NCBI GenBank assembly: GCA_945906305.1
Contig: CAMDQT010000030.1
Coordinates: 1-39,198, forward strand
Source of the DNA: Ferrithrix thermotolerans DSM 19514
GTDB taxonomy: Bacteria > Actinomycetota > Acidimicrobiia > Acidimicrobiales > CAIXPF01
Direction: 5' to 3'
Length of the DNA stretch: 39,198 bases
A program made the position numbers and the translations under genes. The notes under the pieces were generated by a model. The model saw only the letters and a list, made by a program, of their open reading frames with translations, was not told where the DNA came from and made no database searches. This document shows, piece by piece, positions 1 to 39,198 of the stretch; position 1 is the first letter of the stretch; every line of letters begins with the position of its first letter.

Positions 1-1334
1 TCGCGCACGTTGGGTGGGTCCGAGTCGGGGTGCAGGCGCAACAGGCGGTAGCCCTCAAAGGGCCGCACGGCCTCCAGCCGGATGACGTCCATGCCCAGCG
101 CGCCGAGGAAGTTGCCCACAAAGGGACCCGCCCAGGCGACGGTGAGCTCGAGCATGCGCAGCCCATCCAGCGGTGGCCGCGCCACCTTGGGGCGCGGTCC
201 GCTCGGCGCTCGGCTCTCGCCGCTGACCCGCACCCGCTGATCGGGGACGGGCACGCCCGGCATACGGAACGGCCGTACCGGAGCGCGCACCGGTCCTTGC
301 GTCGTCTCCAGGGTGCCGAAGGTTTCACGGGCGGCAAGATGCTGGTCCGCCAACGCGTCGGTTCCGGTCATCACCATGCCCACGGTCCAGGGCGAATCGA
401 GGCAGTACTGAAAGATCTCCCGTTTGGTCTTGGAGGCGTACCAGGGTTTGATGATCTCCCAGAGTTCCTCGACCCGCTGTGCCCGGGCGGCCCGACTATT
501 GAAGCGTGGGTCCTCGTAGAGCTCGGGCATCTCGTAGAAGATCGACTGCATCTCCCAGTCGACGTCGCGGTAGGAACCGGGACAGACGTGTCCGTCCTTG
601 CAGGGCAAGGCGCCGCCGGGGAAGCCTGCGGGGGGGAACGGGCCACTGGGGCCGCGGGAGCGTTGGGCCATGAGCCGGTCGGCGAACTCGAGCTCCATGC
701 CTACTTCCAAGGCGGCGATCCACGGCACGTCGACATGGCGGGTGCCGGGCAGGCGCAGCGCCGCGAGTACTCCGACCGCGGCGGTTGCTCCGGCCTGGTA
801 CTGCGCCTGCCAGCCCGGTAGGCGCAGGGGGGCTTCGCCCACGTTGCCGGTTGCCGCGATGGCGCCGGAGGCGGCCTGCACGAGCAATTCGTCTTCGATG
901 CTTCCCGGATCGTCGGCATCGAAGCCCCACGCCGTGACGGTGACCAGGAGCGGGTGGTCGGCATCGGCGGGCCGCGTCGGATCGAGCTCGGTGCCGGCCA
1001 ACTGGCTGCGCACCCGGTTGTGCACAACGACATCGGCCCAGCTCAGCGGGGGTGCGTCTGCGGCGGCGACGTTCAGCTTTCCGGCGTTGAGATGGACATA
1101 CAACGCGCTGGTCTCACCGGGTTGCAGTTCGATGTCGTCCACCTGCTTGCGGCGGGCGGGATCGCCGTTGGGTGGTTCCACCTTCACGACGGTGGCCCCC
1201 AGCATGGCCAACAAGCGGCCGGCGTAAGGCCCGCCAATTCCGTCGGCGAGTTCGAGTACCCGCAGGCCTGCCAGGGGCGGCGGGACGTCAAGGGGAGTGG
1301 CGTTTTCTTGATCGGTGGCGTCGCTCGCGGTCAT
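1..1334 (-). CDS. CaiB/BaiF-type CoA transferase, tandem-domain, 3' end outside window
   Basis: Family III CoA transferases move CoA between acyl-CoA and a free acid. The reading frame is open from the start codon to the window edge, so the C-terminus is missing. The N-terminal family signature (LAGLRVLELADGIGGPYAGR) is at residues 21-40. A second copy of the same signature (LDGLRMLEL...AWAGPFVGN) begins near residue 386, so this is a two-domain protein of the roughly 780-800-residue actinobacterial kind. In the first domain the position of the catalytic aspartate (Asp-x-x-x-Gly before the VGVLAAL helix) is Gln178, so this half is probably not catalytic; the second half may carry the Asp beyond the edge. 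An in-frame ATG at 1343 is an equally possible start. It is divergent from mca with a gap of about 80 bp. The family call is secure; the substrate is unknown. Confidence 0.85.
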   Translation of the reverse strand, partial: MTASDATDQENATPLDVPPPLAGLRVLELADGIGGPYAGRLLAMLGATVVKVEPPNGDPARRKQVDDIELQPGETSALYVHLNAGKLNVAAADAPPLSWADVVVHNRVRSQLAGTELDPTRPADADHPLLVTVTAWGFDADDPGSIEDELLVQAASGAIAATGNVGEAPLRLPGWQAQYQAGATAAVGVLAALRLPGTRHVDVPWIAALEVGMELEFADRLMAQRSRGPSGPFPPAGFPGGALPCKDGHVCPGSYRDVDWEMQSIFYEMPELYEDPRFNSRAARAQRVEELWEIIKPWYASKTKREIFQYCLDSPWTVGMVMTGTDALADQHLAARETFGTLETTQGPVRAPVRPFRMPGVPVPDQRVRVSGESRAPSGPRPKVARPPLDGLRMLELTVAWAGPFVGNFLGALGMDVIRLEAVRPFEGYRLLRLHPDSDPPNVR

Positions 1335-1408
1335 TGGGGCCATCCAAGCACACCAGGACCACTTACGCCGCGCGGCGGCCGGGCTTCGTGACCGCAACGC
1401 GCATTCGG

Positions 1409-1414
1409 TACGGT
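1409..1414 (+). promoter_or_regulatory. -10 element of mca (leaderless)
   Basis: TACGGT lies 6 nt before the mca ATG at 1421. Transcription would start at or next to the start codon, and no Shine-Dalgarno sequence is present. Confidence 0.55.
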
Positions 1415-1420
1415 GAAGCA

Positions 1421-2293
1421 ATGAGCGCCCCCCGGCTCAGCCTGCTACAGATCCATGCGCACCCCGACGACGAGTCCTCAAAGGGCGCGGCGACGATGGC
1501 CCGTTACGCCGCGGAGGGCGTGCACGGGGTGTTGGTGTGCTGCACCGGCGGCGAGGAGGGTGACATCCTCAACAAGGACCTCGATCGGCCGGAGGTGAAG
1601 GCGAATCTCGCCGCCGTACGGCGGGCGGAATTGGACGAGGCGGTGAGGATCATCGGCTACGACTCCGTGCACCTGCTGGGCTACCGCGACTCCGGCATGC
1701 CGAAATCCGAGGCCAATGCCCGACGGGACAATTTCGCCAACGCCCCGGCGGAGGAGGCCGTTGACCGCTTCGCGGCGATCATCCGCCAGGAGCGGCCACA
1801 GGTGGTCATCACCTACGGCGAGGACCAATCGCGCTATCCCCACGCCGACCACCTGCGGGTGCATGACATCACCGAACCGTCGCTGCGCCGTGCGGCGGAT
1901 CCCAACTGGACCCAGGGCGAACCCTGGCAAGTGGCGAAGCTGTATTACAGCCACGGATTCTCTCGGCGGCGGCTGATCGCCCTGCACGGTTGGTTCGTCG
2001 AGCGCGGCCAGGAAAGCCCCTACAGCGACTGGCTGTCCAAGGTCGCCGAGGATCACGACATCAAGGTCACCACCCGAATCGACGCTGGTGCCCACATCGC
2101 CACGATGCGTCAGGCGCTGCTCGCCCATCGCACCCAAGTCGACCCCAGCGGCTTCTGGTTCAAGGTGCCCGAGACCGACATGCGCCTGCTGCACCCGTGG
2201 GAGGAATACCAGCTGGCCTCGTCACTGGTGTCGGCGGTGCACCGTGACGACGAAGGGTTCGAGACCGACCTCTTCGATGGCCTGCGCGGCTAG
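1421..2293 (+). CDS. mca: Mycothiol S-conjugate amidase (LmbE/PIG-L family)
   Basis: Mca cleaves mycothiol S-conjugates to release a mercapturic acid and GlcN-inositol, the detoxification arm of mycothiol metabolism in the actinobacterial cytoplasm. The 290-residue protein has the LmbE zinc motif HAHPDDES at residues 12-19 and the distal zinc motif PHADH at 140-144. The stretch SSKGAATMARY after the zinc motif and the length (about 288-290) fit Mca better than MshB, the deacetylase paralogue. The ATG at 1421 is chosen because it lies directly before the conserved first strand and has a -10 hexamer at leaderless spacing; a longer frame upstream is only an open reading extension. It converges on the helicase gene. 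Mca versus MshB is judged from remembered family sequence, so a small chance of the paralogue remains. Confidence 0.88.
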   Translation: MSAPRLSLLQIHAHPDDESSKGAATMARYAAEGVHGVLVCCTGGEEGDILNKDLDRPEVKANLAAVRRAELDEAVRIIGYDSVHLLGYRDSGMPKSEANARRDNFANAPAEEAVDRFAAIIRQERPQVVITYGEDQSRYPHADHLRVHDITEPSLRRAADPNWTQGEPWQVAKLYYSHGFSRRRLIALHGWFVERGQESPYSDWLSKVAEDHDIKVTTRIDAGAHIATMRQALLAHRTQVDPSGFWFKVPETDMRLLHPWEEYQLASSLVSAVHRDDEGFETDLFDGLRG

Positions 2294-2326
2294 GTGCTAG
2301 GCGAGCCGCCGGCCGTCGAGCGGACC

Positions 2327-3994
2327 CTAACGGCGGGGACCGCGTGAGCCGCGTCGTTGGGGCGCCAAGCGCGGCATCCGGCCGCTGCATCGCTCACAAT
2401 TCGTCGCCCACGGTGCACAGCCCCGACCGCAGGATCCACAGCGGCCATAGCTCGACTGGGCGATGGCCGCAGGAAGCACGTCGATGATGCGCTCGGCGGC
2501 AAGGTCCTCCGCGGCGAGCAGGTTGGTGGCCTCGTCAGCAGCAAGCGCCGGAAAGGCCCGCCCCAACGCGGCGAGGCCCCGAACCCGTGCCGCATCACGC
2601 TCGGCCCAGTCCAAAATTTGTCCCGCCGAGGCGCCTTCGCTGGGCTCCTGTGAGCGCAGTCGAGGTCGGGCGAGCCGCCGACGGCCACCGGCAAGGTTGG
2701 TCGCCAGTTCGAGGACGAGATCGTCGCTGTCGACCGACATGGTCGCCAGCCGCCACAGTTCGTCCACGTCGAGTTGTTCCGCCACACCGGCGCGGCGCAG
2801 GGCGTCGAGGCGGTGTTCGACTGAGGTGAGCGGCGCAGCCCGCAGCCACGGGTGCGAACCAAGGCGGTCCGCCGCGGCGACCTGCCACGCCTGCACGGCG
2901 GCGAACAACTCCGCCGGGGTGCGCACCTCGAGGTCGGCGAGCGTCGGTCGTATCGGCGCGGTCTCGATGCCGGGCCCGGCGGCGAGCAGACCACCGGCCG
3001 CCTCGACGGCCTGACGGACCAGCGTGGCGTTCGCCTCGAGCCCGGCTACGCCGCGCAGCACCGAGGCAATGCCCTCCTCCGCGAGGCCGAAGCGTCCGGC
3101 ACGGCCCACGATCTGGGCTAACTCCCAGCGGTGCAATGCCCGCCGTCGCTGACCGTCGTACTTTGAGGTCTCGGCCATGACGACGCTGCGAGCGGGCAGG
3201 TTGATCCCGTGGCCGATCACATCGGTCACGCAGAGCGCGTCGAGTTCGCGGGCCATGAACCGTTCGACCACAACCCGTCGGGCTGCCGGTGGGAGCGCGC
3301 CGTAGAGCACCGCGGTGCGGAGACCGTTGGCGCTGAGCTCGCGTGCCAGGGCGAGTACCGCCTTGCGGGAGAAGGCCACGACCAAAGACCCGGGCTCGAC
3401 CGCGTCGAGGCCTATCGCACCACCCCAACGCAACTCCACCAGCCGGCTGTGGCGACGAACCTCGAGCGCATCGCCGTAGGCGTGGCGAAGAACCGGTTCG
3501 GCGTTGAGCGCGCCCACCAGGCGGTGGTGGCGATAGTTCGCTGCGGCCAGCAGACGACCCCACGCCCAGCCCCGGTCTGGGTCGTCGATCCAATGGACTT
3601 CGTCCAGGACGAGCACGTGGCCCGCCATTGGTGCCAACTCGGTGGTACAGCAGATGATCGGCGCTTCGGGGTTGATCCGCTCCTCGCCGGTGTGCAGCCC
3701 CACCGCACCGGCCGGAAGTCTTGCCGCGAGTCGTTGGTAGGCCTCGTGGGCGAGGAGTCGAAGTGGAGCGGCGTAGGTGCCCGATCCTTCCTCCGCCAAC
3801 AACGCCAACGCGTCGTGGGACTTGCCGCTGTTGGTGGGACCGAGGTGGGCGACCACCGTGGCCGGAGGATCGCGTCGCTCAGGCATGCGGAAGGCGTCGA
3901 GTAGGGCCCTGGCATCGTCCGCCGTTGCATCGGCACGGTCGCGACGGGCCTGAGCGGCGTTGGCCTTGGCCTCGGAGCGACGCACGGGTTGCAT
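2327..3994 (-). CDS. SUV3-like DExH RNA helicase with C-terminal zinc ribbon
   Basis: This is a superfamily 2 helicase of the SUV3 type, the family of the mitochondrial RNA-degradation helicase, and is expected to unwind RNA with ATP. Walker A is GPTNSGKS at residues 52-59, motif Ia is APLRLLAHEAY (76-86), the DExH box is DEVH at 131-134, and motif VI is QIVGRAGRFG at 294-303, very close to the SUV3 form of that motif. The first 40 residues are rich in Ala/Arg and probably helical. The tail carries Cys519, 522, 526, 533 and 536 in a CxxC...CxxC zinc-ribbon arrangement followed by a basic end, which may bind RNA. The ATG at 3994 has TACCAA 7 nt upstream, a weak version of the local leaderless signal. 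It is transcribed alone, divergent from the M20 peptidase. SUV3 type is confident; the cellular role is inferred. Confidence 0.82.
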   Translation of the reverse strand: MQPVRRSEAKANAAQARRDRADATADDARALLDAFRMPERRDPPATVVAHLGPTNSGKSHDALALLAEEGSGTYAAPLRLLAHEAYQRLAARLPAGAVGLHTGEERINPEAPIICCTTELAPMAGHVLVLDEVHWIDDPDRGWAWGRLLAAANYRHHRLVGALNAEPVLRHAYGDALEVRRHSRLVELRWGGAIGLDAVEPGSLVVAFSRKAVLALARELSANGLRTAVLYGALPPAARRVVVERFMARELDALCVTDVIGHGINLPARSVVMAETSKYDGQRRRALHRWELAQIVGRAGRFGLAEEGIASVLRGVAGLEANATLVRQAVEAAGGLLAAGPGIETAPIRPTLADLEVRTPAELFAAVQAWQVAAADRLGSHPWLRAAPLTSVEHRLDALRRAGVAEQLDVDELWRLATMSVDSDDLVLELATNLAGGRRRLARPRLRSQEPSEGASAGQILDWAERDAARVRGLAALGRAFPALAADEATNLLAAEDLAAERIIDVLPAAIAQSSYGRCGSCGRGCAPWATNCERCSGRMPRLAPQRRGSRGPRR

Positions 3995-4075
3995 CCCACG
4001 ATTGGTAGCACGATCAGGGCGCCGGGCGGCGTATTCGACCCAGCTAGCCCGCCCCGGTGGCCTCGATGGGAGCGG

Positions 4076-4081
4076 TAGGGT
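4076..4081 (+). promoter_or_regulatory. -10 element of the M20 peptidase gene
   Basis: TAGGGT lies 5 nt before the ATG at 4087. This supports that start over the ATG 30 nt upstream (4057), which would lie inside or before the promoter. Confidence 0.45.
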
Positions 4082-4086
4082 GCGGT

Positions 4087-5457
4087 ATGGCCGGTGAACA
4101 CACTCAGGAAACGACCGAGCTGCTCTCGACGCTCATCCGCAATGCCTGTGTCAATGACGGTACGCCCGATTCGGGAAACGAGACCCGTAACTCGGACCTG
4201 TTGCGCGCCTTCCTCGAAGGCCCTGGCGTGGAGATCGAGGCGTACACGCCCCGACCGGGACGCGACAGCCTGATAGCCCGCATCGAGGGCAGCGACCCTG
4301 ACGCGCCGACGTTGTGCTTCATGGGCCATACCGATGTCGTGCCGGTGACGGCCGAAGGATGGACCGAGGACCCCTTCGGCGGCCTTGTCCTCGATGCCGA
4401 GGGTACCGATGGTCGGCCAATGAAGGAGGTGTGGGGTCGCGGCGCGATCGACATGCTCAACCTCACGTCGTCCATGGCCGTGGCCTTCAAGCAACTTGCC
4501 CGGTCGAACTGGAAGCCGAAGGGGACGCTGCTCTACTTCGGGGTGGGCGATGAAGAGGCCGGAGGCGTCTGGGGCGCCAAGTGGATGGTGGATCACCATT
4601 GGGACGCCCTTGTGGGCCGTAACGGCCGTCTGGACTACGTGTTGACCGAGATGGGTGGCTGGCTCCACAGTGGCGGCCGCAAAGTTGGCATCTGCATCGG
4701 CGAGAAGGGCATTGCCTGGCGACGTCTGCGGGTCAAGGGCACGCCCGGGCACGGTTCGATGCCGTATGGGACCGATAATGCCGTCGTGAAAGCGGCCGAG
4801 GTCGTGGCGAGGCTCGCTCGCTTCAAACCCGCCGCCAAGCTCGATGAGCTGTGGGCGGCGCGCATCACGACGAGCACGATGCCGGAGCACCTCAAAGCGG
4901 CGCTACTCGACCCCGCCCGCATCGAGGCCGCGCTCGGTGAGCTCACGCCGAGCTCCGCCAAGCACTTGCACGCCTGCACCCATACGACGATTTCGCCGAA
5001 CGTGGTGCACGGCGGGGTCAAGACGAACGTCATTCCCGATGTCGTGGAGATCGACGTCGACATCCGGACCCTGCCCGGCGTAACCGGCGGCGATGTCGAC
5101 GGCTACCTTCGGGAGGCGCTCGGCGAGCTTGCGGACCAGGTGGAGATCAGCGCCATCTTTAACGACGAGGCCAGCTCGAGTTCGACCCGTACTCCGCTGT
5201 GGGAGATACTCACGGCGCGAACACGCGTGGCCTATCCGCAAGCCGACCTGCTCCCGGAACTGATCGTGGGGGCGACGGACAGCCGCTTCTTCCGTGGCAA
5301 GGGCACCGTCGCATATGGGACCGGCCTGTTCGCCCCGTCGGTCAGCTTTGAACAGTTCGCCGGTCGGTTCCATGGCCATGACGAGCGCATCGACGTTGAG
5401 TCTCTCGGATTGTGCACCGACTACTGGCTCGGCATCGCCCAGGATCTGCTCGACTGA
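4087..5457 (+). CDS. M20/M25/M40 family metallopeptidase (di-zinc amidohydrolase)
   Basis: The family hydrolyses dipeptides or N-acyl amino acids with two zinc ions. The 456-residue protein shows the typical motifs in order: MGHTDVVPV near residue 79 (first zinc His and Asp), WGRGAIDM near 117 (bridging Asp), GVGDEEAGG near 153 (Glu-Glu with the general base), and a dimerisation (lid) region beginning at KGTPGHGSMPYG. A C-terminal His in RFHGHDERI completes the metal site. No signal peptide is seen, so it is cytoplasmic. The start at 4087 is preferred because of the TAGGGT hexamer; 4057 is the alternative. It has no operon partner, since the next gene follows after a regulatory-looking gap. 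The substrate cannot be told; succinyl-diaminopimelate desuccinylase and carboxypeptidase-like members share these motifs. Confidence 0.85.
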   Translation: MAGEHTQETTELLSTLIRNACVNDGTPDSGNETRNSDLLRAFLEGPGVEIEAYTPRPGRDSLIARIEGSDPDAPTLCFMGHTDVVPVTAEGWTEDPFGGLVLDAEGTDGRPMKEVWGRGAIDMLNLTSSMAVAFKQLARSNWKPKGTLLYFGVGDEEAGGVWGAKWMVDHHWDALVGRNGRLDYVLTEMGGWLHSGGRKVGICIGEKGIAWRRLRVKGTPGHGSMPYGTDNAVVKAAEVVARLARFKPAAKLDELWAARITTSTMPEHLKAALLDPARIEAALGELTPSSAKHLHACTHTTISPNVVHGGVKTNVIPDVVEIDVDIRTLPGVTGGDVDGYLREALGELADQVEISAIFNDEASSSSTRTPLWEILTARTRVAYPQADLLPELIVGATDSRFFRGKGTVAYGTGLFAPSVSFEQFAGRFHGHDERIDVESLGLCTDYWLGIAQDLLD

Positions 5458-5562
5458 TCGTTTTCACCGCCAGCTAGGACGCACCCACTCAGTGTCACCG
5501 CAGGGCGCACCCAGCGTGCAGGAGTCATCACCATGTGACGGTTTCGGTGATTTATCTGGGCA

Positions 5563-5580
5563 CTGGGACCAAAGTCCCAG
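5563..5580. promoter_or_regulatory. DosR/DevR-box-like palindrome
   Basis: CTGGGAC-CAAA-GTCCCAG is a perfect 7-bp inverted repeat with a 4-nt centre. Its core GGGAC-N4-GTCCC has the same layout as the mycobacterial DosR (DevR) hypoxia operator core. It sits 12 nt before the GTG at 5593 and 63 nt before the ATG at 5644 of the downstream lipoprotein gene. No U-run follows, so it is not a standard terminator. The regulator is inferred by pattern only. Confidence 0.45.
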
Positions 5581-5592
5581 GACGATTGGTCG

Positions 5593-6405
5593 GTGGGACC
5601 GCTTAGACCGCTTCGTGTGGGCGGGCAAGGTAGGGCTATTCGAATGATTGTGGTGGCCGTAGCTGCCTTGGCGAGCTGTGGCTCGGTCGAGGTTGCTGCC
5701 GCCCCGCATCCCCGGCTGATCGACGGCCAAGCTGTCCCGACGGAGGCGATTCGCCACGATGGGGGCCCGGCCGACCCTGTAGCTCAAGCGCCGACGGTGC
5801 CTGGCGACAGCGTTGTTGGTGGCGCCTCGCTCATCAGCGAGCTCACCGTGCAACACGGGACCGCCCCGCCGTCCACGGCCGTCGTTCTGGCCACGACCAC
5901 CAACCTCCCGACCTCGATTCCAGCGGTGACCACGGCGGTCACGGAGGCCAACCAATCGCTCGGGCCGGGTGCGGGGACCCGAGCCGAAGTGCTGTCGATG
6001 ATCTCCTATCCTTGGCAGCAGACTCTGCCCGGGTGGACGATCGAATTTCTTCCTGGCCGGCCGGGCTATCTCGGCTACACGTGGATCCTCGAACGACGAA
6101 TTGAGATCTACGCCCGGGCCTCTCAGAGCGCCCATGAGCTGGCATTCACCCTCGCCCACGAGCTGGGACACGCCGTGGATGTCACCCTTTTCCACGACGC
6201 CGAGCGCGCCGCTTGGCTTGAAGCTCGGGGTCTGGTCAACGTGCCATGGTGGCCCGGTGGCGCACGGTCGGACTTCAGCAGCGGCTGTGGCGACTGGGCC
6301 GAAGCCTTTGCGGTCTGGCAGCTTGGCGGAACGAGCATGTCCGAGCTAGCGGGCCAGCCCGACAGAGGAGACCTCGCGCTGGTCGCTCAGCTGGTACAGG
6401 CGTAG
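5593..6405 (+). CDS. Predicted secreted or lipoprotein zinc metallopeptidase (HExxH)
   Basis: From the GTG at 5593 (270 residues) the N-terminus has four Arg within 17 residues, a hydrophobic stretch MIVVAVAAL and a lipobox LASC at 26-29, so it is probably a lipoprotein lipidated at Cys29. The GTG at 5617 also gives a usable signal; the ATG at 5644 leaves no charged n-region. A Thr/Ser/Ala/Pro-rich linker of about 90 residues follows. The C-terminal domain contains HELGH at 189-193, the gluzincin zinc motif, and GDWAEAFA with Glu237 as the likely third ligand. The fold resembles small extracellular zinc peptidases of actinobacteria, but the exact family and substrate are unknown. A DosR-like palindrome lies just upstream, suggesting regulated expression. 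Confidence 0.65.
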   Translation: MGPLRPLRVGGQGRAIRMIVVAVAALASCGSVEVAAAPHPRLIDGQAVPTEAIRHDGGPADPVAQAPTVPGDSVVGGASLISELTVQHGTAPPSTAVVLATTTNLPTSIPAVTTAVTEANQSLGPGAGTRAEVLSMISYPWQQTLPGWTIEFLPGRPGYLGYTWILERRIEIYARASQSAHELAFTLAHELGHAVDVTLFHDAERAAWLEARGLVNVPWWPGGARSDFSSGCGDWAEAFAVWQLGGTSMSELAGQPDRGDLALVAQLVQA

Positions 6406-6472
6406 CAGCATCGGGGGCAAGGGTCCGCGCCCTGACCTCCCCTGTCGAACGGCTCGAATCTGGCCGCCCCGG

Positions 6473-6478
6473 TAGCGT
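6473..6478 (+). promoter_or_regulatory. -10 element of the 57-residue membrane protein gene
   Basis: TAGCGT lies 7 nt before the GTG at 6486, the local leaderless arrangement. It also supports the reality of this small gene. Confidence 0.5.
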
Positions 6479-6485
6479 GCGGGCT

Positions 6486-6659
6486 GTGAAGGAACGCCAA
6501 AATGGCCATGGGCCCATCACCCAACGGACAAACCGCGGCGAAGCACCCACCTCTTCCACCCTCCGGCGTCGCTCGCCGCTGGTGTATTGGACCGCGGTAT
6601 TGCTCGCCGCGGCGATGGGTGTCGGCGTCATCGGCTCGTTGGTGTCCCTCGTGCCCTAG
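6486..6659 (+). CDS. Small single-pass membrane protein, function unknown
   Basis: This is a 57-residue protein starting at GTG 6486. A basic, polar N-terminus (about 31 residues with several Arg, Lys and Gln) is followed by one hydrophobic helix (LVYWTAVLLAAAMGVGVIGS), and the protein ends almost immediately after it. The topology is probably N-in with the helix as a membrane anchor. The frame stays open upstream, but only this start has a -10 hexamer at leaderless distance. It follows the metallopeptidase gene on the same strand, about 80 bp downstream, and converges with the oxidoreductase gene. I recognise no family; the call rests on the promoter match and the clear transmembrane segment. 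Confidence 0.5.
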   Translation: MKERQNGHGPITQRTNRGEAPTSSTLRRRSPLVYWTAVLLAAAMGVGVIGSLVSLVP

Positions 6660-6716
6660 GCCCCGCTGCGCTCATTGCAACTGCACGGGTCCAGCCAACA
6701 ACGCCGTTGATCGCGT

Positions 6717-7751
6717 TCAGTCCTGCTGTTGCCATTGCTGCCACGGGGTGAGGTGGCGGGGGCCGGAGAAGGGCAGGGTTTCGGGGTGACCGCTTCCCGC
6801 CGAGCGGTACGCCGCGCACACGACGTCGAGCACGTAGCGGCCGAAGGTGGCTCCCAGCCAGGCGGGACCGGGGTGAAGGAGGAGGTCACGGCCGTTCTCC
6901 CACGCCTGGTCGAGGTAGCCAAAGGTCTCAAGCTGGCTGGGTTCGATGCCCTCGAAGCGGCGCGGTCTGCTTGGCCGGTCCACACCGTGCAACTCGAGGT
7001 GGGGATGGGGGAGCAGTTCCAGGCGGAGCGTGGAGTCCTCGGTCGCCACCTGAAGATCCCACTGAGGGTCTTCGGCTGTGGTGCTCACCATCAAATACCC
7101 ACGCGCACCTGAAGCAAACTGGAGCTGCACCTCGGCGAGGTCCTCCACCGCATCGGGGGCGGAGGACACACGGCGCTCAAATCGAGCCTGCACCGCGACG
7201 GGCTGGTCTTGTTGGGCCAGGGTCAACATGATCGCAAGCGGGTGGGAACCGACATCGAACAAGGCGCCACCGCCCCAGGAGGCGTTCTGGTTGCTCCAGC
7301 GGCGCGAGGGCTTCTGGGCCACCCTGGCCTCGAGGTACCGCAACGGCCCGAGGTCGGCCGCCAGGTGCAATGCCTCGCGGACCAGCGGCGCGAACAGCAG
7401 GTTCTCGCCATAGGCCACACGAGCACCGACGGCCACGGCAGCTACGAGCGCATCGGCATCGGCGAGGGTGGTACACAACGGTGTCTCCACGACCGCGGCC
7501 GCGCCCGCACGTATTGCGGCCAGGACGTCACTGGCGTGGTTTGGCGGTGCGCTAGCCACCACGACGATCTCCGCTAGTTGCCCCAGTTCGGCCAGCTCGG
7601 CCTGACGGGCGGAGAACGTGGCGGCCAGTCGCGGCACACGGTCCGGGGCACGCGAGCCCACGGCCTCGAGGTGGTGCCCGTCGAGCAGGGCCAGTACCTG
7701 TGCCCACAGCGTGGCCATGGCCCCGGTCCCGGCCAGTGAATAACGAGGCAT
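6717..7751 (-). CDS. Gfo/Idh/MocA family oxidoreductase
   Basis: The family comprises NAD(P)-dependent sugar or inositol dehydrogenases. The 344-residue protein has an N-terminal Rossmann fold (SLAGTGAMA at residues 5-13, VVVASAPPNHASDVLAAIRAG from 63) and a C-terminal alpha/beta domain (WGGGALFDVGSHPL). The family's EKP motif, whose Lys contacts cofactor and substrate, reads Glu89-Thr90-Pro91 here, so catalysis may be changed or lost. The ATG at 7751 is supported by TACGCT at 7765-7760, 8 nt upstream. The frame continues open far beyond, but that part lies antisense to the divergent zinc-ribbon gene and is not real. It stands alone in its transcription unit. Substrate unknown. Confidence 0.82.
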   Translation of the reverse strand: MPRYSLAGTGAMATLWAQVLALLDGHHLEAVGSRAPDRVPRLAATFSARQAELAELGQLAEIVVVASAPPNHASDVLAAIRAGAAAVVETPLCTTLADADALVAAVAVGARVAYGENLLFAPLVREALHLAADLGPLRYLEARVAQKPSRRWSNQNASWGGGALFDVGSHPLAIMLTLAQQDQPVAVQARFERRVSSAPDAVEDLAEVQLQFASGARGYLMVSTTAEDPQWDLQVATEDSTLRLELLPHPHLELHGVDRPSRPRRFEGIEPSQLETFGYLDQAWENGRDLLLHPGPAWLGATFGRYVLDVVCAAYRSAGSGHPETLPFSGPRHLTPWQQWQQQD

Positions 7752-7809
7752 AGGACCCGAGCGTAGGCGTAAGGCCATGGTGGGCCTGGTTGCCGTAACA
7801 TCGGCGCCA
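7752..7809. promoter_or_regulatory. Divergent promoter region, oxidoreductase / zinc-ribbon protein
   Basis: The minus strand has TACGCT (7765-7760) 8 nt before the ATG at 7751. The plus strand has TAACAT (7796-7801) 8 nt before the ATG at 7810. Both genes would be leaderless, and the two promoters share a 58-bp gap. Confidence 0.5.
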
Positions 7810-8520
7810 ATGACCGATTTGGCCGCGCTGCTCACTGTCCAGCAGCTGGATAATTCCGTTGGTGCGCTTCGCCATCGTCGCTCGACGCTGCCCGAGCGAA
7901 AGGCGCTCGATGAGGCGACAGCGCAGGTGTCGACGCTCAGCACCGAGTTGGCCGATCGTGACGCACCCCGCCGCGATCTCGAGCGGGAGCAGCGTCGCCT
8001 CGAAGGGGAGGCCGAGCTGCTGCGGGCCAAGGCAGCCAGCGAGAACCAACGCCTGTACAGCGGCAGCGTCACCGCGGTCCGCGAGTTGCAGGCAATCCAG
8101 GAGGAGATCAGTTCGCTGCAGCGTCGCAGTGGCCAGCTGGACGAGCAGACCATCGAGTTGATGATGAGGATCGAGCCGTTGGTGGACAGCGTGGCGGATC
8201 TCCGGGCGCGGCTCGACGCGGCCGAAGCGGTCGCGGACCGTGCCACGGTGGCCTTGGCGGAGGCCGAGGTGACCGTCAACGGCGAATTGGCGGCCACCGT
8301 GGCCCAGCGGGCCGCGGCGGCGGCCGATGTCCCCGTTGAGGCGATGCAGCGCTACGAGGCGGCGCGGCCCCAGCTCGCACCCTCGACGGTGGTCCGCCTC
8401 GTCGGCACCCGCTGTGAAGGTTGCCCGTTGCAGATGCCCTCCGTTGAAGCGGACCGTATCCGTCATCTCGAGGCGGGACTCGCCGACTGCGATGAATGCG
8501 GTCGGTTGGTCCTGCACTGA
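7810..8520 (+). CDS. Coiled-coil protein with C-terminal C4 zinc ribbon
   Basis: This is a 236-residue protein. Residues from about 15 to 170 are heptad-rich, with strings of Glu, Arg, Leu and Gln predicting a long antiparallel coiled coil. The C-terminus has CEGC at about 199-202 and CDEC at about 227-230, giving a four-cysteine zinc ribbon. This is the architecture of the widespread bacterial zinc-ribbon family (zf-RING_7 / CT398-like), which has been linked to secretion or nucleic-acid contacts but has no firm role. The ATG at 7810 is set by the TAACAT hexamer. It is followed 18 nt later by a membrane-protein gene, probably in the same transcript. Confidence 0.82.
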   Translation: MTDLAALLTVQQLDNSVGALRHRRSTLPERKALDEATAQVSTLSTELADRDAPRRDLEREQRRLEGEAELLRAKAASENQRLYSGSVTAVRELQAIQEEISSLQRRSGQLDEQTIELMMRIEPLVDSVADLRARLDAAEAVADRATVALAEAEVTVNGELAATVAQRAAAAADVPVEAMQRYEAARPQLAPSTVVRLVGTRCEGCPLQMPSVEADRIRHLEAGLADCDECGRLVLH

Positions 8521-8538
8521 GCAGCAGGACCGCAGGGC

Positions 8539-9021
8539 GTGTTCTTCTGGTTTCTAGGGTGCAGCTTCGCCGCGGTGTGGATGGTGTTCCGCAGCCCGGC
8601 GCTCGACCACCGTGTGGTCATGGCGTGCTCGGTATTGCCATTGATCGAGGTGGGGTTTGGTCGGCCCCTGGTTCTGCACACCCTTCTCGGTGCCACCATG
8701 GCCATGGCGCTGGTGATGGCCGCGACGCACCGCCGCCGGTTACTGCGCCGCCGCTGGCTTGGCGTACCGGTTGGTCTGTATGCCCACCTGGTGCTCGATG
8801 GGACCTGGAGCGACAAATCGCTATTTTGGTGGCCAGCTTTCGGGAGTGCGTTTCCCGACCAGGCCTTTCCGGAGCTGCGGCCGTGGCCGATTGTCCTGGT
8901 CACAGAACTCGCTGGGTTGGTGGCATTGCGCTGGATGGTCCGTTCCTTCCACCTCGACGTCGCGGCGCGACGCGGCGAGTTCCTGCGCACCGGTCGGCTC
9001 GGCCGCGACCTGGTGGCGTGA
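8539..9021 (+). CDS. Membrane protein, DUF457/YdjM-like predicted metal-dependent hydrolase
   Basis: This is a 160-residue protein with three to four transmembrane segments, starting at GTG 8539, 18 nt after the zinc-ribbon gene. The conserved-looking polar residues lie in or next to helices: DHR (residues 23-25), LHTLLGA near 46, and AHLVLDGTWSD near 81-91. The spacing resembles the HR...TH...HLLLD pattern of the DUF457 (YdjM/YbcI) membrane hydrolases, so that family is my best guess. The Arg-rich loop THRRRLLRRRW is cytoplasmic by the positive-inside rule. A shorter form could start at the ATG at 8581. Function is not established. Confidence 0.6.
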   Translation: MFFWFLGCSFAAVWMVFRSPALDHRVVMACSVLPLIEVGFGRPLVLHTLLGATMAMALVMAATHRRRLLRRRWLGVPVGLYAHLVLDGTWSDKSLFWWPAFGSAFPDQAFPELRPWPIVLVTELAGLVALRWMVRSFHLDVAARRGEFLRTGRLGRDLVA

Positions 9022-9099
9022 GCTTGCCCAAGGCAGTGCAGACCCGGCCGCCTTCAGTGGGGTTCGCTCCAACGGGGCAGAAGCGTAGGAGATGAATTG

Positions 9100-9693
9100 A
9101 TGGCCTTGATCCTTGTCCGGCACGGACGAACGACGGCCAATGCCGCCGGCCTGCTCCAAGGACACATCGACAACCCGCTCGACGAACTCGGGGTTCGACA
9201 GGCTGCGGCCATTGCGGTGGCGTTAGCGGGTTTGGACCGGCCTCGGGTGTTGTCCAGCCCGTTGTTGCGGGCGCGGCAAACCGCCTCGGCGTTGCAGCTT
9301 CCGGTGCAAGTCGAGGATCGGTTCATCGAGCTTGACTACGGCGGCCTCGACGGCCTGGCGGTGCGTGACGTGGATGCCGCTACCTGGGCTCGCTGGCGGG
9401 CCGAGCCGGACTTCGTGCCCGCTGGTGGGGAAAGTCTCGCTCGCCTGCAAGCACGGGTCGAGCAGGCCTGCGCGGAGCTGTGCGCCGATGCCGGGGAGCG
9501 CGACGTGGTGGTGTTCAGCCATGTGTCGCCCATTAAGGCCGCGGTGGCCTGGGCGCTCGGCGTTGATGGTCCGGCACTCTCGTGGCGGATGACGCTCGGT
9601 CAGGCAACCATCACGCGCATCCGCACTGCACCCGGCAACCCGGCGTTGCTGGCGTTCAACAGCGATAGCCATCTGGCCGGTCTAGGAGCCTGA
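9100..9693 (+). CDS. Histidine phosphatase superfamily protein (phosphoglycerate-mutase-like)
   Basis: This is a 197-residue phosphatase of the RHG superfamily. The catalytic motif LVRHGRT at residues 5-11 contains the phosphorylated His, ELDYGGLDG near 80 holds the general acid, and VVFSHVSPIKA contains the second catalytic His. The start is fixed by AGGAG at 9087-9091, 8 nt before the ATG; the TTG immediately upstream at 9097 is less likely. This is one of the few genes here with a clear ribosome binding site. An out-of-frame ATG AAT TGA begins at 9092 and its stop overlaps the true start. Possible substrates range from phosphoglycerate-type sugars to cobalamin precursors (CobC-like); context does not decide. 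Confidence 0.85.
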   Translation: MALILVRHGRTTANAAGLLQGHIDNPLDELGVRQAAAIAVALAGLDRPRVLSSPLLRARQTASALQLPVQVEDRFIELDYGGLDGLAVRDVDAATWARWRAEPDFVPAGGESLARLQARVEQACAELCADAGERDVVVFSHVSPIKAAVAWALGVDGPALSWRMTLGQATITRIRTAPGNPALLAFNSDSHLAGLGA

Positions 9694-9739
9694 GCGGCGC
9701 GCCAACGCCATCCCTGCTCGGTGAGCGACTCCGGCTGGG

Positions 9740-10109
<370 letters not shown>

Positions 10110-10114
10110 CTCAA

Positions 10115-10120
10115 ATGTTA
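10115..10120 (-). promoter_or_regulatory. -10 element of rnpB
   Basis: TAACAT on the minus strand is followed by 6 nt and then the first base of helix P1 (10108), the expected start of the RNA. The first three bases TAA (10120-10118) are also the stop codon of the upstream membrane-protein gene. Confidence 0.6.
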
Positions 10121-10540
10121 GCTGGTCGGTGGTGGATGGCTGTCCGTGGACGGTGTCGACAGCCGTCGAATGGCGTCCGGACCTGGACTCCGAGTGGCGA
10201 GAAGCCCGCCGAGAGAACCGCATACCGCCGCGAACATGACGTTGTAGAGCAGCCCGACCAGCGAGACGTCTTGAGCGACGAGCAGGCGGCGGAGCACGGC
10301 GAGGCCTTGGAAGACTGCCACCGCCACCGCGGCGGCCGCGGCGCCGTGGCGGGCCGCGGCGGCGAAGTTGCCTCGGCCGGCCACGAAACCGCCGAAGAAG
10401 AAGCCGAACAGCACCACCAAGAACAACGCCCCGCGGAGCGTGCCGCTGGTGGCCCTGGATTGGGCTATGCCAGCGGTTCCGCTGATCAGCAGGGCATACA
10501 GCGCCCCGGCAAGCACGGAGCGGGGGCGCAGGACCGGCAT
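10118..10540 (-). CDS. Small multi-pass membrane protein, function unknown
   Basis: This is a 140-residue protein with about four hydrophobic segments: residues from 10 (VLAGALYALLISG), 38 (ALFLVVLFGFFFGGFVAG), 68 (AAAAVAVAVFQGLAVL) and 98 (LLYNVMFAAVCGSLGGLLA). It ends in a short polar tail. The ATG at 10540 is preferred over the GTG at 10549 because TACCGT at 10553-10548 lies 7 nt upstream, and the GTG would overlap that hexamer. The gene ends directly at the rnpB promoter. I recognise no family with confidence. Confidence 0.6.
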   Translation of the reverse strand: MPVLRPRSVLAGALYALLISGTAGIAQSRATSGTLRGALFLVVLFGFFFGGFVAGRGNFAAAARHGAAAAAVAVAVFQGLAVLRRLLVAQDVSLVGLLYNVMFAAVCGSLGGLLATRSPGPDAIRRLSTPSTDSHPPPTS

Positions 10541-10649
10541 GAACGTCACGGTACAGCGCCGCGGACCTACGATCAGAGCGAGAATTCCGAATCGGCCCGC
10601 TTGGCCTAATCACACAGCACCGACCGCGTGCCCATTCCCTGGAGTTACC
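10541..10649. promoter_or_regulatory. Divergent promoter region, membrane protein / trpD
   Basis: TACCGT (10553-10548, minus) serves the membrane protein. On the plus strand CTGGAG at 10639-10644, 5 nt before the TTG at 10650, is a likely ribosome binding site for trpD. The trpD -10 is not clear; CCTAATCAC near 10606-10614 is a candidate. No attenuator-like leader peptide or Trp-codon run is visible. Confidence 0.4.
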
Positions 10650-11699
10650 TTGAGCAATGAATCCGAGTCGTTCCTGGGCTGGCCGACGGTTCTGCGCTCG
10701 CTGATGGCCCGAACCGACCTGAGCCGCACGAATGCCCGCGACGCCATGCGCCAGGTATTGGCCGGCTCGACAACCTCGGCCCAGATCGCCGCCTTTGTCG
10801 TCGCCTTGCGCATCAAGGGTGAGGCCGTCGAGGAGCTTGTCGGGCTGCTCGAGGCCATGCATGAAGTATCCCTCCCCGTAGCTATTGACGAGGCCATGGC
10901 CGTAATCGACACCTGCGGCACCGGCGGCGACGGTAGCCATTCGATCAACGTGTCCACCCTGGCCGCGATTGTGGTGGCCGGAGCCGGCGGCCGGGTGTGT
11001 AAACACGGCAACCGCTCCGTTTCCTCAGCATGCGGATCTGCCGATGTGCTCGAAGCCCTTGGCGTGGCCATCGAGGTCGAACCTGAGGTCGTGGCCCGAT
11101 GCGTGCAAGAGGCCGGTATCGGTTTTTGCTTTGCGCCCCGCTTTCATGCCGCCATGCGCCATGTTGGACCCACCCGGCGAGAGCTGGGCGTGCCGACCGT
11201 GTTCAACTTCCTCGGTCCCCTTGCCAACCCTGGCCGGGTGCGGCGCCAGGTTGTGGGGGTCAGCGACCCGGCGATGGCGCAACGCATGATTGAGGTGCTC
11301 GGCCACTTTGGGGCCGAGCGGGCCATGGTCGTGTACGGCCATGACGGACTGGACGAGCTGACGACAACGACCTCCTCAACCGTGCTCGAACGCCGCGACG
11401 GGTCGGTGCGACGTTACGAGGTGCAACCAGCGGATTTGGGGCTGGCCGTGGCCTCCCCGGGCGATCTTGTCGGTGGTGATGCGCGCCACAATGCCGAAGT
11501 TGCTCGTGCCGTTCTCGGGGGATCTCGCGGGCCCCATCGAGACATCGTCGTTCTCAACGCCGCCGCCGGGTTGGTCGTCAACGCGGTGGTGGACACGATC
11601 GGCGAGGGCGTCGAACGCGCCCAATTGAGTCTCGACTCCGGGGCCGCGGCCGACGCCTTGGCGCGTTTGGTGACTCTTTCCAACCAACTCATCGACTGA
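10650..11699 (+). CDS. trpD: Anthranilate phosphoribosyltransferase
   Basis: TrpD transfers the phosphoribosyl group of PRPP to anthranilate, the second step of tryptophan synthesis. The 349-residue protein has the glycine-rich PRPP/magnesium motif CGTGGDGSHSIN at 89-100, KHGNRSVSS at 118-126 and the conserved FCFAPRFHAAMRHVGPTRRELGVPT region split across residues about 165-190. The N-terminal helical domain is complete. The start is TTG at 10650 with CTGGAG upstream; the ATG at 10704 would cut into the N-terminal helix. No other trp genes are nearby, so the pathway is scattered in this genome, as is common in actinobacteria. Confidence 0.93.
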   Translation: MSNESESFLGWPTVLRSLMARTDLSRTNARDAMRQVLAGSTTSAQIAAFVVALRIKGEAVEELVGLLEAMHEVSLPVAIDEAMAVIDTCGTGGDGSHSINVSTLAAIVVAGAGGRVCKHGNRSVSSACGSADVLEALGVAIEVEPEVVARCVQEAGIGFCFAPRFHAAMRHVGPTRRELGVPTVFNFLGPLANPGRVRRQVVGVSDPAMAQRMIEVLGHFGAERAMVVYGHDGLDELTTTTSSTVLERRDGSVRRYEVQPADLGLAVASPGDLVGGDARHNAEVARAVLGGSRGPHRDIVVLNAAAGLVVNAVVDTIGEGVERAQLSLDSGAAADALARLVTLSNQLID

Positions 11700-11797
11700 A
11701 CCGTTGTGGTGGCCGTGACCCCCCCGGTGGCCTCGCCGAAATGCCATGGGGGTCGCCGTCTGGTTCGGCTGTCGGCACCTCTACGATCGGGGGCGTC

Positions 11798-13156
11798 GTG
11801 CCCTTCGCATCCACCTCCTCTTTACGCCCCGCCCTGCATCTGGCCCTCGCCGTGGCCCGCGAGGGACAACGCCAGCAGCCGGTCATCGCCGCCCCAACGC
11901 GGCTACGCCCCTACCTCGATTTCGTGAAGCTTCCCGCCGCCGCGCTCGAGGCCTGCCGACGGGTAGTGGAGCAGGACGACTCTTTCCGCCAGCGTGTGGC
12001 GCTGCACGCAACGGTCGACCAGGTTGGCTCACTCGGATTTCTGTGGCTTACCCGGCCCGAAAGCTGGGAGGCCACCGCCGCCACACTGCACGCAGAACAT
12101 GAACGCGACCGCAGCCGAACTTCCGCCGTGCGCCGCCAGAGCGAGCTTGAAGGGCGCGAAGAACAGGCCCGCTTGGCCGTGCAACAGAGCGAAACTGAGC
12201 GTCGTGCCCTGCTTGGCGCACTTGATGCCGCGCAGGCTGAGGTGGCGAACCAACAACGCCAGCTTCGTGAGTTGCACAGCGCCCTCGATGCGGCCCGGGC
12301 TTCGCTTGGCCTGGGGGAAGACCAGCGACGCGATCTGTTGCACAAGCTGAAGGCGGCGGAGGCCCAGGTGGCCACCCACGTGGAGCAGAACCGGGGGCTA
12401 CGGCGAGAGCGTGATTCCCTCGCGTTGCGAGCAGTTGAATCCGAGGCTGTTGCCGCGCCAGCTCAGCCTCCCGGCAGTAGTGAAGCGTCGCGCCGAGACC
12501 TAGCGGATGAGGGACGATTTCGCGACGCGCTAGGCGAGGCGGCCGTGGCCGCGGCCGCCGTCGTGCAGGCCCTCGAGCGGGTTGCATCCGCCTGGCCCGT
12601 TGAGGACGAAGCGGAGGGGTCGGCGCCAGTCGAGTCGGCGTTGGGTAACCGGCCGATGTCGGCTCGCACTGCGGCGGGCCGCAGCGCTCCGGCTGGCCGA
12701 GCCCCGGTCCGACGACCAGTTCCCATACCAGCTGGGATGTTCGACGATACGACAGCAACGGCAGAATATCTGGTCCGCGTCGCTGATGTCCGCCTCCTCA
12801 TCGACGGCTACAACGTGTCCAAACAGGGATGGCCAGATTTGACCCTCGCCCTGCAGCGCCGACGCCTGCTCGATGTGCTCGTGAGCCTTCAGGCGCGTAC
12901 CGGGGCGCGCCCGGAGGTCGTATTCGACGGGGTCGACACCGACGAGGTGGCACACCGCGAGCTACCGCACCGTTTGTTGGTGCAGTTCACCGGCAGCGGC
13001 GTTGAAGCTGATGACCGGCTTCTCGAGATGATCGGCCAGGTCCCCCAATCGCATCCGGTGGTCGTGGTCTCCAGCGATCGACGGGTGCGCGAGGGCGCTC
13101 GACAGCGGGGGGCCAACCTGCTGCACGCGGCGCAGTTGCTGGCCCTGTTGCGCTGA
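11798..13156 (+). CDS. Coiled-coil protein with C-terminal YacP-like NYN (PIN-fold) domain
   Basis: This is a 452-residue protein from GTG 11798, with TACGAT at 11782-11787. Residues 1-100 form an Ala/Leu-rich helical region (LRPALHLALAVAREGQ, FVKLPAAALEACRRVV). Residues about 100-220 are a strongly charged coiled coil (repeated Glu/Arg/Gln/Leu). A low-complexity Ala/Pro/Arg linker follows. The C-terminal domain begins at LLIDGYN (D336) and keeps the acidic PIN/NYN set: IDGYN, VFDGVD, EADD and SSDR. The closest known family is YacP/Rae1, ribosome-associated endoribonucleases. The Rae1 domain alone is about 170 residues, so this is an extended, possibly lineage-specific form. The role as an RNase is inference. 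Confidence 0.75.
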   Translation: MPFASTSSLRPALHLALAVAREGQRQQPVIAAPTRLRPYLDFVKLPAAALEACRRVVEQDDSFRQRVALHATVDQVGSLGFLWLTRPESWEATAATLHAEHERDRSRTSAVRRQSELEGREEQARLAVQQSETERRALLGALDAAQAEVANQQRQLRELHSALDAARASLGLGEDQRRDLLHKLKAAEAQVATHVEQNRGLRRERDSLALRAVESEAVAAPAQPPGSSEASRRDLADEGRFRDALGEAAVAAAAVVQALERVASAWPVEDEAEGSAPVESALGNRPMSARTAAGRSAPAGRAPVRRPVPIPAGMFDDTTATAEYLVRVADVRLLIDGYNVSKQGWPDLTLALQRRRLLDVLVSLQARTGARPEVVFDGVDTDEVAHRELPHRLLVQFTGSGVEADDRLLEMIGQVPQSHPVVVVSSDRRVREGARQRGANLLHAAQLLALLR

Positions 13157-13210
13157 GCGGCGCCGCAGGCGATGGTGGGTGGTAGTGGCGCGCTGCGCCA
13201 TCATGGACCG

Positions 13211-14362
13211 GTGACCACCGTCGCCGTGAAAGTCACCGTGAACGTGGCAGCACTGCGGGCGCTCGGTGCCAAGGCTGGACTCGACGCGGTCGGCGTGGCC
13301 CGCGCGGAGCCCTTCGAGACCACCCGCGTGGACCTCGAACAACGCCGCCAGGCCGGCCTGGCGGCGGGCATGGCTTTCACGTACAAGAATCCCGAACGCA
13401 GCACCTCGCCGCAGCTACTGCTGCGCAATGCCCGCAGCCTTGTCGTCGGAGCGCGCAGCTACCACCGCCAGATGCCGACCCCGCCTTGCCCCGGTGGAGA
13501 CGACACCGGGGAGGACCCGCTGGTGGGCCGCGTTGGACGCTATGTGTGGGAGGATCACTACGGCGCACTGAGGGTCGGCCTGGACGCCCTCGCCGCACAT
13601 CTACGCCGTCACGGTCATCGGGCGGCGGTGTTCATAGACAGCAACCACCTGGTGGATCGCGAGGCGGCCTATCGGGCCGGGCTCGGCTGGTATGGGAAGA
13701 ACACCAACCTTCTGCTGCCTGATCGGGGCAGCTGGTTCGTACTCGGCTCGGTGGTGACCGATGCCGATTTGGCGGCGGACCATCCGCAGCCCGACGGGTG
13801 CGGCACCTGCCGACGCTGTCTGGACAACTGCCCCACTGCAGCACTGCCCGAACCTGGGGTCCTCGACGCCAACCGCTGCCTGGCCTGGCTGGCCCAGCGT
13901 CCGGGGCTGTTTCCCGCCGAATTCCGTGTCGCCCTGCACGACCGGATCTACGGGTGTGACGACTGCCAGACGGTGTGTCCACCCAACCGTCGGGAGGAAC
14001 AACGGGTTGACCTCCGGGTGGGCACCGCGCCCCGCCCCGCGGTCTGGCTTGCCCTGCTGGAGCTGCTAGAGGCGTCCGAGGAGACGCTACTGGAACGTTG
14101 GGGACAGTTCTATCTGTTCGATCGTCGCACCTTCGCCTTACGCCGCAATGCGCTGTTGGCCTTGGGCAACACCGCGCCGGCCAGCGACGAACGGGTGCCG
14201 AGCTGTCTGCGGCGCTACTTGGGCCACGACGACCCGCTGCTGCGCGCCACCGCGGTGTGGGCCGCTCGGCGACTGGGGCTAGATCACCTCGCCCGCCTCG
14301 CCGCGGCCGACCCCGATGCCCGGGTACGGGCGGAACTGGAAGGATCGGTGCCACAACGATGA
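13211..14362 (+). CDS. queG: Epoxyqueuosine reductase
   Basis: QueG reduces epoxyqueuosine to queuosine in the tRNA wobble position, using cobalamin and two [4Fe-4S] clusters. In this 383-residue protein DSNHLVDREAAYRAGLGW (143-160) and YGKNTNLL hold the catalytic Asp and the cofactor site. Cluster ligands are Cys197, 200, 203 and 207 (CGTCRRCLDNCP) and Cys249, 252 and 256 (CDDCQTVCP). The C-terminus has HEAT-like repeats (from about 310), as in the long QueG form. The start at GTG 13211 is preferred (CATCAT 6 nt upstream); ATG 13172 is the alternative. The stop overlaps the next start by 4 nt, so it is coupled to the mannosyltransferase gene. Confidence 0.9.
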   Translation: MTTVAVKVTVNVAALRALGAKAGLDAVGVARAEPFETTRVDLEQRRQAGLAAGMAFTYKNPERSTSPQLLLRNARSLVVGARSYHRQMPTPPCPGGDDTGEDPLVGRVGRYVWEDHYGALRVGLDALAAHLRRHGHRAAVFIDSNHLVDREAAYRAGLGWYGKNTNLLLPDRGSWFVLGSVVTDADLAADHPQPDGCGTCRRCLDNCPTAALPEPGVLDANRCLAWLAQRPGLFPAEFRVALHDRIYGCDDCQTVCPPNRREEQRVDLRVGTAPRPAVWLALLELLEASEETLLERWGQFYLFDRRTFALRRNALLALGNTAPASDERVPSCLRRYLGHDDPLLRATAVWAARRLGLDHLARLAAADPDARVRAELEGSVPQR

Positions 14363-15513
14363 GGCACCTCCTACTCACCAACGATTTCCCGCCCAAGGTC
14401 GGTGGCATTCAGAGCTACCTGTGGCAACTGTGGCGACGCTTGCCGGCGGAGGAGACCTTCGTGTGGACCACACCACACCGGGCCGGGGCAGCCTTCGATG
14501 CCGAGCAGGCCTTCACGATTGGGCGCAGCCGCGGACCGGTGCTGTTACCCAACCCGGTGCTTTTGCGACGGGTCAACCGTCTACTGGACGAACTCGACAT
14601 CGACCTGGTGCTCGTCGACCCTGCCTTCCCACTCGGGTTGATGGCACCGTGGTTGTCACGGCCCTACGGCGTGGTGCTGCACGGGGCCGAGGTGACGGTG
14701 CCCGCTCGATTGCCCCTTAGCGGTGCGGCACTGGGACGAGTGTTGCGCCAAGCGGAGGTGGTGATCTCCGCCGGCCACTATCCCGCCGCGGAGGCCGAAC
14801 GCTGTGCCGGAAGGCCGCTGCCGCTGGTGGTGGTGCCGCCCGGCGTTGACGTCAGCCGCTTTCAGCCGCTGGCGTTGGAACGCAAGGCCGCAGTCCGCCA
14901 GCGTTACGGCCTGGACCAGGAAGATTTTGTGGTGGTCAGCGTGTCCCGGCTCGTGCCGCGCAAAGGCATGGACGTGCTCATCAGGGCCACCGCGCAACTG
15001 CGCTGGCGGCACCCGTCGCTCCGGGTGCTCATCGGCGGGAAGGGACGAGACGAGAACCGTTTGCGCCGTGAGATCCTGGGCCGGGGAGCACCGGTGGAGT
15101 TGGTCGGATTTGTGGACGAGGATGATCTGCCCGCGCTGTATGGCTGCGCCGACGCGTTTGCGATGCTCTGCCGCAGTCGGTGGTTGGGGCTGGAGCAGGA
15201 AGGTTTCGGCATCGTTTTCACCGAGGCCGCGGCGTGCGGTGTACCCGCCCTGAGTGGCCGTAGCGGGGGAGCGCACGAGGCGGTCGAACATGGAGTGACG
15301 GGTCTTGTGATCGAGCAGCCGGCGAGCACCGAGCACGTCGCCAACGGCCTGCGGGAGTTGATCACTGACAACGTGCGCCGCACTGAGATGGGTCAGCAGG
15401 CCCGTCGACGCGCCGTGAGCATGTTCGACTACGACCATCTCGCGGGCCTATTGCACCAAGCCATCGTGTCGACCTGCGATCGAATCGCACCGCGCAAGGG
15501 GGACCATCGATGA
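14359..15513 (+). CDS. pimB: GT4 glycosyltransferase, PimB'-like phosphatidylinositol mannosyltransferase
   Basis: This is a 384-residue GT-B enzyme. The N-terminus LLLTNDFPPKVGGIQSYL matches the acceptor-side loop of PimB' (mycobacterial Rv2188c). Further matches are PPGVDVSRFQPL (about 175-186), VSVSRLVPRKGMDVLI (193-208), DAFAMLCRSR and the donor motif EQEGFGIVFTEAAACGVPALSGRSGGAHEAV with the conserved Glu pair. PimB' adds the second mannose to phosphatidylinositol mannoside at the cytoplasmic membrane from GDP-mannose. The start ATG (14359) overlaps the queG stop (ATGA), and its own stop overlaps the next start the same way, so the three genes form one coupled unit. Assignment to PimB' rather than another GT4 rests on motif similarity. 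Confidence 0.8.
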   Translation: MRHLLLTNDFPPKVGGIQSYLWQLWRRLPAEETFVWTTPHRAGAAFDAEQAFTIGRSRGPVLLPNPVLLRRVNRLLDELDIDLVLVDPAFPLGLMAPWLSRPYGVVLHGAEVTVPARLPLSGAALGRVLRQAEVVISAGHYPAAEAERCAGRPLPLVVVPPGVDVSRFQPLALERKAAVRQRYGLDQEDFVVVSVSRLVPRKGMDVLIRATAQLRWRHPSLRVLIGGKGRDENRLRREILGRGAPVELVGFVDEDDLPALYGCADAFAMLCRSRWLGLEQEGFGIVFTEAAACGVPALSGRSGGAHEAVEHGVTGLVIEQPASTEHVANGLRELITDNVRRTEMGQQARRRAVSMFDYDHLAGLLHQAIVSTCDRIAPRKGDHR

Positions 15514-16091
15514 GCAGCAGACAGACGGGCGGCCGTGGGCGAGCTCGTTGGGGTTTCGATCGGGCCAAGGACCCGCCCGCGGCCTCAGGCCGACCGGCGG
15601 CCGACCGGCCGGTGGCAGGACCGCTGTCGCACGCTCGCCGGGCCGCCCCCCATCGCCGCCCGGGCGAGGCGCGTCCGACCATGGCAGAACTCACCCAGGC
15701 GGCCACCGTGGTGACCGCAGTTTTCACCGTGGTGGCCTTCGCTGGCGTCCTCGCCCCCAAACCGTTCGCGGCGCTCCTGGTGGCGCTGTCGCTGCTCTCC
15801 TTCGCCGTGGGCTGTGCCGCGTTCATGATCGGCTTCGTTCGCGCGGTAGCGCGCAGCCGGGTCGACGTGATTGACCTCCCGGGGCTGTTCTTTCTGGCCG
15901 GCAGCGTCGACAAGTCGGTACAACGACGCCTGCTGACACTGCTCGGCGTGCAGTTGATCGTCGGGATCGTTGCGGCCTCATTCCGTCCATTCACCAGCGT
16001 GGCCTTCAGCACCCTCACGCCGATCTTTCCCCTCGGCCTGATGGCTTGGTGTGGGGCAACCCACGGCCGGTTCCCGGCCCGATCGAGCTGA
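15510..16091 (+). CDS. Membrane protein, function unknown, coupled to pimB
   Basis: This is a 193-residue protein. The first 55 residues are Arg/Pro-rich and disordered. The membrane part has about four hydrophobic segments (TVVTAVFTVVAFAGVLA, FAALLVALSLLSFAVGCAAFMIGFV, LLTLLGVQLIVGIVAA, LTPIFPLGLMAWCG). The motif VIDLPGLFFLAGS between helices 2 and 3, and RPFTSVAF, look conserved in a family of actinobacterial membrane proteins I remember without a function. ATG 15510 overlaps the glycosyltransferase stop (ATGA), so expression is coupled. The context (PIM mannosyltransferase upstream, glucokinase downstream) suggests an envelope-lipid link, but that is inference. ATG 15681 would give a form without the disordered tail. 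Confidence 0.7.
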   Translation: MSSRQTGGRGRARWGFDRAKDPPAASGRPAADRPVAGPLSHARRAAPHRRPGEARPTMAELTQAATVVTAVFTVVAFAGVLAPKPFAALLVALSLLSFAVGCAAFMIGFVRAVARSRVDVIDLPGLFFLAGSVDKSVQRRLLTLLGVQLIVGIVAASFRPFTSVAFSTLTPIFPLGLMAWCGATHGRFPARSS

Positions 16092-16155
16092 GCCACGGCC
16101 CTTGCTGTGCGACACTGGCCGAGTGCGCACCACGTGGTCCGGTAGCGACCGGACA

Positions 16156-16179
16156 ATGAACGCGGGGCGGACCTCGTGA
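16156..16179 (+). promoter_or_regulatory. Possible 7-codon upstream ORF coupled to glucokinase
   Basis: ATG at 16156 opens MNAGRTS, whose TGA overlaps the glucokinase GTG (GTGA at 16176-16179). TAGCGA at 16143-16148 lies 7 nt before the ATG, the spacing used by leaderless genes here, though its last base is A instead of T. It could be a leaderless leader peptide that couples translation, or coincidence. Confidence 0.3.
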
Positions 16180-17177
16180 GTGACGCATCGTCCTCGGACG
16201 GCTTTCACATCGGCATTGATGTTGGTGGGACCAAAGTGCTGGCCGTCGCCACTCGGCCCCAACATCCCAAAGATGAACTGGCGGCGATCGAGTATCGAAC
16301 CACGGCGGGACGCTCGGTGCTCACCGTGCTCGAAACTGCGGTGGCCGAGGTGAGATCCGGCGTGGACGTTGCCGCCGGACCGCTGCGCGCGGTAGGCGTC
16401 GGTATGGCGGGGATGGTCACCCTGGACGGATACTTTCGTGACGGCCCGAACCTGCCCGGCGTGAGCGAGATCGATGTCGGGGCATGGTTGACGTCGCGCT
16501 GTGCACGGCCGGTGATGGTGGACAACGACGGCAACTGCGCCGCCTGGGCCGAGCATGCGTTCGGCGCCGGCATGGGCCAGGACAACTTCGTTTTCATCGG
16601 GCTTGGTACTGGGATTTCCTGTGGGCTGGTCCTCGGTGGCCGTCGTATGCGCGGTGAGCACGGCTACGCGGGCGAACCAGGCCACATGACGTTGTGGCCC
16701 GATGGACCGAAATGCGCCTGCGGTCGATCCGGTTGCTGGGAGGCGCTCGCCTCGGGCTCCGCGCTGGCGGTGGCGGCCCGCCGGGCGGCGCGGAAGGGAC
16801 GGTTGTCTCGCTGTGTGGAACTCGCCGGAGGGGACTCGGGGGCCGTCCGCGGTGAGCAGGTCAGCGCGGCGCTCAGCGAGGGTGACCCCGACGCATTGCA
16901 GTTGGCGAGCAGTTTCGCGCGCTGGGTAGCACTGGGCTTGGCGAACCTGGCGTCCTTGCTCGACCCTGGTGTGATCGCCCTGGGTGGTTCCGTCATCGAT
17001 CCTCGGGCCCCGTGGATGGCACTCATCGAGGCTGCCTACCACGACACTGTGGCGGACCGGTCCCAACGCCGGGCCACTCGGCTGGTCCCAGCCTCGGCAG
17101 GACGCCGGGCGGGTGCGCTGGGGGCCGCACTGCTAGCGGCAGAATCGGTGGCGGATCGCATCGGTCTCGACGTATAA
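16176..17177 (+). CDS. ROK family glucokinase
   Basis: It phosphorylates glucose (ATP or polyphosphate donor) in the cytoplasm. The 333-residue protein has the ATPase phosphate-1 motif IGIDVGGTK at 12-20, the sugar-binding segment VDNDGNCAAWAEH, FIGLGTGISCGLVLGG, the ROK zinc-site His in GEPGH, and the cysteine motif CACGRSGCWE near 175-184 that completes the zinc site. The C-terminal IALGGSVID motif is intact. The start at GTG 16176 is favoured because its GTGA overlaps the end of a tiny upstream frame; no better start exists before the phosphate-1 motif. Its stop TAA is part of the -10 box of the next gene. The glucose preference comes from actinobacterial GlkA homologues. Confidence 0.85.
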   Translation: MSDASSSDGFHIGIDVGGTKVLAVATRPQHPKDELAAIEYRTTAGRSVLTVLETAVAEVRSGVDVAAGPLRAVGVGMAGMVTLDGYFRDGPNLPGVSEIDVGAWLTSRCARPVMVDNDGNCAAWAEHAFGAGMGQDNFVFIGLGTGISCGLVLGGRRMRGEHGYAGEPGHMTLWPDGPKCACGRSGCWEALASGSALAVAARRAARKGRLSRCVELAGGDSGAVRGEQVSAALSEGDPDALQLASSFARWVALGLANLASLLDPGVIALGGSVIDPRAPWMALIEAAYHDTVADRSQRRATRLVPASAGRRAGALGAALLAAESVADRIGLDV

Positions 17178-17180
17178 CCT
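17175..17180 (+). promoter_or_regulatory. -10 element of the AlaC-like aminotransferase gene
   Basis: TAACCT lies 6 nt before the ATG at 17187. Its TAA is also the stop codon of the glucokinase gene, so the promoter is embedded in the end of the upstream gene. Confidence 0.5.
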
Positions 17181-17186
17181 GACGCC

Positions 17187-18362
17187 ATGGAGTTCCGCCG
17201 GATCAACTCGCTGCCGCCGTACGTCTTCGCCATGATCAACACCCTCAAGGCAGAAGCTCGGCGCTCGGGCGCTGACGTCATCGACTTCGGCTTCGGTAAC
17301 CCGGACCTGCCCTCGCCGGACACGGCGGTCAACAAGTTGATCGAGTCGGTCCAAAACAGTCGCAATCACCGGTATTCGCTGTCGAAGGGAATACCGAACC
17401 TGCGCCTCGCAGTGGCCAACATGTACGAACGGCGTTTCGGTGTGCAACTCGACCCCGAGACCGAGATCATCAACACCATTGGGGCTAAAGAGGGCCTCAC
17501 CCACCTCATGTGGACCCTGCTCCAGCCGGGGGACACGTGCCTGGTGCCCTCGCCTAGTTACCCGATTCATATCTGGGGACCGATCTTCGCCGGAGCCACG
17601 ATTCGAGAGGTTCCGATCGGGACGGGCGAGGACTTTTTCGAGTCGATGAAGGCTAACTGGGAGTATTCCTGGCCCAAGCCCAGGGTGGCGGTGATGAGCT
17701 TTCCGCACAATCCCACCACCACCTGTGTGGACCTCGAATTCATGACCAAGGTCGTGGACTTCGCGCGGGAGCGCGACATGATCATCGTGCACGACAATGC
17801 CTATGCCGATATTGGCTTTGACGGGTACGACCCGCCGTCCATCCTTCAGGTTCCCGGCGCCAAGGATGTCGCGGTCGAGCTGTACTCGATGACAAAGAGC
17901 TATTCCATGGCCGGCTGGCGGGTGGCGTTCCTCGTGGGCAACGCAGACATCGTGGCTGCGCTCGCCAAGCTCAAGAGCTACCTCGACTACGGCACCTTTC
18001 AGCCCGTGCAAATCGCCGCCACGGTGACCCTCAACGAGGAGCCGGACTACCCCAAGCTGGCATGCAGCATCTACGAGAACCGGCGCAATGTGCTCTGTGA
18101 AGGACTCAACCGGATCGGCTGGGAAGTCACCCCGCCCCGAGGCACCATGTTCGTGTGGGCGCCGATCCCCGACGCCTACAAAGACCTTGGCTCCTTGGAG
18201 TTCGCCAGCTATCTGGTGAAAGAAGCTGATGTAGCCACCTCGCCCGGAATTGGGTTCGGCCCCGGTGGTAATGGCCATGTGCGCTTTGCTCTCATCGAGA
18301 ACGAGGAGCGGACCCGTCAGGCGCTGCGCAACCTGCGTCGAGCGCTGGTGAAACTCGGCTAG
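17187..18362 (+). CDS. alaC: Class I aminotransferase, AlaC-like (alanine transaminase)
   Basis: PLP enzyme expected to make alanine from pyruvate with glutamate. The 391-residue protein has the substrate-side motif [11 protein letters not shown] at 34-44, GAKEGL (99-104), NPTTTCVD (175-182), the PLP-pyridine Asp203 (VHDNAYAD), and the Schiff-base Lys237 in [12 protein letters not shown]. The [10 protein letters not shown] start and the [12 protein letters not shown] segment are typical of the AlaC (YfdZ) group. The start is ATG 17187 with a leaderless -10. It ends in a CTAG shared with the convergent glpK stop. A related LL-diaminopimelate or methionine aminotransferase activity cannot be excluded. 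Confidence 0.85.
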
Positions 18363-19858
18363 CCCGCGTTTGTCTCTTCCACCGCCCAGCGGCGAGATCG
18401 CTGCACGGCGCGACGCCATGATTGGAACATGCTGTCGCTCTCGGTCCGGTCGGCGCGTGGCCTGAAGGTCCGCTCTGCCTGCCAGCTGGCGGCGAGTTCG
18501 TCCAGTCCGGACCACAAGTTGACCCCGAGACCGGCCAAGCCGGCTGCGCCAAGAACAGTTGACTCGATGTGCGCGGGGCGCGACACGGCGACACCGAGTT
18601 GATCGGCCTGCAACTGCAACATCAGGTCCATGACGGCGGCGCCGCCGTCCACTCGTAGCTCGCGCAGTGCCTGGCCCGATGCCGCCGTCATCGCCTCCAC
18701 GACATCGCGAGTCTGCAACACCATGGCATCGATGGCGGCCCGTGCGAGTTCCCCGCGTCCGCTGCCCCGGGTGAGGCCCACGATGGTGCCACGGGCATAG
18801 GGATCCCACCACGGCGACCCAAGGCCGGTGAACGCCGGTACGAAGAAGACCCCGCCGCTATCGGGGACCGAGGCGGCGAGAGCTTCGAGTTCGGAGGCGT
18901 GTTTGATGATTCCGAGACCGTCGCGTAACCACTCGACAGCCGCTCCGGTTATGAAGATGGCTCCCTCGTAGGCGTAGGTGGTGCTCCCGTCGGCCAAGGT
19001 CCAGCCCACTGTGGTGAGCAAGCCGTCCACCAGCGGCGGACAGGCCGGGCCCACATTCATCAAGACGAAACTGCCGGTTCCGTACGTGTTCTTGGCCATG
19101 CCGATCTCGAAACACCGCTGCCCGAACAGGGCGGCCTGTTGGTCTCCAGCGATGCCCGCGATGGGTAGCCCTGCGGGTAGGGGACTTGCGCCTGACGCGG
19201 TGTGGGCGGCAACGCCGCTGGAGGGGACCACGTCGGCCAGCGTTTGAAGCGGAACGTGGAACAGCTCGGCGAGCTCGGCCGACCAGGCGAGGGTGCCGAT
19301 GTCGAACAGCAAGGTCCGCGACGCATTGGACGGGTCGGTCACAAAGGCCTGTCCACCGGTGAGCTTCCAGATCAACCAGCTGTCAATGGTCCCCAGCGCC
19401 AGATCGGGATCGTGGTGGTCGATCACGGCATTGGTGATCCACCAGTGAATTTTGGTGGCACTGAAATACGGATCGAGGACCAAGCCAGTCAACTCACGCA
19501 CCCGGGAGAGGTGCCCCTCCGCCACCAGGCTGTCGCAGAATGCTGCCGTGCGGCGGTCCTGCCACACGATGGCCGGGGCCAGCGCGGCACCGGTCGAGCG
19601 TGACCAGGCAACGACAGTTTCGCGCTGGTTGGTGATACCGACTGCCGCTAAGGGCAGCGGCTCTCCAACCATCACCGCAGCCAAGGTGCTCAGTACCGCG
19701 GCCCAGATCTCGTTCGGGTCCTGCTCTACCCAACCGGGGCGCGGGAAGTACTGGGGAAAGGGGCGGTACGCGCTCCTCAAGGTCGCCCCGGCGTGGTCGA
19801 CCAGGTAGCTACGGACTCCCGTTGTACCGGCGTCGATGGCTACCACGGCACCGTTCAT
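18359..19858 (-). CDS. glpK: Glycerol kinase (FGGY family)
   Basis: It makes sn-glycerol 3-phosphate from glycerol and ATP. The 499-residue protein matches GlpK length. The first phosphate motif reads [12 protein letters not shown] at 8-19, where GlpK usually has DQGTTSSR. Further motifs are [43 protein letters not shown] and [16 protein letters not shown], the last two strongly GlpK-like. The start at ATG 19858 has TACCGT at 19872-19867, 8 nt upstream. It diverges from pfkA over a 68-bp gap, and no glpF or glpD is adjacent. Another polyol substrate is possible because of the unusual phosphate motif, but GlpK is the best reading. Confidence 0.85.
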
Positions 19859-19926
19859 GGACCCGCACGGTAGCCGCCGCGGCACCTGGAACTAGCGGAG
19901 GGTTGCCCCGCTCTAGGCTCCGTGTC
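19859..19926. promoter_or_regulatory. Divergent promoter region glpK / pfkA
   Basis: Minus strand: TACCGT 19872-19867, 8 nt before the glpK ATG. Plus strand: TAGGCT 19914-19919, 7 nt before the pfkA ATG. The two -10 boxes are only about 42 bp apart, so the -35 regions interleave and the polymerases may compete. Confidence 0.5.
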
Positions 19927-20955
19927 ATGCGGATCTGTGTCCTTACCGGTGGCGGCGATTGCCCGGGTCTCAATGCGGTGATCCGGGCGGTGGTCCGTAA
20001 GGGAGAACGCCACTACGGCGATGATCTGCTCGGGTCGCTCGATGGTTATCGCGGCTTGCTGGACACCGAGACGGTCAGCCTCGATATCGAGTCGATGCGC
20101 GGCACCCTTCCCCGGGGTGGCACCGTGCTGGGGACCTCACGGATTCAGCCCTACGCCTTTCCCGACGGCCTCGAGCGGGTCCGGCGCACTATCGACGCGC
20201 TGGGTATCGACGCGCTGGTGGTCATCGGCGGGGAAGGCACGCTCGCCTGTGCCCGGGCACTGTCTGATGACGGCTTTCGCCTGGTTGGTGTGCCCAAGAC
20301 CATCGACAATGACATCAGCGGCACCGATTTGACCTTTGGCTTTGACACCGCGGTGCAGATTGCGACCGACGCCATTGATCGCTTGCACACGACCGCGGAA
20401 AGCCATGATCGGGTGATGGTGGTAGAGGTGATGGGCCGTCATGTGGGCCACATCGCCACGTGGGTGGGAATCGCGGCAGGAGCCACGATCACGCTCATTC
20501 CGGAGGTCCCTTTCGACATCGAGCAGGTCTGCGCCTCGCTCCTGAGGCGACACCAGCGCGGCCGCTACGCCTCCATTCTTGTGGTAGCCGAAGGGGCGCT
20601 GCCCCGGCCGGGCAGTCTCGAACTTCCCGACAAGGTCTATGACCAGTTCGGCCATGTCCGACTCGGCGGGATCAGCACGCTGGTGGCCACTGAGATCGAA
20701 CGGCGAACAGGCTTTGAGACCAGGGTGACGACCCTTGGTCATGTACAACGCGGCGGAACACCAACGGCGTTCGACCGTGTGCTGTCCACCCGGTTCGGGC
20801 TCGCCGCCATTGACGCCGTACACGAGGGGGCCTGGGGCGAGATGGTCGCCCTACGCGGTGGGGATATCGTTCGGGTGCCGTTAGCGGAGGCCGTTGCCAC
20901 CCTCAAGGTTGTCGACCCGCACCTGTGGGATGACGCCTCGCAGTTCTTTGCCTAA
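19927..20955 (+). CDS. pfkA: 6-phosphofructokinase
   Basis: It phosphorylates fructose 6-phosphate in glycolysis. The 342-residue protein has TGGGDCPGLN at 7-16, GGEGT at 101-105, PKTIDND at 123-129 with the catalytic Asp127, VEVMGRHVGH and GHVQRGGTPTAFDR. At the two donor-choosing positions it has Gly104 (as ATP enzymes) and Lys124 (as PPi enzymes), the mixed signature of the actinobacterial group III enzymes. ATP use is the likelier reading because Gly104 leaves room for the ATP alpha-phosphate. The start ATG 19927 has TAGGCT 7 nt upstream. It is convergent with the mtrAB operon after 14 bp. Confidence 0.92.
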   Translation: MRICVLTGGGDCPGLNAVIRAVVRKGERHYGDDLLGSLDGYRGLLDTETVSLDIESMRGTLPRGGTVLGTSRIQPYAFPDGLERVRRTIDALGIDALVVIGGEGTLACARALSDDGFRLVGVPKTIDNDISGTDLTFGFDTAVQIATDAIDRLHTTAESHDRVMVVEVMGRHVGHIATWVGIAAGATITLIPEVPFDIEQVCASLLRRHQRGRYASILVVAEGALPRPGSLELPDKVYDQFGHVRLGGISTLVATEIERRTGFETRVTTLGHVQRGGTPTAFDRVLSTRFGLAAIDAVHEGAWGEMVALRGGDIVRVPLAEAVATLKVVDPHLWDDASQFFA

Positions 20956-20969
20956 GGACGGGCGGGCCC

Positions 20970-21641
20970 TCAGCCGGTGTCGGGTGCGCGCCGCGAGGCG
21001 TAGTCCGCCGCTCTCACCACACCAAGCATTGGTTGGCCTGGGTTACCGGTCGGCACGAAGCGTTCGTGATGGCCCACCGTGAAGCGGACCTGCTCGACCG
21101 GGGGAGCGCCGCTACGCGCGGTATGGCCCGTGATGGTCAACACGATCTGGCCAATGGCGAGACGCTGGGCTTCGTGACTGGGGAATCGATTGAAGAACTC
21201 CGCGTCCACCTCGATCACCGCCACGGGGCCGTGCGGATTGGGCCGAGCCGATTCCATGTCGGAGGTCAATTCGGTCCGTTCGATCGAGCGAAGCTCGTCG
21301 CCAGGTACTTGGTTGATCAGTCGATCGCTGCGCTCCTCGGGTGACACCCCTCCGGCCATGAGGTTGGCGACCACCGTGGACAGGTTGACCGGGTCGGGTA
21401 GGTACCGTTGTCGTGCGGTCAGGCGCCGTTCGCCGTTGGGCAGTGTTTCGACCAGATAGATCGTGATTGGTCGTAACTCCAAGCGGCTGTCGAACATCGG
21501 AGCGTCACGCGGTTCGACGCCGACGAGGTCATAAGGAACGTGTTCCGGCTCGATGAGTCGGGCCTTGTCCTGCGAGGCCAGTGCACAGCCGCTCGCCATG
21601 ATGGTGACGATGGCAACCAGGCCGAGTCGATAGGTGCTCAC
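20970..21641 (-). CDS. GerMN-domain lipoprotein, short LpqB-like partner of MtrAB
   Basis: This is a 223-residue protein from GTG 21641. The signal peptide (STYRLGLVAIVTIM) ends in the lipobox ASGC with Cys19; position -3 is Ala, a mild deviation. The rest fits one GerMN (sporulation/germination) domain: ITIYLVETLPNGERRLTARQR, then the helix PVNLSTVVANLMAGGVSPEE, and VAVIEVDAEFF. Mycobacterial LpqB (about 580 residues) has this domain plus a C-terminal beta-propeller, which is absent here. The GTG overlaps the kinase stop (GTGA), so the order regulator, kinase, lipoprotein equals mtrA-mtrB-lpqB and translation is coupled. It probably modulates the sensor kinase from outside, by analogy with LpqB. 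Confidence 0.8.
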   Translation of the reverse strand: MSTYRLGLVAIVTIMASGCALASQDKARLIEPEHVPYDLVGVEPRDAPMFDSRLELRPITIYLVETLPNGERRLTARQRYLPDPVNLSTVVANLMAGGVSPEERSDRLINQVPGDELRSIERTELTSDMESARPNPHGPVAVIEVDAEFFNRFPSHEAQRLAIGQIVLTITGHTARSGAPPVEQVRFTVGHHERFVPTGNPGQPMLGVVRAADYASRRAPDTG

Positions 21642-23224
21642 GGATCGAGTCCGAATCCCGCCGCCTCGAAGTCTTCGGCCGTGTCGTAGATGGACACCGG
21701 GTTCGCCGGTAGGAAGACCACGAAACAAGCGCCCGTTTCGCCGTCGGGTCGGTCCTGTACCTCGACCGTCCCGCCGTGCAACTTCACGTGTTCCCGAACC
21801 AACGCCAGGCCGAGCCCGGTGCCCTGGTCGCTGCCACGGTTTCCCGCCGTCGAGCCGCGGGAGAACCGCTCGAAGATACGCCGCCGGTCGGGGACCGCTA
21901 TCCCAGGGCCCCGGTCGAGCACAGCGATCTCGACGCCTCCGACGACACGGGTGACGCGAAACTCGGTGACACCCCCGGCGTACTTCTGCGCATTGACCGA
22001 CAGGTTGGACAGCACCTGCACCAGGCGGCGTTTGTCGGCCATGATCACGACATCCTCCAGGTCCTCGTCGATGCTCACCGACACGCAATCGGGGATGGTC
22101 AAGTGGGCCGCGTGACGTACGAGTTCGCCGATCATCAGGGGGCTGCGTTGCAGTTGCTGGGCCCCGGCGTCGAATCGGGAAATCTCCAATAGATCCCCGA
22201 TCAACTGGCGGAACCGGTCGAACTCCTCGCCCAGCAAAGCCACGGCCTGCTGCGCTGGGACCGGCATTTCTTGGAGGTACCGTTGGAGAACATCGATGGA
22301 ATGCGTAAGCGTCGTGAGCGGAGAGCGCAACTCGTGGCCGACGTCGGAGGCGAATCGGCCGTCGCGATCAATCCGCTCCTGTAGTGCAGCCACCGTGTGG
22401 TTGAAGCTGCTCACCAGTGGGGCAAGGTCTGGGTCTCCGGTGGCGGGCAGTTTGGTGTCGAAACTCATGGTGGCTAGGGCGTGCACTGCGCTGTTCATCT
22501 CCACCAGCGGGGCCAGTACCCGATGAGAGACCCACCGGCCCGTCACTGCTCCCGCGGCGGTGGCGGACAGGCCCATCACGATCAACGCCGTGGCCAACCG
22601 GCGCAGCGCCTGCTCGATGTCGGCGAGGCTGATGACCTCGTAGTATTCGGCCCAGTCCGCCGCTGCCGGCGAGCTTGGACCGTCGGCCGAAAGCGTACGT
22701 TCGCCCGCTGGGACGCGCAGCGCGATGCCCACCACCAGCACCGGTGAGCCCTTCAGGCGCACGCGTTGTATGGCCGTTTGGTGGTTGGCCACTACGGCCT
22801 GAAGTCCAGGTGGCAGGTCATTCTGGGGGTTGAAGGAACCATCGATGAAGTTCGACGTGGTGTGTTGGACGATGCTGCCATAGCGAAGCGCAGCCACCCC
22901 GAAGGCGGGGCTGCGGGGCAGGTATTCCGCCGAATCCCCGCCGTCGGAAAAACCGTGATCGGCCTCATCGAGCAGCAACTCGCGCACCAGGCGGGCGTTG
23001 GCAAACGCGTTGCTCGTGGCGATGGATTCGCGCCGCTCCACCATGCTGTTCTGCACCAGGAGATAGGTGGCCAGGCTGATGATGAGGGCAAGTAGGGCTG
23101 ACAACACGACGAAGGAGGCGACGATGCGAGTTCGTAACCCGAACTGCCGTTGTGTTGGCTCCACGTGTTGACCTGCGATCCGCCACACAGTCCGCTGTGC
23201 GACACCTTCCTCTACGTCACCCAT
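21638..23224 (-). CDS. mtrB: MtrB-like sensor histidine kinase
   Basis: This is a 528-residue membrane kinase. The first membrane helix (IVASFVVLSALLALIISLATYLLV) spans about 34-57. An extracellular sensor domain of roughly 150 residues follows, then a second helix near 208-230 and HAMP (WVSHRVLAPLVEMNSAVHALA). The phospho-acceptor is His297 in SDVGHELRSPLTTL. The ATPase domain has the N box at Asn411 (LSVNAQKYA), DRGPGIA and GTGLGLALVREH. It follows the response regulator by 38 bp and overlaps the lipoprotein start, so it belongs to the mtrAB-lpqB operon controlling cell-wall and osmotic responses in actinobacteria. The assignment is by synteny plus motifs. Confidence 0.88.
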   Translation of the reverse strand: MGDVEEGVAQRTVWRIAGQHVEPTQRQFGLRTRIVASFVVLSALLALIISLATYLLVQNSMVERRESIATSNAFANARLVRELLLDEADHGFSDGGDSAEYLPRSPAFGVAALRYGSIVQHTTSNFIDGSFNPQNDLPPGLQAVVANHQTAIQRVRLKGSPVLVVGIALRVPAGERTLSADGPSSPAAADWAEYYEVISLADIEQALRRLATALIVMGLSATAAGAVTGRWVSHRVLAPLVEMNSAVHALATMSFDTKLPATGDPDLAPLVSSFNHTVAALQERIDRDGRFASDVGHELRSPLTTLTHSIDVLQRYLQEMPVPAQQAVALLGEEFDRFRQLIGDLLEISRFDAGAQQLQRSPLMIGELVRHAAHLTIPDCVSVSIDEDLEDVVIMADKRRLVQVLSNLSVNAQKYAGGVTEFRVTRVVGGVEIAVLDRGPGIAVPDRRRIFERFSRGSTAGNRGSDQGTGLGLALVREHVKLHGGTVEVQDRPDGETGACFVVFLPANPVSIYDTAEDFEAAGFGLDP

Positions 23225-23262
23225 TGTGACCGCGAAAGGCCACGCCGGCCTGACGGGGACGG

Positions 23263-23952
23263 TCAGGGCTGCAGCTTGTAGCCCAATCCACGCACCGTGA
23301 TCACACGGCGGGGGTTGGCGGGGTCCTGTTCGATCTTGGTCCGCAAGCGACGAATGTGCACATCGACGAGTCGGCCATCGCCGAAGTAGCCGTAACCCCA
23401 GACCCGCTCCAGGAGCATCTCGCGGCTGAAGACCCGACTTGGGTTGTTGGCGAGTTCACAGAGCAGATTGAACTCGGTCCGAGTCAGATGCACCTCGTGG
23501 CCTGCTGCGCTCACCCTGCCCTCATCCTGGTGAATGTCAAGTTCCCCGAAACGAAGGTGGGACAGAGCAGGCCCCGCGGCACGGGCCCGCCGCAGCAGCG
23601 CTCGGATCCGTGCCGACAGCTCCTTGGGGGCGAAGGGCTTGGTCAGGTAGTCATCTGCACCGGCCTCGAGGCCGGCCACGATGTCGTTGGTGTCGTCGCG
23701 CGCCGTGACCATGATGATCGGCACATCGGACAACTCGCGGATGGCACGGCAGACCTCGAAGCCATCGAGGCCAGGCAGCATGATGTCGATCAGGACGACC
23801 TCGGTCGGCGCCTGGCTGAAGATCTCGATGGCGCGCTCACCATTCTCGGCCTCCTCGATGGTCCATCCTTCGGTCTCGAGGGCAAGCTTCACCGAGGCCC
23901 GGATGCGTTCGTCGTCCTCAACGGTCAGAATGCGCGTCCCCATGGTTGTCAT
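23263..23952 (-). CDS. mtrA: MtrA-like OmpR/PhoB family response regulator
   Basis: This is a 229-residue regulator. The receiver domain (1-125) has the acidic pair Asp13-Asp14, the phospho-acceptor Asp56 (IDIMLPGLDG), Thr in MVTARDD and Lys in YLTKPF. The winged-helix DNA-binding domain (from about 130) ends with SREMLLERVWGYGYFGDGRLVDVHIRRLRTKIE and VRGLGYK, close to MtrA of mycobacteria. It is the first gene of the operon. The ATG at 23952 is used; the ATG at 23943 is an alternative. GGGTAGGG just before it may act as a ribosome binding site, so this gene does not show the clean leaderless spacing. MtrA is essential in mycobacteria and is expected to be important here. Confidence 0.9.
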   Translation of the reverse strand: MTTMGTRILTVEDDERIRASVKLALETEGWTIEEAENGERAIEIFSQAPTEVVLIDIMLPGLDGFEVCRAIRELSDVPIIMVTARDDTNDIVAGLEAGADDYLTKPFAPKELSARIRALLRRARAAGPALSHLRFGELDIHQDEGRVSAAGHEVHLTRTEFNLLCELANNPSRVFSREMLLERVWGYGYFGDGRLVDVHIRRLRTKIEQDPANPRRVITVRGLGYKLQP

Positions 23953-24013
23953 GGTGCCCTACCCAGATCCCTAGGGTCCTCATCCTCGCCAGAAGTTGCC
24001 ATTGCGGTGACCT

Positions 24014-24805
24014 TCAGACTCCGCACTGTGTCAAGAGCTCTCGTAGCGGTTGGTAGAGCGCTTTGTTGGCGGCCAGGACGCCAGTGCTGTTCGGTGGACC
24101 CCCAATGAAGTTGGTGACCCGTGCCCCTGCCTCGGTGGCGATCAGCGCTCCTGCCGCCCAGTCCCACGGCCGCAGGCCACGTTCGTAATACCCGTCGACA
24201 CGTCCACAGGCTACCGAGCAAAGATCGACCGAGGCGGCGCCCAGGCGCCGTATGTCACGTACCTGGGGGAGTAGCCGACCCACGATCTGGCCCTGGGTGG
24301 CGCGTTGATCGGCCTCGTAGGAGAATCCGGTAGCGATCAACGACGTCGCCGGTTCGGACTCTGATGACGCCGAAAGCAGCTCACCGTTGCAGCGCGCCCC
24401 GGCGCCGAGCATGGCGTGAAAGGTCTCCTGCAATGACGGCACGGCGACGACCCCGGCCAGGACCACGCCGTGGTATTCGGCGGCGATTGACACGGCGAAG
24501 TACGGAAGTCGGTACACGAAATTGGTTGTGCCGTCGATCGGGTCGATGACCCAACGAACGCCCGAAAGGCTCGGCCGGACGCTTCCTTCCTCCCCCAGCA
24601 AACCATCATGGGGCCGGGCTTCGAGCAGACGTCCGCTCACCAAGGCCTCCACGGCGTGGTCGATTTCGGTGACGAGATCGGTGGCGGTGGACTTTCGGGC
24701 GATGGTCAAATCGGTGCGGGCAGTGGAGCGGCGGATCAGCTCCGATGCCTCCGACGCTACGTCGAGCGCGAGGGCAAGCAACGATGCGGGCCGCTTATCG
24801 ATCAC
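24014..24805 (-). CDS. Inositol monophosphatase family protein
   Basis: This is a 263-residue magnesium-dependent phosphatase. The metal sites are GEEG at 71-74, WVIDPIDGTTNFV at 85-97 and WDWAAG at 214-219, all intact. It could release inositol from inositol-1-phosphate, needed for phosphatidylinositol and mycothiol, which fits the mca and pimB genes in the window; histidinol-phosphate or fructose-1,6-bisphosphate are other family substrates. The start is GTG 24805, which lies 11 nt inside the end of the upstream membrane-protein gene on the same strand, so the two are translated together. Confidence 0.87.
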   Translation of the reverse strand: MIDKRPASLLALALDVASEASELIRRSTARTDLTIARKSTATDLVTEIDHAVEALVSGRLLEARPHDGLLGEEGSVRPSLSGVRWVIDPIDGTTNFVYRLPYFAVSIAAEYHGVVLAGVVAVPSLQETFHAMLGAGARCNGELLSASSESEPATSLIATGFSYEADQRATQGQIVGRLLPQVRDIRRLGAASVDLCSVACGRVDGYYERGLRPWDWAAGALIATEAGARVTNFIGGPPNSTGVLAANKALYQPLRELLTQCGV

Positions 24806-25064
24806 GACGGCGTCCTCCTGCTCGCCACTCGCCCATGGCCCGAAGGGTGAGAATCACGACCACGGCCACACCGAATGCAGCGCCCAACGCGGCGGCAACG
24901 CCCACGCCAGCGGCGGCCACGGCGCAGGTTCCGTTGCAGGAGAGGTCGACCACGCCGTAACCGATCAGGCCACCACAGAGGCCTGCCACCATGACGGCGA
25001 GGAACGCGGCAATGCGGGCCCCGAGCGAGGGTAACGCCGAATCAGCTGGCTCGGACCTATCCAT
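24795..25064 (-). CDS. Small two-helix membrane protein, function unknown
   Basis: This is an 89-residue protein. A short acidic N-terminus leads to a first helix (IAAFLAVMVAGLCGGLIGYGVV), a small loop with SCNGTC, a second Ala/Gly/Val-rich helix (about 48-72) and a basic tail (EWRAGGRRRDR). The loop cysteines would lie outside the cytoplasm and could form a disulphide. It overlaps the inositol-monophosphatase start by 11 nt, and GAGGGG stands 2 nt before its ATG. I recognise no family. It diverges from the XRE-like gene. Confidence 0.6.
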   Translation of the reverse strand: MDRSEPADSALPSLGARIAAFLAVMVAGLCGGLIGYGVVDLSCNGTCAVAAAGVGVAAALGAAFGVAVVVILTLRAMGEWRAGGRRRDR

Positions 25065-25133
25065 CGCCCCTCAATTCCATTCCAACCATTGAACCCCCTC
25101 GGACGAGGACCGGCCAAGCCATGAGGGCGTCGG

Positions 25134-25907
25134 ATGCAGGATCGTTCGCGGCTCAAGTTTCCTGTCGGCGTTGCCGATGCCCTCCCGGTGAGGACGCTGA
25201 GTGGACTCGACACGTTGACGCTGGTGTCTCCGCTGCGCTTGGGTCAACTCCTCGTCGAACATCGTTGTAACCACTACCTCAATCTCGAGGCGCTGGCCCG
25301 GCGCACGGCCGGACGATTCTCCGTCGCTGCACTCGTGGCGATCGAGGCCGGTGGGGACCCGCTCAGCGACGAGGACCTCGGCCTGCTCAGTGACGCCTAT
25401 GGCGTGTATGCCGAACCCTTCGTCAGGCCCCACCGCACGCGGCTGGTGATGGACACCGATGACGCCATGCTCGCCGACCCGGCGCCGCAGGCCCATCGCA
25501 TTGGTTTGGATACTGACGAGGCGCTGGTTCGTTATGTGGGCCTCATCCACGTGCTGCGGGCGGCTGTGGTGGCCAACCCGCTCCCGTTGCGTCACGAGGA
25601 TCTCGAGGTGCTGGCCTCGGCGTTGTATTTGGAGCCAGCGGAAGTGCAACAGCGGCTGGATTGGCTGATGCTCAACGCTCGCCATCGAATCGGCCGCCGG
25701 ATGCAGCGTCTCCGCCGCCGCATGGTCATCCCCGCCGCAGGAATCTTGGTGGGCACCAGCGAGGCGGGGCAGCTCATTTTGGAGCCGCACGCTCTGCCAC
25801 CCGAGTCCGGTGTGAGGCTTCGGGCCGGCCAGGGTGACACCAACGTCATCGCCCTCGCTCAACGCGAGTCGACCTATGTCGCTACCTACGCCGCGCACAG
25901 CGCCTGA
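25134..25907 (+). CDS. Putative XRE-like DNA-binding regulator
   Basis: This is a 257-residue protein. Residues 35-92 (RLGQLLVEHRCNHYLNLEALARRTAG...LSDEDLGLLSDAYGV) read as a helix-turn-helix of the XRE/Cro type: a long first helix, LEALARRT as helix 2, FSVAALVAIEAG as helix 3. A second helical block (LPLRHEDLEVLASALYLEPAEVQQRL, about 150-176) may be another helix-turn-helix-like or dimerisation unit. A basic stretch (RHRIGRRMQRLRRRM) then leads to a hydrophobic strand-like end. The start is ATG 25134 with GAGGG 7 nt upstream. It is divergent from the small membrane protein and inositol phosphatase pair, so those may be its targets. Family assignment is tentative. Confidence 0.55.
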   Translation: MQDRSRLKFPVGVADALPVRTLSGLDTLTLVSPLRLGQLLVEHRCNHYLNLEALARRTAGRFSVAALVAIEAGGDPLSDEDLGLLSDAYGVYAEPFVRPHRTRLVMDTDDAMLADPAPQAHRIGLDTDEALVRYVGLIHVLRAAVVANPLPLRHEDLEVLASALYLEPAEVQQRLDWLMLNARHRIGRRMQRLRRRMVIPAAGILVGTSEAGQLILEPHALPPESGVRLRAGQGDTNVIALAQRESTYVATYAAHSA

Positions 25908-25947
25908 TCCGGTGCGACTTCGGCCCGCGGACCCAGGCGGCCATGCC

Positions 25948-25953
25948 TAGGCT
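25948..25953 (+). promoter_or_regulatory. -10 element of the nudix-dinB operon
   Basis: TAGGCT lies 6 nt before the ATG at 25960, the same hexamer as before pfkA. No SOS-type (GAAC-N4-GTTC) operator is visible upstream. Confidence 0.5.
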
Positions 25954-25959
25954 AAGGCG

Positions 25960-26445
25960 ATGCGTCGTTGGACAGTCGGGGGAGCGCTGGTCGTCGGCCC
26001 GGAGGGACTGCTTCTAGTTGCCAATCGACGCAAGAACGGCAGCATCGACTGGAGTACCCCGGGAGGGGTGATCGACGAGGGCGAGTCCGTTCTGGAAGGG
26101 CTCACGCGCGAGGTCGAGGAGGAGACCGGCCTCATCGTCGAGCAGTGGATCGGCCCGATCTACGAGGTCGAGGCGATCGCGGTCGGCCTCGGTTGGCACC
26201 TTCGGGTTGAGGCCCACGTGGCGGTCACCTACGGCGGCGACATCCGCATCGAGGACCCTGACGGTATTGTCGTCGATGCCCGCTTTGTACCCTGGACCGA
26301 CTGCGCCGGTCACCTTCAAGGTGCACCGCGTTGGGTGCACGAACCGCTGTTGGACTGGGCCGAGCAGCGGTGGGAGCAGCACCGGCACTTCGGCTACCGG
26401 GTGGAGGGCACCGAGCCGCGATCGCTGAGCGTCATTCGGCTGTGA
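25960..26445 (+). CDS. Nudix hydrolase
   Basis: This is a 161-residue pyrophosphohydrolase. The Nudix box is complete: Gly-x5-Glu-x7-Arg-Glu-x-x-Glu-Glu-x-Gly, starting at GGVIDEGE near residue 35 and ending EVEEETGL. The family cleaves nucleoside diphosphates linked to another moiety, and some members clean oxidised nucleotides. The stop TGA overlaps the dinB GTG start (GTGA), so the two are coupled. Pairing with an error-prone polymerase fits a nucleotide-pool cleaning or damage-tolerance role, but that is inference. It is leaderless by the -10 at 25948. Confidence 0.87.
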   Translation: MRRWTVGGALVVGPEGLLLVANRRKNGSIDWSTPGGVIDEGESVLEGLTREVEEETGLIVEQWIGPIYEVEAIAVGLGWHLRVEAHVAVTYGGDIRIEDPDGIVVDARFVPWTDCAGHLQGAPRWVHEPLLDWAEQRWEQHRHFGYRVEGTEPRSLSVIRL

Positions 26446-27914
26446 GCGGCGACCGGCAGGTCCCAGGCTGGTGGCCGACGGCGATCCTGCATGTCGACAT
26501 GGACGCCTTCTACGTGGCGGTGGAGGTTCGGCGTGACCCGAAGCTCGGCGGTCGGCCCGTGGTGGTCGGTGGGGTCGGCCCTCGCGGCGTGGTGGCCGCG
26601 GCGAGCTACGAGGCGCGTGCGTACGGGGTGCGTTCGGCCATGCCATCGGTTCGTGCTCGACGGCTGTGTCCCCAGGCGCTGTTCCTGCCCGGAGATCACG
26701 CCGCCTACGCCGCCGCCAGCCGGCAGATCATGGCGCTGTTCGCCGAAGTGACGCCGTTGGTGGAACCGCTTTCCCTCGATGAGGCTTTCCTCGATGTGAC
26801 GGGGGCGCAGCGACGGCTCGGCCCGCCGGCACACATCGCGACAGAACTCCGCCGACGGGTGGCGCAGGAGGAGAACCTGGCCTGCTCGGTCGGTGTGGCG
26901 AGCACAAAGTTCCTCGCCAAGCTGGCATCGGAAGCGGCCAAGCCATCGCCTTCGCCTCAGGGGGCGGTCCCCGGCCGAGGGGTTTGGGTGGTCGAGCCGG
27001 GCCTGGAGCTCGACTTTCTGCACCCCTTGCCTGTCAAGGCACTGTGGGGGGTCGGGCCGGCCACCCTGACCCGGTTGGAGCGGCTGGGCGTGCAGACCGT
27101 CGGTGACCTCGCCGCGTTGCCGCTTGGTGCGGTGGTGGCGTCGCTGGGAGGCGCGGTGGGGCGTCATCTGCACGAATTGGCCCACAATTGTGATCCCCGA
27201 CCGGTCGAGCCTGATCGCGAGGCCAAGTCCATCGGTCACGAGGAGACCTTCCCCGTGGATCGTTTCGACCGCGCCGATCTGCACCGCGAGCTGCTCCGCC
27301 TCGCTGACGCCGTGGCTCACCGCCTGCGCCGGGCGGAAGTGGCAGGCCATACCGTCACCCTGAAGGTGCGCTATAGCGACTTCAAGACGCTCAGCCGGTC
27401 GCGTCGACTGGCCGACGCCGTCGACAATGGCCTCGAACTGGCTCGATCGGCGCAACGCCTTTTCGACCAGGTCGAGGTCGGGGTGGGGATCCGTCTGCTT
27501 GGCATCAGCGTCAGCGGGCTTGCCCCGGTCCTGGGTCGACAGCTCAGCTTGGACCTCGCAGGGTCGGTTCGCGACCCGGCTTCATCTGCTCCCAGCAGCG
27601 CCCAAGCCGCACGTCAGGACACCACGTTGCGCCCCGGCCGGATCGACCGCGCCGGGTCCTGGCAGGACGCCAATGACACCGTCGATGAGATTCGCCGACG
27701 CTTCGGTGTCTCGGCCATTGGTCCCGCGACCCTGGCCACCGCTAACGGTCTGCAGATCTTCGAACGCGGCCAGCAGGCCTGGGGTCCAGCCGACCATCAC
27801 TCGTCGCAGAGCAGCGAGGCCCCCAACGGCCCCGGGAGCAATCCTGACCAACCTTCCTCCGCTGCACTCGCGGGGTTACCCGGAGGTGCCGATGCCGATA
27901 AGCTGGACACCTAG
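26442..27914 (+). CDS. dinB: DNA polymerase IV (Y-family, DinB)
   Basis: Error-prone translesion polymerase. The 490-residue protein has HVDMDAFYVAVE at 17-28 (metal Asp19), ASYEARAYGVRSAMP, and SLDEAFLDVTG with catalytic Asp113-Glu114. The finger and thumb regions follow, then the helix-hairpin-helix GVGPATLTRLERLGVQTVGDLA near 200-220 and the little-finger domain to about 365. The last 120 residues are a Ser/Pro/Gly-rich extension after a short conserved-looking block (DTVDEIRRRFGVSAIGPATL), and no clear beta-clamp motif is obvious at the very end. GTG 26442 is coupled to the Nudix stop. No SOS operator is visible, so damage induction is not supported by sequence. Confidence 0.9.
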   Translation: MSGDRQVPGWWPTAILHVDMDAFYVAVEVRRDPKLGGRPVVVGGVGPRGVVAAASYEARAYGVRSAMPSVRARRLCPQALFLPGDHAAYAAASRQIMALFAEVTPLVEPLSLDEAFLDVTGAQRRLGPPAHIATELRRRVAQEENLACSVGVASTKFLAKLASEAAKPSPSPQGAVPGRGVWVVEPGLELDFLHPLPVKALWGVGPATLTRLERLGVQTVGDLAALPLGAVVASLGGAVGRHLHELAHNCDPRPVEPDREAKSIGHEETFPVDRFDRADLHRELLRLADAVAHRLRRAEVAGHTVTLKVRYSDFKTLSRSRRLADAVDNGLELARSAQRLFDQVEVGVGIRLLGISVSGLAPVLGRQLSLDLAGSVRDPASSAPSSAQAARQDTTLRPGRIDRAGSWQDANDTVDEIRRRFGVSAIGPATLATANGLQIFERGQQAWGPADHHSSQSSEAPNGPGSNPDQPSSAALAGLPGGADADKLDT

Positions 27915-27986
27915 CCGGTGGTGACCTTCGGGTTCTGCCACCGTGCGGGTAGGTTCATACCGTCGAGCTGCACGGGGAGGGTTGGA

Positions 27987-28367
27987 ATGCCGCTTTCAGA
28001 GCATGAGCAACGAATTCTCCAGGAAATTGAAGCACGGCTGTACGAGAGCGACCCGGCACTCGCCCACGAGGTTGCTTCGACCACCCTGTACAGCCATGCC
28101 TTCCGCAACATCAAATGGGCTGCGCTTGGCTTCGTCATCGGCACCGCGGTCATGGTGGTGTCGCTGTCGACTCACTGGGCAATCGCTTTCATCGGCTTTG
28201 TCGGCATGTTGTTGTGTGCGCTGGCTGTCGAGCGCAATGCCCGCAAGATCGGCCGGGCCGGATGGCAGCAGCTCACCGGCGCGCAGCGTCGCGACGGGGT
28301 CCGCTCCATCCTCGGTTCGACGGGTCAGAAGATGCGCGACCGCTTCCACAAGAACGTCGAAGAGTGA
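27987..28367 (+). CDS. DUF3040 family membrane protein
   Basis: This is a 126-residue protein starting MPLSEHEQRILQEIEARLYESDPALA, the diagnostic N-terminus of DUF3040, an actinobacterial family. Two membrane helices follow (IKWAALGFVIGTAVMVVSL and WAIAFIGFVGMLLCALAV). The polar tail has several Arg/Lys. The family is often near the division cluster (mraZ) in other actinobacteria; here it follows dinB. ATG 27987 has GGGGAGGG about 6 nt upstream, and TAGGTT at 27950-27955 would give a leader of about 25 nt, so unlike most genes here this one is not leaderless. Function unknown. Confidence 0.85.
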   Translation: MPLSEHEQRILQEIEARLYESDPALAHEVASTTLYSHAFRNIKWAALGFVIGTAVMVVSLSTHWAIAFIGFVGMLLCALAVERNARKIGRAGWQQLTGAQRRDGVRSILGSTGQKMRDRFHKNVEE

Positions 28368-28481
28368 ACCGGTAGAGCGACGTTCGCACGGTGGGCCCCG
28401 GTCCGATCCAGGCGGAGGACTAATCGCGCTGCGGCGGTGCCTGCGGTCCGGAGTCTTCGGGTCCACCGAATTGGTCATAGT

Positions 28482-30797
28482 TCAGGTGGGCCGATTGGAA
28501 CGCCCTCGGCGACGGTATGCCGCGCCCAGTCTGCGTCCGGTGCCAGCGGTGCTGGCGGCCTGGGCGACAAGCGCGAGGGACAGGCGCCATGCCGTCTCGG
28601 CTTGTGCATGGTCAACTCCATCTGGCGCATAGCGAGCCACGGTGAGGATCTCCGCTAGCTCCCCGAGGGCAAGGCTCTCACCAAAGCGGTCCTGGGCCCG
28701 GGCCGCAAACTCCGCCGGGGTCTCGCCGAGTTCGGCGCGTACACCTAGCCACTGCAGCGACTCAGAGACTTCCAACCACGCCTGCTCCAGCCTATCCGCG
28801 CTGCTCCGACAGCGTCGGCGGCGCCGCCAGCGCTGCAAACGACGCCACGCCAATGGTGCGAACAAGGCGATGAGGAGCAGCCCCGCCAGGCAGAGTAGAA
28901 GCCCGAACCATCCGCCTATTGGTCCAGCGGTGTCTCGGCCTGCACCCCCGGAGCGCTCCGCGGCGACGGTGGTCGGGCTGGCGCTGTTCAGCGGTGAGGG
29001 GCTCGCCGCCGGGTCCGACGGCGGGTTCTCAGCCACGGTGGTGGAGCTCTGCGGGTTCGCGGTGGCGACCACGCTGTCCTGCTGCTCGTCGGTGTTGGTA
29101 TACGCCGCGTTGGGTGCTCCTCGTCCCGGTGTGGGCTCGAAGAGCACCCAGCCGGCCCCCGCGATATAGACCTCCGGCCAGGCGTGCGCATGGCGGCCTC
29201 TGACGACAAAGGAATGGGGCTGTCCTGGCACCGCGTCCCCCGGGGTGAAACCAACCGCGACCCGGGCGGGCAGGCCGACCGAGCGGGCCATGGCGGCATA
29301 GGTCCCCGCAAACTGCTCGCAGTATCCGGCTCGAGCGGCTGAGAAGAGGAAGTCCTCGATGGCGTCGATGTCCTCTCCGCCAGCGACATCGGTGGAATAG
29401 GTGAAGTTACGCCGGAAGTACTCCTGCAAGGCCATAGCGGCGTCATAGGCGGTGGGTTGCGCTTTGGTGATCTCCGAGGCCAAGGAATGCACCCGGTCCG
29501 GAATCGTTCGGGGCAACTGGAGATAGTGCTGCGTGATATCGGTGGGAACCGTGCCGCGCGAGGCCCGTAGTTGCGCCGCGCTCAGGTTCGAAATGGCGGA
29601 GTTGACCGTATAGGACAGGCCATCGGAGGTGTCGCGGCCGACGATGAGGGTCGAGGTGTCGGCGTTCCACGACAACTCTCGGGAGGCTCCGGTGACCAAC
29701 TGAGCGGCGTAGGCCGCCGGGAGCCATATTTGCGCCAGCGAGGCGATTTCGAACTCCTGATCGACCGAACGGAAATTTCCCGGCCGTGGCTCGACCGTAA
29801 GTAGGTCGCCGCTCACCCGTTGAAACGGCTTGGATGAACGCCAGCTCCGCCCGTCGAACCTGTCCAGTGCGGTCAGCCGCCAATAGGCATGCTCGGGGCT
29901 GTCCACGGTGAACATCACGACTTCTCGCTGGTCTACGAGGCGCTGACGGATGTCGACCAACGGCGAACGTGTGGTGCGCGTGCCGCCGCCGCCGAGGTCG
30001 CGAACGTCGAGCATCCCTACCGAGCCTGCTCCGGGGAGAAACGGGCTGAGCGCCGCCGTGGACACCATTGCGGTAAAGGCCAATCCTGCACCGATACGCA
30101 ACTGGCGGCCGACGCCTGCCCTTTCGTGGCCGCGCACCCAGCTGGTGCTCATCTCCGCTCTGGACGTGCGGTGCATCAACCAGAAGCCCAGCGCAGCAAA
30201 GAAGAACAACACGGTGGTGTGAAGATGGCCCTGGTCGGCACCGAGCAGGGCGGCGAAGAGGAAAATCGTGGCGGCCGGGATGGTCGCCTCGAAGCAGGAC
30301 CACAGCCGAAAGGCAGACCAGTCGGCCAGAAACGCCACCACCCAAAACGCCAGCGCCGAGACGGCCACATAGCTCGTCAGAGGCTCGACCGGCGCCCGAT
30401 CATGGCGGAAGCGGTCTAGGCCCTCGGCCAGTTCTGCGACGAAGCCATCCCAGGTGAGGCTGCTTGGCAGCCCGTACTGGGTCGTGCTGCGATAGCAGAG
30501 CCAGGTCACCACAAAGCCCATGAGCAGCAGCGATGCCGCGGCGGCGAGCCCGATGGGCACCCGAACCCGACGTAGCAGCGCCGCCGTGAGATGGGACAGC
30601 GTGGCGGCTGCCAGCACTGGTAGCAGGAACTTTCGGTCCACGAACAGCCGGCTGTAGCCATAGAACGTGACCACGCTGAGCAGCCACAAACTGAGCTCCG
30701 TTGGGACCCGAAGCCGTGGTTGGCGCTCGAATGGAGGCCCCCCTGACCCGTCGGCCAAGGAGGGCTCGACGCCTCGGGAGTTGCTCTCTGCCGTCAA
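28482..30797 (-). CDS. TgpA-type transglutaminase-like membrane protein
   Basis: This is a 771-residue protein. The N-terminal half has about six membrane helices (residues 34-250). A large extracellular domain holds the transglutaminase-like core with Cys493 (RAGYCEQFAGTYAAMARSVGLPAR), His538 (HAHAWPEVYI) and an acidic third position Glu554 in FEPTPG. A Ser/Thr/Pro linker leads to a last helix (GLLLCLAGLLLIALFAPLA) and a cytoplasmic DUF4129-like tail (LGETPAEFAARA). The family sits with MoxR and DUF58 proteins, and the same order is found here. The start is TTG 30797, which overlaps the DUF58 stop (TTGA), so it is coupled. Probably a cell-surface transpeptidase or protease; substrates unknown. 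Confidence 0.88.
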   Translation of the reverse strand: MTAESNSRGVEPSLADGSGGPPFERQPRLRVPTELSLWLLSVVTFYGYSRLFVDRKFLLPVLAAATLSHLTAALLRRVRVPIGLAAAASLLLMGFVVTWLCYRSTTQYGLPSSLTWDGFVAELAEGLDRFRHDRAPVEPLTSYVAVSALAFWVVAFLADWSAFRLWSCFEATIPAATIFLFAALLGADQGHLHTTVLFFFAALGFWLMHRTSRAEMSTSWVRGHERAGVGRQLRIGAGLAFTAMVSTAALSPFLPGAGSVGMLDVRDLGGGGTRTTRSPLVDIRQRLVDQREVVMFTVDSPEHAYWRLTALDRFDGRSWRSSKPFQRVSGDLLTVEPRPGNFRSVDQEFEIASLAQIWLPAAYAAQLVTGASRELSWNADTSTLIVGRDTSDGLSYTVNSAISNLSAAQLRASRGTVPTDITQHYLQLPRTIPDRVHSLASEITKAQPTAYDAAMALQEYFRRNFTYSTDVAGGEDIDAIEDFLFSAARAGYCEQFAGTYAAMARSVGLPARVAVGFTPGDAVPGQPHSFVVRGRHAHAWPEVYIAGAGWVLFEPTPGRGAPNAAYTNTDEQQDSVVATANPQSSTTVAENPPSDPAASPSPLNSASPTTVAAERSGGAGRDTAGPIGGWFGLLLCLAGLLLIALFAPLAWRRLQRWRRRRRCRSSADRLEQAWLEVSESLQWLGVRAELGETPAEFAARAQDRFGESLALGELAEILTVARYAPDGVDHAQAETAWRLSLALVAQAASTAGTGRRLGAAYRRRGRSNRPT

Positions 30798-32017
30798 GGT
30801 GTGCCGCCGAGGGCGCCTGGGCTGAGCCTCCTACGGTGCGCCACCACGCGGCGTTGAGATTGGTTCCAACAGGGGACGAAGCTTTCACCGGGGGAGCAAA
30901 CCAACATCGCACCAGCACCATCTTCACGGTGGCTCTCGGGGCTGTGCCCTGCGGGGTCGTGCAGGGCGAACGCCACCGTTACGACGTAGGCGAAGCTGCG
31001 GCGTAATGCGGCGAGGGGCAACGTCTCGGTCCCCTCCGCGTCGGCGCCGATCACCACGAGCGAGCCACCGGCCTCGGTACGGGTAAGGCGGTCGAGAGCA
31101 GAGGCGAGTGCTGCATTGGGCTGTGGCTGTTGCACGGCGAGGGCCGCTAGCAGCCCATCGAGTTGGGCGCGCCCGGTAGTGAAACCGCAGTCCGCGCCGG
31201 CGGAGGTACAGAGGCGGAAGTCGTCGCTCGCGGCGGACGCCGCCGCCAAGACCGAAGCCGCCGCACTGACGGCTTGTTCGAAGCATTCGGAAGAGAGTTG
31301 ACCTTGCTCCACGTTGAGCATCACGGTGGTGGCCTCATGGCGTGTTTGCTCGTGCTGGCGAGTTAGCAGTTCGCCACCGCGGGCCAGCGATGGCCAGTGG
31401 ACCCGCCGCAGGTCGTCGCCGATGACGTATCGCCGCAGGGCGAAGAAGTCGTCGCCGGTGGGGGCGAGGGCATTGGGATTTCGGGCCGTGGCCACTGGAT
31501 CGTGGCGCGACGCATGGGCCACGGGCAGCAAAACTTCGATCTGGGGATACACGAGCAGTTCGGTCTCACCAAGAACCGCTTTGCGCCGAGTGCACAGGCC
31601 GAAGGGGTCCGACCACTGCACGTCGAGTGGTCCGACCGTGAGCACACCTCGAACGCCGGTCGGAAGTTGGTAGGCCGCTCGGGCCCCCTCACCCCGGGCG
31701 AGCGGGCCGATCAGCATGGCAGCACCGCTCGTCCCGCTCAGTGCATCGCGGATTTTTACCGTGGTGCTGCGCCGGGCGGCTTCGTTGGTGATGGTCAGCT
31801 CGACGTTCGCTAGGGCACCGCGGTGGATACGGCCGGAGCCCACCCTCCGGGTGGCGTTGAGGTGCACCCGGGTGAGGCGGACCCAGAGCAAGGCGACGCC
31901 GATAAGTGAGGTCAGGCCCGCACCGAGCAGGTACAGCTCGGTTGCGCCGAGCACCTTTCCCGCTCCCAGCAGGCCGAGTGCGCCCACCATGGCGCGAAAA
32001 CCACCACGGCTCAACAT
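30794..32017 (-). CDS. DUF58 (VWA-like) domain protein
   Basis: This is a 407-residue protein. Two N-terminal hydrophobic segments (residues about 8-45) anchor it. A beta-rich region follows (to about 160). The DUF58 signature LRRYVIGDDLRRVHWPSLARGGELLTRQHE lies near 193-222, followed by a VWA-like fold (TTVMLNVEQG, SLVVIGADAEG). DUF58 proteins are the usual second component of MoxR-ATPase operons, thought to receive chaperone-like action from MoxR. It lies 54 bp downstream of moxR, and its stop overlaps the TTG of the transglutaminase gene. Confidence 0.87.
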   Translation of the reverse strand: MLSRGGFRAMVGALGLLGAGKVLGATELYLLGAGLTSLIGVALLWVRLTRVHLNATRRVGSGRIHRGALANVELTITNEAARRSTTVKIRDALSGTSGAAMLIGPLARGEGARAAYQLPTGVRGVLTVGPLDVQWSDPFGLCTRRKAVLGETELLVYPQIEVLLPVAHASRHDPVATARNPNALAPTGDDFFALRRYVIGDDLRRVHWPSLARGGELLTRQHEQTRHEATTVMLNVEQGQLSSECFEQAVSAAASVLAAASAASDDFRLCTSAGADCGFTTGRAQLDGLLAALAVQQPQPNAALASALDRLTRTEAGGSLVVIGADAEGTETLPLAALRRSFAYVVTVAFALHDPAGHSPESHREDGAGAMLVCSPGESFVPCWNQSQRRVVAHRRRLSPGALGGTP

Positions 32018-32071
32018 CGGCGTGTCCTTTGCCGCCTGCCCATCCCGACTGTTTCGCCCATGGGGCTGGAC

Positions 32072-33118
32072 TCAGCGTCTCGTGGGCACCGGTATCGGTG
32101 CTTGTGACAACACGTCAGCTACGACGCGTGAGGCGGTGTAGCCCTGCATGTGCGCCTCGGGCGTGAGCAGCAATCGGTGCGCCATGACTGGCTCCGCCAA
32201 GGCCTTCACGTCGTCGGGAATCACATAGTTACGGCCCGCCGCGGCAGCACGGGCCCGACAGACTCGCAGCATGGCCAACGTCGCTCGTGGTGAGAGGCCA
32301 ATCCACACCGAAGGGTGATGGCGCGACACGGTGGCAAGATCGACGAGATACTCCTTTATGGCGGGAGCCACATGCACGGAGTTGGCGGCGGCGATCATGG
32401 CTTCGACCTTGCGGGCGGACAGAACCGGCGTCATATTGGCCAGAGCATCGCCCCGACCGTGGGCCTCGAGCATGGCCAGCTCATCGGCGCGCCCCGGGTA
32501 ACCCATCGAGATGCGCATCAGGAACCGGTCGAGTTGCGAATCCGGTAGCGGGTAGGTCCCTTCGTGCTCCAACGGGTTCTGGGTGGCGATGACGAGGTGG
32601 GGGTGGGGGAGCGGGTGGGTGGTGCCATCCACGGTGACTTGCACTTCAGCCATGGCCTCGAGGAGGGCGGATTGGGTCTTGGGCGAGCCGCGGTTGATTT
32701 CGTCGGCGAGTACGACGGAGTTGAAAACGGGCCCCGGCCGGAAGGTGAAGGTCGAACTGACCCGTTCGAACACCGTGACGCCGACGACATCGGAGGGCAA
32801 CAGATCGGGGGTGAACTGGATCCGCCCGAACGAGCACTGGAGCGAGGTCGCCAGCGCCTTGGCCAGGGTGGTCTTACCGACCCCCGGGCGATCTTCGATC
32901 AGCACATGGCCCTGGGCGACGAGACTGAGCACCACGAGCTCGATGGCCGACGTCTTTCCTTGGATGGCCTGCTCAATGTTACGAACCGCCGCCGCGAATA
33001 GCTCGGCGAAGGCCTGGGCGTCCTTCGTGGATAGCTCTGGGGCTGTCGAGGTCGGCAGAGTTGGCAATGAGGCGGCATCGAGGGCCAACCCCGTGCCGTG
33101 CGGAGACTCCTGAGGCAA
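32072..33118 (-). CDS. MoxR family AAA+ ATPase
   Basis: This is a 348-residue ATPase. Walker A is EDRPGVGKTTLAKAL near 75-89, Walker B is VVLADEINRGSPKTQSALLEAM, sensor 1 is VIATQNPLEHEGTYPLPDSQLDRF, and a C-terminal lid domain ends the protein. The start is TTG 33118: AGGAG at 33129-33125 lies 6 nt upstream, and the length matches MoxR. The frame continues upstream to 33286 but would overlap the divergent ROK gene and its promoter. It leads the operon moxR-DUF58-tgpA and is expected to remodel envelope or surface proteins with its partners. An inverted repeat over its promoter suggests dedicated repression. Confidence 0.88.
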   Translation of the reverse strand: MPQESPHGTGLALDAASLPTLPTSTAPELSTKDAQAFAELFAAAVRNIEQAIQGKTSAIELVVLSLVAQGHVLIEDRPGVGKTTLAKALATSLQCSFGRIQFTPDLLPSDVVGVTVFERVSSTFTFRPGPVFNSVVLADEINRGSPKTQSALLEAMAEVQVTVDGTTHPLPHPHLVIATQNPLEHEGTYPLPDSQLDRFLMRISMGYPGRADELAMLEAHGRGDALANMTPVLSARKVEAMIAAANSVHVAPAIKEYLVDLATVSRHHPSVWIGLSPRATLAMLRVCRARAAAAGRNYVIPDDVKALAEPVMAHRLLLTPEAHMQGYTASRVVADVLSQAPIPVPTRR

Positions 33119-33142
33119 CGCAGACTCCTGAGATGGGCGGTG

Positions 33143-33161
33143 TTCGCACCATACGTGCGAA
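33143..33161. promoter_or_regulatory. Operator-like palindrome over the moxR promoter
   Basis: TTCGCAC-CATAC-GTGCGAA is a perfect 7-bp inverted repeat. On the minus strand it contains TATGGT (33153-33148), the best -10 candidate for moxR, about 30 nt before the TTG start. A protein bound here would block the promoter. I do not know the regulator. Confidence 0.5.
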
Positions 33162-33175
33162 GACGTCGGTTCCGC

Positions 33176-33213
33176 GTGCAGGGTAGCGGCGCAACGTTCG
33201 CTACGCGCTGCAC
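33176..33213. promoter_or_regulatory. Imperfect inverted repeat before the ROK gene
   Basis: GTGCAG-G-GTAGCG pairs with CGCTAC-GCG-CTGCAC across a 10-nt centre, 12 base pairs in all with small bulges. It covers the -35 side of the ROK promoter, whose -10 is TACCGT at 33221-33226. Confidence 0.4.
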
Positions 33214-33233
33214 AGGCCGGTACCGTGACCGGG

Positions 33234-34130
33234 GTGGAATCGCCATCGGTTCTGGCCATCGATATCGGAGCCACCAAGCTCGCCACCGCGGTGGTTGATC
33301 GCCAGGGCCGCTACCAGGCCGCTCATCGTCGTGCCACCCCGCAGCACGGTGGAGCGTCGGTGCTGTTTGACGCGGTGGTGGAGCTCGCGACGGCATCGCG
33401 GCGTGATTGGGAGGCCACCGCTGCTGGCGCGTCGCGCTTGGTTGGGGTCGGAGTTGGCTGTGCCGGCCCGATGTCCTCCGGCGGGGAGACGGTGTCGCCG
33501 TTGAACCTGCCGGCATGGCGTGACTTCCCACTGCGTACGCAGCTCGCCCATCGACTTGGCCTTGAGGTCCACATCGACAACGACGCCAAGGCGCTGGCTC
33601 GGGCTGATGGCTGGTTGGGCGCCGCACGCGGTGAACGCAACTATTTGGCCATGGTGGTCTCCACCGGGGTCGGGGCCGGCCTCGTGGTGGATGGCCTGCT
33701 CTTGGATGGGGCAAGCGGTAACGCCGGTCATCTCGGTCATGTGATCGTGAAGCCCGACGGTCGCCGTTGCGTTTGTGGTGCCCGAGGCTGCCTGGAGGCG
33801 GAGGCGTCGGGCCTGGCCCTCGAAGCGATGACGGGGCGCCCCGCGGCGGAAGCGTCTTGGCAGTTGCGGGCCAGAACCGGCCGGTTGGTAGGCCGTGCCG
33901 TGGCCTCAGCGGTCAGCCTGCTCGACCTTCGCCTCGCCCTCATCGGAGGCTCCGTGGCCTTGGGATTTGGCGAACCCTTCTTCGCCGCGGCCAACACGGA
34001 GCTTGCGGCGAGGAGCCGAATCTCCTTCGCCTCCGGCTGCACCATTCTGCCCGTCGGGCTCGGCCCGGCCGCCCCATTGATCGGTGCCGCCGCCGTCGCC
34101 CTCGACCACCTCGGTGTCGGCAAGGCCTGA
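33234..34130 (+). CDS. ROK family sugar kinase
   Basis: This is a 298-residue kinase, the second ROK protein in the window. The phosphate-1 motif is LAIDIGATK at 7-15. HIDNDAKALARADGWLG is the sugar/ATP region, VVSTGVGAGLVVDG is phosphate-2, NAGHLGHVIV carries the zinc-site His, and CVCGARGCLEAEASG is the cysteine motif. Start choice: GTG 33234 lies 7 nt after TACCGT (33221-33226), while the GTG at 33225 overlaps that hexamer. It diverges from moxR. The sugar could be glucose, N-acetyl-hexosamine or another; no adjacent sugar genes tell which. There is no DNA-binding domain, so it is a kinase and not a ROK repressor. Confidence 0.82.
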   Translation: MESPSVLAIDIGATKLATAVVDRQGRYQAAHRRATPQHGGASVLFDAVVELATASRRDWEATAAGASRLVGVGVGCAGPMSSGGETVSPLNLPAWRDFPLRTQLAHRLGLEVHIDNDAKALARADGWLGAARGERNYLAMVVSTGVGAGLVVDGLLLDGASGNAGHLGHVIVKPDGRRCVCGARGCLEAEASGLALEAMTGRPAAEASWQLRARTGRLVGRAVASAVSLLDLRLALIGGSVALGFGEPFFAAANTELAARSRISFASGCTILPVGLGPAAPLIGAAAVALDHLGVGKA

Positions 34131-34209
34131 TCTGTCCCGCCATTGGTCGTGTTTGGTGGCTCCTTGATCCCCCCGGGCTGACCCTTGAACCCCACGCGGT
34201 CCCAGTCGC

Positions 34210-34215
34210 TATCGT
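34210..34215 (+). promoter_or_regulatory. -10 element of the 110-residue protein gene
   Basis: TATCGT lies 8 nt before the ATG at 34224. It marks this short gene as transcribed from its own leaderless promoter. Confidence 0.5.
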
Positions 34216-34223
34216 CGTAGCCG

Positions 34224-34556
34224 ATGGTTCGCAACCCACCCAACGCGGCAGCGGCGGTCAATTCGGCCCTAACGGTGCCATTCGGCGTCGTGGTCGCCGT
34301 TGGGGTCAGATTGGCTCGCCGCCCGTCGCTGTGGCGGACCGCGTGGCGTCAGTGCCGGGGTTTGGCCGCCCCGCGATGGTGGCAAGGACCGCCCTACCTG
34401 CCGCTCCCACCTGCCACCTATCTCCGCTTTCGGCTCCAGACGATGTATGGCGGCGCCGGCGTCCTACCGACAGGCAATGTCACCGAGTCGGCTGCCGATG
34501 TCTTGCGTTGGCTGGAATGGTCCCGCGTCGAGCGAGACGCCCTGGTGTCTCGGTGA
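34224..34556 (+). CDS. Uncharacterised 110-residue protein
   Basis: The N-terminus (AAAAVNSALTVPFGVVVAVGVRLA) is hydrophobic enough for a membrane-associated helix. It is followed by an Arg/Trp-rich middle (RRPSLWRTAWRQCRG, PRWWQGPPYLPLPPATYLRFR) and a polar end (ESAADVLRWLEWSRVERDALVSR). The frame and the leaderless -10 support a real gene, and it fills the gap between the ROK kinase and the convergent ddl. I do not recognise a family. The Trp- and Arg-rich centre would suit binding to membrane or nucleic acid, but this is only composition. Confidence 0.55.
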   Translation: MVRNPPNAAAAVNSALTVPFGVVVAVGVRLARRPSLWRTAWRQCRGLAAPRWWQGPPYLPLPPATYLRFRLQTMYGGAGVLPTGNVTESAADVLRWLEWSRVERDALVSR

Positions 34557-34570
34557 TGCAGCGGCGGGAT

Positions 34571-35644
34571 TCAGCGATCGGTCCGGCTGCGTAATGCCCG
34601 CCGCTCGCTCCGCTCCAACGCCAAGCCGATCAGCGTGTCGATGAGCTCGCTGTAGCCGATGCCGCTGGCCTGCCACAGCTTTGGGTACATCGAGATGGGG
34701 GTGAAGCCGGGAATGGAGTTGACCTCGTTGAGCAACGGGCCCCGGGCGGGGCCTTGCTCTTCGTAGAAAAAGTCGACCCTGGCCATGCCCTCCAGGCGGC
34801 AGGCCCGATACGCAGCGATCGCCAGACGCTGGAACTGGGCCACGACGGCTTCGTCGAGTTCGGCCGGGATAACCAGTTGGGCCTTGCCGTCGTGGTATTT
34901 GTCCTCGTAGTCGTAGAACTCGGCGCCGGGGATGACCTCGCCCGGCACGGACACCTTCGGGTCGAGGTTTCCCAGCACGGCAAGTTCGATCTCGCGCCCT
35001 ACCACGGCCTCTTCCACCACCAGCCACTCGTCGTAGGACAGCGCGAGGTCAACGGCCGCCATGAGTTCGCTCGGGTCGTGGACTTTGGACACCCCCACCG
35101 ACGAGCCCAGGTTCGCCGGCTTGACGAAGCATGGATAACCCAGTTCCGAAGCGATTCGGTCGGCGAGATCCGCCGGGACCTCATCGGCGCGCCAGGACAG
35201 CCATCGCGCTTGGGCGATGCCGTGAAAGGCGAAGACCTCCTTGGCTTTGGCCTTGTCCATTCCCAGGGCCGACGCCAATACTCCCGCCCCCACGTAGGGG
35301 ACGGCGGCCAACTCGAGCAGTCCCTGTACGGTCCCATCCTCGCCGAAGGGTCCATGCAGCAGCGGTAAGGCCACCAGGGGTCCGCGCTCCGCCAGCAACG
35401 ACATGGGCTCAACCGTCGGGCCAGCCACTTTGAGGGCGTCGGGCAGGCAGTGTGGCCCGACACGAAGCGCTGCTTGGGCCGCCTCGGCGAGCATCCAGCG
35501 GCCGTCGCGGCCAATGGCAACGGGGGTCACCTCGTAGCGCTCGGGGTCGACTGCTTGCAGGACGTGGCTGGCCGTGACCCGAGAGACGTCGTGCTCTGCG
35601 GACTGCCCGCCGAAGATCACCAGGAGTTTGATCCGCGACGGCAC
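34571..35644 (-). CDS. ddl: D-alanine--D-alanine ligase
   Basis: Ddl joins two D-alanines for peptidoglycan. The 357-residue ATP-grasp enzyme starts at GTG 35644, with TACCAT (35657-35652) 7 nt upstream. Motifs in order: LVIFGGQSAEHDVSR (8-22), PLLHGPFGEDGTVQGLLE, VGAGVLASALGMDKAKAKEVF, FVKPANLGSSVGVSKV, EEAVVGREIELAVLG, and NEVNSIPGFTPISMYPKLW with the magnesium ligands. The longer open frame upstream has no promoter logic and is Arg/Pro-rich junk sequence. It stands alone, without murF or murC beside it. Its 3' end nearly touches the uncharacterised 110-residue gene. Confidence 0.93.
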   Translation of the reverse strand: MPSRIKLLVIFGGQSAEHDVSRVTASHVLQAVDPERYEVTPVAIGRDGRWMLAEAAQAALRVGPHCLPDALKVAGPTVEPMSLLAERGPLVALPLLHGPFGEDGTVQGLLELAAVPYVGAGVLASALGMDKAKAKEVFAFHGIAQARWLSWRADEVPADLADRIASELGYPCFVKPANLGSSVGVSKVHDPSELMAAVDLALSYDEWLVVEEAVVGREIELAVLGNLDPKVSVPGEVIPGAEFYDYEDKYHDGKAQLVIPAELDEAVVAQFQRLAIAAYRACRLEGMARVDFFYEEQGPARGPLLNEVNSIPGFTPISMYPKLWQASGIGYSELIDTLIGLALERSERRALRSRTDR

Positions 35645-35949
35645 CCGGGAAATGGTAGTTGGCGGACATCGACCACTGGTGAACATGGATGGGCTGCGAG
35701 CCGGGGGCGGGCGCGGTTTGTGGGGTCGAGCGACGTCGCCGCCGCTCGACCCCACCTTCAACCGCCGTTGAATCCCGCCCAAATGAGTCGCCGCCCAGAA
35801 ACGACGACGACCAGGCATGTCGGTGCCGACTTGAATGACCCCGACCACAGCAAGGCCAGCAGGGCTGACCGTGCTGGTTGAGGCTTTGGCCTCAGCCCGC
35901 ACGATACCAGCACCGCGTTCGGTGGCCCGCAGCGATACCGTGGCGCGCC
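35645..35949. other. 305-bp divergent intergenic region, ddl / aminotransferase
   Basis: It holds two leaderless -10 boxes at its ends: TACCAT 35657-35652 for ddl and TACCGT 35936-35941 for the aminotransferase. Between them lie a 13-bp perfect hairpin (listed separately), a repeat TGAGGC-TTTG-GCCTCA at 35879-35894, and CCAGCA...TGCTGG around 35857-35878. Frames here are short and Arg/Pro-rich, so I see no protein gene. A small structured RNA is possible. Confidence 0.45.
35720..35755. repeat. Perfect 13-bp hairpin in intergenic DNA
   Basis: Arm GTGGGGTCGAGCG (35720-35732) pairs with CGCTCGACCCCAC (35743-35755) around a 10-nt loop. No T-run follows on either strand, so a plain intrinsic terminator is unlikely. 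It lies about 63 bp inside the gap from the ddl promoter. Confidence 0.6.
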
Positions 35950-37122
35950 ATGACCCCGGCCAACTCCACGTTCTCTGCGCTCGGCACGACGATCTTCGAG
36001 GTCATGTCCCGCCTGGCCGACCAATACGGCGCGGTGAATCTCGGTCAAGGCTTTCCCGACGAGGGTTATCCGCAGGACGTCTTGGCCAAGGCAGCCCAAG
36101 AGACGCTGACGGGCTGGAACCAGTATCCCTCCATGATGGGCGTGCCTGAGCTGCGTCAGGCCGTGGCCGAGCACGGGGCGCGTTTCTACGGGCTCGAACT
36201 GGACTGGGCGACAGAGACCCTCGTGACCTCCGGTGCCACTGAAGCCCTCGCCGCCTGTCTTTTGGGATTGGTGGAGCCGGGCGACGAGGTCGTCCTGTTC
36301 CAACCGCTGTACGACTGCTACCTGCCGATTCTTCGCCGGGGTGGCGGGGTGGCCCGTTTCGTGAACCTGCGTCTGCCGGACTGGTCCTTCACCAGGGAGG
36401 ACCTCGAAGCGGTGTTCAACGAGCGCACCAGGGTGGTGGTCTTGAACAACCCCCTCAACCCCGCGGCGAAGGTGTTCAGCCGGCCAGAACTCGAGTTGCT
36501 GGCCGAGTTTGTCATCGCCCACGACGCGGTGGTGGTGTGCGACGAGGTGTACGAACATCTCGTTTTCGACGGGCGGCAGCACATTCCCCTGATGACCCTT
36601 CCGGGGATGCGCGAGCGCTGCGCGAAGGTCGGTTCGGCCGGCAAGACCTTCAGCCTCACCGGTTGGAAGGTCGGCTATGTGTCTGCTGCCCCCAACCTGC
36701 TTCAGCCGATCGCCAAAGCCCACCAGTTCCTCACCTTCACCACGCCGCCGAATCTGCAGCAGGCCGTGGCGTTTGGGTTGGGCAAGGATCGGTCCTACTT
36801 CAGTGATCTCGCCTCGTTCATGGCCGGCCAGCGCGACAAGCTCAGCGCCGGTCTGCATTCGGTGGGCTTCGACGTGCTCGAAAGCGCGGGCACGTACTTC
36901 ATCGATGTCGAGCTGACCTCGCTGGGCTGGACTGCTGGTGACGTGCAGTTCTGCCAACGTCTGGTTCGCGAGGTCGGGGTGGCGGCGGTGCCTATCAGCG
37001 CCTTCTACGACCAGGACCCGCTGACCAACGTGGTCCGTTTCTGTTTCTGCAAGCGCGATGCCACCATTGAGCTTGGCCTCGAGCGGCTCGCCGCTGGTCT
37101 GCCGAGAATGCTCGCCAGCTGA
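35950..37122 (+). CDS. Class I/II aminotransferase, DapC / kynurenine-aminotransferase-like
   Basis: This is a 390-residue PLP enzyme. NLGQGFPDEGYP at 30-41 is the hallmark of the group containing kynurenine/methionine aminotransferases and actinobacterial DapC. NNPLNPAAKVF (166-176), Asp198 and Tyr201 (CDEVYEHL), and the Schiff-base Lys232 (SAGKTFSLTGWK) follow. Actinobacterial members make N-succinyl-LL-2,6-diaminopimelate, which would fit with ddl next door in peptidoglycan synthesis, but methionine or kynurenine transamination is equally possible from sequence. The ATG at 35950 has TACCGT 8 nt upstream; the longer frame to 35878 is not needed. Confidence 0.83.
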   Translation: MTPANSTFSALGTTIFEVMSRLADQYGAVNLGQGFPDEGYPQDVLAKAAQETLTGWNQYPSMMGVPELRQAVAEHGARFYGLELDWATETLVTSGATEALAACLLGLVEPGDEVVLFQPLYDCYLPILRRGGGVARFVNLRLPDWSFTREDLEAVFNERTRVVVLNNPLNPAAKVFSRPELELLAEFVIAHDAVVVCDEVYEHLVFDGRQHIPLMTLPGMRERCAKVGSAGKTFSLTGWKVGYVSAAPNLLQPIAKAHQFLTFTTPPNLQQAVAFGLGKDRSYFSDLASFMAGQRDKLSAGLHSVGFDVLESAGTYFIDVELTSLGWTAGDVQFCQRLVREVGVAAVPISAFYDQDPLTNVVRFCFCKRDATIELGLERLAAGLPRMLAS

Positions 37123-37141
37123 GGCCTACCGCGGCGCAGGC

Positions 37142-37516
37142 TCAGCGCGCGATGAGTTCGATCTCCACTCGGGAACCGAGGGGCAACCCGGCCACCGCCA
37201 CGGTGGAACGTGCTGGATATGGGGCCGTGAACACGGTGGCATACACCTCGTTCATGGCCGCGAAATCGGCCATGTCGACCAAAAAGACCGTGGCCTTGAC
37301 CACATCGTGGAAGCTGCGGCCGGCTGCGCTCAGCACGGCGTCAAGGTTGGCGAATACCTGCGTGGTTTGCGCCCCCACGTCGCCAATTACCAAGGCGCCC
37401 GTGGCGGGGTCGAGGGGGGTTTGGCCCGACAGATAGAGCAACTCACCGGCCCGAATCGCATGGGAGTATGGCCCGACCGCGGCGGGAGCGGCGGGGGCGG
37501 TGATGGCGTCGCGCAT
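37142..37516 (-). CDS. ridA: RidA family protein (2-iminobutanoate/2-iminopropanoate deaminase)
   Basis: RidA hydrolyses reactive enamine/imine intermediates released by PLP enzymes. The 124-residue protein is the normal length. Arg103 in PYPARSTVAVAGLP is the catalytic carboxylate-binding Arg, and Glu118 in RVEIELIA is the conserved acid. GPYSHAIRAGELLYLSGQTPLDP near the start is typical. The start is ATG 37516, with TAGCAT 8 nt upstream. Lying beside an aminotransferase gene (convergent, 19 bp apart) is sensible, since such enzymes work near enamines. Confidence 0.88.
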   Translation of the reverse strand: MRDAITAPAAPAAVGPYSHAIRAGELLYLSGQTPLDPATGALVIGDVGAQTTQVFANLDAVLSAAGRSFHDVVKATVFLVDMADFAAMNEVYATVFTAPYPARSTVAVAGLPLGSRVEIELIAR

Positions 37517-37524
37517 AGCGAGCG

Positions 37525-37530
37525 ATGCTA
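37525..37530 (-). promoter_or_regulatory. -10 element of ridA
   Basis: TAGCAT on the minus strand lies 8 nt before the ATG at 37516. It gives ridA its own promoter although the M18 gene lies just upstream on the same strand. Confidence 0.5.
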
Positions 37531-37597
37531 GGACCAATGCCCGCGATCAGCCGACGGCGCAGCGCTTGGCCAGTCCGATGTCCGCCCGTGGCACGGC

Positions 37598-38908
37598 TCA
37601 GAGCAGGAAGGCGCCCATGGCCGCTTGCAGCGCGCTCACGTCCAGCACTCCGCACAGCTCGCGCGCCGAGTGCATCGCTAACTGCGAAGCGCCGACGTCC
37701 ACCGTTGGGATGGCGAGCTGGGCCGAGGTCAGGGGACCGATGGTCGAGCCACAGCCAATGTCGCTGCGGGTGACGAAACGCTGCAAAGGGACCCCGGCTC
37801 GGCGGCAGGCTTGCACCCAGCGGGCGGCGGAGGGTGCATCGGTGGCGTAGCGAAGGTTGGCGTTGCTCTTCAGCACCGGTCCGCCATTGAGGGCGATGCG
37901 ATGTTCGGGCTCGTGGCGATCGACATAGTTCGGGTTCGTGGCATGGGCGCAGTCCGCGGACACGCAGCAGCCCTCCACCAAGGCCCGCAGGTACCCGGCT
38001 CGGTCACCGTCTGCGGCCAGCCACATGCGTTCCAGTACCGAGCCGAGAAAGGTACCGGCAGCGCCGGAGTGGGAGGTAGAGCCGATTTCCTCGTGATCGA
38101 AAAGGGCCACGACGCTTACGGTGTCCGCGGCGTTGTCTGCGGCCTCGGCGAACTTGGCCAAGGCGGACACTGCGGTGAAGCAGGACAGTTGGTTGTCGAT
38201 ACGCGGCGCGGATACGAACTGTCGATGAAGTCCAACTATCCGACTCGGCTCGACCGGATGTAGCATGGCATCCCAGGCCAGCAGGTCCTCCACTCTGGCG
38301 CTGACCGCCGCTGCCAGGAACGCTGCGAAGCTGGCTGGCATCGCCCCGTCGGACGTTGCCCAAAGCGGCGCGAGGTGCTGCTGACGATTGAGCAGCAGTC
38401 CCTCGCTGTTGATCGAAGGGTCGAGGTGGATGGCCAGTTGCGGAATGCGTAGCAGCGGCTCGTCGATGCGGAAAAGCCGTGTGCTGACCCCGTCGGGGCC
38501 GGCCACTGCGGCCCGTCCCGACAGCCCGAGATCGCGGTCGAGCCAGGAGTTGAGCAGAGGCGATCCGTAAACCTCGACTCCGAGTTGGTCCATTCCTGCC
38601 CGCTGCACGTCAGGCTGTGGCTTGATGCGCAGGTTCGGTGAATCGGTGTGGGCGCCGATGAGGCGGAAGGTGGTCTTGGCACTGAGCTTGTCCGGTCCCA
38701 CCCAGGCCACGAGGCTTCCGCCTCGCACGATCAGCCACCGTCCAGTACCGGGCATCGCGGCCTCGGCCGAGGCGCGCTTGAACCCCGCACGCTCAAGTAG
38801 CGCGGCGGCCGTCTCCGCTACGTGGTAGGGCGAGGGGGAGGCGTCTATGAACCCGATGAGGTCCTGCGCCGCCGCGTTCTCGTCCTCCGTCGGCTGCTGT
38901 TCGTTCAC
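37598..38908 (-). CDS. M18 family aminopeptidase (aspartyl aminopeptidase type)
   Basis: This is a 436-residue di-zinc aminopeptidase. Metal and catalytic residues: His87 and Asp89 in GAHTDSPNLRIK, Asp238 in RIDNQLSCF, Glu273-Glu274 in FDHEEIGS, Asp in TRSDIGCGSTIGP and His in AMHSARELCG. The family removes N-terminal acidic residues from peptides in the cytoplasm as a large dodecamer. The start is GTG 38908 with TAACGT at 38920-38915, 6 nt upstream. About 80 bp separate it from ridA, which has its own promoter. It diverges from gltB. Confidence 0.92.
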   Translation of the reverse strand: MNEQQPTEDENAAAQDLIGFIDASPSPYHVAETAAALLERAGFKRASAEAAMPGTGRWLIVRGGSLVAWVGPDKLSAKTTFRLIGAHTDSPNLRIKPQPDVQRAGMDQLGVEVYGSPLLNSWLDRDLGLSGRAAVAGPDGVSTRLFRIDEPLLRIPQLAIHLDPSINSEGLLLNRQQHLAPLWATSDGAMPASFAAFLAAAVSARVEDLLAWDAMLHPVEPSRIVGLHRQFVSAPRIDNQLSCFTAVSALAKFAEAADNAADTVSVVALFDHEEIGSTSHSGAAGTFLGSVLERMWLAADGDRAGYLRALVEGCCVSADCAHATNPNYVDRHEPEHRIALNGGPVLKSNANLRYATDAPSAARWVQACRRAGVPLQRFVTRSDIGCGSTIGPLTSAQLAIPTVDVGASQLAMHSARELCGVLDVSALQAAMGAFLL

Positions 38909-38914
38909 AGCTGC

Positions 38915-38920
38915 ACGTTA
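38915..38920 (-). promoter_or_regulatory. -10 element of the M18 aminopeptidase gene
   Basis: TAACGT lies 6 nt before the GTG at 38908 on the minus strand, matching the leaderless pattern of the window. Confidence 0.5.
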
Positions 38921-38931
38921 CCCGTGGCGCT

Positions 38932-38971
38932 ATCCATGGAATGGATGCTCCCGAGCGGCAGCAACTATTAT
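38932..38971 (+). promoter_or_regulatory. gltB promoter region with small inverted repeat
   Basis: TATTAT at 38966-38971 is the best -10 for gltB and would give a leader of about 86 nt. Upstream, ATCCAT-GGA-ATGGAT (38932-38946) is a 6-bp inverted repeat lying where the -35 regions of both gltB and the divergent M18 gene would fall. A nitrogen-related regulator is possible but not shown. Confidence 0.35.
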
Positions 38972-39063
38972 AGGAATCGGCTGCGGCAGGGCCAGTGCTG
39001 TCCCGGGCCGGAGCGAATCGGAAACCTCCGTTCCCCTTCGCCCCTCGATCTTCCCGGACCAAC

Positions 39064-39198
39064 ATGAAACCCCTCGATTTTCCCTCCGCCCAGGGTCTCT
39101 ACGACCCCCGTTTCGAGCACGACGCGTGCGGGGTATCTTTCATCGCGGATATCCATGGTCGTCGGACTCATGAGCTGGTGGCGAAGGCGTTCTCGGCT
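39064..39198 (+). CDS. gltB: Glutamate synthase large subunit, 5' fragment
   Basis: Only the first 45 codons are in the window, and the gene runs off the right edge. The residues MKPLDFPSAQGLYDPRFEHD are followed by ACGVSFIADIHG, the N-terminal class II glutaminase entry of GltB. Cys22 would become the N-terminal nucleophile after removal of the propeptide. The enzyme makes two glutamates from glutamine and 2-oxoglutarate with reducing power. Start ATG 39064; no clear ribosome binding site is seen. Confidence 0.9.
   Translation, partial: MKPLDFPSAQGLYDPRFEHDACGVSFIADIHGRRTHELVAKAFSA

Follow-up and report, generated by a model that had tools for sequence, protein, structure and literature searches.

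The palindrome CTGGGAC-CAAA-GTCCCAG lies at positions 5563 to 5580 of the window, by which we mean the whole 39,198-nucleotide stretch of DNA analyzed from genome G000. Read from the sequence and assigned to neither strand, this proposed operator comprises two perfect 7-bp arms around a 4-bp spacer, with symmetry confined to the arms. It is intergenic. Upstream, an M20 peptidase gene on the plus strand (4057 to 5457; Pfam Peptidase_M20, E 5e-24) bounds the region with its stop at 5457, and downstream a gene encoding an HExxH lipoprotein occupies positions 5617 to 6405 of the same strand. The GTG start of the lipoprotein gene is kept in two congeners, and its product begins with an MGG...LASC lipobox that places the lipidation cysteine at Cys21. 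Synteny of the two genes, in this order, is conserved in the congeneric genomes G001 and G003. The 14-mer core of the palindrome, GGGACCAAAGTCCC (5565 to 5578, likewise unstranded), is centered 45 bp before GTG 5617. Between core and start codon, alignments revealed a segment conserved in G001 and G003, TAGACCGCT, which includes the plus-strand hexamer TAGACC (5604 to 5609) 7 nt before the start codon, a possible -10 element of a leaderless promoter. The original prediction of a DosR-like GGGAC-N4-GTCCC palindrome upstream of an exported HExxH lipoprotein gene was borne out by the sequence, and a regulatory role for the palindrome at this position is likely.

The lipoprotein belongs to no Pfam family above cut-off. 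Its zinc motif HELGH (residues 181-185; 6157 to 6171, plus strand) has H181, E182, G184 and H185 invariant in eight aligned sequences. Equally invariant in this set is Glu229 of the sequence GDWAEAF (6301 to 6303, plus strand), a candidate third zinc ligand located within a predicted domain of about residues 119-262. In the predicted structural model, 119 of 262 residues have a pLDDT of at least 90, nearly all of them in the C-terminal domain. Searching with this model yielded no Foldseek match at E 0.001. A structure aligner returned Z scores of 9-10 to lethal-factor-type and Pro-Pro-endopeptidase (PPEP) chains, with PPEP rows at 8.6-9.5 and PPEP-2 at 9.5. We read these scores for the model as pointing to a shared zincin fold, and as fold only.

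A paralogue of the window lipoprotein resides in the same genome (C20:60199-60729; L091:8200-8730), directly upstream of the gene for flagellin 2. This arrangement is kept in G001 and G003 (also L036 and L098), with a palindromic site before the paralogue. Another HExxH paralogue, on contig C218 of genome G005 (L033, L103), adjoins pilin- and prepilin-peptidase-like genes, named by reading, and is again found in a surface-appendage setting. An order-wide link between the HExxH lipoprotein family and flagellin was rejected (8/25 versus 20/74, P 0.62, 99 genomes).

Exact GGGACN4GTCCC occurs once in the window, where tolerance of up to one mismatch gave three sites versus 4.1 expected from shuffles. 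The 3.1-Mb genome holds six exact copies, with two matches to a reversed-pattern control, compared with about 12 copies expected at zero order for a G+C content of about 65.5%; copy number alone is therefore not above chance. Four congeneric genomes together contain 40 exact sites (G000, 6; G001, 12; G002, 11; G003, 11), which include orthologous pairs and are consequently non-independent. The genome scan proposed in the original prediction gave a divided result: the motif is not in excess, yet 23 of the 40 exact copies are intergenic versus 10.2% intergenic DNA overall, a count inflated by gene calls from a simple codon-usage script that trims starts. This script also called site L065 genic although its orthologue L077 is intergenic. 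Of N4 palindromes with 5-bp arms in a comparison set, 117 of 907 were intergenic, part of the surveyed DNA having been gathered because it carried the motif. Intergenic position, unlike copy number, is above chance.

Palindromes of this form recur at flagellar operons of the genus. The flagellar cluster of G000 (C20:25.4-61.1 kb) contains N4 palindromes with AGGAC arms three times and with GGGAC arms once, all of them intergenic. Of the three AGGAC-N4-GTCCT copies, the one at C20:26640 separates vanY from the csrA/flgN side, and those at 32664 and 60959 lie at flagellin 1 and HExxH-flagellin 2, respectively. Order-1 resampled intergenic DNA held a mean of 0.012 AGGAC/GGGAC palindromes versus the four seen in this cluster, a contrast to be read with the motility motif having been found post hoc, by inspecting the cluster itself; in 5 of 2000 runs, any single arm occurred three times. 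G001 has sites of this kind at vanY/csrA, flagellin 1 and flgB, and G003 has them at these positions plus HExxH-flagellin 2. Four operon heads in the cluster, namely flgB, flagellin 1, the vanY/csrA side, and the HExxH gene with flagellin 2, are preceded by palindromes with the consensus RGGACSATSGTCCY. Each of the four carries one in G000, G001 and G003, and at flgB a site is present in G002 as well. Family searches supplied the names Flagellin, FlgB, CsrA, FlgN and VanY and rejected a flgM identity for the vanY gene; fliE, fliF and the flgB of G002 were named by reading their sequences.

Matches to RGGACSATSGTCCY number 3 in G000, 4 in G001, 2 in G002 and 6 in G003, or 15 in total, with none for the reversed control. 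A position weight matrix (PWM) was trained on 11 sites, orthologous sites among them. The matrix then recovered two sites outside the training set, each with one arm mismatch, at places where they would be expected: AGGTCGATGGTCCT at flgB of G000 scored 17.9, and AGGACCGCGGTGCT at HExxH-fliC2 of G001 scored 12.5, a value that some genic 14-mers equal. The copy at the fliE-fliF junction of G000 (GGGACCTCGGTCCC at C20:37269, followed by TTCCATTTTTC) could be a terminator and was for this reason left out of training. Three longer gaps within the G000 cluster, on C20 near 48.4, 57.4 and 59.1 kb, were without GGACN4GTCC. The scan of DNA upstream of flagellin genes covered 30 loci, for some of which the start codon was a guess.

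The orthologous lipoprotein promoters of two congeners carry near-matches to the motility motif at the corresponding position. The sites, GGGACGAACGTCCT in G001 and GGGTCGATCGTCCT in G003, each differ from the motif by one mismatch and are centered 44 bp before the start codon. With 22 and 27 sites per genome, the chance that a particular 160-bp stretch holds a site differing at no more than one position is about 0.001 per species, the two species being non-independent. The core in the window has two mismatches, both in the spacer: against SATS, the window spacer CAAA has two, GAAC of G001 one and GATC of G003 none. RGGAC-N4-GTCCY is present in the lipoprotein promoters of G000 and G001, and with one mismatch in that of G003. 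By PWM, the window site scores 7.0, the weakest of the three orthologues and a score reached by 119 of 474,466 14-mers. At the more distant lipoprotein orthologue of G002, the fourth congener, no site was found. Alignment of the three species showed identity in 10 of 18 palindrome columns versus 43% overall, a modest excess. Given the close copies that precede flagellum genes in relatives, the palindrome is more likely to be part of a motility switch than a counterpart of the mycobacterial oxygen-starvation switch that it resembles.

Exact sites elsewhere in the genus adjoin flgB and a HAMP-domain chemoreceptor-like gene in G002, the fliE-fliF junction in G000, and a GGDEF diguanylate cyclase gene in G001 together with its orthologue in G003. 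With up to one mismatch to the motif, G000, G001, G002 and G003 have 16, 22, 27 and 27 sites, respectively (n = 92), compared with 8, 8, 12 and 5 for the control. Eleven of 30 classified sites were intergenic. The 30 were drawn from those of the 92 that lie in G000 and G003, with a minority of the G001 sites, and comprise only sites not described before, hence no flagellar ones. One such site is at a GGDEF-EAL gene of G003 (C62:48154), and the same locus in G000 has an exact site (C2:124121); another, beside an inositol-phosphatase-like gene named by reading its sequence, is common to G001 and G003. A few palindromes precede c-di-GMP enzyme genes, and several stand before genes unconnected with motility (PadR-like, glycogen and HEAT-repeat genes, some of them named by reading).

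Two of these further palindromes are themselves conserved. AGGAC-N4-GTCCT is found at C19:59442 of G000, C10:64653 of G001 and C113:19958 of G003, with spacers AATT, AAAT and ATTT, respectively, flanked by a divergent HEAT-repeat gene and by one without a clear family; its A+T-rich spacer is unlike that of flagellar sites. The sequence TGGGACCGGTGTCCCA lies 29 bp before a PadR-like gene, named by reading, in both G003 (L066:1999) and G001 (L076:1987), where it is possibly an operator of that gene's own.

Occurrence of the motif falls sharply beyond the genus, with RGGACSATSGTCCY present 3.75 times per genome within it versus 0.46 times elsewhere in the order (95 other genomes). Outside the genus, 11 matches versus 8 for the control were obtained in 24 flagellated genomes, and 33 versus 12 in 71 genomes without flagellin, the latter figures meaning that the reversed control understates background. 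Density was 0.46 per genome in both groups. Of the 44 non-genus sites, 26 were read and 22 of these proved genic, a result that led us to reject an order-wide spread of the motif. A copy adjoining a response-regulator gene in genome G022 was also set aside, as it lies inside a called reading frame. Thus, the tie between motif and flagella holds at genus level only. Three loci in different families (L141, L150 and L153, in genomes G086, G053 and G038) have the 14-mer inside very similar coding sequences that read as recombinase-like genes, possibly representing one mobile element.

A candidate regulator is encoded at G000:C27:19936-20607. This NarL-type response regulator is 90-93% identical in three other genomes of the genus, and its helix KTVKN keeps residues that we take to be the DNA contacts of DosR. 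Relatives at about 50% identity are widespread, including in genomes without flagellin. Upstream of the gene, GTCCY half-sites occur at -138, -112 and -106 in G000, G001 and G003, and in G005, a member of the same family, GGGACCGATGTCCC is accompanied by five half-sites in 60 bp. At least three half-sites were present in 53 of 6564 intergenic windows, and five in none. The pattern of upstream half-sites suggests that the response regulator may be autoregulated.

The genome also encodes a FliA/WhiG sigma factor. The flagellar sigma-28 (FliA/WhiG) promoter is given as TAAA / GCCGATAA in the accessible portion of PMC8325347. At flgB in three genomes and at vanY, GTCGATGA or GCCGATNN begins 1-3 bp after the palindrome and agrees with GCCGATAA at 6/8 positions, a level reached by 2.9% of random 13-mers. 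Agreement is 5/8 at flgB of G002 and at HExxH-fliC2, and 2 to 4 positions at fliC1, the csrA side and the lipoprotein sites of G001 and G003. In the window, GACGATTG follows the palindrome with 5/8 agreement, compared with 3/8 in G001 and 2/8 in G003. Given the elements that follow it at flgB and vanY, the palindrome there may occupy a sigma-28 promoter spacer, a placement that would suit repression. The distance between palindrome and start at the lipoprotein gene would suit activation.

The original prediction noted a likeness to the DosR/DevR box. That the palindrome is a true box of this type, placing the lipoprotein under a DosR-like regulator that responds to oxygen or nitric oxide, is a reading we regard as highly improbable. 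The stringent form of the mycobacterial DosR/DevR operator consensus is GGGACTTNNGNCCCT, as quoted in the available part of PMC6448022. In favor of such a box, the minus strand of the palindrome, GGGACTTTGGTCCC, matches GGGACTTNNGNCCC without mismatch within its 14-mer core, GGGACTTNNGNCCC being that consensus with the final T removed; in place of this T the window has A. The NarL-type regulator with its KTVKN helix also speaks for it. However, the window site is the sole one of this form among 284 loci examined (L006 and L007 being one place), and the orthologous sites in G001 and G003 misfit the DosR consensus. A search for a DosR orthologue in the genome recovered just two GerE proteins and no DosR. 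The canonical one is the response regulator, whose nearest solved relative is VraR (E 1e-38) with DevR/DosR seventh (5e-21); when its HTH alone was used, DevR was absent at E 1e-6. The other had no DosR model among its NCBIfam rows. In place of the NarL-type DosR homologue that the original prediction proposed to look for, the genome has a NarL-type response regulator nearer VraR than DevR. Boxes expected before universal stress protein genes did not materialize at the one such gene found, around which no GGGAC is paired with a half-site within one mismatch, and 16 kb of sequence contain no intergenic site within two mismatches. With no DosR orthologue found, no box at the universal-stress gene, and palindromes recurring across species before flagellar and c-di-GMP genes, the proposed link to redox, hypoxia or nitric-oxide signaling was not upheld. 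Membership in a DosR regulon was rejected on the orthologue and the universal-stress box despite the fit of the operator. GGGAC-N4-GTCCC alone does not justify calling a DosR box.

Two other explanations were weighed. The site may be the operator of another, local regulator that shares the GGAC half-site, in which case its flagellar resemblance would be coincidental for the lipoprotein gene. We find this doubtful: the two spacer mismatches of the window site agree with it, as do the PadR-like gene that has a GGGAC palindrome of its own in G001 and G003 (L066, L076) and the poor fit to GCCGATAA after the lipoprotein palindromes relative to flgB and vanY, but the orthologous sites in G001 and G003 stand one mismatch from the motility motif, and a paralogous gene within the flagellar cluster has a site before it. 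Quite unlikely, in our estimation, is that no protein binds and that the palindrome reflects chance or an RNA hairpin serving as a terminator or leader structure. In its favor are the G+C-rich 7-bp stem with a 4-nt loop, the lack of a genome-wide excess of the motif and the identity of the three orthologues at just 10/18 palindrome columns. Against it, no terminator-like site was found, and predicted folding of the region was no stronger than in shuffled sequence (z -0.12). Moreover, it is the sequence of the arms, beyond mere pairing, that recurs between loci and species.

Our preferred explanation is that the palindrome serves as operator within a motility regulon definable in the genus only, a reading to which we assign a probability of roughly 0.55. 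According to the proposed mechanism, a dimeric transcription factor would bind RGGAC-N4-GTCCY before flagellar operons, certain c-di-GMP enzyme genes and the window lipoprotein gene, and would switch these genes together. As candidate binder we put forward the conserved NarL-type response regulator. The lipoprotein, an HExxH protein with a Pro-Pro-endopeptidase-like predicted fold, might then remodel the cell surface as cells turn motile. A broader model, which we advance tentatively and consider less likely than not, is that motility in this genus has come under the control of one NarL-type master regulator whose half-site specificity, GGGAC, is DosR-like. Through one shared operator it would couple c-di-GMP enzymes and flagellar operons to two Pro-Pro-endopeptidase-like HExxH surface proteins, one beside flagellin and one in the window. 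The outcome would be a switch between swimming and attachment, comparable to the shedding of adhesins by PPEP-1 in Clostridioides difficile.

How Acidimicrobiia regulate their flagellar genes was described nowhere in the literature searched, nor in the available sections of a paper on actinobacterial flagella (PMC10746217). Likewise, no description of this operator was found in literature on DosR/GGGAC, Acidimicrobiia flagella, and LuxR-type regulators of actinobacterial flagella. With an operator defined and a regulator proposed, the motility programme of an uncultured lineage would become open to testing, and HExxH surface lipoproteins that form an orphan family would be tied to motility.

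Comparison with known systems places the proposed regulon among several partial likenesses. With the DosR/DevR operator it shares inverted GGGAC half-sites 4 bp apart and a suspected NarL-type regulator, and differs in that its recurring relatives precede flagellar and c-di-GMP genes and have a SATS spacer with first base A or G, in a genome where no DosR orthologue was found. A FliA/WhiG gene and the GTCGATGA/GCCGATNN elements after the palindrome at some flagellar sites recall sigma-28 promoters, whereas the palindrome itself is no part of that promoter consensus. TcrA of Actinoplanes missouriensis likewise offers a response regulator acting as global regulator in a flagellated actinobacterium, with a 4-bp gap in its box, nnGCA(A/C)CCG-n4-GCA(A/C)CCGn in the excerpt available of PMC12691653. 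That box is a direct repeat of a different sequence, GCAMCCG, in contrast to the inverted GGGAC repeat here, and membership in a TcrA regulon was rejected as the site is without it. PPEP-1 of C. difficile is made at low c-di-GMP and cleaves adhesins, as described in the accessible part of PMC6447587. The window lipoprotein resembles it as an HExxH peptidase whose predicted domain superposes on PPEP-type folds and in putative co-regulation with motility, and departs from it in an identity of 11-15%, the lack of a Foldseek match at the threshold used and a predicted lipoprotein anchor; we treat the comparison as a working analogy, not as membership. Finally, in flagellinolysin a metallopeptidase is inserted in flagellin itself (PMC5595980, available part), whereas here the HExxH gene is separate and lies directly upstream of the flagellin gene.
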